Origin: Sphingosinicella microcystinivorans
GTDB taxonomy: Bacteria; Pseudomonadota; Alphaproteobacteria; Sphingomonadales; Sphingomonadaceae
Assembly: GCF_027941835.1 (NCBI RefSeq)
Contig: NZ_CP116005.1
Coordinates: forward strand, 310,001 to 374,000
Length of the DNA stretch: 64,000 nucleotides
Direction of reading: 5' to 3'
Below the pieces are notes generated by a model that saw only the letters and a program-made list of their open reading frames with translations, did no database searches and was not told the origin of the DNA. The position numbers and the translations under genes were made by a program. Below are positions 1 to 64,000 of the stretch, one piece after another. Positions within the stretch are counted from its first letter, which is position 1. Each line of letters starts with the position of its first letter.

Positions 1-877
1 CGATGGCCAGGATCACCAGGAACATGCCGATCTGCCGCGCGGAATTGGCGATCATCTTGTCGATCAGAATGCTCTCCATATCGGCGCGGGTATAGACTGT
101 CACCCGCTGCCAGCGCCGGATTGCCGCGGCGACCTGATCGGCATCGGCCCCCGGCTTCACCGTCACGAGCACGGCATTCACATTATTGCTGCTCGCCTGG
201 GCGGCATTGACCGCTTCGGCCACCGCCGGATTGCCCGGCGGGTTCAGCACCGGGCTGGACGCCGTGCGCGCCCGTTCCCGGACTATGGCGTCGCTGTCCC
301 TATCGAACTGCGCGTCCTGCGCGTCCTTGAGCGACAGGAACAGCATGGGGTCGCCCCCGGACGAGACCATGCGGCTGGTCAATCCGACGATGCGGTAAGT
401 ATTCCGGCGCACTTTCACCCGGTCGCCGATGGCGAAGCCGGTCTTGACGTCTGCTATGGCCTCGTAGTGGCCGTGCACGATCCGGCGGCCGGCGAGCAGG
501 TGGGGCGGCTGTCCCGGCTCACCGGGAATGGCAACTTCCGCGCCCACCACCATGACTCGCACATCACTGCCTTCATGCGCGATCTGCATGGTAAGGTAGG
601 TGACACCCGCCGCGCGATCGACCCCGGCCATGGCGCGGATCGGGCGCTCGGTATCCTCGTTGAGGCTCGATGGCTCGGCATAGGGGCCAAGCGTGTCTTT
701 CTGTACGACCCACAAGTCCGCACCGCTGTTGTCGAGCAGCGCCTGGGCATCGTCCACCATGCCCCGATAGACACCGGCCATGGACAGGGTGACGCCGATC
801 AGCAGCCCCAGCCCCACGCCGGTGAGGACGAACTTGCCCCAGCCATGGAGGATGTCGCGGCCGGCCAGACTGATCAT
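1..877 (-). CDS. FtsX/MacB-type ABC transporter permease (partial)
   Basis: The frame is open from an ATG at 877 to the left edge, so about 292 N-terminal residues are present and the C-terminus lies outside. The protein has an N-terminal membrane segment at about residues 15-35, then a large periplasmic domain of the MacB-PCD type (a Val-rich stretch followed by an AGRRIVHGHYEA segment). A second membrane segment begins at the window edge. This is the layout of FtsX/DevC-like permeases that act with an HlyD adaptor and an ATPase. The start lies 24 bp after the adaptor stop on the same strand, so one operon is likely. The ATPase gene is presumably beyond the edge. Substrate unknown. Confidence 0.85.
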   Translation of the reverse strand, partial: MISLAGRDILHGWGKFVLTGVGLGLLIGVTLSMAGVYRGMVDDAQALLDNSGADLWVVQKDTLGPYAEPSSLNEDTERPIRAMAGVDRAAGVTYLTMQIAHEGSDVRVMVVGAEVAIPGEPGQPPHLLAGRRIVHGHYEAIADVKTGFAIGDRVKVRRNTYRIVGLTSRMVSSGGDPMLFLSLKDAQDAQFDRDSDAIVRERARTASSPVLNPPGNPAVAEAVNAAQASSNNVNAVLVTVKPGADADQVAAAIRRWQRVTVYTRADMESILIDKMIANSARQIGMFLVILAI

Positions 878-901
878 GACGATATCACCATGACGGACCG
901 G

Positions 902-2098
902 TCATGGGAGCTTGTCGACGATCGAGAGACGGCTGGCAGAACCGAGCGGCCGGGCGCTATGCAGGACGACCTGCTCGCCCTTCGCCAGCCCTTGCAGCAC
1001 CTGGACCCAGCCTTCCGCATCCTCTGCGCCCAGCTTGACCACCACGAATTCCGGATCGCCGTCACGGATCACCCAGACGCCCAGTTCCCCGTCGATCCGG
1101 TGGATCGCCGCATTTGGCAAGGCGAGCGTCTTGTGCTGCGGCGGCAGGCCAACAGTCACTTCAGCCAGTTCACCGATTGGCGGCAGGCTGGCCGATCCAT
1201 CGAAGGCCACTTTGGCGAGCACTTCTTCCGTCACCGCATCGGCGACAGGCTCGATCCGCAGCACGGATCCTTTCAGCGGCTTGTCCGACCGTGAACGCAG
1301 GACGATACGCGCCGGCAAGCCTGACGAAATACCTCCCGCACGCGACTGGTCGAAACGGGCATTGATCCACAGTTCCGACGGATCGACCACTTCGATCACG
1401 GCTTGTCCGGCGACAACAGTGGTCCCCGGCTCGGCAAGGCGGCGAACGACCAGCCCCGCGCGCGGTGCGACAAGCCGCAGGTTGGCTTTCTGCTCCAGCA
1501 AGGCCGCGCGTTCGGCGCCGGTACGACCGCGATCCTGCGTGGCGGCAGTGCGGTTCGCCTGTGCAGTTGCAAGCCCCGCCTGCGCCGCCGCGAGTGCCTG
1601 TCGGCGCTGGTCGAGTGCGGTGCGGGTCAGCCAGCCACCACGGAATAGTTCCTCGCCGCGCGCGGCTTCGCTGCGGGCCAGTTCCAGCCGTGCGCGGGCA
1701 TCCGCAATTTGCGATGCGGCGGCCTGTTCAAGCGCCGCAGAACGGCCTGCACTACCCGATGCCGCCTCAATGCGCTGGTCAAGATCGATGGGGTCGATCA
1801 CTGCGATCAGTTGCCCCACCTCCACCCGATCCCCGACATCAACGGCAAGGCTGGCGACGCGCCCCGGCGCAGTCGGGCCAATGCGCTGCGTATAGCGTGC
1901 TTCCACTGTGCCGATGCCGAACAGTGCGGGAGCAATCGCTCGTTCCCCCACCGTCACCGCCGTCACCCGCACAGGCGCAAGCGGTCCGGACCGGAAAGCC
2001 ACCCACGCAAAGACCAGAAGCAATGGCACCAGGACCGCCACGAGCATCCAGGCGCGCCGACTCAAGGTGAACGGCCCCAAGTAGAATGGCAGAGTCAT
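902..2098 (-). CDS. HlyD/MFP-family periplasmic adaptor subunit
   Basis: This 398-residue membrane-fusion protein links an inner-membrane pump to the outer membrane. Residues about 17-35 form the single membrane anchor. A lipoyl-like half motif follows (GRVASLAVDVGDRVEVGQ), then an Ala/Arg-rich alpha-helical hairpin at about 115-210 and the returning half motif (LRLVAPRAGLVVRRLAEPGT). The beta-barrel and membrane-proximal domains complete the family length. Its ATG overlaps the stop of the TetR gene (ATGA), and the permease follows after 24 bp, so TetR-adaptor-permease are co-transcribed. The FtsX-type partner points to an ABC exporter rather than RND; the cargo cannot be told. Confidence 0.88.
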   Translation of the reverse strand: MTLPFYLGPFTLSRRAWMLVAVLVPLLLVFAWVAFRSGPLAPVRVTAVTVGERAIAPALFGIGTVEARYTQRIGPTAPGRVASLAVDVGDRVEVGQLIAVIDPIDLDQRIEAASGSAGRSAALEQAAASQIADARARLELARSEAARGEELFRGGWLTRTALDQRRQALAAAQAGLATAQANRTAATQDRGRTGAERAALLEQKANLRLVAPRAGLVVRRLAEPGTTVVAGQAVIEVVDPSELWINARFDQSRAGGISSGLPARIVLRSRSDKPLKGSVLRIEPVADAVTEEVLAKVAFDGSASLPPIGELAEVTVGLPPQHKTLALPNAAIHRIDGELGVWVIRDGDPEFVVVKLGAEDAEGWVQVLQGLAKGEQVVLHSARPLGSASRLSIVDKLP

Positions 2099-2691
2099 TC
2101 CACGGCCTCCAGACTGCGGCGAAAGAGCGCAAACTGCCGCTCAGACATGGCCGGCAATGCCGAGAAATCATCAATGGCGAGCGCCTGCATCACGAGGCCC
2201 TGGACAAGCGCCAGAAACATCACTGTCGCTGCTTCGAGATCGGCGTCCCCGGCAATCTGCCGGGCCGCATGCGCCACCGACAGTTCGCCTGCCACCCGCG
2301 CGCGGTAAGTCGCCATCAAATGCCGGACGATGTCTTTGGCCGGAGTTTCGCCAGTGCGCTGGAGTACGCCCCATAAAATGCGCGGCACGCCAGGGTTCTC
2401 CATGATGAAGCCGATATGCGCTGCCAGCATGGCCTCGAGCCGTGCGAGCGGCTGCGAAGCCCGAACACCGTCGAAGCGGCGCTGCAATTCGGTGCAGGTC
2501 CAGTCGAGAACGGCGGTCCACATTGATTGCTTGTCGGGAAAATGGCGAAACAGCGCGCCTTGCGACACGCCCATGGCCGCCGCGATCTGCCCCGTAGTGA
2601 TTTCCGTCGGGTCACTCCGCGCCGCCAGTCCGATCACCGTCGCTATGGTTTCGGCGCGCCGCATGTCAGCGGAAAGATAAAGACGGCTCAT
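2095..2691 (-). CDS. TetR/AcrR-family transcriptional regulator
   Basis: About 198 residues with the family layout: an N-terminal helix-turn-helix (ITTGQIAAAMGVSQGALFRHF, about residues 31-51) and a helical ligand-binding C-terminal domain with no recognisable signature. The start at 2691 is preferred over an upstream ATG at 2709 because a purine-rich GGCAGGGA sits just before it. It is the first gene of the exporter operon, so it probably represses its own operon. The effector is unknown. The intergenic stretch to the divergent methyltransferase (2692-2788) should hold both promoters. Confidence 0.87.
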   Translation of the reverse strand: MSRLYLSADMRRAETIATVIGLAARSDPTEITTGQIAAAMGVSQGALFRHFPDKQSMWTAVLDWTCTELQRRFDGVRASQPLARLEAMLAAHIGFIMENPGVPRILWGVLQRTGETPAKDIVRHLMATYRARVAGELSVAHAARQIAGDADLEAATVMFLALVQGLVMQALAIDDFSALPAMSERQFALFRRSLEAVE

Positions 2692-2788
2692 TCCCTGCCA
2701 ATGCCACAATAAAAGCGAGTCGTCACTTTCTTTTGGGACTTGATTGGCTTACGGTAAATTCGGAAGCCATGCAGCCGAAGGACGCCCC

Positions 2789-3655
2789 ATGACCGATAAT
2801 CCCCTACCCCACGCCGATGCCCTGAAGTATGAAGACTGGGCCGGCGAAATGGGCGCGCGGTGGCTGGCAAACCTCAGCGGTTTTGAAAGCACGATTGCGC
2901 CGGTCGGCAATGCCTTGTTGGCACACGCGGCCTATTCGCCCGGCGAACGCGTGCTGGATATCGGCTGCGGCGGCGGCGCTACAACGCTTGCCATCGCGCA
3001 GTCTGTCCAGCCGGGCGGCGAAGTGCTCGGCATCGACATCTCGCCCGATCTGATCGCGGCGACCACGCGCCGCGCTGCGGCCGCCGGCATCGCCAATGCA
3101 CGCTTCCTGTGCGCCGACGCGGCCAGCGTGACACTGCCCGATGGCCCCTACGACCGGCTGTTTTCACGTTTCGGCAGCATGTTCTTTGCCGAGCCGATTC
3201 CCGCCTTCGCCAACCTACGCAAGCTGCTCAAGCCGGGCGGGCGGATCGACCTTGCCGTGTGGGGGCCGCCCCAGCAGAACCCGTGGATGCTGGAAGGCAT
3301 GGCGGTGGCGCGCCGCCATGCCGAACTGCTGGCCCCCGTTCCCCGCGCGCCTGGCCCCTTTGCTTTCGAAGACCTCGACTACATGCGGGAGATTCTCGAT
3401 GGCGCTGGTTTCCACGGCGTGGATATCATCGCCGCCAAGGGACTGCTCGCCGTCGGCGGGCCGGGCGCCACCCCAAGTCAGGCGCAGCAGTTCGCCTGCA
3501 ACGCCATGGCTTTCGGGCAAGTCCTGCTGGACTATCCGGAGTCCGTGCAGCAAGCGGCGCAGGCCGATCTAGTCGAGCTTTTCGACCAGCACCACCGGGC
3601 CGGCGAAGGTGTGATGATGGGTTACACCGCCTGGCTCGTTTCTGCGCGCGCCTGA
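2789..3655 (+). CDS. class I SAM-dependent methyltransferase
   Basis: A 288-residue protein with the SAM-binding glycine motif VLDIGCGGG at residues 55-63, the acidic strand end EVLGIDIS about 25 residues later, and the post-motif segment LLKPGGRIDLAVWG. The start at 2789 (MTDNPL) fits the family better than the upstream in-frame ATG at 2744. It resembles the UbiE/Methyltransf_11/25 group of small-molecule methyltransferases. The substrate cannot be predicted. It is divergent from the TetR-exporter operon. Confidence 0.85.
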   Translation: MTDNPLPHADALKYEDWAGEMGARWLANLSGFESTIAPVGNALLAHAAYSPGERVLDIGCGGGATTLAIAQSVQPGGEVLGIDISPDLIAATTRRAAAAGIANARFLCADAASVTLPDGPYDRLFSRFGSMFFAEPIPAFANLRKLLKPGGRIDLAVWGPPQQNPWMLEGMAVARRHAELLAPVPRAPGPFAFEDLDYMREILDGAGFHGVDIIAAKGLLAVGGPGATPSQAQQFACNAMAFGQVLLDYPESVQQAAQADLVELFDQHHRAGEGVMMGYTAWLVSARA

Positions 3656-3694
3656 GGTTAAGCTTTCAAATCACCGCGGCAGATGAGGCGAACC

Positions 3695-3835
3695 ATGCAC
3701 CGATCTGCAATCATCTCCGCGGTCAACTTGCTGTCGATCAGCGCCACTGCCTTTGCAGAACCTGAGCGGGGCAAGGTCGAAGTCGTTGATCACCGTCATG
3801 CGCTGGGCGTCGACGGCAATCGCCCCTACCACTGA
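3695..3835 (+). CDS. small predicted exported peptide, 46 residues
   Basis: A short reading frame ends 8 bp before the membrane thioredoxin gene on the same strand. Residues 1-21 look like a signal peptide: a basic HR near the start, a hydrophobic core (AIISAVNLLSISATAFA) and an A-F-A cleavage-like end. The remaining 25 residues are polar with three His (DHRH and a C-terminal H). A purine-rich AGATGAGGCG stretch lies upstream. No family is recognised. The neighbourhood is copper and thiol chemistry, so a periplasmic metal-related role is possible, but that is inference only. Confidence 0.4.
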   Translation: MHRSAIISAVNLLSISATAFAEPERGKVEVVDHRHALGVDGNRPYH

Positions 3836-3843
3836 CAAGACAC

Positions 3844-4671
3844 ATGAACCCCAATGACATTATCCAGATCGGCCCGCTGGCGATGGCGCTCGATCGCCTT
3901 GTGGCCATAGCGCTCATCCTCACTTTCCTTGCCGGGATGGACTGGATCGTGCGCCGGTTTGCCATAGCTGGCTGGCAACCCGCAGGGCTTGCACTTCTGG
4001 CTGGCCTTGTCGGCGCACGAGCGGCCTATGTGTGGGTCCATCGGGAGAGCTTCGCGCTCGATCCGGTCGTCTCGTTACAGGCGTGGCTGGGAGGCTGGGT
4101 ATGGAGCGCGGGAGTGGCGACAGCGGCGCTGGTGGTGGTCGTGATCATGCGCAGGCTTCGCCCGATTGCGGCGGGGCTAGGTCTGCTGGCGGCGCTTTCT
4201 TCGGTGTGGTGGGCCTTCGCCGAGGGACAGGCTCCGCGGTCCGCGATCCTGTTGCCGACAGGCCTGCGCTTCGACATGGCGCGGGGCGGCAGCATCACGG
4301 CAGGCGATCTGCGCGGCCGTCCCGCCGTGCTCAACCTCTGGGCCAGCTGGTGCCCGCCCTGCCGCCGCGAAATGCCGATGCTGATCAACGCCGCTGCCAA
4401 CGAAAGGCGTGCGGCGGTCCTGCTGGTCAATCAGGGCGAAACCCCCGCGCAGCTTCGCGCCTTCCTGCAAAGCCAGGGCCTTCCGCCCCGCGACGTTGCG
4501 CTGGATCAGGAAGGCATGCTCAGCACTTTCACCGGCTCACCTGCACTGCCAACGACGCTGTTCGTCGCTGCTGACGGCACCATCCGGCAGACTCATGTGG
4601 GCGAAATCTCGCGGGTTCAGCTCGACATCGCGATCCGCGCGCTAACGAAAGCAGATCGTCCGCGGCGGTAA
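3844..4671 (+). CDS. membrane-anchored TlpA-like thiol:disulfide oxidoreductase
   Basis: The 275-residue protein has an N-terminal membrane half with about four hydrophobic segments (about 12-35, 47-66, 82-104, 106-126). A periplasmic thioredoxin-fold domain follows, with the WCPPC active site at Cys170/Cys173 and the cis-Pro region LPTTLFVAADG. TlpA/ResA-type proteins keep Cys residues of apocytochromes or copper-site proteins reduced. Beside SCO and PCu(A)C genes, a role in maturing cuproproteins or cytochrome c is plausible. The membrane half is longer than in ordinary TlpA. The gene converges on the copper TonB receptor gene. Confidence 0.82.
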   Translation: MNPNDIIQIGPLAMALDRLVAIALILTFLAGMDWIVRRFAIAGWQPAGLALLAGLVGARAAYVWVHRESFALDPVVSLQAWLGGWVWSAGVATAALVVVVIMRRLRPIAAGLGLLAALSSVWWAFAEGQAPRSAILLPTGLRFDMARGGSITAGDLRGRPAVLNLWASWCPPCRREMPMLINAAANERRAAVLLVNQGETPAQLRAFLQSQGLPPRDVALDQEGMLSTFTGSPALPTTLFVAADGTIRQTHVGEISRVQLDIAIRALTKADRPRR

Positions 4672-4725
4672 ACGCGCGGCGCGGGACCGGTCGGCCAAAG
4701 GCAGGCCCGCCCCGCACAGGCACCG

Positions 4726-6810
4726 TCAGTTCATCGCCCAACGCAGGCGCATGAAGGCGGAACGTCCCGGTCCCGGCAGACGCGCGCCCAGCGGAACGTC
4801 AGAGCCGACGATGCGGTTATAGCCCGCAAGATGTTCGAGATACTGGCGGTCGAACAGGTTCTCGATACCGAAATCGAGGCGCAGTCCCTCGCGCACCAGC
4901 CAATGGCCATAGAAATTGGCCAGGACATAGCCCCTGCTCGCCGCCTCATCGTTGGTGGATGACACCTTCTTCTGCGCGGCCACCGCCTGCCCCTCGATCG
5001 ACAAGGACCAGCGCGCGGTCTCCCATGCCAGCGCAAGACGTCCGTTGGCCGGGGCCATGCGATAGAGATTGTCGGCCACATCGCGACGCCTGCCCCGCAC
5101 ATAGCTCGCCACGCCGTCGATCCGCATAGGGCCAGCGATCTTCGCGCCAAAGGCGATGTCCGCCCCCCAGATTTCCGCATCGGTATTGGCAAAGCGCAGC
5201 GGCGTGGCATCGCCGCTTGCCTGCGAGACCATTTCGACCGGTGTGTTAACCACCCCAGGCGTGGCGTCATAAGGCACGCCCTGGATGAAATCGTCGATAC
5301 GGCGGTAATAGACGACCGGCCGTGCATAGGTCGTTGCCCCAGCCCAATCGAAGCCGAGTTCCGCGATCCACGCCTTTTCCGGCCGGATGCCGGGCGTGCC
5401 GACATAGATGTTGCCATCGGCAAGTCCGCCGCTGGCCTCGGTCGGCAGCCAGGAAAAGCGTTCGATCAGGCTGGGGGCACGGGTCTTGCGGGCAAGCGTC
5501 AGGCGCGGGGTGAACGCCCCCAGTTCCGCCCACAACCGCATCGAGGCATCGAGGGTGGTGCCTGACCATTCCCGGTCGGCATTGGCAAAGGCCAGCGCCA
5601 GACCTGCGGGACCAGCAGGCACGCCTGGACCAAAGCGCGGCGCCCCGGTTTCGGCGCCGTGGCGGTCCACCCGCACACCGAGTTCGGCCTCCACCGGACC
5701 GGCACCGGTGCGCCATTCGGCAAAGGCGCCCAGCCGATCGCTGTGTGCGCGGTCCAGCGGATGGATGAAGAAGGCCGGCGCCAGCGGATTGTAGAGCATG
5801 TAGCCCTTGTCGATCAGTTCAAAATCCGCACCGATCCGCAGGTGGCGCTGTGCCGAGCCGAAGCGCAGCGACACATCCGCGCTCATGGTGTCGGCATAAG
5901 TGTCCGACTGACGGGTCATGGCAAGAGCTGGCGCGGGCCGCTCTTCATAATTGTTCATGCGGTGGCTGACACCGGCATAATCGGCGTGCGCTTCCAGCCG
6001 GACACCATCCGCGACATCGCCCGCAAAGCCGATCCGGGCGAAGTCGGTGTGGAAATAGACGATGTCCATCGCAAACGGCGGATTGCCCGAACGCCCGGTT
6101 TCCTGCCGGCGGTATTCGAGGCTCAGTTCACCTGCTCCCGTGCGCAATCCGGCATGAACGCCATAGACCGCGCGTTCATAGCCCGTTGTGGCAATGCGAC
6201 CGCCGGGAAAGCGCGTGTCGTCGCCCTTCTCCCACGATGCGATCACGCCGAAGCGCAGGCTGTCGCTGGCCAGCCCGGCCATGCCCCCCAGTGCCACGCT
6301 GTCATCGACGCTGCGGTACTGGCCCGAGATGTCGACCTGCGGCGACAGGTCCTGGCCCTCACCGAACCGCACCTGCTTGAGCACGGTGTTGATCCCGCCG
6401 CCCAGCCCCGGCCCATCGCGCACCGGCGAAATTCCGCGCGCGATCTCCACCCGGTCGATCAGCGCCATCGGCGCGTAATGCATGGCCGGGTCCATGGCGT
6501 TCGGCCCGCCGGTGGCGAACTGCTGACCATTGATGCGCAGCGCGATGCGTTCCCCGAACAGGCCGCGCATCTGCACTTGGCCTGAAAGCGTGCCGTTATC
6601 GACTAGCGCGGCACCGGGCTGGCGGGCGATGAACGCCGCGCCGTCCGGGCTGGTGGCGTGCTCGTCCTCGGCTGCGGCCGCTGCATCGAGCGAGGTAATC
6701 CGCGGCGCGGTGACGACGATGGTCTCGGCCGAAGGCGCCTCGCCCTCAGCGGCAAGGGCCGAAGTGGTGGAGGCAAGCGCCATCGCGATGGCGAGCGTGG
6801 AGGTTTTCAT
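4726..6810 (-). CDS. TonB-dependent receptor, copper-type (OprC/NosA-like)
   Basis: A 694-residue outer-membrane receptor: signal peptide (residues 1-20, cut after SALA), a TonB-box-like ETIVVTAPR, a plug domain with VQMRGL and RVEIARG, then a beta barrel ending in a terminal aromatic pattern (FMRLRWAMN). It is shorter than siderophore receptors, in the range of OprC/NosA copper receptors. The downstream position in an operon with DUF2946, a PCu(A)C chaperone and SCO supports copper as ligand. It starts 27 bp after the SCO stop and is last in the operon. Assignment to copper rests mainly on context. Confidence 0.8.
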   Translation of the reverse strand: MKTSTLAIAMALASTTSALAAEGEAPSAETIVVTAPRITSLDAAAAAEDEHATSPDGAAFIARQPGAALVDNGTLSGQVQMRGLFGERIALRINGQQFATGGPNAMDPAMHYAPMALIDRVEIARGISPVRDGPGLGGGINTVLKQVRFGEGQDLSPQVDISGQYRSVDDSVALGGMAGLASDSLRFGVIASWEKGDDTRFPGGRIATTGYERAVYGVHAGLRTGAGELSLEYRRQETGRSGNPPFAMDIVYFHTDFARIGFAGDVADGVRLEAHADYAGVSHRMNNYEERPAPALAMTRQSDTYADTMSADVSLRFGSAQRHLRIGADFELIDKGYMLYNPLAPAFFIHPLDRAHSDRLGAFAEWRTGAGPVEAELGVRVDRHGAETGAPRFGPGVPAGPAGLALAFANADREWSGTTLDASMRLWAELGAFTPRLTLARKTRAPSLIERFSWLPTEASGGLADGNIYVGTPGIRPEKAWIAELGFDWAGATTYARPVVYYRRIDDFIQGVPYDATPGVVNTPVEMVSQASGDATPLRFANTDAEIWGADIAFGAKIAGPMRIDGVASYVRGRRRDVADNLYRMAPANGRLALAWETARWSLSIEGQAVAAQKKVSSTNDEAASRGYVLANFYGHWLVREGLRLDFGIENLFDRQYLEHLAGYNRIVGSDVPLGARLPGPGRSAFMRLRWAMN

Positions 6811-6836
6811 GGGTCTTGTCCTTGAATCGTGAAACG

Positions 6837-7457
6837 TCAGCCGATCAGGCGCTGGAGCTTTTCCAGCGCGACCTTGTCGGCTTCGTGGTGATCGATGGTG
6901 CCGGCGAACTCGCCGCCGGCTGTCATGAGGTAGATCGCGGCGGTATGGTCGATGGTATAGTCTCCGCCCTCGGTCGGCACCTTCTTGACGTAAACGCCGA
7001 AGCCTTTACTGATCCGGGCGAGTTGGGCATCGCTGCCGGTCAGGCCGATGATCGGCGTGCCGAACAAGTCGACATAGCTACCGATGTCGGCGGGCCGGTC
7101 ATGGGCCGGATCGACCGAGACGAAAACGATGTTGAACTTCATGCGGTCTGCGCCAAGCTGCTTCCTCAGCCGTGCCATGCGCGCAAGACTGGTCGGACAG
7201 ACATCGGGGCAGCGGGTAAAGCCGAAGAAGATGGCATAGGGCTTTCCCGCCAGCGTCTTGTCGGTCACCTGCGTGCCGTTGCGGTCGACCAGCGTGAATG
7301 GCCCGCCGAACGCCCCAGCGAAGCTGGAAGACGGCGCGGGCGGCGAGCGGTCCTTGCTGCCCCACAGAGCCAGCCCGAGCGCCGCGACGACAAGAACCGC
7401 AAGCCACAGCACCATGCGCAGGCCGCCACGGCCCGGTTTAGGCTCAATGATGGCCAT
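6837..7457 (-). CDS. SCO1/SenC-family copper metallochaperone
   Basis: About 206 residues. A membrane anchor at residues 15-33 is followed by a thioredoxin-like domain with the copper-binding CPDVCP motif (Cys83, Cys87) and the conserved distal His in YTIDHTAAIYL. SCO proteins deliver copper to, or reduce, the CuA site of cytochrome c oxidase. The ATG at 7457 is chosen because GGAGG lies six bases upstream; an upstream ATG at 7469 is also possible. The gene overlaps the 3' end of the PCu(A)C gene, so the two are translationally coupled. Confidence 0.92.
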   Translation of the reverse strand: MAIIEPKPGRGGLRMVLWLAVLVVAALGLALWGSKDRSPPAPSSSFAGAFGGPFTLVDRNGTQVTDKTLAGKPYAIFFGFTRCPDVCPTSLARMARLRKQLGADRMKFNIVFVSVDPAHDRPADIGSYVDLFGTPIIGLTGSDAQLARISKGFGVYVKKVPTEGGDYTIDHTAAIYLMTAGGEFAGTIDHHEADKVALEKLQRLIG

Positions 7458-7968
7458 GATGGCCTCCATCCGGCCCCATCGCGCCGATCGGCTGCACAGC
7501 CAGGCGGGCGGTTACCGTTCCCGCCCTAGCAAAGCGCAGTGTCACCGGCACAGTTTCGCCCCGCCGAAGCGGCGCCTTGAGGCCCATGAACATGATGTGG
7601 AACGAACCTGGCCGAAGTTCGACCTTGCCGCGCGCGGGTATGGCGATACCGCCCGCTACCGGACGCATCCGCATCACTCCGCCGTCCATCGACACGGTAT
7701 GGAGCTCGACCTTGTCCGCCACGCCGGACGCGGCCGACAGCAGGCGGTCCGCTCGGTTTCCGGCATTGTCGATGATCATAAAGCCACCGCCTGCCTTCTG
7801 CGCGGGGGCGGTTTCCCGCGCCCATGCATCGGACACGGTGATGGAAGCAGTCCGATAAGGCTCGGCGGCAATCGGCGTGGACGTAACGGTGCTGAGCGCG
7901 GCTACGGCAAGGACAGGGGCAACGCCACGATGAACCGCGCGCGCGGCGCGGCAAGCGATGGTAGGCAT
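7444..7968 (-). CDS. PCu(A)C-family periplasmic copper chaperone
   Basis: The mature part starts after a long N-terminal export signal (start chosen at 7968, MPTIACRA). It carries the family's Cu(I) ligands: His in VELHTV, Met in VMRMRP, then His and Met in FHIMFMGLK, matching the HxnMx21-22HxM pattern. The protein ends in a His cluster (GGHHGHH), a second possible metal site. The family passes Cu(I) to SCO and to the CuA centre, which fits the SCO gene it overlaps. An alternative start at 8025 would lengthen the signal region. Confidence 0.9.
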   Translation of the reverse strand: MPTIACRAARAVHRGVAPVLAVAALSTVTSTPIAAEPYRTASITVSDAWARETAPAQKAGGGFMIIDNAGNRADRLLSAASGVADKVELHTVSMDGGVMRMRPVAGGIAIPARGKVELRPGSFHIMFMGLKAPLRRGETVPVTLRFARAGTVTARLAVQPIGAMGPDGGHHGHH

Positions 7969-8037
7969 GGGAAGTGCTCCGGCAATCCGGCGCGCACGAA
8001 AAAGGCACGCCGGGCGGTCTGACAATCAGGCGGGAAG

Positions 8038-8448
8038 TCAGGCCGGAAGCGGCGGTCCGCGCGAAGGTGGTCGGATATGACAGGAGCGGCGCAACGGCTC
8101 TGCCGCTTGCCGCAGGAAGCCCAGCGCCAGGATGAAGGCCAGCGCCAGTACCAGAAGTTCCGAATCGGCCCCGAAATGGGCAGCCGTTGCAAGCGCCGTC
8201 CACGCGCAGGTGGCATCGGACTTGCCGTGATCGGACTGCTCGCCACCCGCACTGCCTTTCAACGGGATGGTCATTTGCCGGGTCAGTTTCCCGCCCGAGG
8301 CATCGGCGCAAATCTCGATGGTGATCAGCTTAGTGGTTGCTCCGACCATGAATCCGGCCGGCACCAGCGCCTTCATGCACAGCGCCAGGGCCACCAGAAT
8401 GGCAGCCAGGCAGCGATGTTCGCGAAGGAGGCGACTCCATGTCCTCAT
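8038..8448 (-). CDS. DUF2946 family protein
   Basis: A 136-residue protein with an N-terminal hydrophobic segment (about 13-35) and a second at about 97-115. The middle contains Cys and His residues (EICADASG, SDHGKSDATCAW). This matches the DUF2946 family, found beside copper chaperones and copper receptors, function not established. It is the first gene of the four-gene copper operon on this strand. Upstream lie about 100 bp without a gene, then the cytochrome gene. Confidence 0.78.
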   Translation of the reverse strand: MRTWSRLLREHRCLAAILVALALCMKALVPAGFMVGATTKLITIEICADASGGKLTRQMTIPLKGSAGGEQSDHGKSDATCAWTALATAAHFGADSELLVLALAFILALGFLRQAAEPLRRSCHIRPPSRGPPLPA

Positions 8449-8557
8449 CGCGGGTTCACCTAGTCTCCCGGCCTGTCGATGTCATCAGGACAATGGCATC
8501 TCATCGACGAGGACGTGATCCGCAACCGGATACCCAACGACCCATCTGCCCATCAAC

Positions 8558-8938
8558 TTATCTGAGGGTCAGCAGATGATCGACGACCTGTTTGCGCCGG
8601 GCGGAATCCGCGATCCCGGTGAAAGGCATCCTGGTTCCCGGCACCATCCTTTGCGGCGCGGTCAGCCAGCGATCAAGCGTGGCGGCGTTCCAGGTCAGTC
8701 CCGACGAACGGAGCGCCGCACTGTAATTGTAACCTGGCAAGCTGCCGGCCCGGCGTCCGGCCACCCCGGCAAGACTCGGTCCAAATACGGTCCTGCCCGC
8801 TTCGATCGAATAACAAGCCGTACACTGCGTGAATGCGGCGGGCCGGACGGACTGGACTTCGGCCCGGCCTGGGCCAGCACTGCCGAACGCAACTGCCATG
8901 ACGGCTGAAGCGCACAGGGTCCAGAAAGTTGCGCGCAT
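8558..8938 (-). CDS. class I cytochrome c with altered haem motif CxxCY
   Basis: A 126-residue protein: signal peptide (about 1-26), then a small class I cytochrome c fold including FGPSLAGVAGR, YSAALRSSGLTW and the Met-ligand region GTRMPFTG. The haem-attachment site reads CTACY instead of the expected CTACH. The codon is TAT, one base from CAT. All surrounding family positions are kept. Loss of the proximal His should prevent normal haem ligation, so the gene is either recently disabled or binds haem in an unusual way. The start MRATFW at 8938 is preferred because the upstream extension lies in a hairpin. Confidence 0.82.
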   Translation of the reverse strand: MRATFWTLCASAVMAVAFGSAGPGRAEVQSVRPAAFTQCTACYSIEAGRTVFGPSLAGVAGRRAGSLPGYNYSAALRSSGLTWNAATLDRWLTAPQRMVPGTRMPFTGIADSARRKQVVDHLLTLR

Positions 8939-8967
8939 CGCGGCACCTCGTTTGCCTGGAAAGCCAG

Positions 8968-9000
8968 GAGTGACGGCAAGGGAATGCCCTGCCGTCACTC
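8968..9000 (-). terminator. strong hairpin downstream of katG
   Basis: GAGTGACGGCAAGGG is followed by a four-base loop and then CCCTGCCGTCACTC. The arms pair over 14 bp with one bulged A. It lies 19 bp beyond the katG stop and just before the cytochrome c start on the same strand. No T-run follows in the minus direction, so it may be a transcript-stabilising hairpin rather than a classical intrinsic terminator. Confidence 0.55.
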
Positions 9001-9018
9001 CTCTGCAGGAAGGCGGGA

Positions 9019-11124
9019 TCAGAAGCGGTCTGCGTCCATTACCTTGGCCCAGGCCGCAACGAAGTCGGTAACGAACTTCTGCCTGGAATCATCGGACGCA
9101 TAGACTTCCGCGACCGCGCGCAGTTCGGAGTTCGACCCGAAGATCAGGTCGACCGGGCTCGCCGTCCACTTCGCCGCGCCGGTAGCGCGGTCCTTGCCTT
9201 CATAGAGGCCGGGCGTACTCGCCGACTTCGACCAAACCGTGTCCATCGACAACAAGTTGACGAAGAAGTCATTGGAGAGTGTGCCCGGACGACTGGTAAA
9301 GACGCCCGCAGTGGAGTTGCCGGCATTGGCGCCAAGCGCGCGCATGCCGCCCACCAGCACGGTCATTTCCGGCACAGTCAGGTTCAGCATATCGGCCTTG
9401 TCGACAAGTGCCTCAGCCGGACCGAAGTCGGAATTGGCCGCGTACCAGTTGCGGAAGCCATCGGCCTTGGGCTGAAGATGATTGACGGACGCCACATCGG
9501 TCTGCGCCTGCGTGGCATCGACCCGTCCTGGCGTGAACGGCACGGTCACGTCCTGTCCGGCAGCCTTGGCAGCCTGCTCGACCGCAACATTGCCGCCCAG
9601 CACGATGAGATCGGCAAGGCTGACCCTCTTTCCGCCAGTGGCGCGCTTATTGAAGTTTGTGCGGATCGCTTCCAGCCGACCAAGAACCTTCGTGAGTTCC
9701 GCCGGGGTGTTCACGGCCCAGTTCTTCTGCGGCTCAAGCCGCAGCCGCGCACCATTAGCGCCGCCGCGCATGTCGGTCGCACGGAAGGTCGAGGCAGAGG
9801 CCCAAGCCGTGCGCACAAGTTCGGCGGTGGTCAGCCCCGAACCCGCGATTTCGGCCTTGAGCGCCGTGACGTCGGCATTGTCGATTGTCGCATAGTCAGC
9901 CTTGGGCAGCGGATCCTGCCAGGTGAAGGTCGCGCTGGGCACGTCCTTGCCAAGGTAGCGGGCCTGCGGACCCATGTCGCGATGGGTCAGCTTGAACCAG
10001 GCCCGGGCGAAAGCATCGGCGAACTCCTGCGGGTTCTTGTGCCAACGCTGGGTGATCCTGCGGAACCCCGGATCCTCGCGCATCGCGATGTCGGTGGTGA
10101 ACATGATCGGCGCGTGGCGCACGTCAGGCCGATGCGCATCGGGTACCAGGCTCGCGGCGGCCGGATCCTTGGGAACCCACTGGACGGCACCTGCCGGGCT
10201 GCGGGATTTCACCCACTCGAAGCCGTAGAGATTGTCGAGGTACTGGGTGGTGAAGGCGATGGGATTGGCCGACCAGGCGCCCTCGAGCCCGCTGGAGACA
10301 GTGTCCTCGGCATTGCCCTTGCCACACTTGTTGGTCCAGCCAAGGCCTTGTTGCTCGATTGGGGCGACGCCCGGATCACCGGCGACACATTCCTCGGGCT
10401 TGTGCGCACCGTGCGCCTTGCCGAACGTGTGCCCGCCAGCAATCAGGGCTGCAGTTTCCTCGTCATCCATCGCCATGGCGCCGAAGGCACGGCGGATGTC
10501 CGCGGCCGCTGCCAACGGGTCGGGATTGCCATTCGGGCCTTCCGGATTGACGTAGATGAGGCCCATCTGGGTCGCGGCAAGTGGTCCCCTGAGGTTGCCC
10601 TTCTCGTCGCGGCGCTGGTCCATCAGCATCTTGGTTTCCGGCCCCCAGAACACGAGGTCGGGCTGCCAGGCATCGACACGGCCGCCGGCGAAGCCGAGGG
10701 TCTTGAAGCCCATGTCCTCCATGGCGACGTTGCCGGTCAGCACCATCAGGTCACCCCAGGACAACTTGCGACCGTACCTCTGCTTGATCGGCCAGACGAG
10801 GCGTCGGGCCTTGTCGAGGCTCACGTTGTCGGGCCACGAATTGAGCGGTTCGAAGCGCTGCTCACCGCCATCCGAACCTCCGCGGCCGTCACCGGTGCGG
10901 TAGGTGCCGGCGCTGTGCCAGGCCATGCGGATGAAGAACGGGCCATAGTGGCCATAATCGGCCGGCCACCAACTCTGCGAGGTGGTCAGCACCTTGCGGA
11001 TGTCGGCCTTGACCGCGTCGAGGTCGAGGGAGGCGAATTCGCGCGCGTAGTCGTAGTCGGCGCCATAGGGATTGGACTGCGCCTCGTTCTGGCGCAGCGC
11101 CGAAAGGTCGAGGTCTGGTGACAC
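9019..11124 (-). CDS. katG: catalase-peroxidase KatG, 5'-truncated
   Basis: KatG removes H2O2 and organic peroxides. The frame holds both peroxidase domains: the distal Arg-Trp-His segment [13 protein letters not shown], Tyr in LIYVNPEG and Met in FGAMAMDD (partners of the Met-Tyr-Trp crosslink), proximal His in [10 protein letters not shown], and the C-terminal domain to KVMDADRF. Family proteins start about 30 residues earlier with a segment ending WWPNQLDLS. Here the homologous sequence begins at DLDLSALRQ and the preceding codons, including the GTG at 11124, belong to an IS21 remnant. Native promoter, ribosome site and first residues are lost. No good Shine-Dalgarno precedes the GTG, so it is probably silent. 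Confidence 0.88.
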
Positions 11125-11613
11125 GCCTCGAAGAGGAGACCCGGATCGGCAAAGGCGGGACCCTGGCGGCGCAGCTGTCGCGGCTCGACCTGATCGTGCT
11201 CGACGAGCTCGGTTATCTGCCGTTCGCCCGCTCGGGAGGGCAGTTGCTGTTCCACCTCATCAGCAAGCTTTATGAGCGGACCAGCGTCATCATCACCACG
11301 AACCTCGCCTTCGGCGAATGGCCGACCGTGTTCGGCGATCCCAAGATGACCACGGCGCTGCTCGACCGCGTCACCCACCACTGCGATATCGTCGAGACGG
11401 GCAACGACAGCTGGCGCTTCAAAAACCGCAGCTGACAGCCACCTTCGGCGCCTTCAAAAATCTATCTTGCGCTGCGCGCGCCTCCGGTCGGGCTACGCCC
11501 GCCCTCCGCCGCACGCAGCGCAAGGCCATCTTCAACAAACCAGCATCATATTATCCGAAAAGGGGGTCCCTCTTCGACGCCGATCGGGGGTCCCTTTTGA
11601 ACGCCGTTTGACA
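11114..11613 (+). mobile_element. 3' remnant of an IS21-family element
   Basis: This 500-bp stretch matches 30106-30604 of the complete element at 28083-30604. It covers the 3' part of istB, the hairpin region and the right end terminating GCCGTTTGACA. The only difference I noticed is one extra G in a G-run near 11590. The left end, istA and the first half of istB are missing, and the break abuts katG codons, so it arose by insertion followed by deletion. It is in the same orientation as the full copy. Confidence 0.9.
11118..11435 (+). pseudogene. istB: istB 3' fragment
   Basis: About 105 codons equal to the C-terminal part of the IstB at 29696-30427, from [10 protein letters not shown] to the terminal WRFKNRS. 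The Walker A half is missing, so it cannot act as the IstB ATPase. It is part of the IS remnant that truncates katG. Confidence 0.88.
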
Positions 11614-11693
11614 ATCCTGCGCAAGGCCGCGTTCAATGCAATCGTTCATCTCACGCCAAATTAGTTCAAGCCGAACATCCCAGATCAGCGCCA

Positions 11694-11986
11694 TGCAGCA
11701 ATATCTCATTCGCACGCTTCATCTGCCTGCCGACGCGAACGATCCGGAGCATCGTGTCAGCGTTGACGCGCATGCTCAGCCGTTCGATGAGGTGCGCGCC
11801 CGCTTCACCGCCAAGGGCAAGGCCAACCGAACGCTGGATATCGCGCAGCCGCATCGTGGGACGAGCGTGACTGCCAGCGAAATCCTCCGCACGCTCGGCG
11901 AAAATGCGCTGCTCGCAACGTCAGTTGACACACCGCAACCGACGGACGCGAACGCAGAGCGTAATGGGGCGGCCCTGCCATGGTAG
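11694..11986 (+). CDS. hypothetical protein, 97 residues
   Basis: An open frame (MQQYLIRTLHLPADANDPEH) between the IS remnant and the amine dehydrogenase cluster. An in-frame ATG at 11636 would add 19 residues but starts near the IS end. The protein is polar, with no membrane segment and no recognised domain. Flanking rearrangement means it may be the residue of a larger gene. Whether it is expressed is uncertain. Confidence 0.35.
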
Positions 11987-12383
11987 ATCGGCAATGCGCC
12001 GCTGATATCTGCTGTGCATCCGTGACTATACACGCCAACAACTCGGGCACCGCGGCGCAGACAACCGCGATCGGCAATTGATGACAATTCGCTCGGGCTC
12101 GAGAATGACCTCCTCCACGATCAGCTAACGTGGAATGAGTGGCGGGATGCGCTTGGCCACGGTTCGAAAGGCTCCCTCTATGGAGCCTTGATGAATCCAC
12201 CGGATTCATGGTTCGTACACGCTGCCTGTACCGAAATTGGGGGAGAACCCACATCTGCGGAAACTTCAGTACCAATTGACGCACATTACCCGAAATAGGC
12301 TGAGCCGGATCGCCTTCACGTTCAAAACGCCGTCCGAAAAAGAATCCAGATCATCGGCGCTTCTCCCAAGACCATGTAAATGT
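11987..12383. other. about 400 bp without a convincing gene
   Basis: Only short overlapping frames without family resemblance occur here. The stretch lies between the hypothetical frame at 11694 and the end of the convergent cytochrome gene. No tRNA, clear terminator or repeat was seen. It is probably debris from the rearrangement that brought the IS remnant. Confidence 0.5.
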
Positions 12384-12821
12384 TTATTTCTCGATCTCGT
12401 CCATGATCTGCGCACGAACCGTCATCGAATCGGTGATGAGCGGCTGCTTGCGCAGCGCTTGTACCTCTGCGGCAGTGTACGGCTTGAACGTACGCGGCAT
12501 GTTGGCGGGATCATAGGTCTGTACTACCCAGTTCAGCAGATCGGCCACCCTTTGGTCAGACAGCGGCGCAAACGCAACCCCGGGGACACGGCCGAGGAAG
12601 GCTCGGCCGTGTTGCAAGTGCAGGAAACGAGACACATTGCTCGCGAGACCCGGCACACCACTGCCCGAGCCCGAGCCCTCGGATCGGTGGCAACCCTGGC
12701 AGTTCATGATCCAGTCTTGCCGGGTCTGCCCCTCATTTTTGACGCCAGGCAGCGGCGCAGCTGGACTTGCAGAAGCCACCGCCGCCAGCAAAAAGGTCGC
12801 AATGACACGCCACCGGATCAT
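12384..12821 (-). CDS. periplasmic c-type cytochrome (second in amine cluster)
   Basis: A 145-residue protein with a signal peptide (about 1-21) and one haem motif CQGCH (Cys41, Cys44, His45). PANMPRTFKPYT may supply the Met ligand. It begins 4 bp after the previous cytochrome stop, with GAGGGCGA before the ATG at 12821, so it is last in the aau operon. It could be the electron acceptor of the dehydrogenase or pass electrons to the oxidase. Family resemblance beyond monohaem cytochrome c is not clear. Confidence 0.82.
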   Translation of the reverse strand: MIRWRVIATFLLAAVASASPAAPLPGVKNEGQTRQDWIMNCQGCHRSEGSGSGSGVPGLASNVSRFLHLQHGRAFLGRVPGVAFAPLSDQRVADLLNWVVQTYDPANMPRTFKPYTAAEVQALRKQPLITDSMTVRAQIMDEIEK

Positions 12822-12825
12822 CGCT

Positions 12826-13284
12826 CTATCGCCCTCCAAGCGACTTCGGGCGCAGCGCAATCACATCGCGCGCCCGCAGCTTTGCATGTTTCTCCCGAAT
12901 TGCCCCGACCTCGGCGACGCTGAACTTCGTCCAGGTTGGCGGAAGGCTTTTCTTGTTAAAATTGTCGAGGATGAAATTCAGCACGCCGGCGAGTTGCTCA
13001 TCCGACAAGCCCGATCCCTGCGGCGGCATCACGCCGCTGTAGGTCGTACCTTTGACATTGATCGGACCAGTCAGGCCGGCATGAACTACCATTACCAGAT
13101 AGTCTCGCCCGGCCGGCGTTGCCGCCAGCGGACCCAGCCGGTCAGTCAATCCCGGATAGATGCCAGGGATTCCCGCGCCGGTCGGCAGGTGGCAGCTCGC
13201 GCATCTTTTGTACAGGCCGGCGTTGTCGGCGCTTGCATCAGACGCGACGAAAAAAGCCGCCAGCAGAAGCAGGAGTCGGATCAT
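12826..13284 (-). CDS. periplasmic monohaem cytochrome c, AADH-associated
   Basis: 152 residues: signal peptide (1-19, ending SDASA), haem motif CASCH (Cys28, Cys31, His32), and GVMPPQGSGLSDEQ providing the Met ligand. It follows aauA directly. In the known aromatic amine dehydrogenase operon aauBEDA of Alcaligenes faecalis, the next gene likewise encodes a small periplasmic monohaem cytochrome c. It is the likely electron carrier from the quinoprotein. An unrelated C-terminal tail (about 100-152) is rich in Lys/Arg. Confidence 0.87.
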   Translation of the reverse strand: MIRLLLLLAAFFVASDASADNAGLYKRCASCHLPTGAGIPGIYPGLTDRLGPLAATPAGRDYLVMVVHAGLTGPINVKGTTYSGVMPPQGSGLSDEQLAGVLNFILDNFNKKSLPPTWTKFSVAEVGAIREKHAKLRARDVIALRPKSLGGR

Positions 13285-13851
13285 TCAGCCCTCCTGCGCC
13301 AAAGCCAAGCCGACGACGGTCGCGGTCGAACATGTGTACATGCTGCTCTTGGTGCCGATGCACCAGAGATACTCGCTACTCGACTGCGGACGGATCGAGG
13401 GCCGGTCCTTGGGATTGTTCGGGGCGCAGGGGCAGCGGGTGCAGTTTGGCTTCCCACAGCAATCATTGTAGGAAATGATGTAATGCTTGTTGTCTACCGG
13501 ATTGAGACAGGTACCAATCCAGGACATCGGTGACATTTCTGTCCCCGGCGGACAGGCTGCCGGACCGCCGCCGCAGCAACTGCACAAGGTTCCGCCAACG
13601 CCGCAGTAGCGCCAGTAATCGCAGCTCGTCACGTCGCCCTCTTCGCCTGGATTGGTAGTGAAATCAGGAGCGACGCCGGGATAGCTTTCCTTGGGTTCTC
13701 GCGCCTGTGCGGAGGCGCGCGCGATCGGGAGCAAGGGAAGCGCGGCACCCCCCACCAGTGTGAGGCCGAGCCGTCCGAGAAAGCTGCGGCGCGAGCTTGA
13801 CCGCGCGACACCGCGTAACGTCCGTTCGGAGAATTTGTCGAATATGTTCAT
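13285..13851 (-). CDS. aauA: TTQ amine dehydrogenase small (beta) subunit, AauA/MauA-like
   Basis: The 188-residue precursor has a twin-arginine signal (RRSFLGRLGLTLVGG, residues 21-35) and the Cys-rich small-subunit fold with 14 Cys. The two Trp that form tryptophan tryptophylquinone are Trp111 (MSWIGTC) and Trp163 (YLWCIG). The catalytic Asp is Asp130 (YNDCCGK). Compared with MADH/AADH, the conserved Asp after CDYWRHC (Asp32 of MADH) is Gly86 here, codon GGC, and the active-site Thr near the C-terminus is Ser175. Subunit folding needs AauE/AauD, encoded just upstream. Whether TTQ matures is in doubt. The start at 13851 lies after the aauD stop. Confidence 0.9.
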   Translation of the reverse strand: MNIFDKFSERTLRGVARSSSRRSFLGRLGLTLVGGAALPLLPIARASAQAREPKESYPGVAPDFTTNPGEEGDVTSCDYWRYCGVGGTLCSCCGGGPAACPPGTEMSPMSWIGTCLNPVDNKHYIISYNDCCGKPNCTRCPCAPNNPKDRPSIRPQSSSEYLWCIGTKSSMYTCSTATVVGLALAQEG

Positions 13852-13861
13852 TACTTTGCCC

Positions 13862-14476
13862 TCAGTGCGCAGCGCCGGAGTGTTTTTCGAGAAAGTCCTG
13901 GATCGTCGGTGTGCCGAGCGTCCTCGCCTCGAACAGGCTCTCCAGATGCTCGCGTGAGTTGACGAGGCCAAGCGCGCTGACCTTTCCGCCCTCGTCGATC
14001 AGCACTGCATAGGGCAGTCGGCTGACACCATATGAACGGCCCAGCGTTTCCGACCGAACATAGGGGAAGTCCTGGAGTCCGTTTTTCTTTACGAACGCCC
14101 GGTGCTCGGCATCATCTCCGCCATCGCTGGCCAGGATGACATTGAGCCACGCCCGCTCATGCTGGCGGATCGACTTCAATACGGGGAGGAGCGTCTTGCA
14201 GATCGGGCAGGTCGGCGCGAGGAAGAAGATGAGCTGGCTGGTCCGCACCTTGTCCTCCCCTTTGCCGATCGACAAACGCTGCCCGTCGAGCGTCTCCACC
14301 ACGATAGCCGGTGCCGTGGATCCGCCTGACAGCTTCTGGTTCACCGTCAGTGCCCCCACCGGTGCTATACGCTCGTAAAGTGCGCCGACCTGTCGCACCA
14401 GCGCCAGGCAGACCACTGCCAGACAAGCGACAAGGAGCCAGAGAAGAATTTGGGAGACGGCCAGACCCTCAATCAT
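13862..14476 (-). CDS. aauD: AauD/MauD-like thioredoxin-fold maturation protein
   Basis: 204 residues: an N-terminal membrane anchor (about 8-28), then a thioredoxin-like domain with a CPIC active site (LAPTCPICKTLLP) and cis-Pro region SRLPYAVLIDEGG. MauD-type proteins are needed for disulfide formation and stability of the Cys-rich small subunit in the periplasm. The ATG follows the aauE stop directly and the stop lies 10 bp before aauA, as expected for one operon. Confidence 0.9.
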   Translation of the reverse strand: MIEGLAVSQILLWLLVACLAVVCLALVRQVGALYERIAPVGALTVNQKLSGGSTAPAIVVETLDGQRLSIGKGEDKVRTSQLIFFLAPTCPICKTLLPVLKSIRQHERAWLNVILASDGGDDAEHRAFVKKNGLQDFPYVRSETLGRSYGVSRLPYAVLIDEGGKVSALGLVNSREHLESLFEARTLGTPTIQDFLEKHSGAAH

Positions 14477-14477
14477 C

Positions 14478-15008
14478 CTATGCGTTCTTTTCCATAAGGG
14501 CCCGGTTCGATAACAATGCCTCAGCGGCCAGATAAAGGAAGCCGAGAACGATGACAGCGGCGGCAGTCTGTACCAGATCGAACCAGATCAGCGGGCGGCC
14601 GGTCATAGGCACCAAGGTCAGCAGTGCGAGACAGATGAGAATTGCATTCCGCGCAGGATGTAACCAGCTAAGACGAAATCCGCTCCGTCCCAGCGAGCAG
14701 CCGCAGTCGATGTCGATCAAGCCACGCGACAGGTTAATACTCATCGCAACAGCATAAGTGCTGAAAATTAAAGCGGCCGCCCATCCCGCCCACGGTTGCG
14801 CGAAGGGCAGCAACAATGCCACGCCGATCAGCAACTCGCCAAGCGCCAAAAACACGCTCGCAGCAGCGACCAGGCGATTGGGCAGGAGATGATAGGCCGA
14901 AACCGCCTGGATAAAGGCAGTGCGATCGACAAGCTTATGCCGTGCCGACGCCAGCAACAGGCCACTCAGAAACAGCGAGACCACAATGTTGAATAACGGA
15001 TCAATCAT
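14478..15008 (-). CDS. aauE: AauE/MauE-like integral membrane maturation protein
   Basis: A 176-residue membrane protein with about five hydrophobic segments and the family's Cys pair in LIDIDCGCSLG. MauE acts with MauD in export and folding of the dehydrogenase small subunit. The ATG at 15008 has GTGAGG upstream; a GTG at 15017 could add three residues. It is tightly packed between aauB and aauD. The family overlaps MauE/DoxX-like membrane proteins, but the context is decisive. Confidence 0.88.
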   Translation of the reverse strand: MIDPLFNIVVSLFLSGLLLASARHKLVDRTAFIQAVSAYHLLPNRLVAAASVFLALGELLIGVALLLPFAQPWAGWAAALIFSTYAVAMSINLSRGLIDIDCGCSLGRSGFRLSWLHPARNAILICLALLTLVPMTGRPLIWFDLVQTAAAVIVLGFLYLAAEALLSNRALMEKNA

Positions 15009-15018
15009 GTGATGCACC

Positions 15019-16170
15019 TCACTTCACCGCGTAGAGCGAGAAGGGGGTTATGTCGCGCCATCCACCGATTCGGCGGATAAACTTGCCGCTGTCTGCGGCA
15101 TAAACATCAAGCTCCTGATCTGCGTTCACTACCGCCAAGAGTGCCTCCTGGCCTCTCGTCGCCTCAATCACGCGCCCTTCCTTGCGAAGCGGGATACGCA
15201 TCAGCCTTGTCTGCGAAGACACGTCGTAAACCCAGACTTCGCCGCCGCCGGCGCCATGTTCACCGTCGCGCGCACCCTTTCGCATCAGCACGTAGAGCCG
15301 CCCGGCGCGATCCGCGCTGAGCACTTGCGCCCCTGATGGACGCCAGGACTCCTTCGCATCAGCCGCATCCAGCAGCGACCATGTCTTAAGGATCGTCCCG
15401 GCGCCTCCGGCCAGCCCCAACGGCTGGACGTGTCCGCGAAAGCTAACAAAATAACGCACATCGTTGACGAGGGCGCTGTCCATGAACAGCGGATCCTTGT
15501 CGATGTCGTTGAACACTTTGCTGACGTTCTCACTCGCCAGCTTGCCATCGGAATCGAGGGCGATAGCCGCCATCGAACCATTCCCGCACAATGTGATAAA
15601 GCTGCGCGGCCCCATCGGGTAGATCATCGTGCAGCCCGGGATATTAACCTCGCCGACCACGGCCCGTTTTATGAGATCCACCACGGTGACCGATGCCGCA
15701 GGGGTGAAATTATAGACAAGACCAAATTGCTCGTCGCCGCTAAGCGTGAACATGGCCTTGCGGGGCATCATCAACGCACGCTTTTCGGCGGGCAGAACGA
15801 TCTCGGCGATCGGATTGAGCGTGGCCTTGTCATAAACGACGATGAGGTCAGTGCGCTCTCCATAGGTCCCGCGCGAATAGACAGTCTCATTTGCATAAAG
15901 TTCGCTACGACTCTTCGCTTCGGCGAAATTGCCAAGTAGCGACGACTGAATCGATCCCTTAAGATGTCGATTGGCGGAAGCCGCATCCACGATGAGCGTC
16001 TGCCCAATCATACCGTTATGAGCATTGCTTTCGTGGACGAACAACCAGGTATCCGGATAGCTGCTAGGAAGCGAGGCAACGTTCGGCACCGGATCGGCGG
16101 GAACTTCCGCATTAAGCGCCACCGGCAGCAGCATGACCACCAATGCTATGGACTTCTTTACAAGATGCAT
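15019..16170 (-). CDS. aauB: TTQ amine dehydrogenase large (alpha) subunit, AauB/MauB-like
   Basis: A 383-residue precursor with a signal peptide (about 1-22) and the seven-bladed beta-propeller large-subunit pattern (SNAHNGMIGQTLIVDA, YGERTDLIVVYDKATLNP, LCGNGSMAAIALD, GGEVWVYDVSSQTRLMRIPL). It pairs with AauA as an alpha2beta2 periplasmic enzyme oxidising primary amines to aldehydes plus ammonia. The gene order B-E-D-A plus a cytochrome matches aau (aromatic amine) rather than the longer mau operons; substrate preference remains inference. The ATG at 16170 has GGAG/CAGGGG upstream. Confidence 0.88.
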   Translation of the reverse strand: MHLVKKSIALVVMLLPVALNAEVPADPVPNVASLPSSYPDTWLFVHESNAHNGMIGQTLIVDAASANRHLKGSIQSSLLGNFAEAKSRSELYANETVYSRGTYGERTDLIVVYDKATLNPIAEIVLPAEKRALMMPRKAMFTLSGDEQFGLVYNFTPAASVTVVDLIKRAVVGEVNIPGCTMIYPMGPRSFITLCGNGSMAAIALDSDGKLASENVSKVFNDIDKDPLFMDSALVNDVRYFVSFRGHVQPLGLAGGAGTILKTWSLLDAADAKESWRPSGAQVLSADRAGRLYVLMRKGARDGEHGAGGGEVWVYDVSSQTRLMRIPLRKEGRVIEATRGQEALLAVVNADQELDVYAADSGKFIRRIGGWRDITPFSLYAVK

Positions 16171-16371
16171 ACGCCCCTGCTCCCGGAACATTTCGTTGCT
16201 GCGCTCTCCGCCCGTCGGCCCAACTTTTCCGCCGCAACATGAGGTTTGCGCAACTTATCCCACCTTTTGCCATCTTAGGGGCCTTCGCGGGCTCCGCTTT
16301 TGAAAGTGACACTCTTTTTTTTGCGTAGTCGAATAAATTTGGATCTTTTCTCGCCTCCGCACCGAACGGTG

Positions 16372-16401
16372 CCACCCCGCCCCTCTTAGAGGGCGGGGTG
16401 G
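16372..16401 (-). terminator. GC-rich hairpin after the TonB receptor gene
   Basis: CCACCCCGCCC and GGGCGGGGTGG pair perfectly over 11 bp around an 8-base loop. It begins 7 bp past the receptor stop at 16408 and lies before aauB. No T-tract follows on the minus strand, so termination may be partial and receptor-aau read-through is possible. The stretch 16171-16371 otherwise holds only the presumed aauB promoter region. Confidence 0.6.
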
Positions 16402-16407
16402 GTACTC

Positions 16408-18717
16408 CTAGAAATGCACCCGCGCTTCTAAACCGAACGTGCGGGGTCGAACAGTGGAAGCCGTGCTGAGGCCCTGATCAAGATTATAATCGATGAAGGG
16501 ACGCGAATCGAAAACATTATTGACAAAGAGGCGATAGTCTACGCGTTCGGTCTCAAGCAGGATTTGCGCATTCGCAAGATCGTAACTCTCGCGGAATTCG
16601 GCGGCATTTGGAATGAGGCCCGCGACTCCGCCAGCATAGACAACCGGCAGGTCCCGATTGAAGGACCGTCTAGCCTTGTCTTGATACTGCCAGTCAGCAC
16701 GGAACGTCAGACGCGTCGTGGCACCAAGATCGACACCATAAGCCGCAAAGGCGCTCAGCATCCATTGCGGAACGGACAGGATCTCGTCTCCCTTCAGCGC
16801 GGGTGTCCCGGGAACCGCTCCAGTGATCTTGGCATTCATATAAGTTGCGGTACCGCCGATGGATAGACCTTCGGTGGGCGCAAAATTGGCCTCAATCTCG
16901 GCGCCCTTAATCCGTGCCGAGCCGACGTTATCGGTAAAGCTGAAGCCGCAACTCGACATCGCGATCTGCTGCTGGATTTTCTTCCAGTCCGTGTAAAAGG
17001 CCGCCGCATTGAAAGTCAGCCTGCGGTCAAGAAACTGGTTCTTGCTTCCCACTTCATAAGTCCACAGATTGTCTGACTTAAAGCTGTCGGGCGTGTCGGT
17101 CCGGCCGAGCCGGTCGAGATCGCTGCGGCACAGGTCGGCATCGATCTGGAAGCGGTTGGGGCCGCCGACACGGAAGCCCTTGCTCGCCGACGCAAAGAGC
17201 AGATTGTCCCGTGTCGCCTGATAGGACGCAGCGAATTTCGGATTGAGGCCGTTCTCGCTGTTCTCACGGCCTTTGAGCTCACTCTCACCGCCGTTGAGCG
17301 GCCCGGATCCAAACAGGTCGATCGTCTGCTTGATTCCGAACATGCGCAGGCCGACCGTCAATTCCAGCTTCGGAGTCAGCTTGTAACTCACCTCTCCGAA
17401 AGCTGCATATTGCCGTTCGACATCGTTGATATCGCCGAAATAGCCGATCTCTGTACCAAGAATGGGCGTGCCGCCATAGGTCTGGACCGTCTGATCGAAA
17501 TGAGCCTTCTGCCGTGAATAATAGAGACCCGCTATCCAGCGCCACTTGTCTTCTGGAGCACCTGTTGAGGCGATGCGCAGTTCCTGCGTCAACGTTTTGG
17601 TCCTGATATGTGCGAAGTTGAAGGAGTCATAATCGTAGAGGACGGGCAACAGGTTGCCGAGGAAGAAACTGTAGTCGCGATCGATGCCCATGCTGCGGTC
17701 GAAATAGCCCGTCAGCGAGGTAAATTCGGCACCCTCAAACTGTTTGCGCACCGACAGCCTGTAAATACCACTTTTGTCGGTCGTGGGGCCTTCGATCCGG
17801 TAGGATGACTGGAGACCGGGAAGATTGGTGAAGAACAGAGTCGGATTGTCGAGCTTGTAATCCTGATAGAAAGCAGAGGGGAGGATCGACCAGCTGCTGT
17901 CCGGTTCCCAAAGCGCCGACGCTCGCAGTACGAAAGTGTTAGACTCGTTGAAACCCTTCTTCGCGAGCGTGCTCTGGGATGGATGGCGGAGCGGGTCAAA
18001 AGATTCCGTCGGGCCGTTAGTGCTGAACCGGGGATTCAGAGCTTCGCCATTGGCGATATTGTCGATGAACCCACCGTCACGGCGATAGGCGGCGCCCAAG
18101 CGCACGGCCAGGACATCAGTAATGAGCGGAATGTTAACGATTACCTCGCCATTGTAGGATGGTTCGCCATACCTCGTCGTGGCAATACCGGCGGCCGCTT
18201 CGCCCTCGAAATCCAACAGACTCGGTCTGCGGCTGACATATTTGATCGCGCCACCCATCGAGCTGCCACCATACAAAGTGCCCTGTGGCCCCTTCAGAAC
18301 TTCCACGCGCTCGATGTCGAAAAACAGAAGGTCAGCAGTACCCGTGAAGACATTACCGCCTGTAACCAGCGAAATGTCGTCAAGATAGAGGCCGACCGTC
18401 GGCGCCGTCGCTACGGTGCTAACACCGCGAATATTATAAATACTCTGACCACGGTCCGCGCCGGAGAAGGCGACGCCAGGCGTGCTGAGCAAAATATCCT
18501 TGAAATCCCTGGCACCCATAGCATCCAGCTGCTCGCCACTGAGCGCAGTGACGGACACGGGCACATTCTGCAAACGCGCCTCGCGCTTCTGCGCGGTCAC
18601 AACGATGTCCTCAGCGCCGCCCTCCTCTTGAGCGAGTGCTGCGCCAGCCATAAAAACTAGAGCCAGACTTGTGGTCGATGCAAGAAGACGAGAGGAAAAA
18701 TTCAAATCTTTAATCAT
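16408..18717 (-). CDS. TonB-dependent receptor upstream of the amine dehydrogenase cluster
   Basis: A 769-residue receptor typical of sphingomonads: signal peptide ending GAALAQ, TonB-box region EDIVVTAQKREARLQNVPVS, plug with YNIRGVSTVATAP and RVEVLKGPQGTLYGGSSMGG, and a long barrel ending in FGLEARVHF. The ATG at 18717 has AGGAG about 10 bp upstream. The same strand and adjacency suggest a link to uptake of an aromatic or amine compound used by the aau enzymes, but ligand identity is unknown. A dimethylformamidase-like gene tail lies immediately upstream. Confidence 0.85.
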   Translation of the reverse strand: MIKDLNFSSRLLASTTSLALVFMAGAALAQEEGGAEDIVVTAQKREARLQNVPVSVTALSGEQLDAMGARDFKDILLSTPGVAFSGADRGQSIYNIRGVSTVATAPTVGLYLDDISLVTGGNVFTGTADLLFFDIERVEVLKGPQGTLYGGSSMGGAIKYVSRRPSLLDFEGEAAAGIATTRYGEPSYNGEVIVNIPLITDVLAVRLGAAYRRDGGFIDNIANGEALNPRFSTNGPTESFDPLRHPSQSTLAKKGFNESNTFVLRASALWEPDSSWSILPSAFYQDYKLDNPTLFFTNLPGLQSSYRIEGPTTDKSGIYRLSVRKQFEGAEFTSLTGYFDRSMGIDRDYSFFLGNLLPVLYDYDSFNFAHIRTKTLTQELRIASTGAPEDKWRWIAGLYYSRQKAHFDQTVQTYGGTPILGTEIGYFGDINDVERQYAAFGEVSYKLTPKLELTVGLRMFGIKQTIDLFGSGPLNGGESELKGRENSENGLNPKFAASYQATRDNLLFASASKGFRVGGPNRFQIDADLCRSDLDRLGRTDTPDSFKSDNLWTYEVGSKNQFLDRRLTFNAAAFYTDWKKIQQQIAMSSCGFSFTDNVGSARIKGAEIEANFAPTEGLSIGGTATYMNAKITGAVPGTPALKGDEILSVPQWMLSAFAAYGVDLGATTRLTFRADWQYQDKARRSFNRDLPVVYAGGVAGLIPNAAEFRESYDLANAQILLETERVDYRLFVNNVFDSRPFIDYNLDQGLSTASTVRPRTFGLEARVHF

Positions 18718-18778
18718 GATATGCTCCTGTTCTGAAAGCCAACTTTGGCTGGCTTTCCCCACCTCTTTGTTTTGCACG

Positions 18779-19045
18779 TTATTTGAACCGAAGCGGCTTC
18801 CGGTCGCTGAAGCGCCGGAGGACGTTTTCGGTTATTCTTGCGATGTCATTGTCATAATCGTTGTGACTGAGCGCGCCCGGCCAGGACATCGATCCGACGC
18901 TGAAGACGGCGCCGCCATTAGGTGTTTCGAAGAACACCATGTCGGCCGCCGGCACAGGTGCATTCGCCCGATATTCGGGTGCGATCATGCTTCCGAATTT
19001 CTTGAAGTCCTTCGCCTGCGCGAGATGAAGCGCATGTGTCCGTCG
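18779..19045 (-). pseudogene. C-terminal remnant of an N,N-dimethylformamidase-like large subunit
   Basis: About 89 codons remain, from ALHLAQAKDFKKFG through GGAVFSVGSMSWPGALSH and IARITENVLRRF to a TAA at 18779. This resembles the extreme C-terminus of the N,N-dimethylformamidase beta (large) subunit family, which is more than 700 residues long. Upstream the frame meets a stop and, 11 bp further, the end of an IS3-family element, so the gene was cut by that element. It probably once shared an operon with the TonB receptor. Identification from a short tail is moderate. Confidence 0.6.
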
Positions 19046-19110
19046 TCAGAACATTTGGCGCAACTCGCGGCGTAAATTAGCGGAGCGCGGGCCTCGTCTG
19101 GGGGCTGATA

Positions 19111-20091
19111 TTAGGCGGCGAGCTTGCGGTGCAGCAAGCGCCGATGTTCGATGGTCTGTCGTTTGATCCTTTCGCGCTGTTTGATGATGGCAGGTGCCCT
19201 GCCGAAGTAGGCGTCGGCTGGCGTCACGTTGCCGAGGCTTTCATGGTATCGGCGGTGATTATAGTGGTCGATGAAGGCCTCGATCTGGGCCTCCAGATCG
19301 CCGGGCAGGAAGTAATTTTCCAACAGGATGCGGTTCTTGAGGGTCTGGTGCCAGCGTTCGATCTTGCCCTGGGTCTGAGGATGCATCGGGGCACCGCGGA
19401 CATGGCTCATGCCGTTGGCGCCGATCCATTCGGCCAGCTCTTCAGCGATATAACTGGGACCATTATCGCTGAGCAGCTTCGGTTTTTGCACGACCCTGGC
19501 CGAAGAACAACCCGAGGCTTCGAGCGCCAGCTCCAGCGTGTCGGTGACGTCCTCGGCACGCATGGTGGTGCACAGCTTCCAAGCGATGACGTAACGGGAG
19601 AAGTCGTCGAGCACGGTCGACAGATACACCCAGCCCCACCCGATGATCTTGAAGTAGGTGAAGTCGGTCTGCCACATCTCGTTCGGCCGTGTCGTCTTCG
19701 TGTGGAACGCATCGGCCGCCTTGATCACGATGAAGGCCGGGCTGGTGATCAGGTCATGGGCCTTCAACAGACGGTAGACCGTGGCTTCCGACACGAAGTA
19801 GCGCTTCTCGTCGGTGAAGCGCACCGCGAGCTCGCGGGGTGACAGATCGGTTGTATCCAACGCCATGTCGATGATTTGCTGCTGGATATCATCGCCGATG
19901 CGGTTCCACACTCGGCTTGGAGCCGATGGCCGATCCTCCAGTGCCTCCGGGCCGCCCTCGAGGTAACGGTCGTACCAGCGGTAGAAGGTTCTGCGCGGGA
20001 TACCGAGCTGGTCCAGCGTGCGTTTAGCCGGCAGGTGCGATTGCTCGACGATCCTGAGGATCTCCAGCTTCTCGGATGCGGGATACCTCAT
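19111..20091 (-). CDS. IS3-family transposase OrfB (DDE integrase)
   Basis: 326 residues: an N-terminal helix-turn-helix (LDQLGIPRRTFYRWYDRY) and an rve integrase core with D in MWQTDFTYFKI, D in KLLSDNGPSY and E in QTQGKIERWHQTLKN, the DDE triad. It catalyses IS transposition with OrfA. Its frame is +1 relative to OrfA and the ATG at 20091 lies 22 bp beyond the OrfA stop, so separate initiation is likely. The catalytic core appears intact. Confidence 0.9.
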   Translation of the reverse strand: MRYPASEKLEILRIVEQSHLPAKRTLDQLGIPRRTFYRWYDRYLEGGPEALEDRPSAPSRVWNRIGDDIQQQIIDMALDTTDLSPRELAVRFTDEKRYFVSEATVYRLLKAHDLITSPAFIVIKAADAFHTKTTRPNEMWQTDFTYFKIIGWGWVYLSTVLDDFSRYVIAWKLCTTMRAEDVTDTLELALEASGCSSARVVQKPKLLSDNGPSYIAEELAEWIGANGMSHVRGAPMHPQTQGKIERWHQTLKNRILLENYFLPGDLEAQIEAFIDHYNHRRYHESLGNVTPADAYFGRAPAIIKQRERIKRQTIEHRRLLHRKLAA

Positions 20092-20113
20092 TCGCCGCCT
20101 TCCCCATCCGCGA

Positions 20114-20470
20114 TCATGCTTTTTTGAGCAGACGGTTCTCCAGCGTCAGATCGGCGACGCATTCCTTCAGCGCACGGGCTTCGCGGCGCAGGTCATGCAC
20201 CTCGCCGGTGGTCGCGGCACGGGCGGTGTCGCCCGCCAAGCGCCGCTTGCCCGCTTCCATGAACTCCTTCGACCAGGTATAGTACAGGCTCTGCGCTATG
20301 CCTTCCTTGCGGCACAGCTCGGCGATGCTGTCCTCGCCGCGCAGCCCTTCCAGTACGATCCGGATCTTGTCCTCTGCTGAGAAGTGCCGGCGTGTCGCGC
20401 GCCGGATATCCTTCACCACCCGTTCCGCAGGGGGCTTGGCCGATTTTTTCAAGGAGGATTTGGGCTTCAT
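20114..20470 (-). CDS. IS3-family transposase OrfA (HTH protein)
   Basis: 118 residues: basic N-terminus, a helix-turn-helix of the HTH_Tnp_1 type (SIAELCRKEGIAQSLYYTWS) and a C-terminal leucine-zipper-like helix (LRREARALKECVADLTLENR). It binds the IS ends. The last codons contain a run of six A before the stop, reminiscent of IS3 slippery sites, but the OrfB frame is +1 rather than -1. Confidence 0.87.
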   Translation of the reverse strand: MKPKSSLKKSAKPPAERVVKDIRRATRRHFSAEDKIRIVLEGLRGEDSIAELCRKEGIAQSLYYTWSKEFMEAGKRRLAGDTARAATTGEVHDLRREARALKECVADLTLENRLLKKA

Positions 20471-20536
20471 CTTCGTTCCTTCGTCACTACGACGAAGCCC
20501 AAATCCTCCTTACTTCACAACCTCAAATCTGTGCCA

Positions 20537-21589
20537 TTGGTGCTGACGGCGGACAATCCCGACATCAAGGCTGATCCAGTGGAAAGCCACCATTCGGCGC
20601 TGACAGCATATCTCTTTGATGCCAAAACCGTCGCGAATCGCCACCTTGTAGTTAAAGAGGAGAACAGTCCTATCAATGGCGCAGATAAGATAATCATCGG
20701 CTCAAAACCAATCGACGGTGGTTATCTCATCTTTGACGCTTTTGAGCGGGAACAATTGCTATCGGCAGAGCCGGGTGCAAGAGAACACTTGCGTCCTTTT
20801 ATAGGTGCTCAAGAGTTCATAAATGGCGGAATGCGGTGGATAGCAACCTTACAATCTGTTCCGCCGGAGGAGTTGCGTCGTCTACCGCAACTTATGGCCC
20901 GCGTTTCTCTTGTGAGGCAGTTTCGACAAGGTAAGGTTTCTGCCAAAGGTAAAGACGACGATAAAAAATCCCCGCCCGGCATTTCCGCTCAGGCCTTGGC
21001 GGCGACGCCTACCGCTTTTCACGTTACCGTCATTCCGGAACGACCCTTTTTAGCAATACCTGAAGTCAGTTCAGAAAGACGGGAATACGTACCGTTTGGC
21101 TGGCTTGAGCCGCCCATAGTACCGAGTAATAAACTGCGCTTGTTACAGGGTGCAACTCTCTGGGACTTTGGGATTCTAACAAGCAGATGCCATATGGCTT
21201 GGCTGGCGCATGTTGGCGGCCGCCTTGAAAGTCGCTTCCAATACGGAATCGGGGTTGTCTACAATACATTCCCTTGGCCGGACGCATCGTCAACTCAGCG
21301 CGCCAAGATAGAAATTTTGTCCCAAGCGGTGCTGGACGCCCGCGCAGCGCACGCCACATCCAGCCTCGCCGACCTTTATGATCCAGACACCATGCCCGCA
21401 AATTTGCGAAAGGCTCATGCAGCCCTCGATACGGCTGTGGACCGGCTTTATAGGCCCGCCCCCTTCGCATCAGACCGAGACCGCGTAGAGCATCTTTTCG
21501 GGCGCTACGAAGCGCTGGTGAACCCCTTGGAACGGCTGGGAATTGCCAAGAATCGGCGCGTAGCGAAAAAGGCGGCTGAACGGGACTGA
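20537..21589 (+). pseudogene. C-terminal part of an MmeI-like DNA methyltransferase
   Basis: About 350 codons run in frame from the IS3 border (LVLTADNPDIK) to a stop at 21589. The region matches the target-recognition and C-terminal domains of MmeI-type (type IIG-like) methyltransferases: DGGYLIFDAFEREQLLSAEP, RPFIGAQEFINGGMRW, QYGIGVVYNTFPWP and LADLYDPDTMPANLRKAHAA. The nuclease, spacer and NPPY methyltransferase core are missing. The element at 19056-20536 removed the 5' part. What remains could not modify DNA by itself. Confidence 0.75.
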
Positions 21590-21695
21590 ATAGCCTTGAA
21601 TGTTCCCGGTGTGTTTCCAGATGCGCAGGGGCTAGGACGGTGATAAGGCAAGCGCGCTTCCCGCTCACCCCTTCGGAACTGTCAGGGAGGCGGAT

Positions 21696-23318
21696 TTGAG
21701 AGACAACTGGACACCGATTGAGAAGGCGGGAAAGTACGGCGGTCCATTCGTCCTGATTGACCGAGAACCGATTATTCGCCGCTTACAAGATGGCCTGATT
21801 GCCTCGCGTGTCAAACTCGCCGTGACAGTGCATCGACCCAAAATTTTCGCCGATACCTCCCATATTGAGGACCAATTGGCGGCGGCCATAGCTGGCCAAA
21901 CCTACCGATTGGGCGATCCCATCGAGGAACGACAATCGGATGTTGAACTGCCTGCTGCCTATTGGACCAACGACAAGCTCGGCCATCCTTGGCTCGACCT
22001 CTGGCATACTGGCGATGCCCGACTTGAATCAAGGGATGGCAATGAGCGGGCTAGCTTCTACGGCCTTCAATTGCTGGATACGGCTAGCGACGGCGATCAG
22101 CGGGAGAAGCGCCCCAAGCTAAATATGAAGCTCGAAAATGAACCGCGCGATCAGACCGAAATCGATGATCGGAAATGGCTGCGAATATCGAAGGCGGTTC
22201 GCATCTTGCATCGTATCCTGAAAACCCGGCTGGCGGGGCAGGAACCGGCTCCATGGATCAATCCGCCTGCCGATCCATTTGACGCGGATTGCGCAAATAC
22301 AGCGCATCGACACAGGCGTACTGCCCGCACGACGCTCACAATGCGCCGCGCATTGCTATCCGGCGATTTGACTGCGCATCTGGTGAGCGATCGTCACTCT
22401 GTCCCACTTCCCGGCTGGGCTTGGGAAAACGCAAGCGCAGCGGAAAACGCTTTCAACTTCAATTGGCTGCCAATCAACCCATTACAGGACCATGGCTTGC
22501 AGAAATTTGCCGATTGGCGCTGCTTCGTCTCGCGTGCCGAGTTCAGCGCCTGGGTCTCGGCACGGGAGTTTGCGGACATTGGCGACCTGCCAGCACTCCC
22601 CGCCCCATTTGACCGAGATTCGCAGCCCGATCAGCTTTCCTATCGGGAGCCACCCGAAAGGTCGTTTATCGAGCTAACTCAGGCTTTGACGTGGATTGCC
22701 TTTGACATCTCTCTGAGCCGTGACGAGTTCAATTTCATGGAGTCATGTCGATTTGGCCCGTTTGCACGGAAGGACTGGGCCGACACCTTGCGCACTGCGA
22801 TAGCCCGATTTGCCGATCAGGCCAGCGCCGGAAAGATTTGGGTACGCGGGCGGTACGTCGCGAACTACGGCGATCATTGTGCCGCCGATCGGACAAACAC
22901 CGACTATCTGTCGGACACGCAGTTGCGGGACTTTGCTTGCTTTGACAGCCTCTATGGGGGCCTTGAGCGTGGTGTTGGGCTGGTGTGGGAAGCGAGCGTG
23001 CTGGAGCGCGCCTTTGAAGGGCGCGGCGACGGCTGGCGCGACGTTCAGGTTTCCCGTGCCGAATTGCTCGATGCGTTTCCGCCGAATGTTAGGGGACGGA
23101 AAGACGTGGGGGGGATTGTGCCCCCAAACCGCAAGCTCAATCACGCTAAAATTATCGAGCAGGCCGCGTCCATGCTAGCCGCTCAGCCGGGTATCTCGAA
23201 AGGATCGGCAGCAGCCTCAATTGTTGCTGAATTGCCGTCTAATCCGAAGTCCGGCAAACCGAGGGACACACGACACATCGAACGCATGATTGCGCATCTA
23301 TGGGAGGGGGGACTTTAA
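21696..23318 (+). CDS. uncharacterised 540-residue protein of the integrated element
   Basis: A long frame with a TTG start at 21696 behind an excellent GGGAGG about 8 bp upstream. It has no signal peptide or membrane segment. It is Trp-rich in the middle (AYWTNDKLGHPWLDLWHTG, WLPINPLQDHGLQKFADWR). The C-terminal about 70 residues look like a small helical module (NHAKIIEQAASMLAAQPGIS to ERMIAHLWEGGL). I do not recognise the family. It lies between a truncated restriction-modification type gene and an AlpA/primase operon on the same strand, so it is probably cargo or a regulatory factor of the mobile element. Confidence 0.7.
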   Translation: MRDNWTPIEKAGKYGGPFVLIDREPIIRRLQDGLIASRVKLAVTVHRPKIFADTSHIEDQLAAAIAGQTYRLGDPIEERQSDVELPAAYWTNDKLGHPWLDLWHTGDARLESRDGNERASFYGLQLLDTASDGDQREKRPKLNMKLENEPRDQTEIDDRKWLRISKAVRILHRILKTRLAGQEPAPWINPPADPFDADCANTAHRHRRTARTTLTMRRALLSGDLTAHLVSDRHSVPLPGWAWENASAAENAFNFNWLPINPLQDHGLQKFADWRCFVSRAEFSAWVSAREFADIGDLPALPAPFDRDSQPDQLSYREPPERSFIELTQALTWIAFDISLSRDEFNFMESCRFGPFARKDWADTLRTAIARFADQASAGKIWVRGRYVANYGDHCAADRTNTDYLSDTQLRDFACFDSLYGGLERGVGLVWEASVLERAFEGRGDGWRDVQVSRAELLDAFPPNVRGRKDVGGIVPPNRKLNHAKIIEQAASMLAAQPGISKGSAAASIVAELPSNPKSGKPRDTRHIERMIAHLWEGGL

Positions 23319-23429
23319 CAATCCCCCCGATAAGCCGCATTCCCCCGGTTCAAGGTCGGCCAAATCCGTTCTAATTGGTCTCCCCACGAAGCGAAGGCAC
23401 TCCGCCTCTGCAAAAGTGGGGCCAAAGAA

Positions 23430-23618
23430 ATGCAGTCCACCAGAAATGACCCAACCAAGATCGCCTACAGCATCAAGGAAGCTGCACAGGCATCCAGTCT
23501 AGGGCGAACATCGATCTATAATCACATTGCTTCCGGTCGCCTGCGTGCTGTCCGGATAGGCGGTCGCACAATCATCCCGGCCGAATCCCTTCACGCCCTG
23601 ATCGCCGGGGAGGCGTGA
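23430..23618 (+). CDS. AlpA/excisionase-like helix-turn-helix protein
   Basis: 62 residues, almost entirely a winged helix-turn-helix of the MerR/AlpA excisionase type (YSIKEAAQASSLGRTSIYNH, then GRLRAVRIGGRTIIPAESL). Such proteins regulate or direct excision of integrative elements. It opens the compact operon that continues with a short protein, a primase and a RepA-like ATPase. Confidence 0.8.
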   Translation: MQSTRNDPTKIAYSIKEAAQASSLGRTSIYNHIASGRLRAVRIGGRTIIPAESLHALIAGEA

Positions 23619-23621
23619 GCC

Positions 23622-23804
23622 GTGACCCAGAAAAGCGAAACCCCGCACGGTGGCGGGGCGTCGCGGAATAGCTGTGGCGGCTGGTTCCGTGACACTTCTA
23701 ACCCTCCAGCGTTGCAGGCGCAATTCCTGATCGCAGCGCATCATGTTCGGCCGGAACTGGCTGCAATGATCGCAGCGTTCGCTTTCGGTGGAGGCTCGGC
23801 ATGA
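23622..23804 (+). CDS. small hypothetical protein, 60 residues
   Basis: A GTG-initiated frame directly after the AlpA gene; its stop overlaps the primase start (ATGA). The N-terminus is Gly/Ser rich; the C-terminal half is hydrophobic and helical (LQAQFLIAAHHVRPELAAMIAAFAFGG). No family is recognised. The tight coupling on both sides argues that it is real. Confidence 0.55.
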   Translation: MTQKSETPHGGGASRNSCGGWFRDTSNPPALQAQFLIAAHHVRPELAAMIAAFAFGGGSA

Positions 23805-24724
23805 GCGAACTTGCATCATACATGGCCGACACCGCCACGAAGCTGCTGGGACAGCCGAACCGGACGCTATCGACTGCCGAGAATTGGCGATACGGCCGGA
23901 GAGGTTCCCTGTCTGTGGACGTGAAGCGCGGCCGCTGGTTCGATCATGAATCCGGCACAGGGGGCGGCGTCCTGTCTCTGATCCGCGCCATGACCGGCAC
24001 GGACAATCGGGGTGCGTTCGACTATCTCGGCATTGCGCCTGATCCGAATGACGGCGCCGGCCGACTCGTGAAGCGCATTGTTTCCAATGATGCCCGCGAC
24101 GCGGCGGTGCAGGCCAGCCGGGAAAAGCGGATCGCGTTGGCGCTGCGACTATGGGCCAATGCCACCGATCCGGCCGGAACGCTGGTGGCGACATACCTTG
24201 CCAGCCGCCGCCTTGCGCTTCTCGATGACGAGCCGAACCGCGTCATCCGGTTCCACCCTGCATGTCCGTTTGGCGGGGGTACGGTGCACCCGTGCATGAT
24301 CGCCCTGTTCCGCGACATCGTGACCGGCGAGCCCTGCGGCATCCACCGAACGGCGCTGACCCCGGATGGCGGCAAGATCGGCAAGAAGATGCTTGGCCGT
24401 TCCGGCGGCGCGGCCATCATGCTTTCAAAAGCCGCCGAGGTCACAATGGGACTTGGTATTGCCGAGGGCATCGAGACGGCCTTGTCGGTGCTGAATACCG
24501 GCTGGGCACCGATTTGGGCCATCGGTTCATCCGGGTGCATTGCCACGTTCCCGATACTCGACGGCATCGAGGCGCTGACTGTGTTTGCGGATGCCGATGA
24601 CGCCGGACTGAGGGCCGCACGCGAGGTTGCCGCACGATACGCCGCACATGGTCGCGAAGGGTTCGTGCAGATACCGCCACGCGGCGACTTCAATGATCTG
24701 GCACGGGAGGCGGCCCATGGCTGA
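23801..24724 (+). CDS. Toprim-domain primase-like protein
   Basis: 307 residues. The N-terminal part (RRGSLSVDVKRGRWFDHESG) resembles the region that follows the zinc finger in phage and plasmid primases. The C-terminal half is a Toprim domain with Glu in IAEGIETALSVLNT and the DxD-type FADADDAGLRAA. The typical zinc-finger Cys cluster is absent. Such proteins prime replication of mobile elements. It overlaps the next gene by 8 bp, so primase and RepA-like ATPase are coupled. Confidence 0.83.
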   Translation: MSELASYMADTATKLLGQPNRTLSTAENWRYGRRGSLSVDVKRGRWFDHESGTGGGVLSLIRAMTGTDNRGAFDYLGIAPDPNDGAGRLVKRIVSNDARDAAVQASREKRIALALRLWANATDPAGTLVATYLASRRLALLDDEPNRVIRFHPACPFGGGTVHPCMIALFRDIVTGEPCGIHRTALTPDGGKIGKKMLGRSGGAAIMLSKAAEVTMGLGIAEGIETALSVLNTGWAPIWAIGSSGCIATFPILDGIEALTVFADADDAGLRAAREVAARYAAHGREGFVQIPPRGDFNDLAREAAHG

Positions 24725-25748
24725 CTCTGGCGTCTATGGTGCGGCTGTGGAGCATTTCGCGCCGCGCACCAGCTTCGCGACGATCCGCGCCGACGTGCTC
24801 GCCGCAATGGAGTTCCCGCCGGTCGCATGGGCTGTTCCCCGCCTTGTGCCGGAAGGTCTGGCGATCCTTGCGGGCAAGCCTAAACTCGGCAAGTCGTTCC
24901 TGTCGCTCCAACTCAGCGAAGCCGTCGCCGGGGGCGAAGGCAAGGCGTTTGGGGTGGAGGCGTTCGACCCCGGCGACGTTCTTTATTGCGCTTTAGAAGA
25001 CAGTCCCCGCCGCCTGCATTCCCGGCTCCACATGATGCACCCGTGGGGCGGCGATGTTTCCGGCCGCATTCATTTCGCGACGGAGTGGCCGCGCATCGGC
25101 GACGGCTGCATAGAGCAAATGGAGGAATGGTGCGACGCACACCCGAAAGCCAGGCTCATCATTCTGGATACGTGGCGGGCTATCAAGCCCGTGACGGCCG
25201 GAAATGGCTCGGCCTATGACGAGGATGCCACCAGCGCCGCGCCGCTCTTGGAGTTCACGAAGCGCAGACCCGGCCTTGCCGTCATTGTCGTGCATCATGT
25301 CCGCAAGATGGATGCTGACGACATATTCGACACGATCAGCGGCACGCACGGCCTGACCGGGATTTTCGACACGCTCATGGTGCTGGCGCGGCATGGCGAG
25401 GGCGTGAAGCTGGCAGCGCAGGGACGCGACCTTGAAGGTTATGAGAAGGCCATGGAGCGGGACCGGCTCACCGGCGGCTGGATCGTCAAGGGCGATGCCG
25501 GGGAGATCGCCAAGACGACGGAACGGCAGGAAATGCTTGATGCGCTTGCGGATGCGAACGGCGAACCGCTTACGCTTGCAGCCATCGCCGGTGCGGTCGG
25601 GAAACGGAAGGACGCAACTCGGTATCTGCTGAAGCGCCTGATCGACGAAGGCCGCGTGCACCAGCCCAATTACGGGAAATATGCCCTTACTACCCCCTCA
25701 AACCACTCAAAGTCCTCAAACTGGCAGGGAGGCAGCGGTGAAGATTGA
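24717..25748 (+). CDS. RepA-like AAA ATPase (replicative helicase type)
   Basis: 343 residues with the AAA_25/RepA core: Walker A GKPKLGKSF near residue 55, Walker B RLIILDTWRAI and a conserved VIVVHHVRKMD. The C-terminal segment (LAAIAGAVGKRKDATRYLLKRL) is a winged helix. RepA-type hexameric helicases drive plasmid or element replication with the neighbouring primase. The ATG at 24717 overlaps the primase end. The last 20 codons run into a 9-nt periodic repeat. Confidence 0.83.
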   Translation: MADSGVYGAAVEHFAPRTSFATIRADVLAAMEFPPVAWAVPRLVPEGLAILAGKPKLGKSFLSLQLSEAVAGGEGKAFGVEAFDPGDVLYCALEDSPRRLHSRLHMMHPWGGDVSGRIHFATEWPRIGDGCIEQMEEWCDAHPKARLIILDTWRAIKPVTAGNGSAYDEDATSAAPLLEFTKRRPGLAVIVVHHVRKMDADDIFDTISGTHGLTGIFDTLMVLARHGEGVKLAAQGRDLEGYEKAMERDRLTGGWIVKGDAGEIAKTTERQEMLDALADANGEPLTLAAIAGAVGKRKDATRYLLKRLIDEGRVHQPNYGKYALTTPSNHSKSSNWQGGSGED

Positions 25749-25772
25749 GGGGGTTGAGGGAGTTGAGGGGGT
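25694..25772. repeat. paired 9-nt periodic repeats, inverted relative to each other
   Basis: The left arm (25694-25721) repeats a CTCAAA core three times at 9-nt spacing. The right arm (25744-25772) repeats TTGAGGG three times at 9-nt spacing, with a spacer of about 22 bases. The arms are complementary through CTCAA/TTGAG, so the whole could fold into a long imperfect hairpin or serve as iteron-like protein sites. It spans the stop of the RepA-like gene. Confidence 0.65.
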
Positions 25773-25808
25773 GAACATACGACAATCGACAATGAAGGTG
25801 ATGACGGC

Positions 25809-26675
25809 ATGACGAGCACGACGAGACGAATTAGCCGGAAAGCGACCGGGAAAGCCAAACAGGAAACCATCGTCGTCGCCGTGCCGGAATCGGGAACGGC
25901 CGAAGAAGCCAAGGCCACGCTCAGCGACAGCATTCCGGGTTGGAACGAACTGACGAAGCAACAGCAAACCGAACTGGCGGAAATTGCCGTGGCTCAACGC
26001 AAAGAGCGCCAGCCGGTCAAAGTGAAGCTGACCCGCAAGCCGGACGGCGGCATAATGATCGACATGGACGGGAAGTGCGAAGCGCTCGGCATTCTCAAGC
26101 TGCAAAAGGCATTCGCGGCCACCAGCATGGAGCCGGTGAACGCACGCGCCAACGAACTGCTGAGATATATGGGATCAGTTGGAACGGACAACACAGGGCG
26201 CTACAACGCGGCGCTTTCGTTCATCGAGAGCATGGCGCCGCAAAATCAGGCCGAGACACTGTTGCTGGTGCAAATGTATGTCACGCACGATGCCGCGATC
26301 CGGGCACTCAGCCAGCTTGGGTCGGCGGAATGGCTGCCGACCGCTCAGATATTCGGCAATCTCGCCGCGAAGCTGCTGCGTACGTCTCAGGGCCAAATGG
26401 AAACGCTCGCACGGCTTCGTCGCGGGGGCGAACAGGTCGTGAAGCATATTCATGTCGATAACCGGGGCGGGCAGGCCATCGTGACCGATGCCGTGGTGAC
26501 GGGGGGTGAAAATGGAAAATCAGACGGACAATCCCATGCAGCCGGAACGCTTGTCGAGTGCGCCGCGCTGCCTTGCCCGGACCCGCAAGGGTTCTCCCTG
26601 CCAGTCACCGGCTTTGAAGGGAAAGAAGCGGTGCCGGATGCACGGTGGAACGAACCCCGGCGCGCCGAAGGGTAA
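25809..26675 (+). CDS. hypothetical protein of the integrated element
   Basis: 288 residues. It has a basic N-terminus (TRRISRKATGKAKQE) and a mostly helical middle with no membrane segment (SVGTDNTGRYNAALSFIESM, ALSQLGSAEWLPTAQIFGNLA). Its last 55 residues overlap the HGG-motif gene in another frame, which is unusually long; the true end may differ in relatives. No family is firmly recognised. Position after the RepA operon suggests an element function, perhaps DNA processing. Confidence 0.6.
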   Translation: MTSTTRRISRKATGKAKQETIVVAVPESGTAEEAKATLSDSIPGWNELTKQQQTELAEIAVAQRKERQPVKVKLTRKPDGGIMIDMDGKCEALGILKLQKAFAATSMEPVNARANELLRYMGSVGTDNTGRYNAALSFIESMAPQNQAETLLLVQMYVTHDAAIRALSQLGSAEWLPTAQIFGNLAAKLLRTSQGQMETLARLRRGGEQVVKHIHVDNRGGQAIVTDAVVTGGENGKSDGQSHAAGTLVECAALPCPDPQGFSLPVTGFEGKEAVPDARWNEPRRAEG

Positions 26676-26766
26676 CAGGAACGCATGGAAGCACGGCGGC
26701 CGGTCGGCGGAGACCATGGCGGCGGTGCGGTATCTGCGGGGTATGGCTCAGTTTGTGCGAGAGTGA
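26506..26766 (+). CDS. HGG-motif small basic protein
   Basis: 86 residues (GTG at 26506; ATG at 26512 also possible). It contains a CLARTRKGSPCQSPALKGKKRC segment and the HGGTNPGAPKGNRNAWKHG signature typical of short HGGxSTG-like proteins carried by phages and genomic islands. The two Cys and two His may bind zinc. Function is not established. It overlaps the 3' end of the preceding gene by about 170 bp. Confidence 0.75.
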   Translation: MKMENQTDNPMQPERLSSAPRCLARTRKGSPCQSPALKGKKRCRMHGGTNPGAPKGNRNAWKHGGRSAETMAAVRYLRGMAQFVRE

Positions 26767-26824
26767 GGTCCGCGCACCTGTTGCGATTTATCAACCGCTG
26801 GCTAGGCTAGGTCTTATCGGGGGG

Positions 26825-27091
26825 ATGGATATGCTTGGATACTTTTCCAAATTTGTAATGATCGGAGTGGCGGTAGCCGCAGGTATGGGCGCCTTTTCAT
26901 TCTGGTGGGCACTTATTCCGGTGTTTCTCGCCGGTTCACTGGCTCTTTCAAATGGGCCTCATTACGAAATTGTGATGAGAGCAAACGAAAGAGGTTCGCT
27001 TACGATCTTTCCCTTGATGCTCGTAATATATTGTGCGGGGCAACTTGCGCTCGCTGGAATCGCTTATTGGATCGGAACGCTCTTTGGATAA
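26825..27091 (+). CDS. small integral membrane protein, 88 residues
   Basis: Three hydrophobic stretches (about residues 5-22, 25-38 and 58-85) separated by a short polar loop (PHYEIVMRANERGS). A GGGG run sits just before the ATG. The codon use is clearly less GC-rich than surrounding genes. No family is recognised. It is the last gene of the element before the tRNA-Ser boundary. Confidence 0.6.
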   Translation: MDMLGYFSKFVMIGVAVAAGMGAFSFWWALIPVFLAGSLALSNGPHYEIVMRANERGSLTIFPLMLVIYCAGQLALAGIAYWIGTLFG

Positions 27092-27195
27092 CTACTTCGA
27101 CCGATAGCATCGAGCTTAAGCGTGCAGGTTATCGGGGTTCCATTAGGGGAACCGCCCCATCAAGAGAAGAATTGTTCAATAAAATCAACTGAATT

Positions 27196-27286
27196 TGGCG
27201 GAGCGGGAGGGATTCGAACCCTCGATACGGTTTTGCCGTATACTCACTTTCCAGGCGAGCGCCTTCGACCACTCGGCCACCGCTCC
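27196..27286 (-). tRNA. tRNA-Ser(GGA), CCA encoded
   Basis: Reading the minus strand from 27286: acceptor GGAGCGG, D-arm GGCCGAGTGGTCGAAGGC, anticodon loop CTGGAAA with anticodon GGA, a long variable arm (TACGGCAAAACCGTA) as in serine tRNAs, T-loop GGTTCGAATCC, then CCGCTCC, discriminator G and an encoded CCA. The 3' end faces the mobile-element genes at 21.7-27.1 kb, the usual geometry for integration into a tRNA 3' end. No second copy of the 3' end was found in the window. Confidence 0.95.
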
Positions 27287-27429
27287 GCATCGCTGGCGGA
27301 GCGCCTTACCGCCCATCGCGGGGGTTCGTCCAGCCCCTCATTGCAAATGCCGTCTCCCGCAGCCGCGTGAAAGGGGCTATCTTTCGGTTTTCAGCCGCGA
27401 AACGCGCGGAGAGCTGTGGGAGAGCCGTG

Positions 27430-28082
27430 ATGAAGCGTAGCCTGGGCATCGTGACCGTCGTGGCGATGGCGGGCTGCGCGGCGGGCTCGTCGGAGCAGGA
27501 AACGACGGGATCGGCGGCATCCGCGCCCGCGGCACCTGCCCTCGTCGATACGGTGTGGGCGGCGGAAGCGGTTGCGGGAGAGGCGCCTGCGCCCGGCGCG
27601 CGGTTCCAGCTGGTGCTGGGCGCGGACGGGCGTGCGAGCGGCCGTTCGGGGTGCAACGGCTTTTCGGCGCGCTACGAGCTGAGCGGCACGGCGCTCACGG
27701 TGCATCCCCCGATGATCGGCACGATGATGGCGTGCCCCGAAGCGGTGATGGCGCAGGAAGGGACCTTCCGCGACGTGCTGGAGGCCGCCGCCACGGCAAC
27801 GGTGGGCAGCGACGGCAGGCTGACCGTCACCGGCAAGGACGGGCGCACGCTGCGTTTCGCATCGGCCGGGAAGGCCGGGAGTGAAAACAGCGATGCCGGG
27901 AGCCCCGCCATGCCGATGCCCGTTCCCTCGCACATCGTGATGCGCTGCGGCGCGGAGCAGCTGCGCGTGCGGCTGGCGGAGGGCAAGGCGCAGGTGGTGC
28001 TGGAGGACGGCAGCGAAGTCGAACTCCCGCGGCTCGCGGGCGACGCGGGCGCGGCCGAGACCTACACCAACGGCCGCATGAC
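27430..28082 (+). pseudogene. META-MliC lipoprotein gene, 5' part, interrupted by IS21
   Basis: The encoded protein starts with a lipoprotein signal (MAGC lipobox, Cys at about residue 16), then a META/HslJ domain (RASGRSGCNGFSARYEL, MIGTMMACPEAVMAQE) and the start of an MliC-like domain (IVMRCGAEQLRVRLAEGKA, ETYTNGRMT). At the codon for Thr after GRM the IS21-family element enters. As it stands, translation continues about 13 codons into the IS and stops at 28122. Removing the IS and one target copy restores the frame exactly into 30613-30700. Confidence 0.88.
28075..28082. repeat. 8-bp target-site duplication, left copy
   Basis: CGCATGAC occurs immediately before the IS left end and again immediately after its right end at 30605-30612. 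An 8-bp direct repeat is within the range generated by IS21-family elements. It falls inside the META-MliC coding sequence. Confidence 0.93.
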
Positions 28083-28197
28083 TGAGGATCAGCGTGCAAT
28101 AGGCACCCCCTTCGTGGGGTGATCGGCGTGCAAAAAGGACCCCTTCATCCCGGGGATTTAGTCGGCCGACTGGTTTTGATCAGTTGGCGAGAACGGG

Positions 28198-29712
28198 ATG
28201 TTGATCGTGGAGACAGTGGTTCGGATTCGGCGTGAGCATGCAGCGGGTAAGGCGATCAAGGCGATCGCTCGTGACCTTCGTTTGTCGCGGAAGGTCGTCC
28301 GCAAAGCGATCCGGTCGCCGGAGGCGGCGTTCAACTATCAGCGCAAAGTCCAGCCGCTGCCGCGGATCGGTCCTTATCAGGATCGTCTCGATGCGCTGCT
28401 TGAGGAGAACGAAGGTCGCGGCCGCCGCGATCGGCTACGGATGACGCGTATCCATGACCTGCTGGTGCGCGAGGGGTTCGATGGATCCTATGATGCGGTG
28501 CGCCGCTATGCGGCGCGCTGGCGTGCTGCGCGGCGGAAGGATGCTGGCGAAGGCGCACCGGCGTTCATCCCGATGACCTTCCAGCCGGGTGAGGCCTACC
28601 AGTTCGACTGGAGCCACGAGGATGTGGAGATCGCCGGCAAGCCGATGCGGGTGAAGGTGGCGCATATGCGTCTCTGCGACTCGCGCGCACCCTATGTCCG
28701 AGCCTATCCGCGCGAGGGCCAGGAGATGCTGTTCGATGCCCATGCCCGGGCGTTCGCGTTCTTCGGCGGTGTGCCGCGACGCGGTATCTACGATAATATG
28801 AAGACGGCGGTGACGGCCGTGTTCACCGGCAAGGAGCGTGTGTTCAACCGCCGCTTCCTGATCATGACCGATCATTACATGGTCGAGCCGACCGCCTGCT
28901 CGCCGGCGGCGGGATGGGAGAAGGGCCAGGTCGAGCAGCAGGTCCAGACGATCCGAGGCCGCTTCTTCCAGCCGCGACTCCGGTTCGCCAGCCTGGCCGA
29001 GCTCAACGGGTGGCTGGAGGCCGAGTGCCGGCGCTGGGCCGAGCATCATGCCCATCCCGAACGCGGGGATATTACCGTCGCCGAGGCGCTGGATATGGAG
29101 CGACCGGCCCTGCAGCCGATCCTGGCACCGTTCGACGGCTTCCATGAGAGCGAGCATGCCGTCACCGGCACCTGCCTCATCAGCTTCGATCGCAACCGCT
29201 ACTCGGTCATGTCGACGGCCGCACGCCGGACCGTTCAGGTGCGCTCCTATGCCGATCGCATCGTCATACGCTGCGGCGATGCGATCGTCGGGGAGCATGA
29301 GCGCCACTTCGGTCGGAACCGCACGATATACGATCCCTGGCATTATCTGCCGGTCCTCGCGCACAAGCCCGGCGCGCTGCGTAACGGCGCACCGTTCCAG
29401 GACTGGGATCTGCCGCCCGCCCTGCACCGATTACGGCGAAGGCTCGGCACCGGGGACGAGGCCGATCGCAGGTTCGTGCGGGTCCTCTCGGCGGTGCTCA
29501 CCGATGGCCTGGAGCCGGTAGAGGCTGCCGTGCGCGAAGCGTTGGCGAACGGAACGGCCAGCGACGAGCTGATCCTCAACATCCTCTCCCGGCGCCGCGA
29601 GCCGGCGACACCCCACAGCATCGTCACTTCGGAAGACCGGATGCTGCAGCATCCTCCGCTCGCCGACTGTGCCCGCTATGATCTGCTGCGAGGCTATGAT
29701 GCAGCGGCATGA
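28198..29712 (+). CDS. istA: IS21-family transposase IstA
   Basis: 504 residues: N-terminal helix-turn-helix ([22 protein letters not shown]), a second DNA-binding region, then an rve-type DDE core ([49 protein letters not shown]). The C-terminal beta-rich domain ([25 protein letters not shown]) is typical of IstA. It cuts and joins the IS ends with IstB as assembly ATPase. Length and motifs are complete. The end overlaps the istB start. Confidence 0.95.
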
Positions 29713-30427
29713 TATGATCGACACGATGCGCGGCCTCGGACTCAAGGGCATGGCGGCGGCGTTCGACGAGGCGGTCACCACCGGCCTCCAGCGCAAGCGC
29801 ACCACCATGGAGATACTGACCGACCTGCTCCGTGCTGAGGCGACCCACCGGGATGCAGCCTCCATCCGCTATCGGATGACGGCTGCGAGGCTGCCCGTGG
29901 TGAAGGACCTGGAGCGGTTCAGCTTCGAGGGCACACCGATCAATGAGGAGATGATCCGCTCCCTTCACGATGGCTCCTTCCTCCCGCCTCGCCGCAATAT
30001 CGTGCTGGTCGGCGGCACGGGGACAGGCAAGACCCACCTCGCCATCGCGATCACCGCCAATGTCGTGCGAAGGGGCGCTCGCGCCCGCTACTTCAACACC
30101 GTCGATCTGGTGACACGCCTCGAAGAGGAGACCCGGATCGGCAAAGGCGGGACCCTGGCGGCGCAGCTGTCGCGGCTCGACCTGATCGTGCTCGACGAGC
30201 TCGGTTATCTGCCGTTCGCCCGCTCGGGAGGGCAGTTGCTGTTCCACCTCATCAGCAAGCTTTATGAGCGGACCAGCGTCATCATCACCACGAACCTCGC
30301 CTTCGGCGAATGGCCGACCGTGTTCGGCGATCCCAAGATGACCACGGCGCTGCTCGACCGCGTCACCCACCACTGCGATATCGTCGAGACGGGCAACGAC
30401 AGCTGGCGCTTCAAAAACCGCAGCTGA
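29696..30427 (+). CDS. istB: IS21-family helper ATPase IstB
   Basis: About 243 residues with the DnaC-like AAA fold: Walker A GGTGTGKT at residues 106-113, Walker [15 protein letters not shown], and sensor region [13 protein letters not shown]. IstB remodels target DNA and activates IstA. The ATG at 29696 overlaps the istA end by 17 bp; a GTG at 29669 would extend it. The C-terminal half is duplicated in the remnant at 11114-11613. Confidence 0.94.
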
Positions 30428-30604
30428 CAGCCACCTTCGGCGCCTTCAAAAATCTATCTTGCGCTGCGCGCGCCTCCGGTCGGGCTACGCCCGCCCTCCG
30501 CCGCACGCAGCGCAAGGCCATCTTCAACAAACCAGCATCATATTATCCGAAAAGGGGGTCCCTCTTCGACGCCGATCGGGGTCCCTTTTGAACGCCGTTT
30601 GACA

Positions 30605-30612
30605 CGCATGAC
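30605..30612. repeat. 8-bp target-site duplication, right copy
   Basis: CGCATGAC directly follows the terminal GACA of the IS and equals the bases before its left end. Joining the two copies into one recreates an uninterrupted reading frame in the META-MliC lipoprotein gene. Confidence 0.93.
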
Positions 30613-30700
30613 GCTGGAGCGCACGACGGCGCCGCAGCACGGCTTCCGCTTCGCGCGCGGTCGCATGGCGATGATGCCCTGCATCCTCGCGCAGAACTGA
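30605..30700 (+). pseudogene. META-MliC lipoprotein gene, 3' part
   Basis: After the IS the original frame resumes as LERTTAPQHGFRFARGRM and ends MMPCILAQN with TGA at 30700. Fused to the 5' part it gives YTNGRMT-LERTTAP, completing an MliC-like C-terminal domain. The full ancestral protein would be about 246 residues. Family members are outer-membrane or periplasmic lysozyme-inhibitor-like lipoproteins with a META domain. This strain has lost that function at this locus. Confidence 0.88.
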
Positions 30701-30725
30701 GGCCGCGTCTGCGCCGCCGTCGGCC

Positions 30726-32909
<2,184 letters not shown>

Positions 32910-33021
32910 GATAACTCCTCCCTGATTTTCGACCGTTCTTTGAAGCCGTATTGCGCTAAAATCGCACGAATGTAATTAGATGTCTAAGGATTTTTCAAAA
33001 CCGTCCACGGGGAGACGATCA

Positions 33022-33504
33022 ATGGCGCTCAGCAGCCGGCCGCTTTGCCGCGTTTCGATCACACTGGAAGCCGGGGCGCCCATCGCGGTCGGCGCCTCGC
33101 CGTGGCGCAACCGCCGCGTCAGCCATATCGCGGGCGGCAGCATCGGGGGCGAGCGGCTGCGCGGCACGGTCGAGCCGGGCGGCGGCGACTGGTCGGAGCT
33201 CGGCACGAACCCCGAAGGCGACGGGCTCACGCTGCTCGACGTGCGCTCGCTGTGGAAGACGCACGACGGCGCGCGCATCTACGTCGCCTATCAGGGGCGG
33301 CTGGTGATCCCGTCCGCGGTGCTGCCCGCGTTCCGCGATCCCGAAGCGCTGAAGGCGCTCGATCCCGCGCACTATTACTTCCGCATCACGCCGCTCTTCG
33401 AAACTGCCGACCCGCGCTACTTCTGGCTGAACGGCATCGTCGCGGCGGGCATCGGCACACGCACGCCGGACGGCGTCGACTACGACATCCACGAACTGCT
33501 CTGA
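33022..33504 (+). CDS. DUF3237 family protein
   Basis: 160 residues matching DUF3237, a beta-barrel-like family: LCRVSITLEAGAPIAVGASP near the N-terminus, GGDWSELGTNPEGDGLTLLDV and a C-terminal YFWLNGIVAAGIGTRTPDGV. The start at 33022 is preferred because ACGGGGAGACGATCA precedes it. Function is not established; members sit beside catabolic enzymes and transporters. The MFS gene follows after 3 bp, so they form an operon. Confidence 0.82.
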   Translation: MALSSRPLCRVSITLEAGAPIAVGASPWRNRRVSHIAGGSIGGERLRGTVEPGGGDWSELGTNPEGDGLTLLDVRSLWKTHDGARIYVAYQGRLVIPSAVLPAFRDPEALKALDPAHYYFRITPLFETADPRYFWLNGIVAAGIGTRTPDGVDYDIHELL

Positions 33505-33507
33505 GCC

Positions 33508-34854
33508 GTGTCCGCAGCCGCCGAGCCGAACGCCGCAGCGCATGAGGACCCGTCCGAGGCCTATGCCTGGTTCGTCGTCGTCGTACTGCTGCTCGCCTAC
33601 ACCTGCTCGTTCATCGACCGGATGATCCTGACGCTGCTCGTCGGCCCGATCCGCGCCGATCTCGGGATTTCGGACACGGAGATGAGCCTGCTCGTCGGCT
33701 TCGCCTTCGCGGTGCTCTACACGGTGGCGGGCATCCCGCTCGGCTACATCGCGGACCGCGGCAACCGGCGGCGGCTGATCACGGCGGGAATCACGGGCTG
33801 GAGCGCGATGACCGCGGCCTGCGGGCTCGCCCCCAATTATCTCTCGCTGTTCCTCGCCCGCGTCGGGGTCGGCATCGGCGAGGCGACGCTGTCGCCCGCC
33901 GCCTATTCGCTGCTCTCGGATTATTTCCGGAAAGACAAGCTCGGCCGCGCCGTCGCCGTCTATTCGATCGGCGTGCCGCTCGGCTCGGGCATCGCGCTGA
34001 TGCTCGGCGGGCTGATCGTCGAGATGGCGACGAAGATACCGCCTGTCGATCTTCCTGGCATCGCGAGCGCGTCGCCGTGGCGGCTGGTGTTCTTCATGGC
34101 CGCGCTGCCGGGGCTCGCCGTGGCGCTGCTCATGCTCCTCGTGCGCGAGCCTCCCCGCAAGGGCGCGCGCGTCGAGGCACGCCGGGGCTTCGGCGGGGTC
34201 TTCGCCTTCGTCTGGCGGCACCGCGCCGCGTTCGGCCCGCATTTCCTCGGCCTGTCGCTGCTCACGCTGGTCATCTACGGCTACATGGCGTGGGTGCCGA
34301 CCTTCTTCGCGCGCAGCCACGGCATGGAACCGGCGGCCGCCGGTTTCTGGTTCGGCATCATCCTCGCGGCAGGCGGCGCCGTGGGGCTGCTCGCGGGCGG
34401 CGCGCTCGCCGACAGGCTGTTCAAGGGCGGCCGCAAGGACGGCCATCTCGTCACCATCCTCGTCGCCACGGTCGGCGCCGCACCGTTCCTGATCCTCGCG
34501 CCGATGATGCCCGGCCCGGCGCTCGCCTTCCTGTGCCTTGCACCCGCCATGCTGATCGCCTCGATGCACGGCGGCGTCGCGGGCGCGGCGCTCCAGATCA
34601 TCACACCGAACCGCTTCCGCGCGCAGGTGACGGCGCTCTATTTCTTCGTCGCGAACCTCATCGGCTTCGGCCTCGGCCCCACCGCCGTCGCCGCGATCAC
34701 CGATTACGGTTTCGGCCGGGACGACGCGCTCGCATGGTCGATGGTCATCGTCGCGGCGGCGGCGCTTCCCGCTTCCGCGCTCGTCATCACATGGGGCCGC
34801 GCGCCGTTCCGCCGCAGCGTCGCGGCGATGGAGGCGGAGGACGCGTCAGCCTGA
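33508..34854 (+). CDS. MFS transporter
   Basis: 448 residues with about 12 membrane segments and the MFS signature GYIADRGNRRRLITAG after segment 2 (equivalent to the GxxxDRxGRR loop). It resembles the spinster/ACS-like group found in sphingomonad catabolic loci (FIDRMILTLLVGPIRADLGI at the first helix). GTG start 3 bp after the DUF3237 stop. It is probably an inner-membrane importer or exporter of the compound taken up by the adjacent TonB receptor. Its end overlaps the convergent oxidoreductase by 9 bp. Confidence 0.87.
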   Translation: MSAAAEPNAAAHEDPSEAYAWFVVVVLLLAYTCSFIDRMILTLLVGPIRADLGISDTEMSLLVGFAFAVLYTVAGIPLGYIADRGNRRRLITAGITGWSAMTAACGLAPNYLSLFLARVGVGIGEATLSPAAYSLLSDYFRKDKLGRAVAVYSIGVPLGSGIALMLGGLIVEMATKIPPVDLPGIASASPWRLVFFMAALPGLAVALLMLLVREPPRKGARVEARRGFGGVFAFVWRHRAAFGPHFLGLSLLTLVIYGYMAWVPTFFARSHGMEPAAAGFWFGIILAAGGAVGLLAGGALADRLFKGGRKDGHLVTILVATVGAAPFLILAPMMPGPALAFLCLAPAMLIASMHGGVAGAALQIITPNRFRAQVTALYFFVANLIGFGLGPTAVAAITDYGFGRDDALAWSMVIVAAAALPASALVITWGRAPFRRSVAAMEAEDASA

Positions 34855-35889
34855 CGGCGGCTCGTCGGAAACGCGCACCAGCAATTTCCCGTCGTGCGCG
34901 CCGCTGAACAGCAGCTTCAGGATCTCGGGCGCGTTCTTGAGACCGTCGCGGACATCCACCCGGTACTTGAGCAGGCCCTTCCCGATCCAGTGGCCGATCG
35001 CCGCGAACGCCTCCGGATAGCGGCGCCAGTAATCGCTGACGATGAAGCCCTCGATCCGGGCGCGCTTCATCAGCACGTTGCGGAACATGGCGGGGCCGCC
35101 GCCCTGCTCGATCTCGTTGTAGGTCGAGATGAGGCCGCACACGGCGATGCGTGCACCCTGATTGATAAGGGTGAGCGCCGCATCCAGAATCCGCCCGCCG
35201 ACATTGTCGAAATAGACATCCACGCCGTCCGGGCACGCCGCCGAGATCGCGCCGACGAGATCGGCCTCGCGGTAATTGATCGCGGCGTCGAACCCGAGAT
35301 CGTCCGTGATCCACGCGCATTTCTCCGCGGACCCGGCGATGCCCACGACGCGGCACCCCATGATCTTCGCCATCTGTCCGACGAGCGACCCCACGGCGCC
35401 CGCCGCCGCCGAGACGAGCACGGTTTCGCCGGGGCGCGGCCGCGCGACTTCGAACAGTCCGAAATAGGCCGTCGCGCCGATGTTGCCGAGCGGCCCCATG
35501 AACGCGGTGAGCGGAAGGTTGCCGGGGACGACGCGGCGCACCGCCTTGCCGGAGATGGCGATGTAATCCTGCCAGCCGCCCTGCCCCGTCACGATGTCGC
35601 CGACCGCAAGGCCCTTCGCGCGCGAAGCCTCGACGACGCCGAGCGTGCCGCCCCGCATCACGTCGCCGATCGCGACCGGCTCCATGTACTGGTCGACGTC
35701 CGACATCCAGATGCGGTGCGTCGGGTCGATGGACAGGTAGATGTTGCGGACCAGCACCTCGCCCTCGCCCGGCTCCGGAAGCGCCGCGTCCTCGAACGTC
35801 AGCAGGTCCCGCTCGACCTCCGTCTGCGGTCGGTTCGCGAGAATCCATCGGCGGTTGCGGCCCGGAATGCGCGCGGCTGGCTGGCCCAT
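34846..35889 (-). CDS. NADP-dependent MDR oxidoreductase (CurA/PTGR-like)
   Basis: 347 residues of the medium-chain dehydrogenase/reductase family without catalytic zinc: substrate-domain start NRRWILANRP, YLSIDPTHRIWMSDVDQY, cofactor motif AAAGAVGSLVGQMAK, and VDVYFDNVGGRILDAAL. This pattern is typical of CurA and leukotriene B4/prostaglandin reductases, which reduce C=C bonds of enones using NADPH. The start at 35889 has GGGGAGACGAC upstream, nearly the same leader as the DUF3237 gene. It is plausibly part of the local catabolic set. Confidence 0.87.
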   Translation of the reverse strand: MGQPAARIPGRNRRWILANRPQTEVERDLLTFEDAALPEPGEGEVLVRNIYLSIDPTHRIWMSDVDQYMEPVAIGDVMRGGTLGVVEASRAKGLAVGDIVTGQGGWQDYIAISGKAVRRVVPGNLPLTAFMGPLGNIGATAYFGLFEVARPRPGETVLVSAAAGAVGSLVGQMAKIMGCRVVGIAGSAEKCAWITDDLGFDAAINYREADLVGAISAACPDGVDVYFDNVGGRILDAALTLINQGARIAVCGLISTYNEIEQGGGPAMFRNVLMKRARIEGFIVSDYWRRYPEAFAAIGHWIGKGLLKYRVDVRDGLKNAPEILKLLFSGAHDGKLLVRVSDEPPSG

Positions 35890-36005
35890 GTCGTCTCCCC
35901 GTCGTCTCTTTGGCACGACACCCTTAGCATACTAATATTCTCGGGAAACCTCCTGCGTGCCCGATCGTTGCAGGCCGGACGGACGACGACTGGAGGATCG
36001 ACAGC

Positions 36006-36464
36006 ATGAAACGCCTCGCATGGCTCGCAATCCCGCTGCTCGCCGCCGCGTGCGGCGAGCAGCGTCCCGCACAGGCGCCCGAGTCCGATGAAATCGCGGC
36101 TGCGCCGCTGCCGGCCGACACGGCGGCGACCGGCATCCCCGATGCGCTCGGCGGCCGCTGGGGCCTCGTCCCCGCCGATTGCACATCGACGCGGGGCGAC
36201 GCCAAGGGCCTGATCGTCGTCTCGCCCGGGGAGATTCGTTTCTACGAATCGCGCGCGGCGCTCACGGACACGGCGGCGCGGACGCCGCGCAGCGTCTCCG
36301 GCACGTTCAGCTTCACCGGCGAGGGCACGACATGGTCGCGCGAGATGACGCTCGACCTGTCGGACGACGGCAAGACGCTCACCCGATCGGAATTCGGCGA
36401 GGACGCCGCCGCCCCGCCGCTCCGCTACACGCGCTGCGAGGTGGAAACGCCGCCTACGCCGTGA
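36006..36464 (+). CDS. predicted lipoprotein, unknown function
   Basis: 152 residues with a clear lipoprotein signal (WLAIPLLAAAC, Cys at residue 16). The rest is a small beta-rich domain with two further Cys (VPADCTSTRGDAKG and RYTRCEVE), which may pair. It resembles short alphaproteobacterial lipoproteins of unknown role that sense or bind something at the envelope. It overlaps the 3' end of the convergent acyl-CoA synthetase gene by 11 bp. Confidence 0.65.
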   Translation: MKRLAWLAIPLLAAACGEQRPAQAPESDEIAAAPLPADTAATGIPDALGGRWGLVPADCTSTRGDAKGLIVVSPGEIRFYESRAALTDTAARTPRSVSGTFSFTGEGTTWSREMTLDLSDDGKTLTRSEFGEDAAAPPLRYTRCEVETPPTP

Positions 36465-37959
36465 AGCTGTCCGCGTAGCGTTTGCGCAGTTCCGATTTCA
36501 TGATCTTGCCCATCGCGTTGCGCGGCAGCTCGGGAAGCACGTGGATCGCCTTCGGCTGCTTGAAGCGCGCGAAGCTCGCCGCGGCGGCGGCCTCCTGCGC
36601 CGCGACATCGAAGTCCGCGCGGTCGACCGTGACGGCAGCGACCACCGCCTCGCCGAAATCCGGGTGCGGCACGCCGAACACGGCCACGTCCACCACGCCT
36701 TCCACCTCCGCGAGCGGGATTTCCACCTCGGCGGGGTAGACGTTGAACCCGCCCGAGATGATGAGGTCCTTCGAGCGCCCGACGATGCTGACGCGCCCTT
36801 CGGCGTCCTTGAAGCCGGTGTCTCCGGTGCGGAAGAATCCGTCCGCATGGAAGCTCTCCGCCGTCGCCTCGGGGCGGCGCCAGTAACCCGCGCAGAGGTT
36901 CGGCCCCCTGATCTCGATCTCGCCGACCTCGCCCGGCGGCAGCGGCCGCCGCTCCGCGTCCACGATATTGAGCGACACGCCCGGCAGCGGGAAGCCGACC
37001 GTGCCCGCGATCCGCCCCGCCTGCTCGTAGCGGTTCGACGTGATCATCACCGCCTCGGTCATGCCGTAGCGTTCGAGGATGCGGTGCCCGGTGCGCGCCG
37101 CGAAGGCGTCGAACACCGAGGGCAGCAGCGGCGCCGAGCCGCTGACGAACAGGCGGATGGACGCGCAGGCCGCGCGGTCGAACGACGCGTCGGCGAGCAG
37201 GCGCGCATAATAGGTCGGCACGCCCATGAACACGCTCACCCGCCCCAGCCGCGCGATCACCTCCGCCGCGTTGAATTTCGGCAGCATCACCAGCGTGCAG
37301 GCGTTGTAGAGCGCGAGGTGCAGCGCCACGAACAGGCCGTGCGCGTGGAACAGCGGCAGCGCGTGCAGGATCGAATCGTCCGGCGAGAAGCGCCAAGCCT
37401 CATGCAGCGCCGCGACGTTGCTCGAAAGATTGCCGTGGCTCAGCATCGCGCCCTTGGGCCGCCCCGTCGTGCCCGAGGTGAACAGGATCGCCGCGAGATC
37501 ATCTGCCGCAACCGGCTCGATCGTCAGATCCGGTTCCAGCGACAGTGCAAGATCGGGCAGCGACCCCGTGCCGTCCGGCTCCAGCGTCGCGCGCTTCACC
37601 GGCGCGGCCGCTTCGTCCGGCACCGGCGTCGCCGCGGCGTGGACGAGGAGCGCCGGCTCCGCGTCCTCGATCAGCAGCGCGACCTCCGCCGCCGTATAGG
37701 CCGCGTTCATCGGCACGAAGATCGCGCCCGAGGCAAGCACCGCGAGATAGGTGTAGACGAACGCGGGCGAGTTCTCGGTCTTCACCATCACCCGGTCGCC
37801 GCGCCTGACGCCGAGCGCCGCGAGCGCCGCGCGGTATCGCCCCACCGTCGCGGGCAGGCCCGCATGGTCGATGACCGGCGCGTCGTTCCACACGATCGCG
37901 GGCTTCGCGCCGAATCCGGCGTGCCGTGCGTAGAAGATCGCGACCAGATTTCCCGGCAT
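36454..37959 (-). CDS. AMP-dependent acyl-CoA synthetase (malonyl-CoA synthase-like)
   Basis: 501 residues of the ANL superfamily: P-loop LFTSGTTGRPKGAMLSHGN, ERYGMTEAVMITSN, TGDTGFKDAEGRVSIVGRSKD and the C-terminal Lys motif RNAMGKIMKSELRK. Length and sequence are closest to MatB-type malonyl-CoA/methylmalonyl-CoA ligases, for example NRYEQAGRIAGTVGFPLPGV. It converts a short dicarboxylate or carboxylate to its CoA ester using ATP. The start at 37959 removes a 43-residue low-complexity extension. It is divergent from a LysR gene, which may regulate it. Confidence 0.82.
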   Translation of the reverse strand: MPGNLVAIFYARHAGFGAKPAIVWNDAPVIDHAGLPATVGRYRAALAALGVRRGDRVMVKTENSPAFVYTYLAVLASGAIFVPMNAAYTAAEVALLIEDAEPALLVHAAATPVPDEAAAPVKRATLEPDGTGSLPDLALSLEPDLTIEPVAADDLAAILFTSGTTGRPKGAMLSHGNLSSNVAALHEAWRFSPDDSILHALPLFHAHGLFVALHLALYNACTLVMLPKFNAAEVIARLGRVSVFMGVPTYYARLLADASFDRAACASIRLFVSGSAPLLPSVFDAFAARTGHRILERYGMTEAVMITSNRYEQAGRIAGTVGFPLPGVSLNIVDAERRPLPPGEVGEIEIRGPNLCAGYWRRPEATAESFHADGFFRTGDTGFKDAEGRVSIVGRSKDLIISGGFNVYPAEVEIPLAEVEGVVDVAVFGVPHPDFGEAVVAAVTVDRADFDVAAQEAAAAASFARFKQPKAIHVLPELPRNAMGKIMKSELRKRYADSFTA

Positions 37960-38068
37960 GCGTTCCCGTCCCCGACTGTTCCCGGCTCCGCGCCTTAAAC
38001 CCGATCCGGCCCCCGCGCTGCAATCGCTATTGACGGGGAACCGTCGCGGACGGGAGGATGCGCCCTCC

Positions 38069-38956
38069 ATGATCAACCTGCGCCACATCGAGATCTTCCA
38101 CGCCGTCTACAGCAACGGCTCCGTCAGCGCGGCGGCGCGCGCGCTCAATGTCTCGCAGCCGTCGGTGACGAAGGTGCTGCGCCACGCCGAGACGCTGCTC
38201 GGCTTCCCGCTGTTCGAGCGTGCCAAGGGCGGGCTGGTGCCCACGGAAGACGCGCACACGCTGTTCGCCGAGGTCGCCGAGATCCAGACGCGCGTCTATT
38301 CGCTGCGGCAGGCGAGCCAGAACCTGCGGCACGGCCGCGGCGGCACGCTTCGTATCTCCGCCCTGCCCTCGCTCGGCCTCGGCGCGCTGCCGGAAGCCGT
38401 CGCCCGCTTCCTCGGCGATCACCGGAGCGTCAGCTTCGATCTCCAGACCGTCCACCACGACGACATGGTCCGCAAGCTCTACGAGCGCGAGACGGACATC
38501 GTCGTCAGTTACGAGGTGCCGCCCGCCGCGCCCGTCTCGCACCGCTGGCTCGGCGAGGGCGAGCTCGTCGTCCTCTACCGCGAGGCGGACATGCCGGACG
38601 CGCCGCCGCGCATCCCGCTCGACATGCTGCGGGACCGGCCGTTCATCAGCCCGATCCAGAGCGGCCCCATCGGCCGTCTCCTCTCCGCCGAGCTTCAGCG
38701 CGTGGACGTCGAGCTCACCGAGATCGTCTCGGCGCGCACCTTCTACATCGCCGCCGCGCTGGTGCAGTCGGGCGTCGGCATGACGATCGTCGACAACTTC
38801 ACCGCGGAGGCCGCCAAGGCGCCAGGCCTCGCCTTCCGCCCGATCCAGCCCCCGCTGGCGTTCGACATTCATGCGGTGCACCTCCAGAACCGCCCGCCGT
38901 CCGGCCTCGCGACGGCGTTCCTCAAGGTTCTGAGCGAGGTCATCGAGGCCCTATAG
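38069..38956 (+). CDS. LysR-family transcriptional regulator, likely of the dgcN-dgcA operon
   Basis: 295 residues: N-terminal winged HTH (NLRHIEIFHAVYSNGSVSAA, ALNVSQPSVTKVLRHAE) and a periplasmic-binding-like effector domain. Upstream of D-glutamate catabolic dgcN/dgcA genes a LysR-type DgcR is commonly present, and this gene sits on the same strand just before dgcN. It also shares a 110-bp divergent region with the acyl-CoA synthetase gene, so that gene may be a second target. The start at 38069 follows GGGAGG. Confidence 0.85.
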   Translation: MINLRHIEIFHAVYSNGSVSAAARALNVSQPSVTKVLRHAETLLGFPLFERAKGGLVPTEDAHTLFAEVAEIQTRVYSLRQASQNLRHGRGGTLRISALPSLGLGALPEAVARFLGDHRSVSFDLQTVHHDDMVRKLYERETDIVVSYEVPPAAPVSHRWLGEGELVVLYREADMPDAPPRIPLDMLRDRPFISPIQSGPIGRLLSAELQRVDVELTEIVSARTFYIAAALVQSGVGMTIVDNFTAEAAKAPGLAFRPIQPPLAFDIHAVHLQNRPPSGLATAFLKVLSEVIEAL

Positions 38957-39052
38957 ACCTGCGTTATAGGGGTCGCGGCGCTTGATATGAGCCGGAGGCG
39001 CCCGCCGCGTCTATCGCATCCGGGCAACACGCTGCACGGCAAAGGGCGCACG

Positions 39053-40087
39053 ATGATCCCTAGTCCCTATTTCCTCTATCTCGGCCATTCGAACGACGAG
39101 ATCGGGATCAAGACCTCGCGCGGCCTCGCGGTTTTCCGCCGCGAGGACTGCGTCGGCGAGTTCCGCCACGACGATTGCGGCCTCACCCTCGGCCTTCCGC
39201 GCATGAGCTTCGCGGAGGCCATCGCGGCGGGCGCGAGGACGCTCGTGCTCGGCATCGCCAACGCGGGCGGCAGGCTCGGCGAGGACCTCGTGCGCGATGC
39301 GCTCGCCGCGCTCGACGCCGGCCTCAACATCGCGTCGGGCCTCCACCAGCGCCTGCGCGACGAGCCGCGCCTCGTCGCCGCCGCGAAGGCGAAGGGGCTC
39401 ACGCTGTTCGACGTGCGCGATCCGGCGCCGGACCTTCCGGTCGGCGACGGCAAGCGCCGCGCGGGCAAGCGGCTGCTCACCGTCGGCACCGACTGTTCGG
39501 TGGGCAAGATGTACACGACGCTGCTTCTCGCCCGCGCGCTTCAGGCGCGCGGCGTTCCCGCCGATTTCCGCGCGACCGGCCAGACCGGCATCCTCATCGC
39601 CGGAGACGGCGTGCCGCTCGACGCCGTGGTGGCGGACTTCATCTCCGGCGCCATCGAGCACCTCTCGCCCGCGCGCCACGACGACGGCTGGGACCTCATC
39701 GAGGGCCAGGGCTCGCTGTTCCACCCCTCGTTCGCGGGCGTCTCCACCGGGCTCCTGCACGGCGCGCAGCCCGACGCGCTCGTGCTCTGCCACGATCCGG
39801 ACCGCCCGCACATGCGCGGCCTGCCGCACTATCAATTGCCGGGCCTCACCGAATGCCTAGAGGCGAACCTCCGCACCGCGCGCCTCACCAACCCCGATGT
39901 CCGCGCCGTCGGCATCGCGCTCAACACCGCGAAGCTGACGCCGGAGGCGGCCACGCGGCTCTGCGCCGAAACCGCGGACGCTTTCGGCTTGCCTTGCGTC
40001 GATCCCGTCCGCATGGGCGTGGAACCGATCATCGACTGGATGCGCACATGCGAACCCTCAGCGCCTGCAGCGACAGCTTCCCGCTAG
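39053..40087 (+). CDS. dgcN: DgcN-like N-acetyltransferase (DUF1611), D-glutamate catabolism
   Basis: 344 residues of the DUF1611/DgcN family: N-terminal domain (YFLYLGHSNDEIGIKTSRGL), an NTPase-like fold with TVGTDCSVGKMYTTLLLARA, and ATGQTGILIAGDGVPLDAVV, WDLIEGQGSLFHPSF. DgcN acetylates D-glutamate so that the partner DgcA can epimerise N-acetyl-D-glutamate to the L form. The ATG at 39053 gives the family length. It overlaps dgcA by 40 bp, showing coupling. Confidence 0.87.
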   Translation: MIPSPYFLYLGHSNDEIGIKTSRGLAVFRREDCVGEFRHDDCGLTLGLPRMSFAEAIAAGARTLVLGIANAGGRLGEDLVRDALAALDAGLNIASGLHQRLRDEPRLVAAAKAKGLTLFDVRDPAPDLPVGDGKRRAGKRLLTVGTDCSVGKMYTTLLLARALQARGVPADFRATGQTGILIAGDGVPLDAVVADFISGAIEHLSPARHDDGWDLIEGQGSLFHPSFAGVSTGLLHGAQPDALVLCHDPDRPHMRGLPHYQLPGLTECLEANLRTARLTNPDVRAVGIALNTAKLTPEAATRLCAETADAFGLPCVDPVRMGVEPIIDWMRTCEPSAPAATASR

Positions 40088-41028
40088 TCGCACCCTTCCG
40101 CATCTCGCGCGGCGTCAAGACCGCCGCCGACGTGGTGACGGTGCAGATCGCCGCGGACGGCCACGTCGGCCGCGGCGAGGGCGTCCCCTATCCCCGCTAC
40201 GGCGAGACGATCGAAAGCGCGCTTGCCGCCATCGAAGGCGTGCGCGGCGCGCTCGAAGCGGGCGCCGGACGCGCGGAGATCATGGCGCTGATGCCGCCGT
40301 CCGCCGCCCGCAACGCCGTCGACTGCGCGCTCTGGGACCTCGAGGCGAAGCAGGCGGGGACCAGCGTCACCGCCCTGCTCGGTCGCCCCCCGGTCGGCCC
40401 GACGCCGACCGCGCTCACCGTCAGCCTCGACACGCCCGAAGCCATGGCCGCCGCGGCGCGGAAGCTTGCGGGCGTGCCGCTCGTCAAGGTGAAGGTCGAC
40501 CGCAACGACCCCGCCGCGCAGATCGCCGCCGTGCGCGCCGCCGCGCCGAAGCCGAAGCTGATCGTCGACCCGAACGAGAGCTGGACGATCGCCGAGGTCA
40601 AGGGCCTCCAGTCCCTGCTCGTCGACCTGCGCGTCGACCTGCTGGAGCAGCCCCTTCCCGCCGCCGAGGACGCCGCGCTCGAAGGCTTCCGCTCCGCCGT
40701 GCCGATCGCGGCGGACGAATCCGCGCACGTCGCCGCCGATCTCGACGCGCTGATGTCGAAATATCAGGTCGTCAACATCAAGCTGGACAAGACCGGCGGG
40801 CTCACCACCGCGCTCGAACTCGCGGACGCCGCGCGCGCGCGCGGCATGGGGCTGATGACGGGCTGCATGGTCTGCTCGTCGCTCGGCATCGCGCCTGCGC
40901 TCATCATCGCGGCGGACGCGGCGTTCACCGATCTCGACGGCCCCGTCTGGCTCGCGAGCGACCGCGCGGGCGGCGTCACCTGCACGAACGGAATCCTCGC
41001 GCCGCCGTCGCTATGGGGCACGGCATAG
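40048..41028 (+). CDS. dgcA: DgcA-like dipeptide epimerase / N-acetyl-glutamate racemase
   Basis: 326 residues of the enolase superfamily, muconate-lactonizing subgroup: Lys pair in LVKVKVDRN, metal ligands Asp (LIVDPNES), Glu (LLEQPLP) and Asp (PIAADESAH), and the second Lys in VVNIKLDKTGGLT. This is the pattern of L-Ala-D/L-Glu epimerases and of DgcA. Next to DgcN the likely substrate is N-acetyl-D-glutamate. The ATG at 40048 lies inside the dgcN end. Confidence 0.9.
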   Translation: MRTLSACSDSFPLVAPFRISRGVKTAADVVTVQIAADGHVGRGEGVPYPRYGETIESALAAIEGVRGALEAGAGRAEIMALMPPSAARNAVDCALWDLEAKQAGTSVTALLGRPPVGPTPTALTVSLDTPEAMAAAARKLAGVPLVKVKVDRNDPAAQIAAVRAAAPKPKLIVDPNESWTIAEVKGLQSLLVDLRVDLLEQPLPAAEDAALEGFRSAVPIAADESAHVAADLDALMSKYQVVNIKLDKTGGLTTALELADAARARGMGLMTGCMVCSSLGIAPALIIAADAAFTDLDGPVWLASDRAGGVTCTNGILAPPSLWGTA

Positions 41029-41127
41029 CCCGTGGTTATGGGCCGGGAAAGCCAAACAATCGCCCGTCCGCTTTCCTTTCCCGTGCTGCACCTGCACATT
41101 AAGGGTCTTGGGCGAGGGGGCGCGGGG

Positions 41128-42708
41128 ATGAGTGTTCGGAACCTGAAGCGAATTCCGCGCGCCGCGCTGGCGGCCGCAGCCCTTGCGGCGACAGCATACC
41201 CCGCCGCCGGGGCCGATCTCGTCCTCAGGGGCGGCACCATCTACACCGGCACGGACGCGCCGTTCGTCGGCGACGTCGCGATCACCGGCGACCGCATCTC
41301 CCACGTCGGCAGGAAAGCGCCGGGGGGCGCGGGCCGCGTCATCGACGCCAAGGGCCTGATCGTCGCGCCCGGCTTCATCGACCCGCACACGCACGTGGAT
41401 GCCATACTCGGCGGCAGCGACGCCGCCGAGCGGCTCGTCCTGCCGTTCCTGATGCAGGGCGTGACCACGGCGTTCATCGGCAACGACGGCTACGGCGATC
41501 CCGATACGGCGAAGGTTCTGGGCAGCGCCGCGAGCCGCCCTGTGGGTATCAACTACGCCACGTTCGTCGGTTTCGGCGCCGTTCGCACAAAGGTCATCGG
41601 GCAGGACGACCGCGCACCGACCCCGGCAGAGCTTTCCGAAATGAAGGCGCTCGTCGCCTCGGCGATGTGCGGCGGCGCGCTCGGCCTTTCGACGGGCCTG
41701 TTCTACGCCCCGCAGAGCTTCGCGAAGCGGGACGAGGTGGTCGCGCTGGCGAGCGAAGCGGCGGCGCGCGGCGGCCTCTACGACAGCCACATCCGCGACG
41801 AATCGAGCTACACGATCGGCCTTGCCGCCGCGATCGACGAGGCCATCGCGGTGGGTCGCGAGGCGGGAACGCCCGTCCATATCGCGCACATCAAGGCGCT
41901 CGGCGTCGACGTGCACGGGGAGGCCCCCGCCATCATCGCGAAGATCGAGGCCGCGCGCGCCGCCGGGCAGGTCGTTCATGCCGACCAGTATCCGTGGTCG
42001 GCCTCCGGCACCGGGCTCTCGGCGTCGTTGCTGCCGCGCTGGGCGGAGGACGGCGGGCGCGCGGCGATGCTGAAGCGCTTCGACGAACCCGAAACGCTGG
42101 GCCGCATCCGCGACGAGATGCGCGAGAACCTGCGGCGGCGCGGCGGCGCGGCCTCGCTGCTCGTCACCTCCGGGCCGGACGATCTCGTCGGCAGGACGCT
42201 TGAGGAGATCGCGAAGGAAAGCGGTGCCGAACCCGTCGACGCCGCCGTCGCCGTCCTGCGCCGCGCGCCGGTGGGCGTCGCCTCGTTCAACCAGAGCGAG
42301 GCCGACATCGCCGCCTTCATGAAGCGGCCTTGGGTGATGACGAGCTCGGACGCCTCCACCGGCCATCCGCGCCTCTACGGCTCGTTCGCGCGCAAGTACG
42401 ATACATATGTGAAGACGGAGAAGGTCATCCCGCTCGGGGATTTCATCGAACGCAGCACCGCGCTTCCCGCCGATGCCTTCTCGCTGGAAGGCCGCGGACA
42501 CCTGAAGCCCGGCGCGTTCGCGGACGTGATCGCCTTCGATCCCGCGACATTCGCGCCGCGCGCCGATTACACGCAGCCGACGCTGTTCGCGAAGGGCATC
42601 CGCGCCGTCGTCGTCAACGGCAAGGTCGCGGTCGAGGACGGCACCCCCACCGGCGTCGCGGCGGGCCGCGCCCTGCCGCGCGTGCCGAAAGCCGGGACCT
42701 GCCCGTGA
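41128..42708 (+). CDS. exported N-acyl-D-amino-acid deacylase family amidohydrolase
   Basis: 526 residues. A signal peptide (about 1-28) is followed by an amidohydrolase barrel with the metal HxH in FIDPHTHVDAILGG, Cys in ASAMCGGALGLSTGLFYAP, His in YDSHIRDES, His in VHIAHIKALG and Asp in MTSSDASTGHP. This matches D-aminoacylases, which release D-amino acids from N-acyl forms. The ATG at 41128 is preceded by GGCGAGGGGG. Placement after dgcN-dgcA and overlap with a glutamate-type symporter (GTGA) suggest release of D-Glu or related amino acids for import and epimerisation. Confidence 0.85.
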   Translation: MSVRNLKRIPRAALAAAALAATAYPAAGADLVLRGGTIYTGTDAPFVGDVAITGDRISHVGRKAPGGAGRVIDAKGLIVAPGFIDPHTHVDAILGGSDAAERLVLPFLMQGVTTAFIGNDGYGDPDTAKVLGSAASRPVGINYATFVGFGAVRTKVIGQDDRAPTPAELSEMKALVASAMCGGALGLSTGLFYAPQSFAKRDEVVALASEAAARGGLYDSHIRDESSYTIGLAAAIDEAIAVGREAGTPVHIAHIKALGVDVHGEAPAIIAKIEAARAAGQVVHADQYPWSASGTGLSASLLPRWAEDGGRAAMLKRFDEPETLGRIRDEMRENLRRRGGAASLLVTSGPDDLVGRTLEEIAKESGAEPVDAAVAVLRRAPVGVASFNQSEADIAAFMKRPWVMTSSDASTGHPRLYGSFARKYDTYVKTEKVIPLGDFIERSTALPADAFSLEGRGHLKPGAFADVIAFDPATFAPRADYTQPTLFAKGIRAVVVNGKVAVEDGTPTGVAAGRALPRVPKAGTCP

Positions 42709-43952
42709 CGCCGATCCGCGCGTGGTTCCGCATCGCGCTCTGGAAGCGGGTGCTCGGCGGTCTCGCGCTCGGCCTCGCCTTCGGCCTGCTCTGGCCCTCG
42801 GCGACGGATTCGGTCGCGATCCTCGGCGACCTCTTCATCCGCCTGATCCGGATGCTCGTCGTGCCGATCGTGTTCGTCACGATCGCGGCGGGCGTCTCGT
42901 CGCTCGGCGATCCGAAGCGGCTCGGCTCGGTCGGCGGCCGCACCATCGGCCTGTTCGCAGTCACGACCGCCATCGCGGTTTCGGTCGGCATCGTCGTCGC
43001 GCTCCTCGTGGAGCCGGGGATCGGCGCCAATCTCGGCGGCGCCGAGCCGCGCCCGCTCGGCGAGCCGAAGTCCACCTACGACCAGCTCGTCGGCATCGTC
43101 CCCACCAACCTGTTCGAGGCGCTGGCGGCGGGCGACATGCTCGCGATCATCTTCTTCTCGCTGCTGCTCGGCATCGGCACGATCCTCGCGGGCGACGCCG
43201 GAAAGCCGCTCGCGGGGCTGCTGCAATCCGCGTCGGGCGTGCTGTTCCAGATGATCCGCGTCGTCATGGAGGCGACGCCGTTCGGCGTGTTCGCGCTCAC
43301 CGCCGGGGCCATCGCCGCGAACGGCCTTGCGGTCTTCACCAACATCGGCCTGCTCGCGCTCTGCGTCGTGCTCGGCTCGGTGATCCAGATCGCGCTCGTG
43401 CACAGCGCCCTCGTGCGGGGTATCGCCGGAATGCCGCTCAAGTTCTTCTTCCGCGGCATCGTCGACGCGCTCGCCGTCGCCTTCTCGACCTCATCGTCGT
43501 CGGCGACGCTGCCGGTGGCGCTGCGCGTCGCGCGCGACAATCTCGGCATCGCGCCCGCCATCGCCTCGACCGTGCTGCCGATCGGCGCCAGCATCGGCAA
43601 GGACGGCACGGCCATGTACGTCGGCCTGCTCAGCGTGTTCAGCCTTCAGGCGCTCGGCATCACGCCCGATGCGGGGATGCTCGTCATCATCTTCCTCACC
43701 GCCGCGCTCGCCGCGTTCGGCACCGCGCCGATCCCGTCCGCCTCGCTGTTCATGCTCGCCGCCGTGCTGAACGCGGTCGGCGTCACCACCGAGCAGGCCG
43801 CGCTCATCGTCGGCTTCATCCTGCCGTTCGACCGGCTGCTCGACATGACGCGCACGGTGCCGAGCGCCTGCGCCAACCTCGCCGTCACCACCACCGTCGC
43901 GCACTGGGAGAGCGATCTCGACAGGAGCTTCCGCGCGAAGGACGCCGTGTAG
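42705..43952 (+). CDS. dicarboxylate/amino acid:cation symporter (DAACS family)
   Basis: 415 residues with about eight membrane helices and two re-entrant hairpins. Family signatures are the serine-rich FSTSSSSATLPVALRVA (hairpin 1), the helix-7 region PIGASIGKDGTAMYVG (in place of NMDGT) and DRLLDMTRTVPSACANLAV in helix 8. GltP/DctA-type proteins import glutamate, aspartate or C4-dicarboxylates with H+ or Na+. The GTG start overlaps the deacylase stop, so deacylation and uptake are coupled genetically. Confidence 0.92.
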   Translation: MTPIRAWFRIALWKRVLGGLALGLAFGLLWPSATDSVAILGDLFIRLIRMLVVPIVFVTIAAGVSSLGDPKRLGSVGGRTIGLFAVTTAIAVSVGIVVALLVEPGIGANLGGAEPRPLGEPKSTYDQLVGIVPTNLFEALAAGDMLAIIFFSLLLGIGTILAGDAGKPLAGLLQSASGVLFQMIRVVMEATPFGVFALTAGAIAANGLAVFTNIGLLALCVVLGSVIQIALVHSALVRGIAGMPLKFFFRGIVDALAVAFSTSSSSATLPVALRVARDNLGIAPAIASTVLPIGASIGKDGTAMYVGLLSVFSLQALGITPDAGMLVIIFLTAALAAFGTAPIPSASLFMLAAVLNAVGVTTEQAALIVGFILPFDRLLDMTRTVPSACANLAVTTTVAHWESDLDRSFRAKDAV

Positions 43953-43955
43953 GCC

Positions 43956-44243
43956 TCAGGCGCCCAGCCAGCGGAACGCGAGCGGCGCCTCGCGGAAGGC
44001 GAAGCGGTCGAGGTGGCTCGCCACCACGTCCTTCATCCGTTCGAGGACGGCGGGGTCGTCCGCGTCCAGCACGACCGCCAGCGCTTCCGGCTCCGCGGTC
44101 AGGATGACCATCGCTTCCGGGAACCGCACCCGCCCCTGCCGCGCGTCGAACGTCACGTCGAACTTGTGGCTCCAGTGCTTGCAGAGCTGCTGCATGTAGC
44201 GGCTGCCGTTCGCCGTCGGCACGGCGGCGGTTGCGGTCGCCAT
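43956..44243 (-). CDS. DUF2218 domain protein
   Basis: 95 residues matching DUF2218 (YMQQLCKHWSHKFDVTFDAR, VILTAEPEALAVVLDADDP, MKDVVASHLDRFAFRE). Family members are small cytoplasmic proteins near siderophore, iron or PadR genes; function is unknown. The Cys and several His could bind a metal. It starts 3 bp downstream of the PadR gene on the same strand, forming a two-gene operon, and converges on the symporter gene. Confidence 0.85.
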   Translation of the reverse strand: MATATAAVPTANGSRYMQQLCKHWSHKFDVTFDARQGRVRFPEAMVILTAEPEALAVVLDADDPAVLERMKDVVASHLDRFAFREAPLAFRWLGA

Positions 44244-44246
44244 GCG

Positions 44247-44849
44247 TCAGAGCCTTTCGATCTTGTGCGCGGCCTCGTCGATGATGCGCGCGGCTTCCAG
44301 CATCGCCTCGCGGTCGGCGCTCCGGTCCCACATGCGGGCCTTGAGCACGGCACCGAGGTTCATCATCGCGCGCCACACCGGGGCGGCGTCGGCGCGGGTG
44401 TTGGCCTCGCCCGCGGCGTCGAGCCGTTCGAGCAGGCCGTTCAGCTCCTCGCGGCGCTCGTCGAGGTGCGCCTTGCCCTTCGGCGTGATCGCATAAAGTT
44501 TTCGGCTCGCATCCGGCCGCTCCTCGGCCAGTTCCATGTCGGCGAGCAGCGTCAGCGTCGGATAGACGACGCCGGGGCTCGGCGCGTAGGCGCCGCCGGT
44601 GCGCGCCTCGATCGCCTCGATCATCGCGTAGCCGTGCAGCGGCTGCTCCTCGATCAGCGACAGCAGCAGCAGTTGCAGCTCGCCCGCGCCGAGTCGGCGG
44701 CGGCGATGGCCGCGCCCGCGCTCGCCGCGCCAGTCGTCGCCCTCCATCGCGGCGCCGAGGCCCGCGAGCGCCTCCGCAAACCCGCCCCAGCCGCGGCGGC
44801 CGCGCCACCTGTGATGATGGCCATGCCCGTGTTGTCCGTGTTCTCTCAT
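44247..44849 (-). CDS. PadR-family transcriptional regulator
   Basis: 200 residues. A Gly/His/Arg-rich N-terminus (HGQHGHGHHHRWRGRRGW) precedes the PadR winged helix (LGAGELQLLLLSLIEEQPLH, PSPGVVYPTLTLLADMELA, SRKLYAITPKGKAHL) and a C-terminal dimerisation helix region. The His-rich head may bind metal. A perfect palindrome 35 bp upstream of the start is the likely autoregulatory operator. The target probably includes the DUF2218 gene. Confidence 0.88.
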   Translation of the reverse strand: MREHGQHGHGHHHRWRGRRGWGGFAEALAGLGAAMEGDDWRGERGRGHRRRRLGAGELQLLLLSLIEEQPLHGYAMIEAIEARTGGAYAPSPGVVYPTLTLLADMELAEERPDASRKLYAITPKGKAHLDERREELNGLLERLDAAGEANTRADAAPVWRAMMNLGAVLKARMWDRSADREAMLEAARIIDEAAHKIERL

Positions 44850-44883
44850 ATCTTCGATACCTTTCGACTCATTAGATAGACTC

Positions 44884-44897
44884 TAAGATATATCTTA
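44884..44897. promoter_or_regulatory. 14-bp perfect palindrome, likely PadR operator
   Basis: TAAGATATATCTTA is self-complementary and stands out as AT-rich in very GC-rich surroundings. It lies 35 bp upstream of the padR ATG and 58 bp upstream of the divergent rarA ATG. PadR regulators usually bind such dyads overlapping their own promoter. Confidence 0.6.
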
Positions 44898-44955
44898 ATG
44901 CATCGAAAGCAAGCCGCTTTTGCGCGCTGCCCGAGACGACTAAAGTCGGCGCTTC

Positions 44956-46272
44956 ATGTCCGATCTCTTCGCCAAGGATTCCCCGCAACCCGACGCGCGG
45001 CCCGCCGCCGACGCACCGCTCGCCGAGCGGCTGCGCCCGCGCACGCTCGCCGAGGTCGTCGGGCAGGAGCACCTCACCGGCCCCGAGGGCGCGATCGGCC
45101 GCATGGTCGCGGCGGGCAAGCTTTCCAGCATCATCTTCTGGGGGCCGCCCGGCACCGGCAAGACCACGATCGCCCGCCTGCTCGCCGACGCCGTGGGCCT
45201 CCGCTTCGTGCAGATCTCGGCGGTGTTCTCCGGCGTCGCCGATTTGAAGAAGGCCTTCGCCGAGGCGCGCGAGTACGCGCGGATCGGCCAGAAGACGCTG
45301 CTCTTCGTGGACGAGATCCACCGTTTCAACCGCGCCCAGCAGGACGGCTTCCTGCCCTATGTGGAGGACGGCACGGTGACGCTGGTCGGCGCCACCACCG
45401 AGAACCCCAGCTTCGAGCTCAACGCCGCGCTGCTCTCGCGCTGTCAGGTGCTGTTCGTCCACCGGCTGGACGAGGCGGCGCTCGATGAGCTTCTGAAGCG
45501 CGCGGAGGCCGACTTCGGCCGCCCCCTGCCCCTCACGCCCGAGGCCCGCGAGGCGCTCGTCCATTCGACCGACGGCGACGGCCGCTTCCTGCTCAATCAG
45601 GTCGAGACCTTGATGTCGGTGCACCTCGACGAACCGCTCGATCCCGCGGGCCTGCGCGACCTTCTGCACCGCCGCGTCGCCGTCTACGACAAGGACCGCG
45701 AGGGCCACTACAACCTCATCTCCGCGCTCCACAAATCCATGCGCGGCTCCGATCCGCAGGCGGCGCTCTACTACCTCGCGCGGATGCTGACGGCGGGCGA
45801 GGAACCGCTCTACGTCCTCCGCCGCATCACCCGCTTCGCCAGCGAGGACATCGGCCTCGCCGATCCGCAGGCGCTCGTCCAGTGCCTTGCCGCGAAGGAC
45901 GCCTACGATTTCCTCGGCTCCCCCGAAGGCGAGCTCGCCATCGTGCAGGCCTGCCTCTACTGCGCGACCGCGCCCAAGTCGAACGCGGCCTACAAGGCGC
46001 AGAAGGCGGCGTGGCGGAGCGCGCGCGAGACCGGCTCGCTGATGCCCCCCGCGAACATCCTGAACGCGCCGACGAAGCTGATGAAGGAGATCGGCTACGG
46101 CAAGGACTACGCCTACGACCACGACGTCGAGGGCGGCTTTTCGGGCGACAACTACTGGCCCGAAGAGATGCAGCCGGAGACCTATTACCGCCCCACCGAG
46201 CGGGGCTTCGAGAAGCGCGTCAGCGAGCGGCTGGCATGGTGGGAGGAACGCAGGCGTGAACGCCGGAAATAG
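44956..46272 (+). CDS. rarA: replication-associated recombination protein A (RarA/MgsA)
   Basis: 438 residues of the clamp-loader AAA family: Walker A GPPGTGKT at residues 63-70, Walker B LLFVDEIHRFNRAQQDGFLP, sensor 1 LVGATTENPSF and Arg finger ALLSRCQV. The C-terminal MgsA domain (KSMRGSDPQAALYYLARMLT, YGKDYAYDHD) completes the protein. RarA acts at stalled replication forks. The coding sequence overlaps the next gene by 17 bp. Well-conserved housekeeping gene. Confidence 0.95.
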   Translation: MSDLFAKDSPQPDARPAADAPLAERLRPRTLAEVVGQEHLTGPEGAIGRMVAAGKLSSIIFWGPPGTGKTTIARLLADAVGLRFVQISAVFSGVADLKKAFAEAREYARIGQKTLLFVDEIHRFNRAQQDGFLPYVEDGTVTLVGATTENPSFELNAALLSRCQVLFVHRLDEAALDELLKRAEADFGRPLPLTPEAREALVHSTDGDGRFLLNQVETLMSVHLDEPLDPAGLRDLLHRRVAVYDKDREGHYNLISALHKSMRGSDPQAALYYLARMLTAGEEPLYVLRRITRFASEDIGLADPQALVQCLAAKDAYDFLGSPEGELAIVQACLYCATAPKSNAAYKAQKAAWRSARETGSLMPPANILNAPTKLMKEIGYGKDYAYDHDVEGGFSGDNYWPEEMQPETYYRPTERGFEKRVSERLAWWEERRRERRK

Positions 46273-47614
46273 CCTTGTCGCAGCGCTGATGCTGCTGGGC
46301 AGCGCCGCGGCCGTCGCGGCGGATGCCGACCCCTACGCCCGCGCGCTCGCCGCCGGATACAAGGCGCAGTTCACGTGCAGCGGCGTGTTCAGCGCCGGGC
46401 GCACGCCCGAGGCCATCGCCCGCCACGAGCTTGCCGGAACGCAGGAGAATGTCGCGCCGCTGCTCGGCGACCTCGAAGCGCGCGTCGACGAGGCGTCGAA
46501 AACCGTTTCCGTGAGCTTCGATCCCGCCCTGCCGCCGCGCGTCGCGGTATGGCGCCCGTGGCTCGGCTGCACCGGCCTGCCCATCGGGGCAAGCGCCGTG
46601 AACCTGCCGACCCTGTCCGTATCGCCGCCGCAGTTCGTCCGCGCGCCCGACTGGCCCTACGGCGACGTCGGCGCGGAGGCGAAGCCGAAGGGCGACGCGA
46701 AGGTGCTCGCCGCCGCGCTCGACGATGCCTTCGCGAAACCGGGCACCACCGGCGTCGTCATCGTGCAGCGCGGCCGCATCGTCGCCGAGCGCTACGCCGA
46801 AGGCTTCGGGCGCCACGTCCCGCAGCGCACGTGGTCCGCCGCCAAGAGCATCACCGGCACGCTGATCGGCGTCGCCGCGCACAAGGGCCTGATCGACCCC
46901 GCGAAACCCGCACCGGTCCCCGAATGGCAAACGCCCGGCGACCCGCGCGCCGCGATCACCACGGACGACCTGCTGCGCATGGCCTCCGGCCTCCACAGCG
47001 ATTTCGCGGGCAACCGCACCGACGCCGTCTATTTCGGCGGCACCCATGTCGGCGAGAACGTGCCGGGGCAGGCGCTGGAGGCGAAGCCCGGCACGCGCTT
47101 CCGCTACGCCAACAACGACACGCTGCTCGCCGCCTACAGCCTCCGCGCCGCGATAGGGGACGACGCGAAATACACCGCCTTCCCGTTCACCGAGCTGTTC
47201 TGGAAGATCGGCATGACGCACACGTTCGCGGAAACCGACTGGCGCGGCAATTTCGTCCTCTCCTCGCAGGTCTGGTCGACGGCGCGGGACTTCGCGCGGC
47301 TCGGCCTTCTTTATCTGAACGACGGCGTCTGGAACGGCGAGCGGCTCCTCCCCGAGGGCTGGGTCCGCTACATCAGCACGCCTTCGGGGCCGCAGCCGCA
47401 GGAGGACGGCATCGGCTACGGCGCGACCTTCTGGCTGCTGAACGCCGGCGACGGCATCCCGAAGGACACGTTCGGCGCGTTCGGCAACCGGGGCCAGTTC
47501 ATCGTGATCGTGCCGAGCCGGAACATCGTGATCGTGCGGCGCGGCGAGGATCACGCGGGCACGCGCTTCGACATCGCCGCGTTCACTGCCGCCGTGCTGA
47601 AGGCGCTGAAATGA
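46256..47614 (+). CDS. exported serine hydrolase, class C beta-lactamase fold
   Basis: 452 residues: signal peptide (about 1-22), a specific N-terminal domain with two Cys, then a penicillin-binding-like catalytic domain with SxxK (Ser194-Ala-Ala-Lys197 in TWSAAKSITG) and YxN (FRYANNDT). The third element is GNRGQ in FGAFGNRGQFIVI. Relatives include 6-aminohexanoate-dimer hydrolases and esterases as well as beta-lactamases. The substrate is not known. GTG start behind GGGAGGAA, overlapping rarA. Confidence 0.82.
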   Translation: MNAGNSLVAALMLLGSAAAVAADADPYARALAAGYKAQFTCSGVFSAGRTPEAIARHELAGTQENVAPLLGDLEARVDEASKTVSVSFDPALPPRVAVWRPWLGCTGLPIGASAVNLPTLSVSPPQFVRAPDWPYGDVGAEAKPKGDAKVLAAALDDAFAKPGTTGVVIVQRGRIVAERYAEGFGRHVPQRTWSAAKSITGTLIGVAAHKGLIDPAKPAPVPEWQTPGDPRAAITTDDLLRMASGLHSDFAGNRTDAVYFGGTHVGENVPGQALEAKPGTRFRYANNDTLLAAYSLRAAIGDDAKYTAFPFTELFWKIGMTHTFAETDWRGNFVLSSQVWSTARDFARLGLLYLNDGVWNGERLLPEGWVRYISTPSGPQPQEDGIGYGATFWLLNAGDGIPKDTFGAFGNRGQFIVIVPSRNIVIVRRGEDHAGTRFDIAAFTAAVLKALK

Positions 47615-47952
47615 GCCTCGACTGGGACAGCGTCGCCGCCTTCGCGCTGACGCTGCCCGGCGCGGAACTCTCCACGAGCTACGGCCAGCCCGCCGTGAAG
47701 GTGAACGGCCGTGCCTTCGTGAACACCGGGCGCGAGGCAGGTTCCTTCTGCCTGCAGATCGACATGGACACGGTCGAGATGCTGAAGACGACCGACCCGG
47801 CCACCTATTGGCAGACGCCGCACTACGAGGGCTGGCCCGCCGTTCTGGTGCGCTTCGACACGGACGATCCCGACCGCATGCGCGCCATGATCGAGCGCGC
47901 CCACGCGTGGCAGGCGGGCAGGCCCAGACCGCGCGGCAGGAAGAGGACTTGA
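47611..47952 (+). CDS. MmcQ/YjbR family DNA-binding-like protein
   Basis: 113 residues of the MmcQ/YjbR fold (LDWDSVAAFALTLPGAELST, VNGRAFVNTGREAG, WPAVLVRFDTDDPDRMRAMI) with a short basic tail (GRPRPRGRKRT). The fold resembles CyaY and a double-wing DNA-binding domain; the cellular role is unclear. The ATG overlaps the preceding stop (ATGA) and its stop overlaps the next start. Confidence 0.82.
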   Translation: MSLDWDSVAAFALTLPGAELSTSYGQPAVKVNGRAFVNTGREAGSFCLQIDMDTVEMLKTTDPATYWQTPHYEGWPAVLVRFDTDDPDRMRAMIERAHAWQAGRPRPRGRKRT

Positions 47953-48908
47953 ACCGTTTCGCGCGCTTCGCCGCGATCGACTGGTCCGGCGCGAAGGGCC
48001 GCCGCCACAAGGGCATCGCGGTCGCGGTCGCCGAGGCCGGGGATGCGCCGCCCCGGCTGGTGAGGCCGGGCCATGTCTGGTCGCGGACCGAGGTTCTGGA
48101 CTGGATCGCGGCGCTGGCGGGCGACCCGCCGACGCTCGTCGGCATGGACTTCAGCTTCGCGCCGCCGTTCGTGGCGCGCGGCGCCTACCTGCCGGGCGAC
48201 GCCACGCCCGATGCGGCGCGGGCCTTCTGGGCGTTCGTGGACGCCGCCTGCGACGACGAGGACCTCGGCGCCGCCTCCTTCCTCGAACGCCGCTTCCGGC
48301 GGCATTTCTATTTCGGCAAGGCGGACGGCACGAAGGCGGACTTCATGCACCTGCGCGTCTGCGAAGCCGCGTTCAACGCGGGCGGCGGCGGCAAGCCCTC
48401 CACGGTGTTCGACGCCATCGGCGCCGCGCAGGTGGCGAAGGCCAGCTTCGCGGGGATGCGCCTGCTCCATCATCTCGCGGGGCGCGTGCCGGTGTGGCCG
48501 TTCGATTTCGTGGATGCCGCGCGTCCCTCGACCTTGGCCTGTCCCGAGCGCCTGCCTCGGCAGGCAGTCGAAGGGTGCGTGATGACGGACGGAGGCGAAA
48601 GCACTTTCATCCCGAGCGAAGTCGAGGGGCGCACCACCGTGCTCGTCGAGATCTATTGCCGCGCCTTCATCCGCCTGTCCGGCGGACGCGGCCTCAAGCT
48701 GCGCAGCCTTGCCGATCTCGATACGGCGCTTGCCGGGCTGGGCTCCCCGCCGCTCGGCAGCCGCGATCCGCTGAGCGACCACGAAACCGACGTGCTGGTG
48801 GCTGCGGCAGGACTGCGCGCCATCGCGGGCGAGGCCGCGTACTGGCGCCCGGACGCCCTCGATGCGGCCATCGCCCGCACCGAGGGCTGGACGTTCGGGG
48901 TACTTTAG
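47949..48908 (+). CDS. DUF429-like protein with in-frame repeat insertion
   Basis: 319 residues from a TTG at 47949 that overlaps the preceding stop. The N-terminus FAAIDWSGAKGRRHKGIAVA and PPTLVGMDFSFAPPF resemble RNase H-fold DUF429 proteins, but the match is only moderate. Residues about 193-227 are translated from a dispersed repeat (ending STFIPSEVEGRT) inserted in frame; flanking FDFVDAARP and VLVEIYCRAFIRLSGG appear to belong together. The protein is therefore longer than a repeat-free relative should be. Function unknown. Confidence 0.65.
   Translation: MNRFARFAAIDWSGAKGRRHKGIAVAVAEAGDAPPRLVRPGHVWSRTEVLDWIAALAGDPPTLVGMDFSFAPPFVARGAYLPGDATPDAARAFWAFVDAACDDEDLGAASFLERRFRRHFYFGKADGTKADFMHLRVCEAAFNAGGGGKPSTVFDAIGAAQVAKASFAGMRLLHHLAGRVPVWPFDFVDAARPSTLACPERLPRQAVEGCVMTDGGESTFIPSEVEGRTTVLVEIYCRAFIRLSGGRGLKLRSLADLDTALAGLGSPPLGSRDPLSDHETDVLVAAAGLRAIAGEAAYWRPDALDAAIARTEGWTFGVL
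48525..48628. repeat. sphingomonad-type dispersed repeat inside a coding sequence
   Basis: The ends are CCCTCGAC and its complement GTCGAGGG. Inside is a perfect 7-bp hairpin (GCCTGCC-TC-GGCAGGC, 48550-48565) and the characteristic CATCCCGAGCGAAGTCGAGG at the right. Sequences of this type are scattered through sphingomonad intergenic DNA. Here it is read through in frame and adds about 35 residues. Confidence 0.7.
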
Positions 48909-49588
48909 GCCTGCCGACGCCGCGCCATGCCGAGCGCGACGATGCCGACGCCGAGGAGGCCGAGCATTCCCGGTTCCGGGATCCGGGTCGTCTCGTCTTC
49001 CGTCGTGAGACGGAACAGGTCGAAGGTCCACGCCTGGCTCGTGGGATGCAGCGGCTCGTTGCGCAGGCGGATGCCGAGGCTGGTCCAGCCGTCGGTGATC
49101 GCCTGGTTGAACCACGTCGTGATGTCGGCGCTGATCACGTCGCCGACCGACAGGCCGGCGGTGGCGAAGCTCGTCACATAGGCGACCGTCGGCGCCTCGA
49201 AGTCCGAGAGGTCCTCGGTGTTGTTGCCTTCGTAGATCTCGATGTCGATGGTGCCGTCGAACGGCGTGTCGTTTTCGCCGACGAAAAGGCCGCCCGCCTT
49301 GAACACGTTGAACGTCACGAAGGCCGTCGGCGACGCGGCGAGGCCGGTGAGATCATATTCCGAAAGGCCGCGCACCTCCTCCGTCGAATAGCGCCCGACC
49401 TCCGCCTTGCCGGCCGGATTGCCGAAGGTGCCGCCGGTGTTGGAATGGAAGTGCGTGCCGGCGCTGAAATCGCCGCCGGCGCTGGCGACTGCGAAGGTGA
49501 ATCCATCCGTGATCAGCGCTGCATGGACCGGAACTGAAATGAAACACGATGAAACGATAGAAGAAACAGCAATTGCGACCCGATTCAT
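48905..49588 (-). CDS. PEP-CTERM sorting-domain protein
   Basis: 227 residues: signal peptide (about 1-23), a beta-rich secreted domain (FTFAVASAGGDFSAGTHFHS, TAFVTFNVFKAGG, TIDIEIYEGNN) and a C-terminal PEP-CTERM tail: IPEPGMLGLLGVG, a hydrophobic helix and RRRQA. Such proteins are cut and processed by exosortase and linked to exopolysaccharide or floc formation. No exosortase gene is in the window. The ATG at 49588 has GGGAGGT just upstream, and a sigma-54-type promoter lies about 50 bp further up. Codon use is less GC-rich at the 5' end. Confidence 0.88.
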   Translation of the reverse strand: MNRVAIAVSSIVSSCFISVPVHAALITDGFTFAVASAGGDFSAGTHFHSNTGGTFGNPAGKAEVGRYSTEEVRGLSEYDLTGLAASPTAFVTFNVFKAGGLFVGENDTPFDGTIDIEIYEGNNTEDLSDFEAPTVAYVTSFATAGLSVGDVISADITTWFNQAITDGWTSLGIRLRNEPLHPTSQAWTFDLFRLTTEDETTRIPEPGMLGLLGVGIVALGMARRRQA

Positions 49589-49635
49589 ATTTACCTCCCG
49601 TAATAACTTCACGAAATCCCCAACGGCGCTTTTTA

Positions 49636-49651
49636 TGCAATCTTTGTACCA
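49636..49651 (-). promoter_or_regulatory. sigma-54 (-24/-12) type promoter for the PEP-CTERM gene
   Basis: On the minus strand the sequence is TGGTACAAAGATTGCA, fitting TGGYRYRN4TTGCW with the required GG-N10-GC spacing. It lies 48-63 bp upstream of the start codon, inside an AT-rich 234-bp intergenic region. PEP-CTERM genes in other proteobacteria are known targets of RpoN with the PrsK/PrsR system. No PrsR site was identified here. Confidence 0.6.
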
Positions 49652-49822
49652 TATTATTTTTGTAGCATATTTTCGGAATTTGCCGTTTCGTCTTCGTTAT
49701 ATTAAGAAATTTCTGTAATTTATTCCGACACGATACTTGTAACGTCTTCGAAATGTCCGGGACGCCGGGAGGTTTACAACAAGGGTGGACGGACGCTGCC
49801 CTATGGCCCAGAAGCGCGGGCC

Positions 49823-50188
49823 ATGATTCAACATTTCGTGATCGTCGGAATCGGGGGAGCCGTCGGCGCGATGCTGCGGCACGGCGTCGGCATGGTCTCG
49901 CTGCGCCTGCTGGGGCCGAACTTTCCGTGGGGCACGCTGATCGTCAACGTCGCCGGCGGGCTGCTGATGGGCGTTCTGGTCGGCGTGCTCGCGGCGCGCG
50001 GCGGCAGCGAGCCGCTGCGCCTGCTGCTGGGTGTCGGTGTTCTCGGCGGCTTCACGACCTTCTCCGCCTTCTCGCTCGACGTGGTGACGCTGGCCGGACG
50101 CGGGGCGATGCCTGCCGCGATCGGCTACGTGTTCGCCTCGGTGCTGGCCTCCGTCGCCGCGCTCTATCTCGGCAAGGCCCTCGTATGA
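49823..50188 (+). CDS. crcB: fluoride exporter CrcB/FluC
   Basis: 121 residues with four membrane helices and family motifs: GGAVGAMLRHG, the Asn-containing WGTLIVNVAGGLLMG and the Phe/Thr/Ser box GGFTTFSAFSLD that lines the fluoride pore. It works as a dual-topology dimer. No fluoride riboswitch was recognised upstream. It overlaps the pseudouridine synthase gene by 4 bp (ATGA). Confidence 0.93.
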   Translation: MIQHFVIVGIGGAVGAMLRHGVGMVSLRLLGPNFPWGTLIVNVAGGLLMGVLVGVLAARGGSEPLRLLLGVGVLGGFTTFSAFSLDVVTLAGRGAMPAAIGYVFASVLASVAALYLGKALV

Positions 50189-51300
50189 GTGAGGACACCG
50201 TCCGCCAGTTCACCGTCGAAGAGGACGACGACGGCATCCGGCTCGACCGCTGGTTCAAGCGGCACCTGCCCGACACCAGCTTCACCACCGTCGCCAAGTG
50301 GGCGCGCACCGGCCAGCTCCGGCTCGACGGCAAGCGCGCGCAGCCGGGCGACCGCATCGAGAGCGGCCAGACCATCCGCGTGCCCCCGGCCGAGGCGGCG
50401 GCGCCGACGATCATGTCCGTGAAGAAGGCGGCGCGCCCGCCGCTGACCGACGACCAGGTCGAGTTCGCGCAGAGCCTCGTCATCTACCGCGACGAGCACG
50501 CCATCGTCATCAACAAGCCCGCGGGCCTCGCGACGCAGGGCGGCACCAAGATGACCGCGCATGTCGACGGCCTTCTCGACGCGCTGATGTTCGACCGCAC
50601 CGACCGGCCGAAGCTCGTGCACCGGCTCGACAAGGACACGAGCGGCGTGCTGCTCATCGCGCGCTCGGCGCGCGCGGCGGCGCACTTCTCGAAGGCGTTC
50701 TCGGGCCGCACAGCGAAGAAGCTCTACTGGGCGATCGTGATGGGCGTGCCCGACATCCGCGACGGCATGATCGACCTGCCCATCGCCAAGCAGCCGGGCA
50801 CCGGCGGCGAGAAGATGCACGTCGACGAGGCCGCCGGCCAGCGCGCGGTGAGCCGCTACCGCCTGATCGAGCGCGCGGGCAGCCGCGCGGCGTGGCTGGA
50901 GATGCAGCCGCTCACCGGCCGCACGCACCAGCTTCGCGTCCACGCCGCCGCGATCGGCCATCCCATCGTCGGCGACGCCAAGTACGGCGGCAAGGAGGCG
51001 TTCCTCTCGGGCAGCGTCTCGCGCAAGCTGCACCTCCACGCGCGGCGGCTGGTCATCGAGCTTCCGGGCGGCAGGACGCTCGACGTCAAGGCCGATCCCG
51101 CGCCGCATTTCGCCGAAAGCCTCGCCACCATCGGCTTCGACGCCTCGGCGGGCGACCTGCCGCTCGAGGAGGAACTCGTCGATCCCGGCGCCGAGGACCG
51201 CCGCGCCCGGCACAAGGCGCGCGACGCCCGCCGCGAGCGCCGCGATTCGCACCGCAGCCGCCGGGGCAGCGGGCGCACCGCGCCGAAGGGCCGGAAATGA
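50185..51300 (+). CDS. RluA/RluC-family 23S rRNA pseudouridine synthase
   Basis: 371 residues: an N-terminal S4 RNA-binding domain (IRLDRWFKRHLPDTSFTTVA), then the catalytic domain with the Asp in HRLDKDTSGVLLIARS, NKPAGLATQGGT, and LTGRTHQLRVHAAAIGHPI. A long basic, Arg-rich tail (about 335-371) is added. It converts uridines in rRNA to pseudouridine. The start overlaps the crcB end and the stop overlaps the next start, so crcB to ATP12 form one transcription unit. Confidence 0.9.
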   Translation: MSEDTVRQFTVEEDDDGIRLDRWFKRHLPDTSFTTVAKWARTGQLRLDGKRAQPGDRIESGQTIRVPPAEAAAPTIMSVKKAARPPLTDDQVEFAQSLVIYRDEHAIVINKPAGLATQGGTKMTAHVDGLLDALMFDRTDRPKLVHRLDKDTSGVLLIARSARAAAHFSKAFSGRTAKKLYWAIVMGVPDIRDGMIDLPIAKQPGTGGEKMHVDEAAGQRAVSRYRLIERAGSRAAWLEMQPLTGRTHQLRVHAAAIGHPIVGDAKYGGKEAFLSGSVSRKLHLHARRLVIELPGGRTLDVKADPAPHFAESLATIGFDASAGDLPLEEELVDPGAEDRRARHKARDARRERRDSHRSRRGSGRTAPKGRK

Positions 51301-51962
51301 CGACCCGTCTCGCCATCTTCGATTGCGACGGCACGCTCGTCGACAGCCAGGCCAACATCATCGAATGCATGGCCGAGACCTTCGCGAAGCACCGGCTGGA
51401 CGCGCCGGACCGGCACGCCGTGCGGCGCGTCGTCGGCCTGTCGCTCGCCGAGGCGATGGCGGCGCTGCTGCCGGGGGCGGAGGCGGACTTCCACGACCGG
51501 CTCGCCGAGGACTACAAGCTCGCCTTCCAGGGCCGCCGCACGAACGGCGGGCTTGCCGCCGAGCCGCTCTATCCGGGCGTCCGCGAGGGGCTGCTGCAAC
51601 TGGAGCGCGGCGGCTGGCTGCTCGGCGTCGCCACCGGCAAGTCGGACCGGGGCCTCGCGCTCACCCTGCTCCATCACGAGATCCACGGCCGCTTCGTCAC
51701 GCTCCAGACGGCGGACCGGCACCCGTCCAAGCCGCACCCGTCGATGATCCAGACCGCGATGGCGGAAACGGGGACCCGGCCGGAGGACACGGTGATGATC
51801 GGCGACACCGTGTTCGACATGGAGATGGCGGTCGCCGCGCGCGCCCACGCGGTCGGCGTCGGCTGGGGCTACCACGATCCGCACGAGCTCGCCGCGGCGG
51901 GCGCCCGCCATGTCGCCGCCGATTTCGGCGCGCTCGTCGCCGAGCTGGAGAAACAGGCATGA
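51297..51962 (+). CDS. HAD-superfamily hydrolase (phosphoglycolate phosphatase-like)
   Basis: 221 residues with the HAD motifs FDCDGTLVDSQ (nucleophile Asp), GVATGKSDRG, the Lys in HPSKPHPSM and VMIGDTVFDMEMA. The helical cap follows motif I, as in the Gph/PGP-like subgroup. The exact phosphate ester is unknown. Coupled by ATGA overlaps at both ends. Confidence 0.9.
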   Translation: MTTRLAIFDCDGTLVDSQANIIECMAETFAKHRLDAPDRHAVRRVVGLSLAEAMAALLPGAEADFHDRLAEDYKLAFQGRRTNGGLAAEPLYPGVREGLLQLERGGWLLGVATGKSDRGLALTLLHHEIHGRFVTLQTADRHPSKPHPSMIQTAMAETGTRPEDTVMIGDTVFDMEMAVAARAHAVGVGWGYHDPHELAAAGARHVAADFGALVAELEKQA

Positions 51963-52180
51963 CCGATCCCGCACAGAACCGCTGGATGCTGCTCAACGTG
52001 CTGCGGGTCGGCGGCATCATCACCATGGCCGTCGGCTTGCTGATCTGGAAGAAGAACATCGGCGGCTATCAGGACGAGCTCGTCGGCAAGGTCATCTTCC
52101 TCGCAGGCTTGTTCGAAACGCTGGTGATCCCGGCGCTGCTGCGCCGCGCGTGGCGCAGCAAGGACGTGGGCGGCAAGTGA
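51959..52180 (+). CDS. small conserved-looking membrane protein, 73 residues
   Basis: Two hydrophobic segments (about 13-30 and 43-62) with a polar loop KKNIGGYQDELVGK. Start and stop overlap the HAD and ATP12 genes, a tight arrangement that supports it being real. The role is unknown; its company suggests a small inner-membrane accessory protein. Confidence 0.75.
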   Translation: MTDPAQNRWMLLNVLRVGGIITMAVGLLIWKKNIGGYQDELVGKVIFLAGLFETLVIPALLRRAWRSKDVGGK

Positions 52181-52869
52181 GGCGGTTCTACACGGCGGTC
52201 GCCGCCGTTCGCGAAGGCACCGGCTGGCGGATCGCGCTCGACGGCCGCCCGGTGAGGACGCCGAAGCGCGCGCTGCTGACGCTGCCGACCGCGGCGCTCG
52301 CGGCCGCGGTCGCGGCGGAGTGGGACGCGCAGGGCGACACCGTCGCGCCCGCGACGATGCCGATGACCGGCCTCGCCAACGCCGCGATCGACATCGTGCT
52401 GCCGGACCCGCAGGCGTTCGCGGCGGGTCTCGCCGCCTACGCCGAATCCGACCTCGTCTGCTACCGCGCCGAAGCGCCCGCCGACCTCGCGGCGCGTCAG
52501 GCGGCGGCGTGGGACCCGTTCGTCGCGTTCGCGCGCACGCGCTACGACGCGGCGCTACGCGTGACGGACGGCATCGCCCATGTCACGCAGGAGGCCGCCG
52601 CCGTGGAGCGCCTCGCCGCCGCGATTCGCGGCCTCGACGCCTACCGGCTGGCGGCGATGCAGCCGCTCGTCACCATCGCGGGGTCGCTCGTCGTCGCGCT
52701 GGCGCTCGCCGAGGGCGCGGTCGACGCGGAAACGGCGTTCGCCGCCGGGCACCTCGACGAGCTCTATCAGGCCGGGAAATGGGGCGACGACGCCGAGGCG
52801 CGCGCCGCGCGCGCCGCGCGCCGCGCGGCGTTCGACGCCGCCGTCCGCTTCCTCTCGCTGTTGTCATGA
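52177..52869 (+). CDS. ATP12-family F1-ATPase assembly chaperone
   Basis: 230 residues with ATP12 signatures (WRIALDGRPVRTPKRALLTLP, AAEWDAQGDTVAPATMPMTGLANAAID, CYRAEAPADLAARQAAAWDP, GHLDELYQAGKWGDD). ATP12 binds the F1 alpha subunit during ATP synthase assembly and is characteristic of alphaproteobacteria and mitochondria. GTG start overlapping the preceding stop. Confidence 0.92.
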   Translation: MRRFYTAVAAVREGTGWRIALDGRPVRTPKRALLTLPTAALAAAVAAEWDAQGDTVAPATMPMTGLANAAIDIVLPDPQAFAAGLAAYAESDLVCYRAEAPADLAARQAAAWDPFVAFARTRYDAALRVTDGIAHVTQEAAAVERLAAAIRGLDAYRLAAMQPLVTIAGSLVVALALAEGAVDAETAFAAGHLDELYQAGKWGDDAEARAARAARRAAFDAAVRFLSLLS

Positions 52870-52929
52870 GCGCCGGGACGCTCTAAGCGCTCGGGCGATA
52901 CGAGGGTCATAAAAGGGGAACAGTCGCCC

Positions 52930-54462
<1,533 letters not shown>

Positions 54463-54477
54463 GAGGGAGTCCCGCCC

Positions 54478-55509
54478 ATGAACGTCCACACGCCCGTCAC
54501 CCGTGAGGTCCGCACCGACTGGACGCGCGACGAGGTCGCCGCGCTGTTCGACCTGCCGTTCGCCGACCTGATGTATCGGGCGCAGACCGTGCACCGGGCG
54601 GGCTTCGACGCCAATGAAGTGCAGCTCTCGACGCTGCTCTCGATCAAGACCGGCGGCTGCCCCGAGGATTGCGGCTATTGCAGCCAGTCCGTGCACGCCG
54701 AAACCGGCCTCAAGGCCGAGAAGCTGATGGACGTGGACAGCGTGCTCGCCGAGGCGCGCGCCGCGAAGGACGCGGGCTCCGGCCGCTTCTGCATGGGCGC
54801 GGCGTGGCGCTCGCCGAAGGACCGCGACATGCCGAAGATTGTCGAGATGGTGAAGGGCGTCCGCGCGATGGGCATGGAAACCTGCATGACGCTCGGGATG
54901 CTGACGCCCGAGCAGTCGCGCCAGCTCGCCGAGGCGGGCCTCGACTACTACAACCACAACATCGACACCTCGCCCGAAAACTACGCCAACGTCATCAGCA
55001 CGCGCACCTTCGAGGACCGCCTCGAAACGCTGGAGAACGTGCGCGCCGCGGGCATCAACGTGTGCTCCGGCGGCATCGTCGGCATGGGCGAGACGCGCAG
55101 CGACCGCATCGGCTTCCTCCATGCGCTCGCCACGCTTCCGCACCACCCCGAAAGCGTGCCGATCAACGCGCTGGTGCCGGTGAAGGGCACACCGCTCGGC
55201 AACATGCTGGCGGAGACGCCGCTCGCGAAGATCGACGAGATCGAGTTCGTGCGCACCGTCGCCATCGCGCGCATCCTGATGCCCGAAAGCATGGTGCGTC
55301 TCTCGGCGGGCCGCGAAAGCATGTCAGACAGCGCGCAGGCGCTGTGCTTCATGGCGGGCGCGAACAGCATCTTCACCGGCGACCGGCTGCTCACCACGCC
55401 GAACGCGGGCGACAGCAAGGACGCCGCGCTGTTCGCGCGCCTCGGCGTCCGGCCGATGACGCCCGCGCCCGCATGTGCCGCGCCCGCATGTGCAACGGAA
55501 GCCGTGTAG
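54478..55509 (+). CDS. bioB: biotin synthase
   Basis: 343 residues: radical-SAM cysteines Cys61, Cys65 and Cys68 in [13 protein letters not shown], the [2Fe-2S] ligands in FCMGAAWR and [22 protein letters not shown] and the conserved Arg in [10 protein letters not shown]. It inserts sulfur into dethiobiotin. The location between carboxylase subunit genes fits supply of the biotin cofactor. GGAGGG precedes the ATG. The C-terminus carries a small duplicated APACA unit from a 15-bp tandem repeat. Confidence 0.96.
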
Positions 55510-55683
55510 CGTAAGCGCATCGTGCACCGGGCCGGGTGGTCGCCATCACCGTGCAGTTCAGCGCAGGACGCTGGCGCGCGCATTCATACCGATTTAAATT
55601 TTCTGTGAAAAAAGTCTTGTACTTGAAGCGCTCTTACGTCCTTTCAACATAGGCAGCCAAAGTCCTGCCCGGAAGGCTGTGAC

Positions 55684-56769
55684 ATGAAGGTCTTCGGAAT
55701 ACCGTTCAGCGAAGTCCTGCAATCGGCACGCAAGGCAAAGGCGCAGACTGGCCGCTCCCTTATAGGGCAGTTCACAGACATGCTGCGGTTACGCGCGGGG
55801 CCGGGACGCCTCCACGCCGACAATTATTTCAAGTTCCGGCTGTATAGGCCCGATATACCCTTCGAGAAAAAGCTTCGCTTCGTGGACGCGCGCGCACGAT
55901 CGAGACTCTACATCTTCGACGACCAGCGTTTTTATGCGGTGGGAAGCGATAAACTACTGTTCTATACTATGATGCGGGCATGGAAACTGCCCATACCGCC
56001 CGTGCTGGCGATCATCCATCCGTGGCGGGTATTCCCGGGAGCCGACCATTTGCGTTCTCCCGCCGATATACGGACGTTTCTGGAAAACCGCCGCGACAAA
56101 CCGTTTTTCATCAAGCCGGTGGACGATATTCGAGGGCGCGGCGCAGCGCTGGTCCGCGCCGTGGACATGGATGCGGGGCTCGTTTGCCTCGGCAACGGCG
56201 AAACGGTGCCTATCGACACCTTCATCGCCAACCATAGCGGCACGCGCAAATGCGGCTTCATCATTCAGGAGGTGGCGCATCCTCACCCCGACCTTGCGGC
56301 CGTTATCGGCGACCGCCTGGCGACGGTACGCGTGATGACCTTCACGCACGAGGGCACGTTCAAGGTGAAACGCACGGTCCTGCGTATCCCCGTGGGCAAG
56401 GCCATGACGGATAATTTCGCGGGCGGCGATACGGGCAATGCCTATGCCGCCATTGATTCCGGGACAGGACGCCTGATCAGAGCCTCGCAGGGCACGGGCC
56501 TGGAACAGCGTGATCTGGTCGAGCACCCGGACACCGGCGTCCCGTTCGCGCAGCTCATGCTGCCGGACTGGCCGCAGGCGCTTGCCGACATACGCCGGGC
56601 CGCGTCCTATCTGCCGGGCCTGAAGCTCGCCGGTTGGGATCTCGCGTTTACAAGGGACGGGCCGATGTTGATCGAGGTGAACGCCGCGCCCGGCATTGTC
56701 CTGCCGCAGATCTACCTCGAACCGCTGCGGGATGCGGATATGGACATGCTGCAGGCGAGCGCCGCATGA
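55684..56769 (+). CDS. ATP-grasp protein of the sugar-transfer-associated type (first of a tandem pair)
   Basis: 361 residues. The N-terminus (LIGQFTDMLRLRAGPGRLHADNYF) is followed by an ATP-grasp fold: KPFFIKPVDDIRGRGAALV, FIIQEVAHPHPDLAAVIGD, TVRVMTFTH, and the metal site GWDLAFTRDGPMLIEVNAAP. This matches ATPgrasp_ST (sugar-transfer associated ATP-grasp), enzymes ligating a carboxylate to an amine or similar, often in capsule or polysaccharide loci. The gene is visibly less GC-rich than pccB, bioB and pccA around it. Its stop overlaps the next start (ATGA). Confidence 0.75.
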   Translation: MKVFGIPFSEVLQSARKAKAQTGRSLIGQFTDMLRLRAGPGRLHADNYFKFRLYRPDIPFEKKLRFVDARARSRLYIFDDQRFYAVGSDKLLFYTMMRAWKLPIPPVLAIIHPWRVFPGADHLRSPADIRTFLENRRDKPFFIKPVDDIRGRGAALVRAVDMDAGLVCLGNGETVPIDTFIANHSGTRKCGFIIQEVAHPHPDLAAVIGDRLATVRVMTFTHEGTFKVKRTVLRIPVGKAMTDNFAGGDTGNAYAAIDSGTGRLIRASQGTGLEQRDLVEHPDTGVPFAQLMLPDWPQALADIRRAASYLPGLKLAGWDLAFTRDGPMLIEVNAAPGIVLPQIYLEPLRDADMDMLQASAA

Positions 56770-57854
56770 GACGACAAATCGCGAAGATAACGGAAGCCTT
56801 GAGCTATGCCCGCATGGGTGCGGCGGATGGCGGCCCGCCCGTCTTTACGCAATTTGCCGAAATGGTCCGCCTGCGTTCTGGTCCGTTCCGAATAAAACCG
56901 AGGGAATATTACGAACAGCGCCTTTACCGGCCGGAAATCTCCGCCGAAGCGAAGTCGGCGTTTGTCGGCTCGGAAGAGGAGGCCAAGGATTTCGTCTATC
57001 GAATCGGCAATCACAATTGGAATGGGATCGCTGAGGACAAGCTGATGACGTACCAGTTTCTCGACGGCTTCGGCTTGCGCTATCCGAAGGTGGTGGGTAT
57101 CGGCCACGCTTACCGTACCTGTCCCGGCGCCCCCACGCTGGCCAGCGCCGAGGCGCTGGCCGACTGGCTGCGCGAGGCTTGCCCCTTTCCCGTCTTTGCA
57201 AAGCCTTCGGACGCGTCGCTTGGCGCAGGGTGCGAGCTTATCGAAAGTATCGATCGCGCGGCGGATACGCTGCACAGGGCGGACGGCAGCAAAATTCCGA
57301 TCGGTGAGTATGTCAGGAAAAAATGGCCGCGCACCGCCGGCCCTCTCATTTTCCAAGAGGTGCTCCGTCCCCACGTCGAAATCGCCCGCGTGATAGGCGA
57401 GCGAGCCGCAACGCTCAGAATCATGGTCCTTTTGCTGCCGGAAGGCCCGCATGTGCATCGTATCGCCTTCCGTATCCCGGTCGGCCGCAACATGACGGAC
57501 AATTACCGCAGCGGCAAAAGCGGCAACATGCTTGGACGGGTCGATGCGGAAACGGGCGATGTCGTCGGCGTGTACTCCGGCATCGGCGCGAACCGCCGCG
57601 CCGTCGACCGTCACCCCGACACCGAAACGCCCTTTGCCGGCTGGCGGCTGCCGTTCTGGCCGGAGACGCTGGACGCCGTGCGCTCTGCCGCAACAGGCTT
57701 GCGCGGCATCCCCATACAGGGTTGGGATGTCGCCATTACCCCCGACGGGCCGTCGTTCGTGGAAGTGAACCACCGCGGCGACTTCGACCTGCTGCAACAG
57801 GCGGAAGGTCGCGGCGTCGCCGATGAGACGTTTCTCTCTCTCCTCAACACTTGA
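56766..57854 (+). CDS. ATP-grasp protein of the sugar-transfer-associated type (second of the pair)
   Basis: 362 residues, a diverged paralogue of the previous gene with the same order of blocks: FTQFAEMVRLRSGPFRIKPREYY, FPVFAKPSDASLGAGCELI, LIFQEVLRPHVEIARVIGE, TLRIMVLLL, FRIPVGRNMTDNYRSGKSG and GWDVAITPDGPSFVEVNHRG. Asn and Glu in the last block should bind Mg-ATP. Both proteins keep the ATP site, so a two-enzyme ligation or a heterodimer is conceivable. No glycosyltransferase or export gene is adjacent. Substrate unknown. Confidence 0.75.
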   Translation: MRRQIAKITEALSYARMGAADGGPPVFTQFAEMVRLRSGPFRIKPREYYEQRLYRPEISAEAKSAFVGSEEEAKDFVYRIGNHNWNGIAEDKLMTYQFLDGFGLRYPKVVGIGHAYRTCPGAPTLASAEALADWLREACPFPVFAKPSDASLGAGCELIESIDRAADTLHRADGSKIPIGEYVRKKWPRTAGPLIFQEVLRPHVEIARVIGERAATLRIMVLLLPEGPHVHRIAFRIPVGRNMTDNYRSGKSGNMLGRVDAETGDVVGVYSGIGANRRAVDRHPDTETPFAGWRLPFWPETLDAVRSAATGLRGIPIQGWDVAITPDGPSFVEVNHRGDFDLLQQAEGRGVADETFLSLLNT

Positions 57855-57928
57855 CGCCGCCGCGCATCGCCGCTTGAAGGTCCCCGTCATTGGTTTCGTC
57901 ATAAGGTTTCGGGGGGGCGCCGCCTTTC

Positions 57929-59947
<2,019 letters not shown>

Positions 59948-59963
59948 GGCTCAGCCCCCCACT

Positions 59964-61448
59964 TCAGCCCCGGCACTGCAAAGAGGACGGCGCGCGGAAG
60001 TAGCATTCGCGCGGGGCTCCGCCGCGGTTCATGCGCAGCGTCATTTCCGCCTCCGCCGCGTTCGCCTGCGCCTGAAGCCCCTTCGCGCTCGCCACGGCGC
60101 TGCCGTTCACCGCTTCGATGATGTCGCCGGGCTGCACGAGCCCGAAGCGCAGCGCGGGCGCGCGGGGGTCGGCGCCCGTCACCACCACGCCCTTGTCCGG
60201 CAGCCCGCCGCCGAGCTCGGCGGAGAGCGCGGGGGAGAGATTCTCGACCGTGATGCCCGCAAGGATCGAGCGGCCGCCGAGCAGCGTCGTGTCGCGCGCC
60301 GGCACTTCCGGCGGCGCGACGAGCTTCAGCGCCACGTTCTCCGCCTTGCCGCCGCGCAGCAGCGTCAGTTTCACGGTCTCGCCGACCGGCTTGCTGGCGA
60401 CGAGGTAGCGCAGCGTATCGGGATCGGAGGCGTCCTTGCCGTCCACGGCGTAAATGATGTCCCCCACCCGCACCCCGGCGCGGTCGGCGGGCGATCCCTT
60501 GCTCACCTCGTTGATGACGACGCCCATCGGCCGGTCGAGGCCGGAGGCGCGCGCGATCTCGCCCGTCACCGGCTGGCCCGCCATGCCGAGCCACGGGCGG
60601 GCGATCTTGCCGCTCTTCGCGCCTGCAATGAACTGCCGCACCATGTTCGCGGGGATCGCGAAGCCGACGCCGTTCGAGCCGCCCGAGCGCGAGTAGATGG
60701 CGGTGTTGATACCGACGAGGCGCCCGTCCATGCCGATCAGCGCGCCGCCCGAGTTGCCGGGGTTGATGGCCGCGTCGGTCTGCACGAAGAACTGGTAGTC
60801 GCTGATGCCGACGCCGGTGCGCGCCAGCGCCGAGACGATGCCGTGCGTCACCGTCTGGCCGACGCCGAACGGGTTGCCGATGGCGATGACGACGTCGCCG
60901 ACCTCGGCGCGGTCGCTGTCCCCGAGCGGCACCACCGGAAGCGCCGCGCCGCCGGTCTCCACCTTCAGGAGCGCGAGATCGAGCTGCTTGTCGGTGAACA
61001 TCAGCTTGGCGGGAAACTCGCGGCGGTCGGCGAGCGCGACCTTGATCTCGTCCGCCCCTTCCACGACGTGGTTGTTGGTGACGATGAGCCCCGCCCCGTC
61101 GACGATGACGCCCGAGCCGAGCGACTGCTCGACGCGCGGCTGCGGCGTCATGCGCCCGCCGCCGAAGAACAGGTCCCAGAACGGGTCGCGCCGCGCGCGG
61201 CTGACCCGCGCGGTGTAGACGTTGACCACGGCGGGCGCGGTCGCCTTCACGAGCGGCGCGTAGGACAGCATCAGCTCGGCGTTGCTGGCCGGCACGCGGC
61301 GCGGCGTCTCCGGCGGTGCGGCGGCCGCGGCAAGCTGGGAGGCCTGCTGCGCCGAGGCCTGCGGCTCGATCTGGTCGACGGCCATGGCAAAGCTCGTCCC
61401 GGCGATTGCGCCCGCGGCCAGCAGCCAGAGTGATCTGTTCGCTTTCAT
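59964..61448 (-). CDS. Do/DegP-like periplasmic serine protease
   Basis: 494 residues: signal peptide (about 1-24), trypsin-like domain with His in LIVTNNHVVEGAD, Asp in DKQLDLALLKVE and Ser in DAAINPGNSGGALIG, then two PDZ domains (RPMGVVINEVSKGSPADRAG and DKGVVVTGADPRAPALRFG). HtrA-type proteins remove or refold damaged envelope proteins. The start at 61448 (MKANRSL) avoids ten upstream residues. A C-terminal Cys pair (RECYFRAPSSLQCRG) is unusual for this family. Confidence 0.92.
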   Translation of the reverse strand: MKANRSLWLLAAGAIAGTSFAMAVDQIEPQASAQQASQLAAAAAPPETPRRVPASNAELMLSYAPLVKATAPAVVNVYTARVSRARRDPFWDLFFGGGRMTPQPRVEQSLGSGVIVDGAGLIVTNNHVVEGADEIKVALADRREFPAKLMFTDKQLDLALLKVETGGAALPVVPLGDSDRAEVGDVVIAIGNPFGVGQTVTHGIVSALARTGVGISDYQFFVQTDAAINPGNSGGALIGMDGRLVGINTAIYSRSGGSNGVGFAIPANMVRQFIAGAKSGKIARPWLGMAGQPVTGEIARASGLDRPMGVVINEVSKGSPADRAGVRVGDIIYAVDGKDASDPDTLRYLVASKPVGETVKLTLLRGGKAENVALKLVAPPEVPARDTTLLGGRSILAGITVENLSPALSAELGGGLPDKGVVVTGADPRAPALRFGLVQPGDIIEAVNGSAVASAKGLQAQANAAEAEMTLRMNRGGAPRECYFRAPSSLQCRG

Positions 61449-61524
61449 CGTCCGTCCCGTGATGTTTCCGGCATTCACATAGGTACGCGAGCCGCCGCCG
61501 TTAACCCCCTGCCGCCGTGCACGG

Positions 61525-62172
61525 TCAGCCCTGTTTTCCCACCATCTCGCGGGTGAATTCGGTGAGCCACGCGCCCCGGCGCTGGCGGCGCAGCCGCTCG
61601 GCGTGGACGATCGTGTGGATCTGCTCGAAGCAGTCGTGCATGTCCTCGTTGACGAGCACGTAGTCGTATTCGGGCCAGTGGCTGATTTCCGCCGCAGCGC
61701 GGGCCATGCGGCCCTCGATCACGTCTTCGCTGTCGGTGCGGCGTGCGCGCAGGCGGCGTTCCAGCTCCGCCATCGTCGGGGGCAGCAGGAAGACGGACAC
61801 GACATCGTCGCCCATCGACTGCGAGAGCTGCTGCGTGCCCTGCCAGTCCACGTCGAACAGCACGTCGCGGCCCATGCCGAGTGCCGCCTCGACCGCGGCG
61901 CGCGGCGTGCCGTAGCGGTTGCCGAACACGTGCGCCCATTCGAGGAACTCCCCGGCCTCGACCATCCGGTCGAACTGCGCCTCGGTGCGGAAGTGATAGT
62001 CAATGCCGTCGACCTCGCCGGGGCGCTTGGCGCGCGTCGTCGCCGAGACCGAAACCGCCATCTGCGGCTCCGCCGCCAGCAGCCGCCGCGCCATCGTGGT
62101 CTTTCCCGCGCCCGAGGGGGAGGACAGCACGAAAAGGATGCCGCGCCGCTCGATTCTTCCGGCCTTCTCCAT
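61525..62172 (-). CDS. gmk: guanylate kinase
   Basis: 215 residues: P-loop SSPSGAGKTT (about 17-26), GMP-binding SVSATTRAKRPGEVDGIDYH, and the lid/adenine region ERRLRARRTDSEDVIEGRMA. It phosphorylates GMP to GDP. The ATG at 62172 is preferred over an upstream start at 62208. It is followed by the protease gene after about 75 bp on the same strand. Confidence 0.95.
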   Translation of the reverse strand: MEKAGRIERRGILFVLSSPSGAGKTTMARRLLAAEPQMAVSVSATTRAKRPGEVDGIDYHFRTEAQFDRMVEAGEFLEWAHVFGNRYGTPRAAVEAALGMGRDVLFDVDWQGTQQLSQSMGDDVVSVFLLPPTMAELERRLRARRTDSEDVIEGRMARAAAEISHWPEYDYVLVNEDMHDCFEQIHTIVHAERLRRQRRGAWLTEFTREMVGKQG

Positions 62173-62282
62173 GCGCGCCGGACATAAAGCAAGGTGAGCC
62201 GTGGTCAAGATCGCTGCTGACGCCTTCGCGCAAAGAAAAACGTAATTAGCGAATCGTTATCAACCCGTGGATTAACCTCGCG

Positions 62283-64000
62283 ATGATGCGTGGTTTTTTC
62301 GGCATACCCGCCGTGTTCGCCCGGCGCGGGCTCCTCCTGCTTGCGGGACTGTTTTTCTGCGCGCTGGCGCTGCCGTCGGCGGCGGCGGCGCGGATCGCGC
62401 TCGACATCGGCGCCGGGGCGTGCGTTTTCGCCGATCACAAGGACCTCGGCCTTGCCGGGGCGATGGCGAGGGCCGCGCGCGGCGACTGCCCGGGCTCGTT
62501 GTCGACGGGGGAGCTGCGCGACAGCTGGCTGGTGAAATCCGGCCTCGATCTCAGGCAGACCCCCGGCGAGCCCCTGTCCGTCCACCTCAAGCAGACGCTT
62601 TTCGAAGAGGTCACGCTCTACGTCCGCTATGCGGACGGCCACGTGTGGGCGGCGCGCCACGACGACGCCTCCGCGGGCCGCCACACCGAGCTCGGCGGCA
62701 TGTTCCGGCTGCGCATCCCGTGGCGGGCGGGCACGATCGAGACCATCGCGCTGCACGCGGAAAAGGTCGTCGACCCGCGCGGCGCCTTCGTCCGTCCCGC
62801 GGTCGAGAACGCGCGGACGGAAGCCGTGGAGACCGAGCGCCAGTCGATGCTCTACGGGCTGTTCGGCGGGGTGATCCTCGCCACGCTGTTCTTCAACCTC
62901 GTGCTGCTCGTCTGGCTGCGCTACGCCTTCCTCTTCTTCTACTGCGGCATGACCGCCGCGACCTTGCTGTACGGCATCGCCGCGTCCGGCATCCTGATAC
63001 GGGCGCTTCCGGCGGGAATCCCGCCGATGCTCGGCAACGTGGCCGCCGAAGCCATCCTGCCCGTGATGCTGTGGTTCGCGGTCGTCTTCACGATCACGCT
63101 GCTGGAGCGCGGCACCGTGCACCTGCGGCTGGCGATCACCGGCATCACGCTCGCGACGTTGCAGGTCGGCGCCGGCGTCGTCGCGCTCGTCACGCTGTTC
63201 CGCGCGCCGGAGCTGCTCCATGTCCCGCTCGCCGCGGTCAATATCCTCGGCGCGCTCACGATGGCGCTGATCTTCCCGATGGCGGTCATCGCGTGGCGCC
63301 GGGGCAGCCGCATCATCCTCATCTACACGGTGGCATGGGCGGTTCCGCTCGCCGGGGCCTTCGCCCGCATCCTCGTCGCGCTCGGCTTCATCGAGACGAG
63401 CGCCTTCATCGAGGACAGCTATTTCTACGCGATGTGCCTCGAATGCGTGCTGAGCATGATCGGCATCGCCTACCGCATCTCCAACATCCGCGCCGAGCGC
63501 GACGAGGCGCGCGCCCGCGAGATCGAGCTGACCTACCTTGCCGAAACCGACGCGCTGACCGGCCTCCTCAACCGCCGCGCCTTCATCGAGTACGGCATCC
63601 GGCGCAGCGGCAAGGGCAAGCTGAAGGCCCGGCTGCTGCTGATCGACATCGACCACTTCAAGACCGTCAACGACGGCTTCGGGCACGAGTTCGGCGACCG
63701 CGTGCTGCGCGAGGCGGGACGGCTGATCGAGAGCATCTCGCCCGCGAACGCCGTCGTCGGCCGCCTCGGCGGCGAGGAGTTCGCGCTCATCGTGCCCTAC
63801 GGCGAGCGCGACGACACGGCCGGCACGATCCTCCGCGCCTTCCGCGCGACGCCGATGACGGACGGCATCCGCATCACCGTCAGCATCGGCTCCGCGTCGG
63901 GCGTCATCGCCGACGACCGCAGCTGGCGGCATGTCTACCGGCGCGCCGACACGGCGCTCTACGAAGCCAAGAGGACCGGGCGCGACCGGCACGTCGCCGC
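62283..64000 (+). CDS. 7TM-DISM type membrane diguanylate cyclase (GGDEF), partial
   Basis: The frame opens at 62283 and runs off the right edge, giving at least 572 residues. A signal peptide precedes an extracellular domain of the 7TMR-DISMED2 type (LKQTLFEEVTLYVRYADG, FRLRIPWRAGTIETIALHA), then about seven membrane helices (about 195-400), a short coiled coil (NIRAERDEARAREIEL) and a GGDEF domain (LAETDALTGLLNRRAF, RLLLIDIDHFKTVNDGFGHE, VVGRLGGEEFALIV). The GGEEF site suggests active c-di-GMP synthesis. No RxxD inhibitory site is visible before it. Confidence 0.9.
   Translation, partial: MMRGFFGIPAVFARRGLLLLAGLFFCALALPSAAAARIALDIGAGACVFADHKDLGLAGAMARAARGDCPGSLSTGELRDSWLVKSGLDLRQTPGEPLSVHLKQTLFEEVTLYVRYADGHVWAARHDDASAGRHTELGGMFRLRIPWRAGTIETIALHAEKVVDPRGAFVRPAVENARTEAVETERQSMLYGLFGGVILATLFFNLVLLVWLRYAFLFFYCGMTAATLLYGIAASGILIRALPAGIPPMLGNVAAEAILPVMLWFAVVFTITLLERGTVHLRLAITGITLATLQVGAGVVALVTLFRAPELLHVPLAAVNILGALTMALIFPMAVIAWRRGSRIILIYTVAWAVPLAGAFARILVALGFIETSAFIEDSYFYAMCLECVLSMIGIAYRISNIRAERDEARAREIELTYLAETDALTGLLNRRAFIEYGIRRSGKGKLKARLLLIDIDHFKTVNDGFGHEFGDRVLREAGRLIESISPANAVVGRLGGEEFALIVPYGERDDTAGTILRAFRATPMTDGIRITVSIGSASGVIADDRSWRHVYRRADTALYEAKRTGRDRHVA

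Follow-up and report, generated by a model that had tools for sequence, protein, structure and literature searches.

A putative pocket variant of a TTQ amine dehydrogenase in a compositionally foreign aau cluster of Sphingosinicella microcystinivorans, and a candidate maturase in MauG-free clusters

The window analyzed here, 64,000 nucleotides of the Sphingosinicella microcystinivorans genome, holds a cluster of six genes, all of them open reading frames, for the subunits of a TTQ amine dehydrogenase, two accessory proteins and two c-type cytochromes (Table 1). A profile search of the window genes bore out the gene order aauB-mauE-mauD-aauA, with no mauF or mauG alongside, that had been proposed from the letters without database searches (the sequence-only reading). 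That reading bounded the cluster at 13285-16170, which takes in the core genes correctly but omits the two cytochrome genes, cyt1 and cyt2, directly downstream of aauA. TonB-dependent receptor genes similar to the one in the window adjoin many aau clusters. Insertion-sequence traces lie on both sides of the low-GC stretch, transposase genes on the right and a remnant on the left; the transposase genes are presumably of IS3 type, and we take the ATPase gene matched by the remnant to be of IS21 type.

Table 1 Features of the aau cluster and its surroundings in the window
Feature	Position	Strand	Basis
360-base remnant, left side of low-GC stretch	11114..11473	+	exact match to insertion-sequence ATPase gene in L004
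cyt2: monohaem cytochrome c, c-552 type, Met-ligand loop deleted	12384..12821	-	profile, alignment, model; start is a chosen ATG inside the ORF
cyt1: Thermus c-552-type monohaem cytochrome c, Met ligand present	12826..13284	-	PDB 2fwl E 6.4e-22, alignment covers Met
aauA: TTQ light subunit, Gly86/Ser159/Leu162 variant	13285..13851	-	188 aa; PF02975 142.6 bits; PDB alignment
Gly86 codon GGC	13594..13596	-	from phmmer/PDB alignment
mauD-like thioredoxin-fold accessory protein	13862..14476	-	NCBIfam MauD 174.3 bits, below cut-off 188.6
mauE-like membrane accessory protein	14478..15017	-	PF07291 81.5 bits
aauB: heavy subunit	15019..16170	-	PF06433 143.2 bits; AADH heavy chain best E 2.8e-41
TonB-dependent receptor, upstream of cluster	16408..18777	-	PF00593 117.9 bits
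Transposase genes, right side of low-GC stretch	19111..20470	-	window genes, profile search

The aauB-E-D-A order without mauF and mauG is that of an aau-type cluster. The aau operon of Alcaligenes faecalis is likewise aauB-E-D-A and has no mauF/G/L/M/N; with its aromatic amine dehydrogenase (AADH), AauBA, the window shares this order, both TTQ Trp, the catalytic Asp and the aligned Cys. The window and the methylamine dehydrogenase (MADH) MauBA of Paracoccus have the light- and heavy-chain families, mauE and mauD in common, but no mauF, mauG or amicyanin gene lies alongside in the window, where two c-type cytochrome genes are found. The lack of mauF and mauG, which the sequence-only reading noted, is real and is normal among the aau-type clusters compared.

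The source genome encodes three aau clusters, each with a light-chain gene, and the other two are Asp-bearing. The window cluster is compositionally foreign: the third-position GC content (GC3) of its six genes is 0.66-0.75, compared with 0.90-0.95 for aauA and aauB of the two own paralogues. Horizontal transfer is the most likely origin of this third cluster, which is of the aau (aromatic amine dehydrogenase) type.

The light chain passes the cut-off of 25 of its family profile and falls below that of TIGR02659, the equivalog for the methylamine dehydrogenase small subunit (158.3 against 196.85 bits). In phmmer comparisons with PDB chains it matches MADH 3c75_L with E 1.5e-43 and AADH 2agl_D with E 1e-36. 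The alignment confirmed that Trp111, Trp163 and Asp130 are retained, as they are in 145 of 146 distinct light chains, the remaining one being truncated. It also confirmed that Gly86 (GGC) replaces an Asp, since the Asp of CSIDG and CAVDG in the MADH and AADH chains aligns there; we take this place to be residue 32 of MADH and residue 84 of AADH. The second active-site Asp is thus absent, just after a motif that reads CDYWRYC in the window and not CDYWRHC as first spelled. Relative to AADH (2agl_D), Asp84 becomes Gly86, the Asn preceding the second Trp becomes Leu162, and Ser159 stands in for the Asn three positions before that. Ser175, which had been singled out as an unusual active-site residue, is no sign of trouble, as Ser is the commonest residue at that position (102 of the 146). 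Across the 44 positions at which a single residue reaches 85% or more among 155 other light-chain rows, the window protein retains 42 and departs only at 86 and 159; all 21 positions invariant across those rows are kept. It has a one-residue insertion at 144, and its nearest relatives among the sequences searched are not close (best identity 61-62%).

Could an acid elsewhere replace the missing Asp? The alignment revealed no substitute at a neighbouring position of the window sequence, whose loop is GVGG; the proposal that a nearby acid stands in is rejected because those acids also occur in Asp-bearing relatives. Seven of the 8 Gly sequences carry Asp121, placed in a predicted hairpin turn by a model of very low confidence (pLDDT 39.5 for the window light chain, from an eight-sequence input); the window has Asn121, and Asp121 also occurs in one Asp86 sequence (L048). 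The fold may bring an acid close to the pocket from a distant sequence position. A compensating residue in the heavy chain was also considered and rejected, as no column specific to Gly clusters was found at the thresholds used among 8 Gly-cluster and 99 Asp-cluster heavy chains. Columns 26, 114 and 305 of the heavy chain, mostly conserved, are more variable in the Gly set.

Residue 86 is Asp in 134 of the 146 distinct light chains, Gly in 8, Ser in 2, His in 1 and Ala in 1, a truncated gene (L128). With 12 sequences lacking it, the window included, the second active-site Asp is not treated as family-defining. The broad alignment that the sequence-only reading had proposed, for which one round of collection kept 80 of 102 coding stretches, shows that Gly86 recurs in intact genes, in two clades. 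That glycine might be common in active enzymes, an option raised at the same time, holds as to recurrence and not as to frequency (8 of 146, among light chains known from sequence alone). In the concatenated tree the two Gly clades stand apart with SH-aLRT values of 99 and 100, and a tree with a single Gly clade is rejected (p-AU 0.0005). The light-chain tree alone is ambiguous: with 110 rows the one-clade tree has p-AU 0.72 and scores 15 log units above the free tree, and with 67 rows it has p-AU 0.049. Therefore Gly86 and Leu162 could conceivably have arisen in one event, followed by gene exchange. For these trees, rows more than 90% alike, or more than 70% alike for the concatenated tree, were removed while all non-Asp rows were retained, and columns 86, 121 and 162 were masked, with 159 left unmasked. 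The truncated L128 was excluded from the trees and from the comparisons of conserved positions, residue 159 and insertions.

Gly86 is accompanied by a second change. Leu162, which adjoins the TTQ Trp, is found in all 8 Gly sequences and in 0 of the 134 Asp sequences; thus the active-site pocket of the Gly86 lineage looks remodelled. Asn159 is lost in 5 of 11 non-Asp sequences compared with 1 of 134 Asp sequences. In an independent-pairs test the events were too few for significance to be reached.

Of the two cytochromes, cyt2 has the tighter association with aauA. It follows 142 of the 149 aauA genes that have at least 1.2 kb downstream, the window gene included. In the laboratory aau strain Novosphingobium aromaticivorans DSM 12444 the cyt2 gene (L197 5028-5513) carries the annotation 'hypothetical'. 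The counts of aauA genes (149), cyt2 hits (162) and cyt1 hits (76) include duplicates, and in tandem aauA pairs the first copy is credited with the shared cyt2. Besides L128, the aauA genes without cyt2 in the stretch examined are L055, L053, L086, L091, L094 and L095, that stretch being about 6 kb in L055 and L095. In one family sample of genomes, cyt2 was matched at 99 bits or more in 39 of 39 aauA genomes and in 0 of 358 others; only the best first-look candidates per genome were scored, and weak matches of 43-55 bits in G024, G338, G378 and G396 are left out. Among 14 named clusters drawn from 30 matched plasmid records, cyt2 and MauG dihaem frames are mutually exclusive: all 5 mau clusters carry a dihaem frame but lack cyt2, and all 9 aau clusters carry cyt2 but lack a dihaem frame.

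Cyt2 resembles Thermus thermophilus cytochrome c-552 (1c52) in sequence, with a profile match of E 3.4e-24. Its predicted fold superposes on 1c52 with Z 12.6 and rmsd 2.6, 110 of 117 residues being aligned; middling Z values are common among helical folds, and the c-552 assignment leans on the sequence match. Foldseek and VIA-align were applied to the cyt2 model only. The His-Met haem ligation of c-552 is missing. The alignment skips c-552 residues 52-72 and leaves three residues in cyt2; the Met of cyt1 aligns within this skipped segment. A Met near the ligand column is absent in 162 of 162 cyt2 hits and present in 75 of 76 cyt1 hits. The sixth haem site of cyt2 is expected to be open. In this respect cyt2 would be MauG-like: its gene adjoins those of the enzyme, and its product is a c-type haem protein with a presumably open site. 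It is unlike MauG in having one haem, from a single CxxCH in the window copy, rather than two c-type haems on a CCP/MauG chain, and none of 36 cyt2 members matches that family (PF03150). Given this pattern, we infer that cyt2 is a candidate TTQ maturase, a stand-in for MauG in aau clusters.

These observations bear on the two explanations first offered for the missing Asp, a decaying enzyme and an altered route to the cofactor. The case for a decaying foreign paralogue, redundant beside two Asp-bearing clusters and with Gly86 and Ser159 as early inactivating changes, draws on the three light-chain genes in the genome, on the foreign composition and nearby insertion sequences of a copy whose light chain scores lowest of the three on the family profile, and on the two altered conserved positions. 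All six genes are open, however, and the other conserved light-chain positions are intact. Close Gly86 aauA pairs are under purifying selection, with dN/dS of 0.037-0.097 in six pairs of relatives of the window protein (synonymous change was saturated in two more), and of the 8 other Gly genomes, which are drafts, 7 yielded no PF02975 gene besides the Gly copy. Decay is unsupported because Gly86 recurs in intact, selected, mostly sole light-chain genes, and we regard it as quite improbable for the window copy. As for the cofactor, a route peculiar to the window copy is unsupported: its accessory genes (mauE, mauD, cyt1 and cyt2) match those of ordinary Asp-bearing aau clusters. TTQ formation might still differ in the Gly lineage as a whole, by another hydroxylation or crosslink route or by a halt at an intermediate, leaving a differently modified Trp pair. 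The second Asp is said to matter for TTQ formation in MADH mutants, in work of 2005 attributed to Jones; substitutions at 86, 159 and 162 are correlated with one another, and L037, L040 and L042 have cyt2 fused, as a single domain, into a larger protein. The ordinary accessory genes of the window speak against such a difference, which we consider unlikely. For GoxA, a change of a conserved Asp is reported not to have abolished CTQ (PMC7876137); that Asp is taken as the counterpart of the retained Asp130, not of Asp86, and the comparison has a loose bearing only.

A real possibility is that cyt2 is a plain electron acceptor and that TTQ is matured by a MauG-like enzyme encoded elsewhere, or by another factor. 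The maturase function of cyt2 is putative, and the genome search for MauG-like dihaem enzymes suggested by the sequence-only reading did find two candidates, one matching PF03150 at C1:705123 and the other a dihaem protein of the MauG superfamily next to the genome's own L005 cluster. But PF03150 is matched in only 18 of the 39 aauA genomes (57 of the 358 others in the same sample), and the 21 without a match weaken the MauG family as a general maturase. Close orthologues of the L005 dihaem protein occur in only 5 of the 39, its own genome included. Cyt2 also lacks the Met ligand typical of electron carriers, although it may be a mere acceptor all the same; ligand-bearing cyt1 follows only 64 of the 149 aauA genes. 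In the titles and abstract openings of the papers searched, which take in little of the MADH and AADH biochemistry, we found no work on a Gly86-type enzyme and no cytochrome besides MauG in TTQ formation.

On balance, we think that the window AauA is probably a working pocket variant of a TTQ amine dehydrogenase, encoded in a compositionally foreign third aau cluster with the usual MauG-free maturation and cyt2 as candidate maturase. The enzyme would be periplasmic and belong to a natural lineage in which Asp86 has become Gly and Asn159 Ser, with Leu162 beside the TTQ Trp. TTQ formation would persist without Asp86, the retained Asp130 would do the acid-base work, and the loss of polar groups may adapt the pocket to another amine. 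The cofactor would be made by the same MauG-free machinery as in other aau clusters: MauE and MauD would serve folding and disulfides, cyt2 with its open sixth haem site would most likely supply the oxidant, the part played by MauG in mau clusters, and cyt1 would take electrons off the enzyme. More tentatively, cyt2 could represent a second way of making TTQ, unrelated to that of MauG, in which the Met loop was excised and the haem reacts with peroxide or oxygen, while some lineages, the window's included, dispensed with Asp86 and rebuilt the pocket on Gly86 and Leu162.

TTQ is among the few cofactors built from a protein's own side chains. To our knowledge, its formation is understood only for the MauG-dependent methylamine enzyme, and we know of no settled answer to where the TTQ of the aromatic enzyme comes from, a standing question since the aau operon, on which Chistoserdov reportedly worked, was described. 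Natural enzymes without the second Asp offer a ready test of that residue's role, and a Met-less cytochrome tied to MauG-free clusters is a specific candidate, open to knock-out, for cofactor formation in the aromatic enzyme.

Alignment with PDB chains of methylamine and aromatic amine dehydrogenases (MADH and AADH) confirmed the sequence-only reading that AauA, the TTQ amine dehydrogenase light chain of the window, has both TTQ tryptophans (Trp111 and Trp163) and Asp130, and that Gly86 faces an Asp of these enzymes. Going by literature residue numbers, we take the site to be their second active-site Asp. That reading had allowed for an Asp supplied from a neighbouring position; no acid replacing Asp86 was found in the window AauA sequence. 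The protein retains all 21 positions that are invariant across 155 other light-chain rows, deviates at two (86 and 159) of the 44 conserved at ≥85%, and has an insertion at 144 relative to these rows.

Genes of the aau cluster in the window
Gene	Coordinates	Strand
aauB (heavy chain)	15019-16170	minus
mauE	14478-15017	minus
mauD	13862-14476	minus
aauA (light chain)	13285-13851	minus
cyt1, monohaem cytochrome c	12826-13284	minus
cyt2, second monohaem cytochrome c	12384-12821	minus

The light-chain collection draws on four sources: a sample of 397 family genomes, of which 39 have one (20 matches lacking a locus were fetched separately); 398 phylum genomes (12 with one); 295 genomes belonging to one order (3 with one); and a genome collection, which supplied 80 of 102 coding stretches. 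At residue 86, the 146 distinct mature sequences divide into 134 with Asp, eight with Gly, two with Ser, one with His and one with Ala; the Ala86 gene is truncated and is the only exception to the retention of both TTQ Trp and Asp130 (145/146). Gly86 thus recurs in intact relatives, in two groups, but is uncommon (8/146). Ser175, previously counted as a departure, is the commonest residue at its position (102/146). The His86 form occurs at L159 (genome G127) and the Ser86 forms at L163 (G672) and L157 (G030), the latter being the sole light chain found in its genome. At L128, in the 1.2 Mb genome G650, the second half of the light chain is gone; this gene looks genuinely decaying, a contrast case to the Gly86 copies.

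One Gly group comprises the window and three gammaproteobacterial MAG sequences (L037, L040 and L042), the other five further gammaproteobacterial sequences (L075, L076, L077, L079 and L081). Starred branches of a concatenated tree (67 rows, 787 columns; columns 86, 121 and 162 masked) require at least two changes at residue 86, and a single Gly clade was rejected on this alignment (p-AU 0.0005). The two-clade signal is weaker in tests of the light chain alone, where the one-clade p-AU was 0.049 for 67 rows and 0.72 for 110; in the larger set the constrained one-clade tree lay 15 log units above the free tree. Among Gly aauA genes, dN/dS is 0.037-0.097 in six close pairs, and two pairs further apart are saturated; three aauB pairs gave 0.107, 0.13 and 0.435 from stop-to-stop frames, which may include non-coding sequence. 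The Gly gene is the sole PF02975 match in seven of the eight other Gly genomes (the eighth has two), weak evidence against a second light chain because no completeness was given for these genomes. From Gly86 and the missing mauG it had been proposed that cofactor formation differs or the enzyme decays. Recurrent intact Gly genes and low dN/dS make decay unlikely: the window AauA is most likely not decaying, and Gly86 AauA represents a genuine active-site variant, seen repeatedly, within a known enzyme type.

Other changes travel with Gly86. Residue 162 directly precedes the second TTQ Trp. All eight Gly sequences have Leu at this position, against none of the 134 Asp sequences (Asn 95, Ile 21, Asp 10, others 8); it is Met in the His86 sequence and Asn and Ile in the two Ser86 sequences. 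Asn159 is retained in 133/134 Asp sequences and lost in 5/11 non-Asp sequences (Fisher p 5e-6, relatedness ignored). The relatedness-aware pairs test had too few events to reach significance. Residue 162 presumably corresponds to MADH Ile107, which has been linked to substrate specificity, and residue 159 to Asn156 in the active site of AADH. We infer that the active-site pocket is remodelled in Gly86 enzymes; comparison of aauB columns found no heavy-chain column marking the Gly set.

Three light-chain genes are present in the genome as a whole, a single contig of 4.53 Mb. The other two, in L004 and L005, lie in the same kind of cluster with the Asp present (CAIDG), and the window light chain has the lowest family-profile score of the three. 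The six window cluster genes have a GC3 of 0.66-0.75, against 0.90-0.95 in the aauA and aauB genes at L004 and L005; the window TonB gene has 0.65 and nearby katG 0.80. The window cluster is compositionally foreign to its genome and lies within a low-GC stretch with insertion-sequence genes or remnants on both sides. No Gly86 copy was found in five other same-genus genomes, two of them just 78 and 83% complete.

The window cluster does lack mauG, but this is normal for aau clusters rather than peculiar to it. In 14 clusters fetched from named plasmid records, which cover 14 of the 30 that matched, a dihaem frame of >280 residues was found in 5/5 mau clusters, cyt1 and cyt2 in 0/5; aau clusters had cyt2 in 9/9 and such a frame in 0/9 within the fetched flanks. 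With a threshold of ≥99 bits, cyt2 occurs in 39/39 aauA-bearing genomes of the family sample (397 genomes) and in 0/358 of those without aauA (one weak 55-bit match), with copy numbers equal to those of aauA in 38/39; PF03150 (MauG/CCP family) occurs in 18/39 and 57/358, respectively. A strong additional cyt2 (128.6 bits) lies at G296:C9:29789-30133, in a genome where just one light chain was found. On Novosphingobium aromaticivorans pNL2, SARO_RS19985 (L197:5028-5513), annotated as a hypothetical protein, matches the cyt2 profile at 132 bits. In the proposed genome-wide search for MauG-like enzymes, the window genome proved to have a single PF03150 protein, far from the window cluster, and, next to the L005 cluster, a dihaem protein of the MauG superfamily (L005:3915-5270) with no Pfam match and 46.8 bits against TTQ_mauG (cut-off 443.85). 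Among 70 genomes searched, close orthologues of the latter occur in 5/39 with aauA (its own, G277, G174, G220 and G340) and 0/31 others.

Downstream sequence of 1.2 kb or more was available for 149 aauA genes (near-copies included). On the same strand and within 6 kb, cyt2 follows 142 of them and cyt1 64, the first copy of a tandem pair being credited with the cyt2 after the second. Cyt2 is missing at L053 (first tandem copy, contig stopping within the second aauA), L055 (grouping with tandem first copies; none found in the 6 kb examined), L086 and L094 (contigs running out within 2.2 and 1.8 kb), L095 (cyt1 only), L128 (truncated aauA) and L091. At L091, an Aquabacterium MAG, two MauG/CCP-like genes lie 3' of aauA in place of cyt2, a possible natural swap. 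Tandem aauB-aauA pairs occur in gammaproteobacterial L045, L046, L047, L051, L056, L071, L083 and L093 in the order aauB-aauA-aauB-mauE-mauD-aauA (mauED not found at L083), with a single accessory set and a single cyt2 apparently serving both pairs.

Cyt1 aligns with Thermus cytochrome c-552 nearly end to end, Met included, and 75/76 cyt1 matches have Met at the ligand column. In contrast, the alignment of the cyt2 profile with c-552 (E 3.4e-24) is split into two segments, passing over c-552 residues 52-72, and none of 162 cyt2 matches has a Met within five columns of the ligand column, the stretch being absent. No invariant or near-invariant His, Met, Lys or Tyr beyond the haem-motif His was found across 36 diverse cyt2 sequences, so an open sixth haem site is expected. 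A confidently predicted cyt2 structure (pLDDT 96.2) has 1c52 as its best structural match (Z 12.6, rmsd 2.6, 110 residues). The only Pfam families that cyt2 proteins match are general cytochrome c ones, and the two cyt2 proteins tested had no NCBIfam match. At L037 (6483-8117), L040 and L042, cyt2 makes up the N-terminal domain of a larger protein (544 aa at L037), whose C-terminal part matches phosphotriesterase-related proteins in a Pfam/NCBIfam scan of L037.

TTQ formation is a six-electron oxidation from a hydroxylated precursor. The long leader would direct AauA export and MauE/MauD would fold the protein; both Trp would need oxidation, which is MauG's job in mau clusters, with cyt2 as the candidate stand-in in aau clusters. 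Asp130, present in every untruncated sequence, would handle acid-base work. According to PMC7876137, every tryptophylquinone enzyme has a conserved Asp near the cofactor, and GoxA still formed its cofactor when this residue was changed; we take this Asp to correspond to Asp130 rather than Asp86. Two points speak against this proposal: cyt2 may do no more than carry electrons, and a few aau clusters appear to be without it. Near-constant and Met-less, cyt2 nevertheless appears to be the best genomic candidate for the TTQ maturase of aau clusters. The most valuable by-product of this analysis is that it singles out cyt2 as a candidate, specific and open to test, for forming TTQ without MauG.
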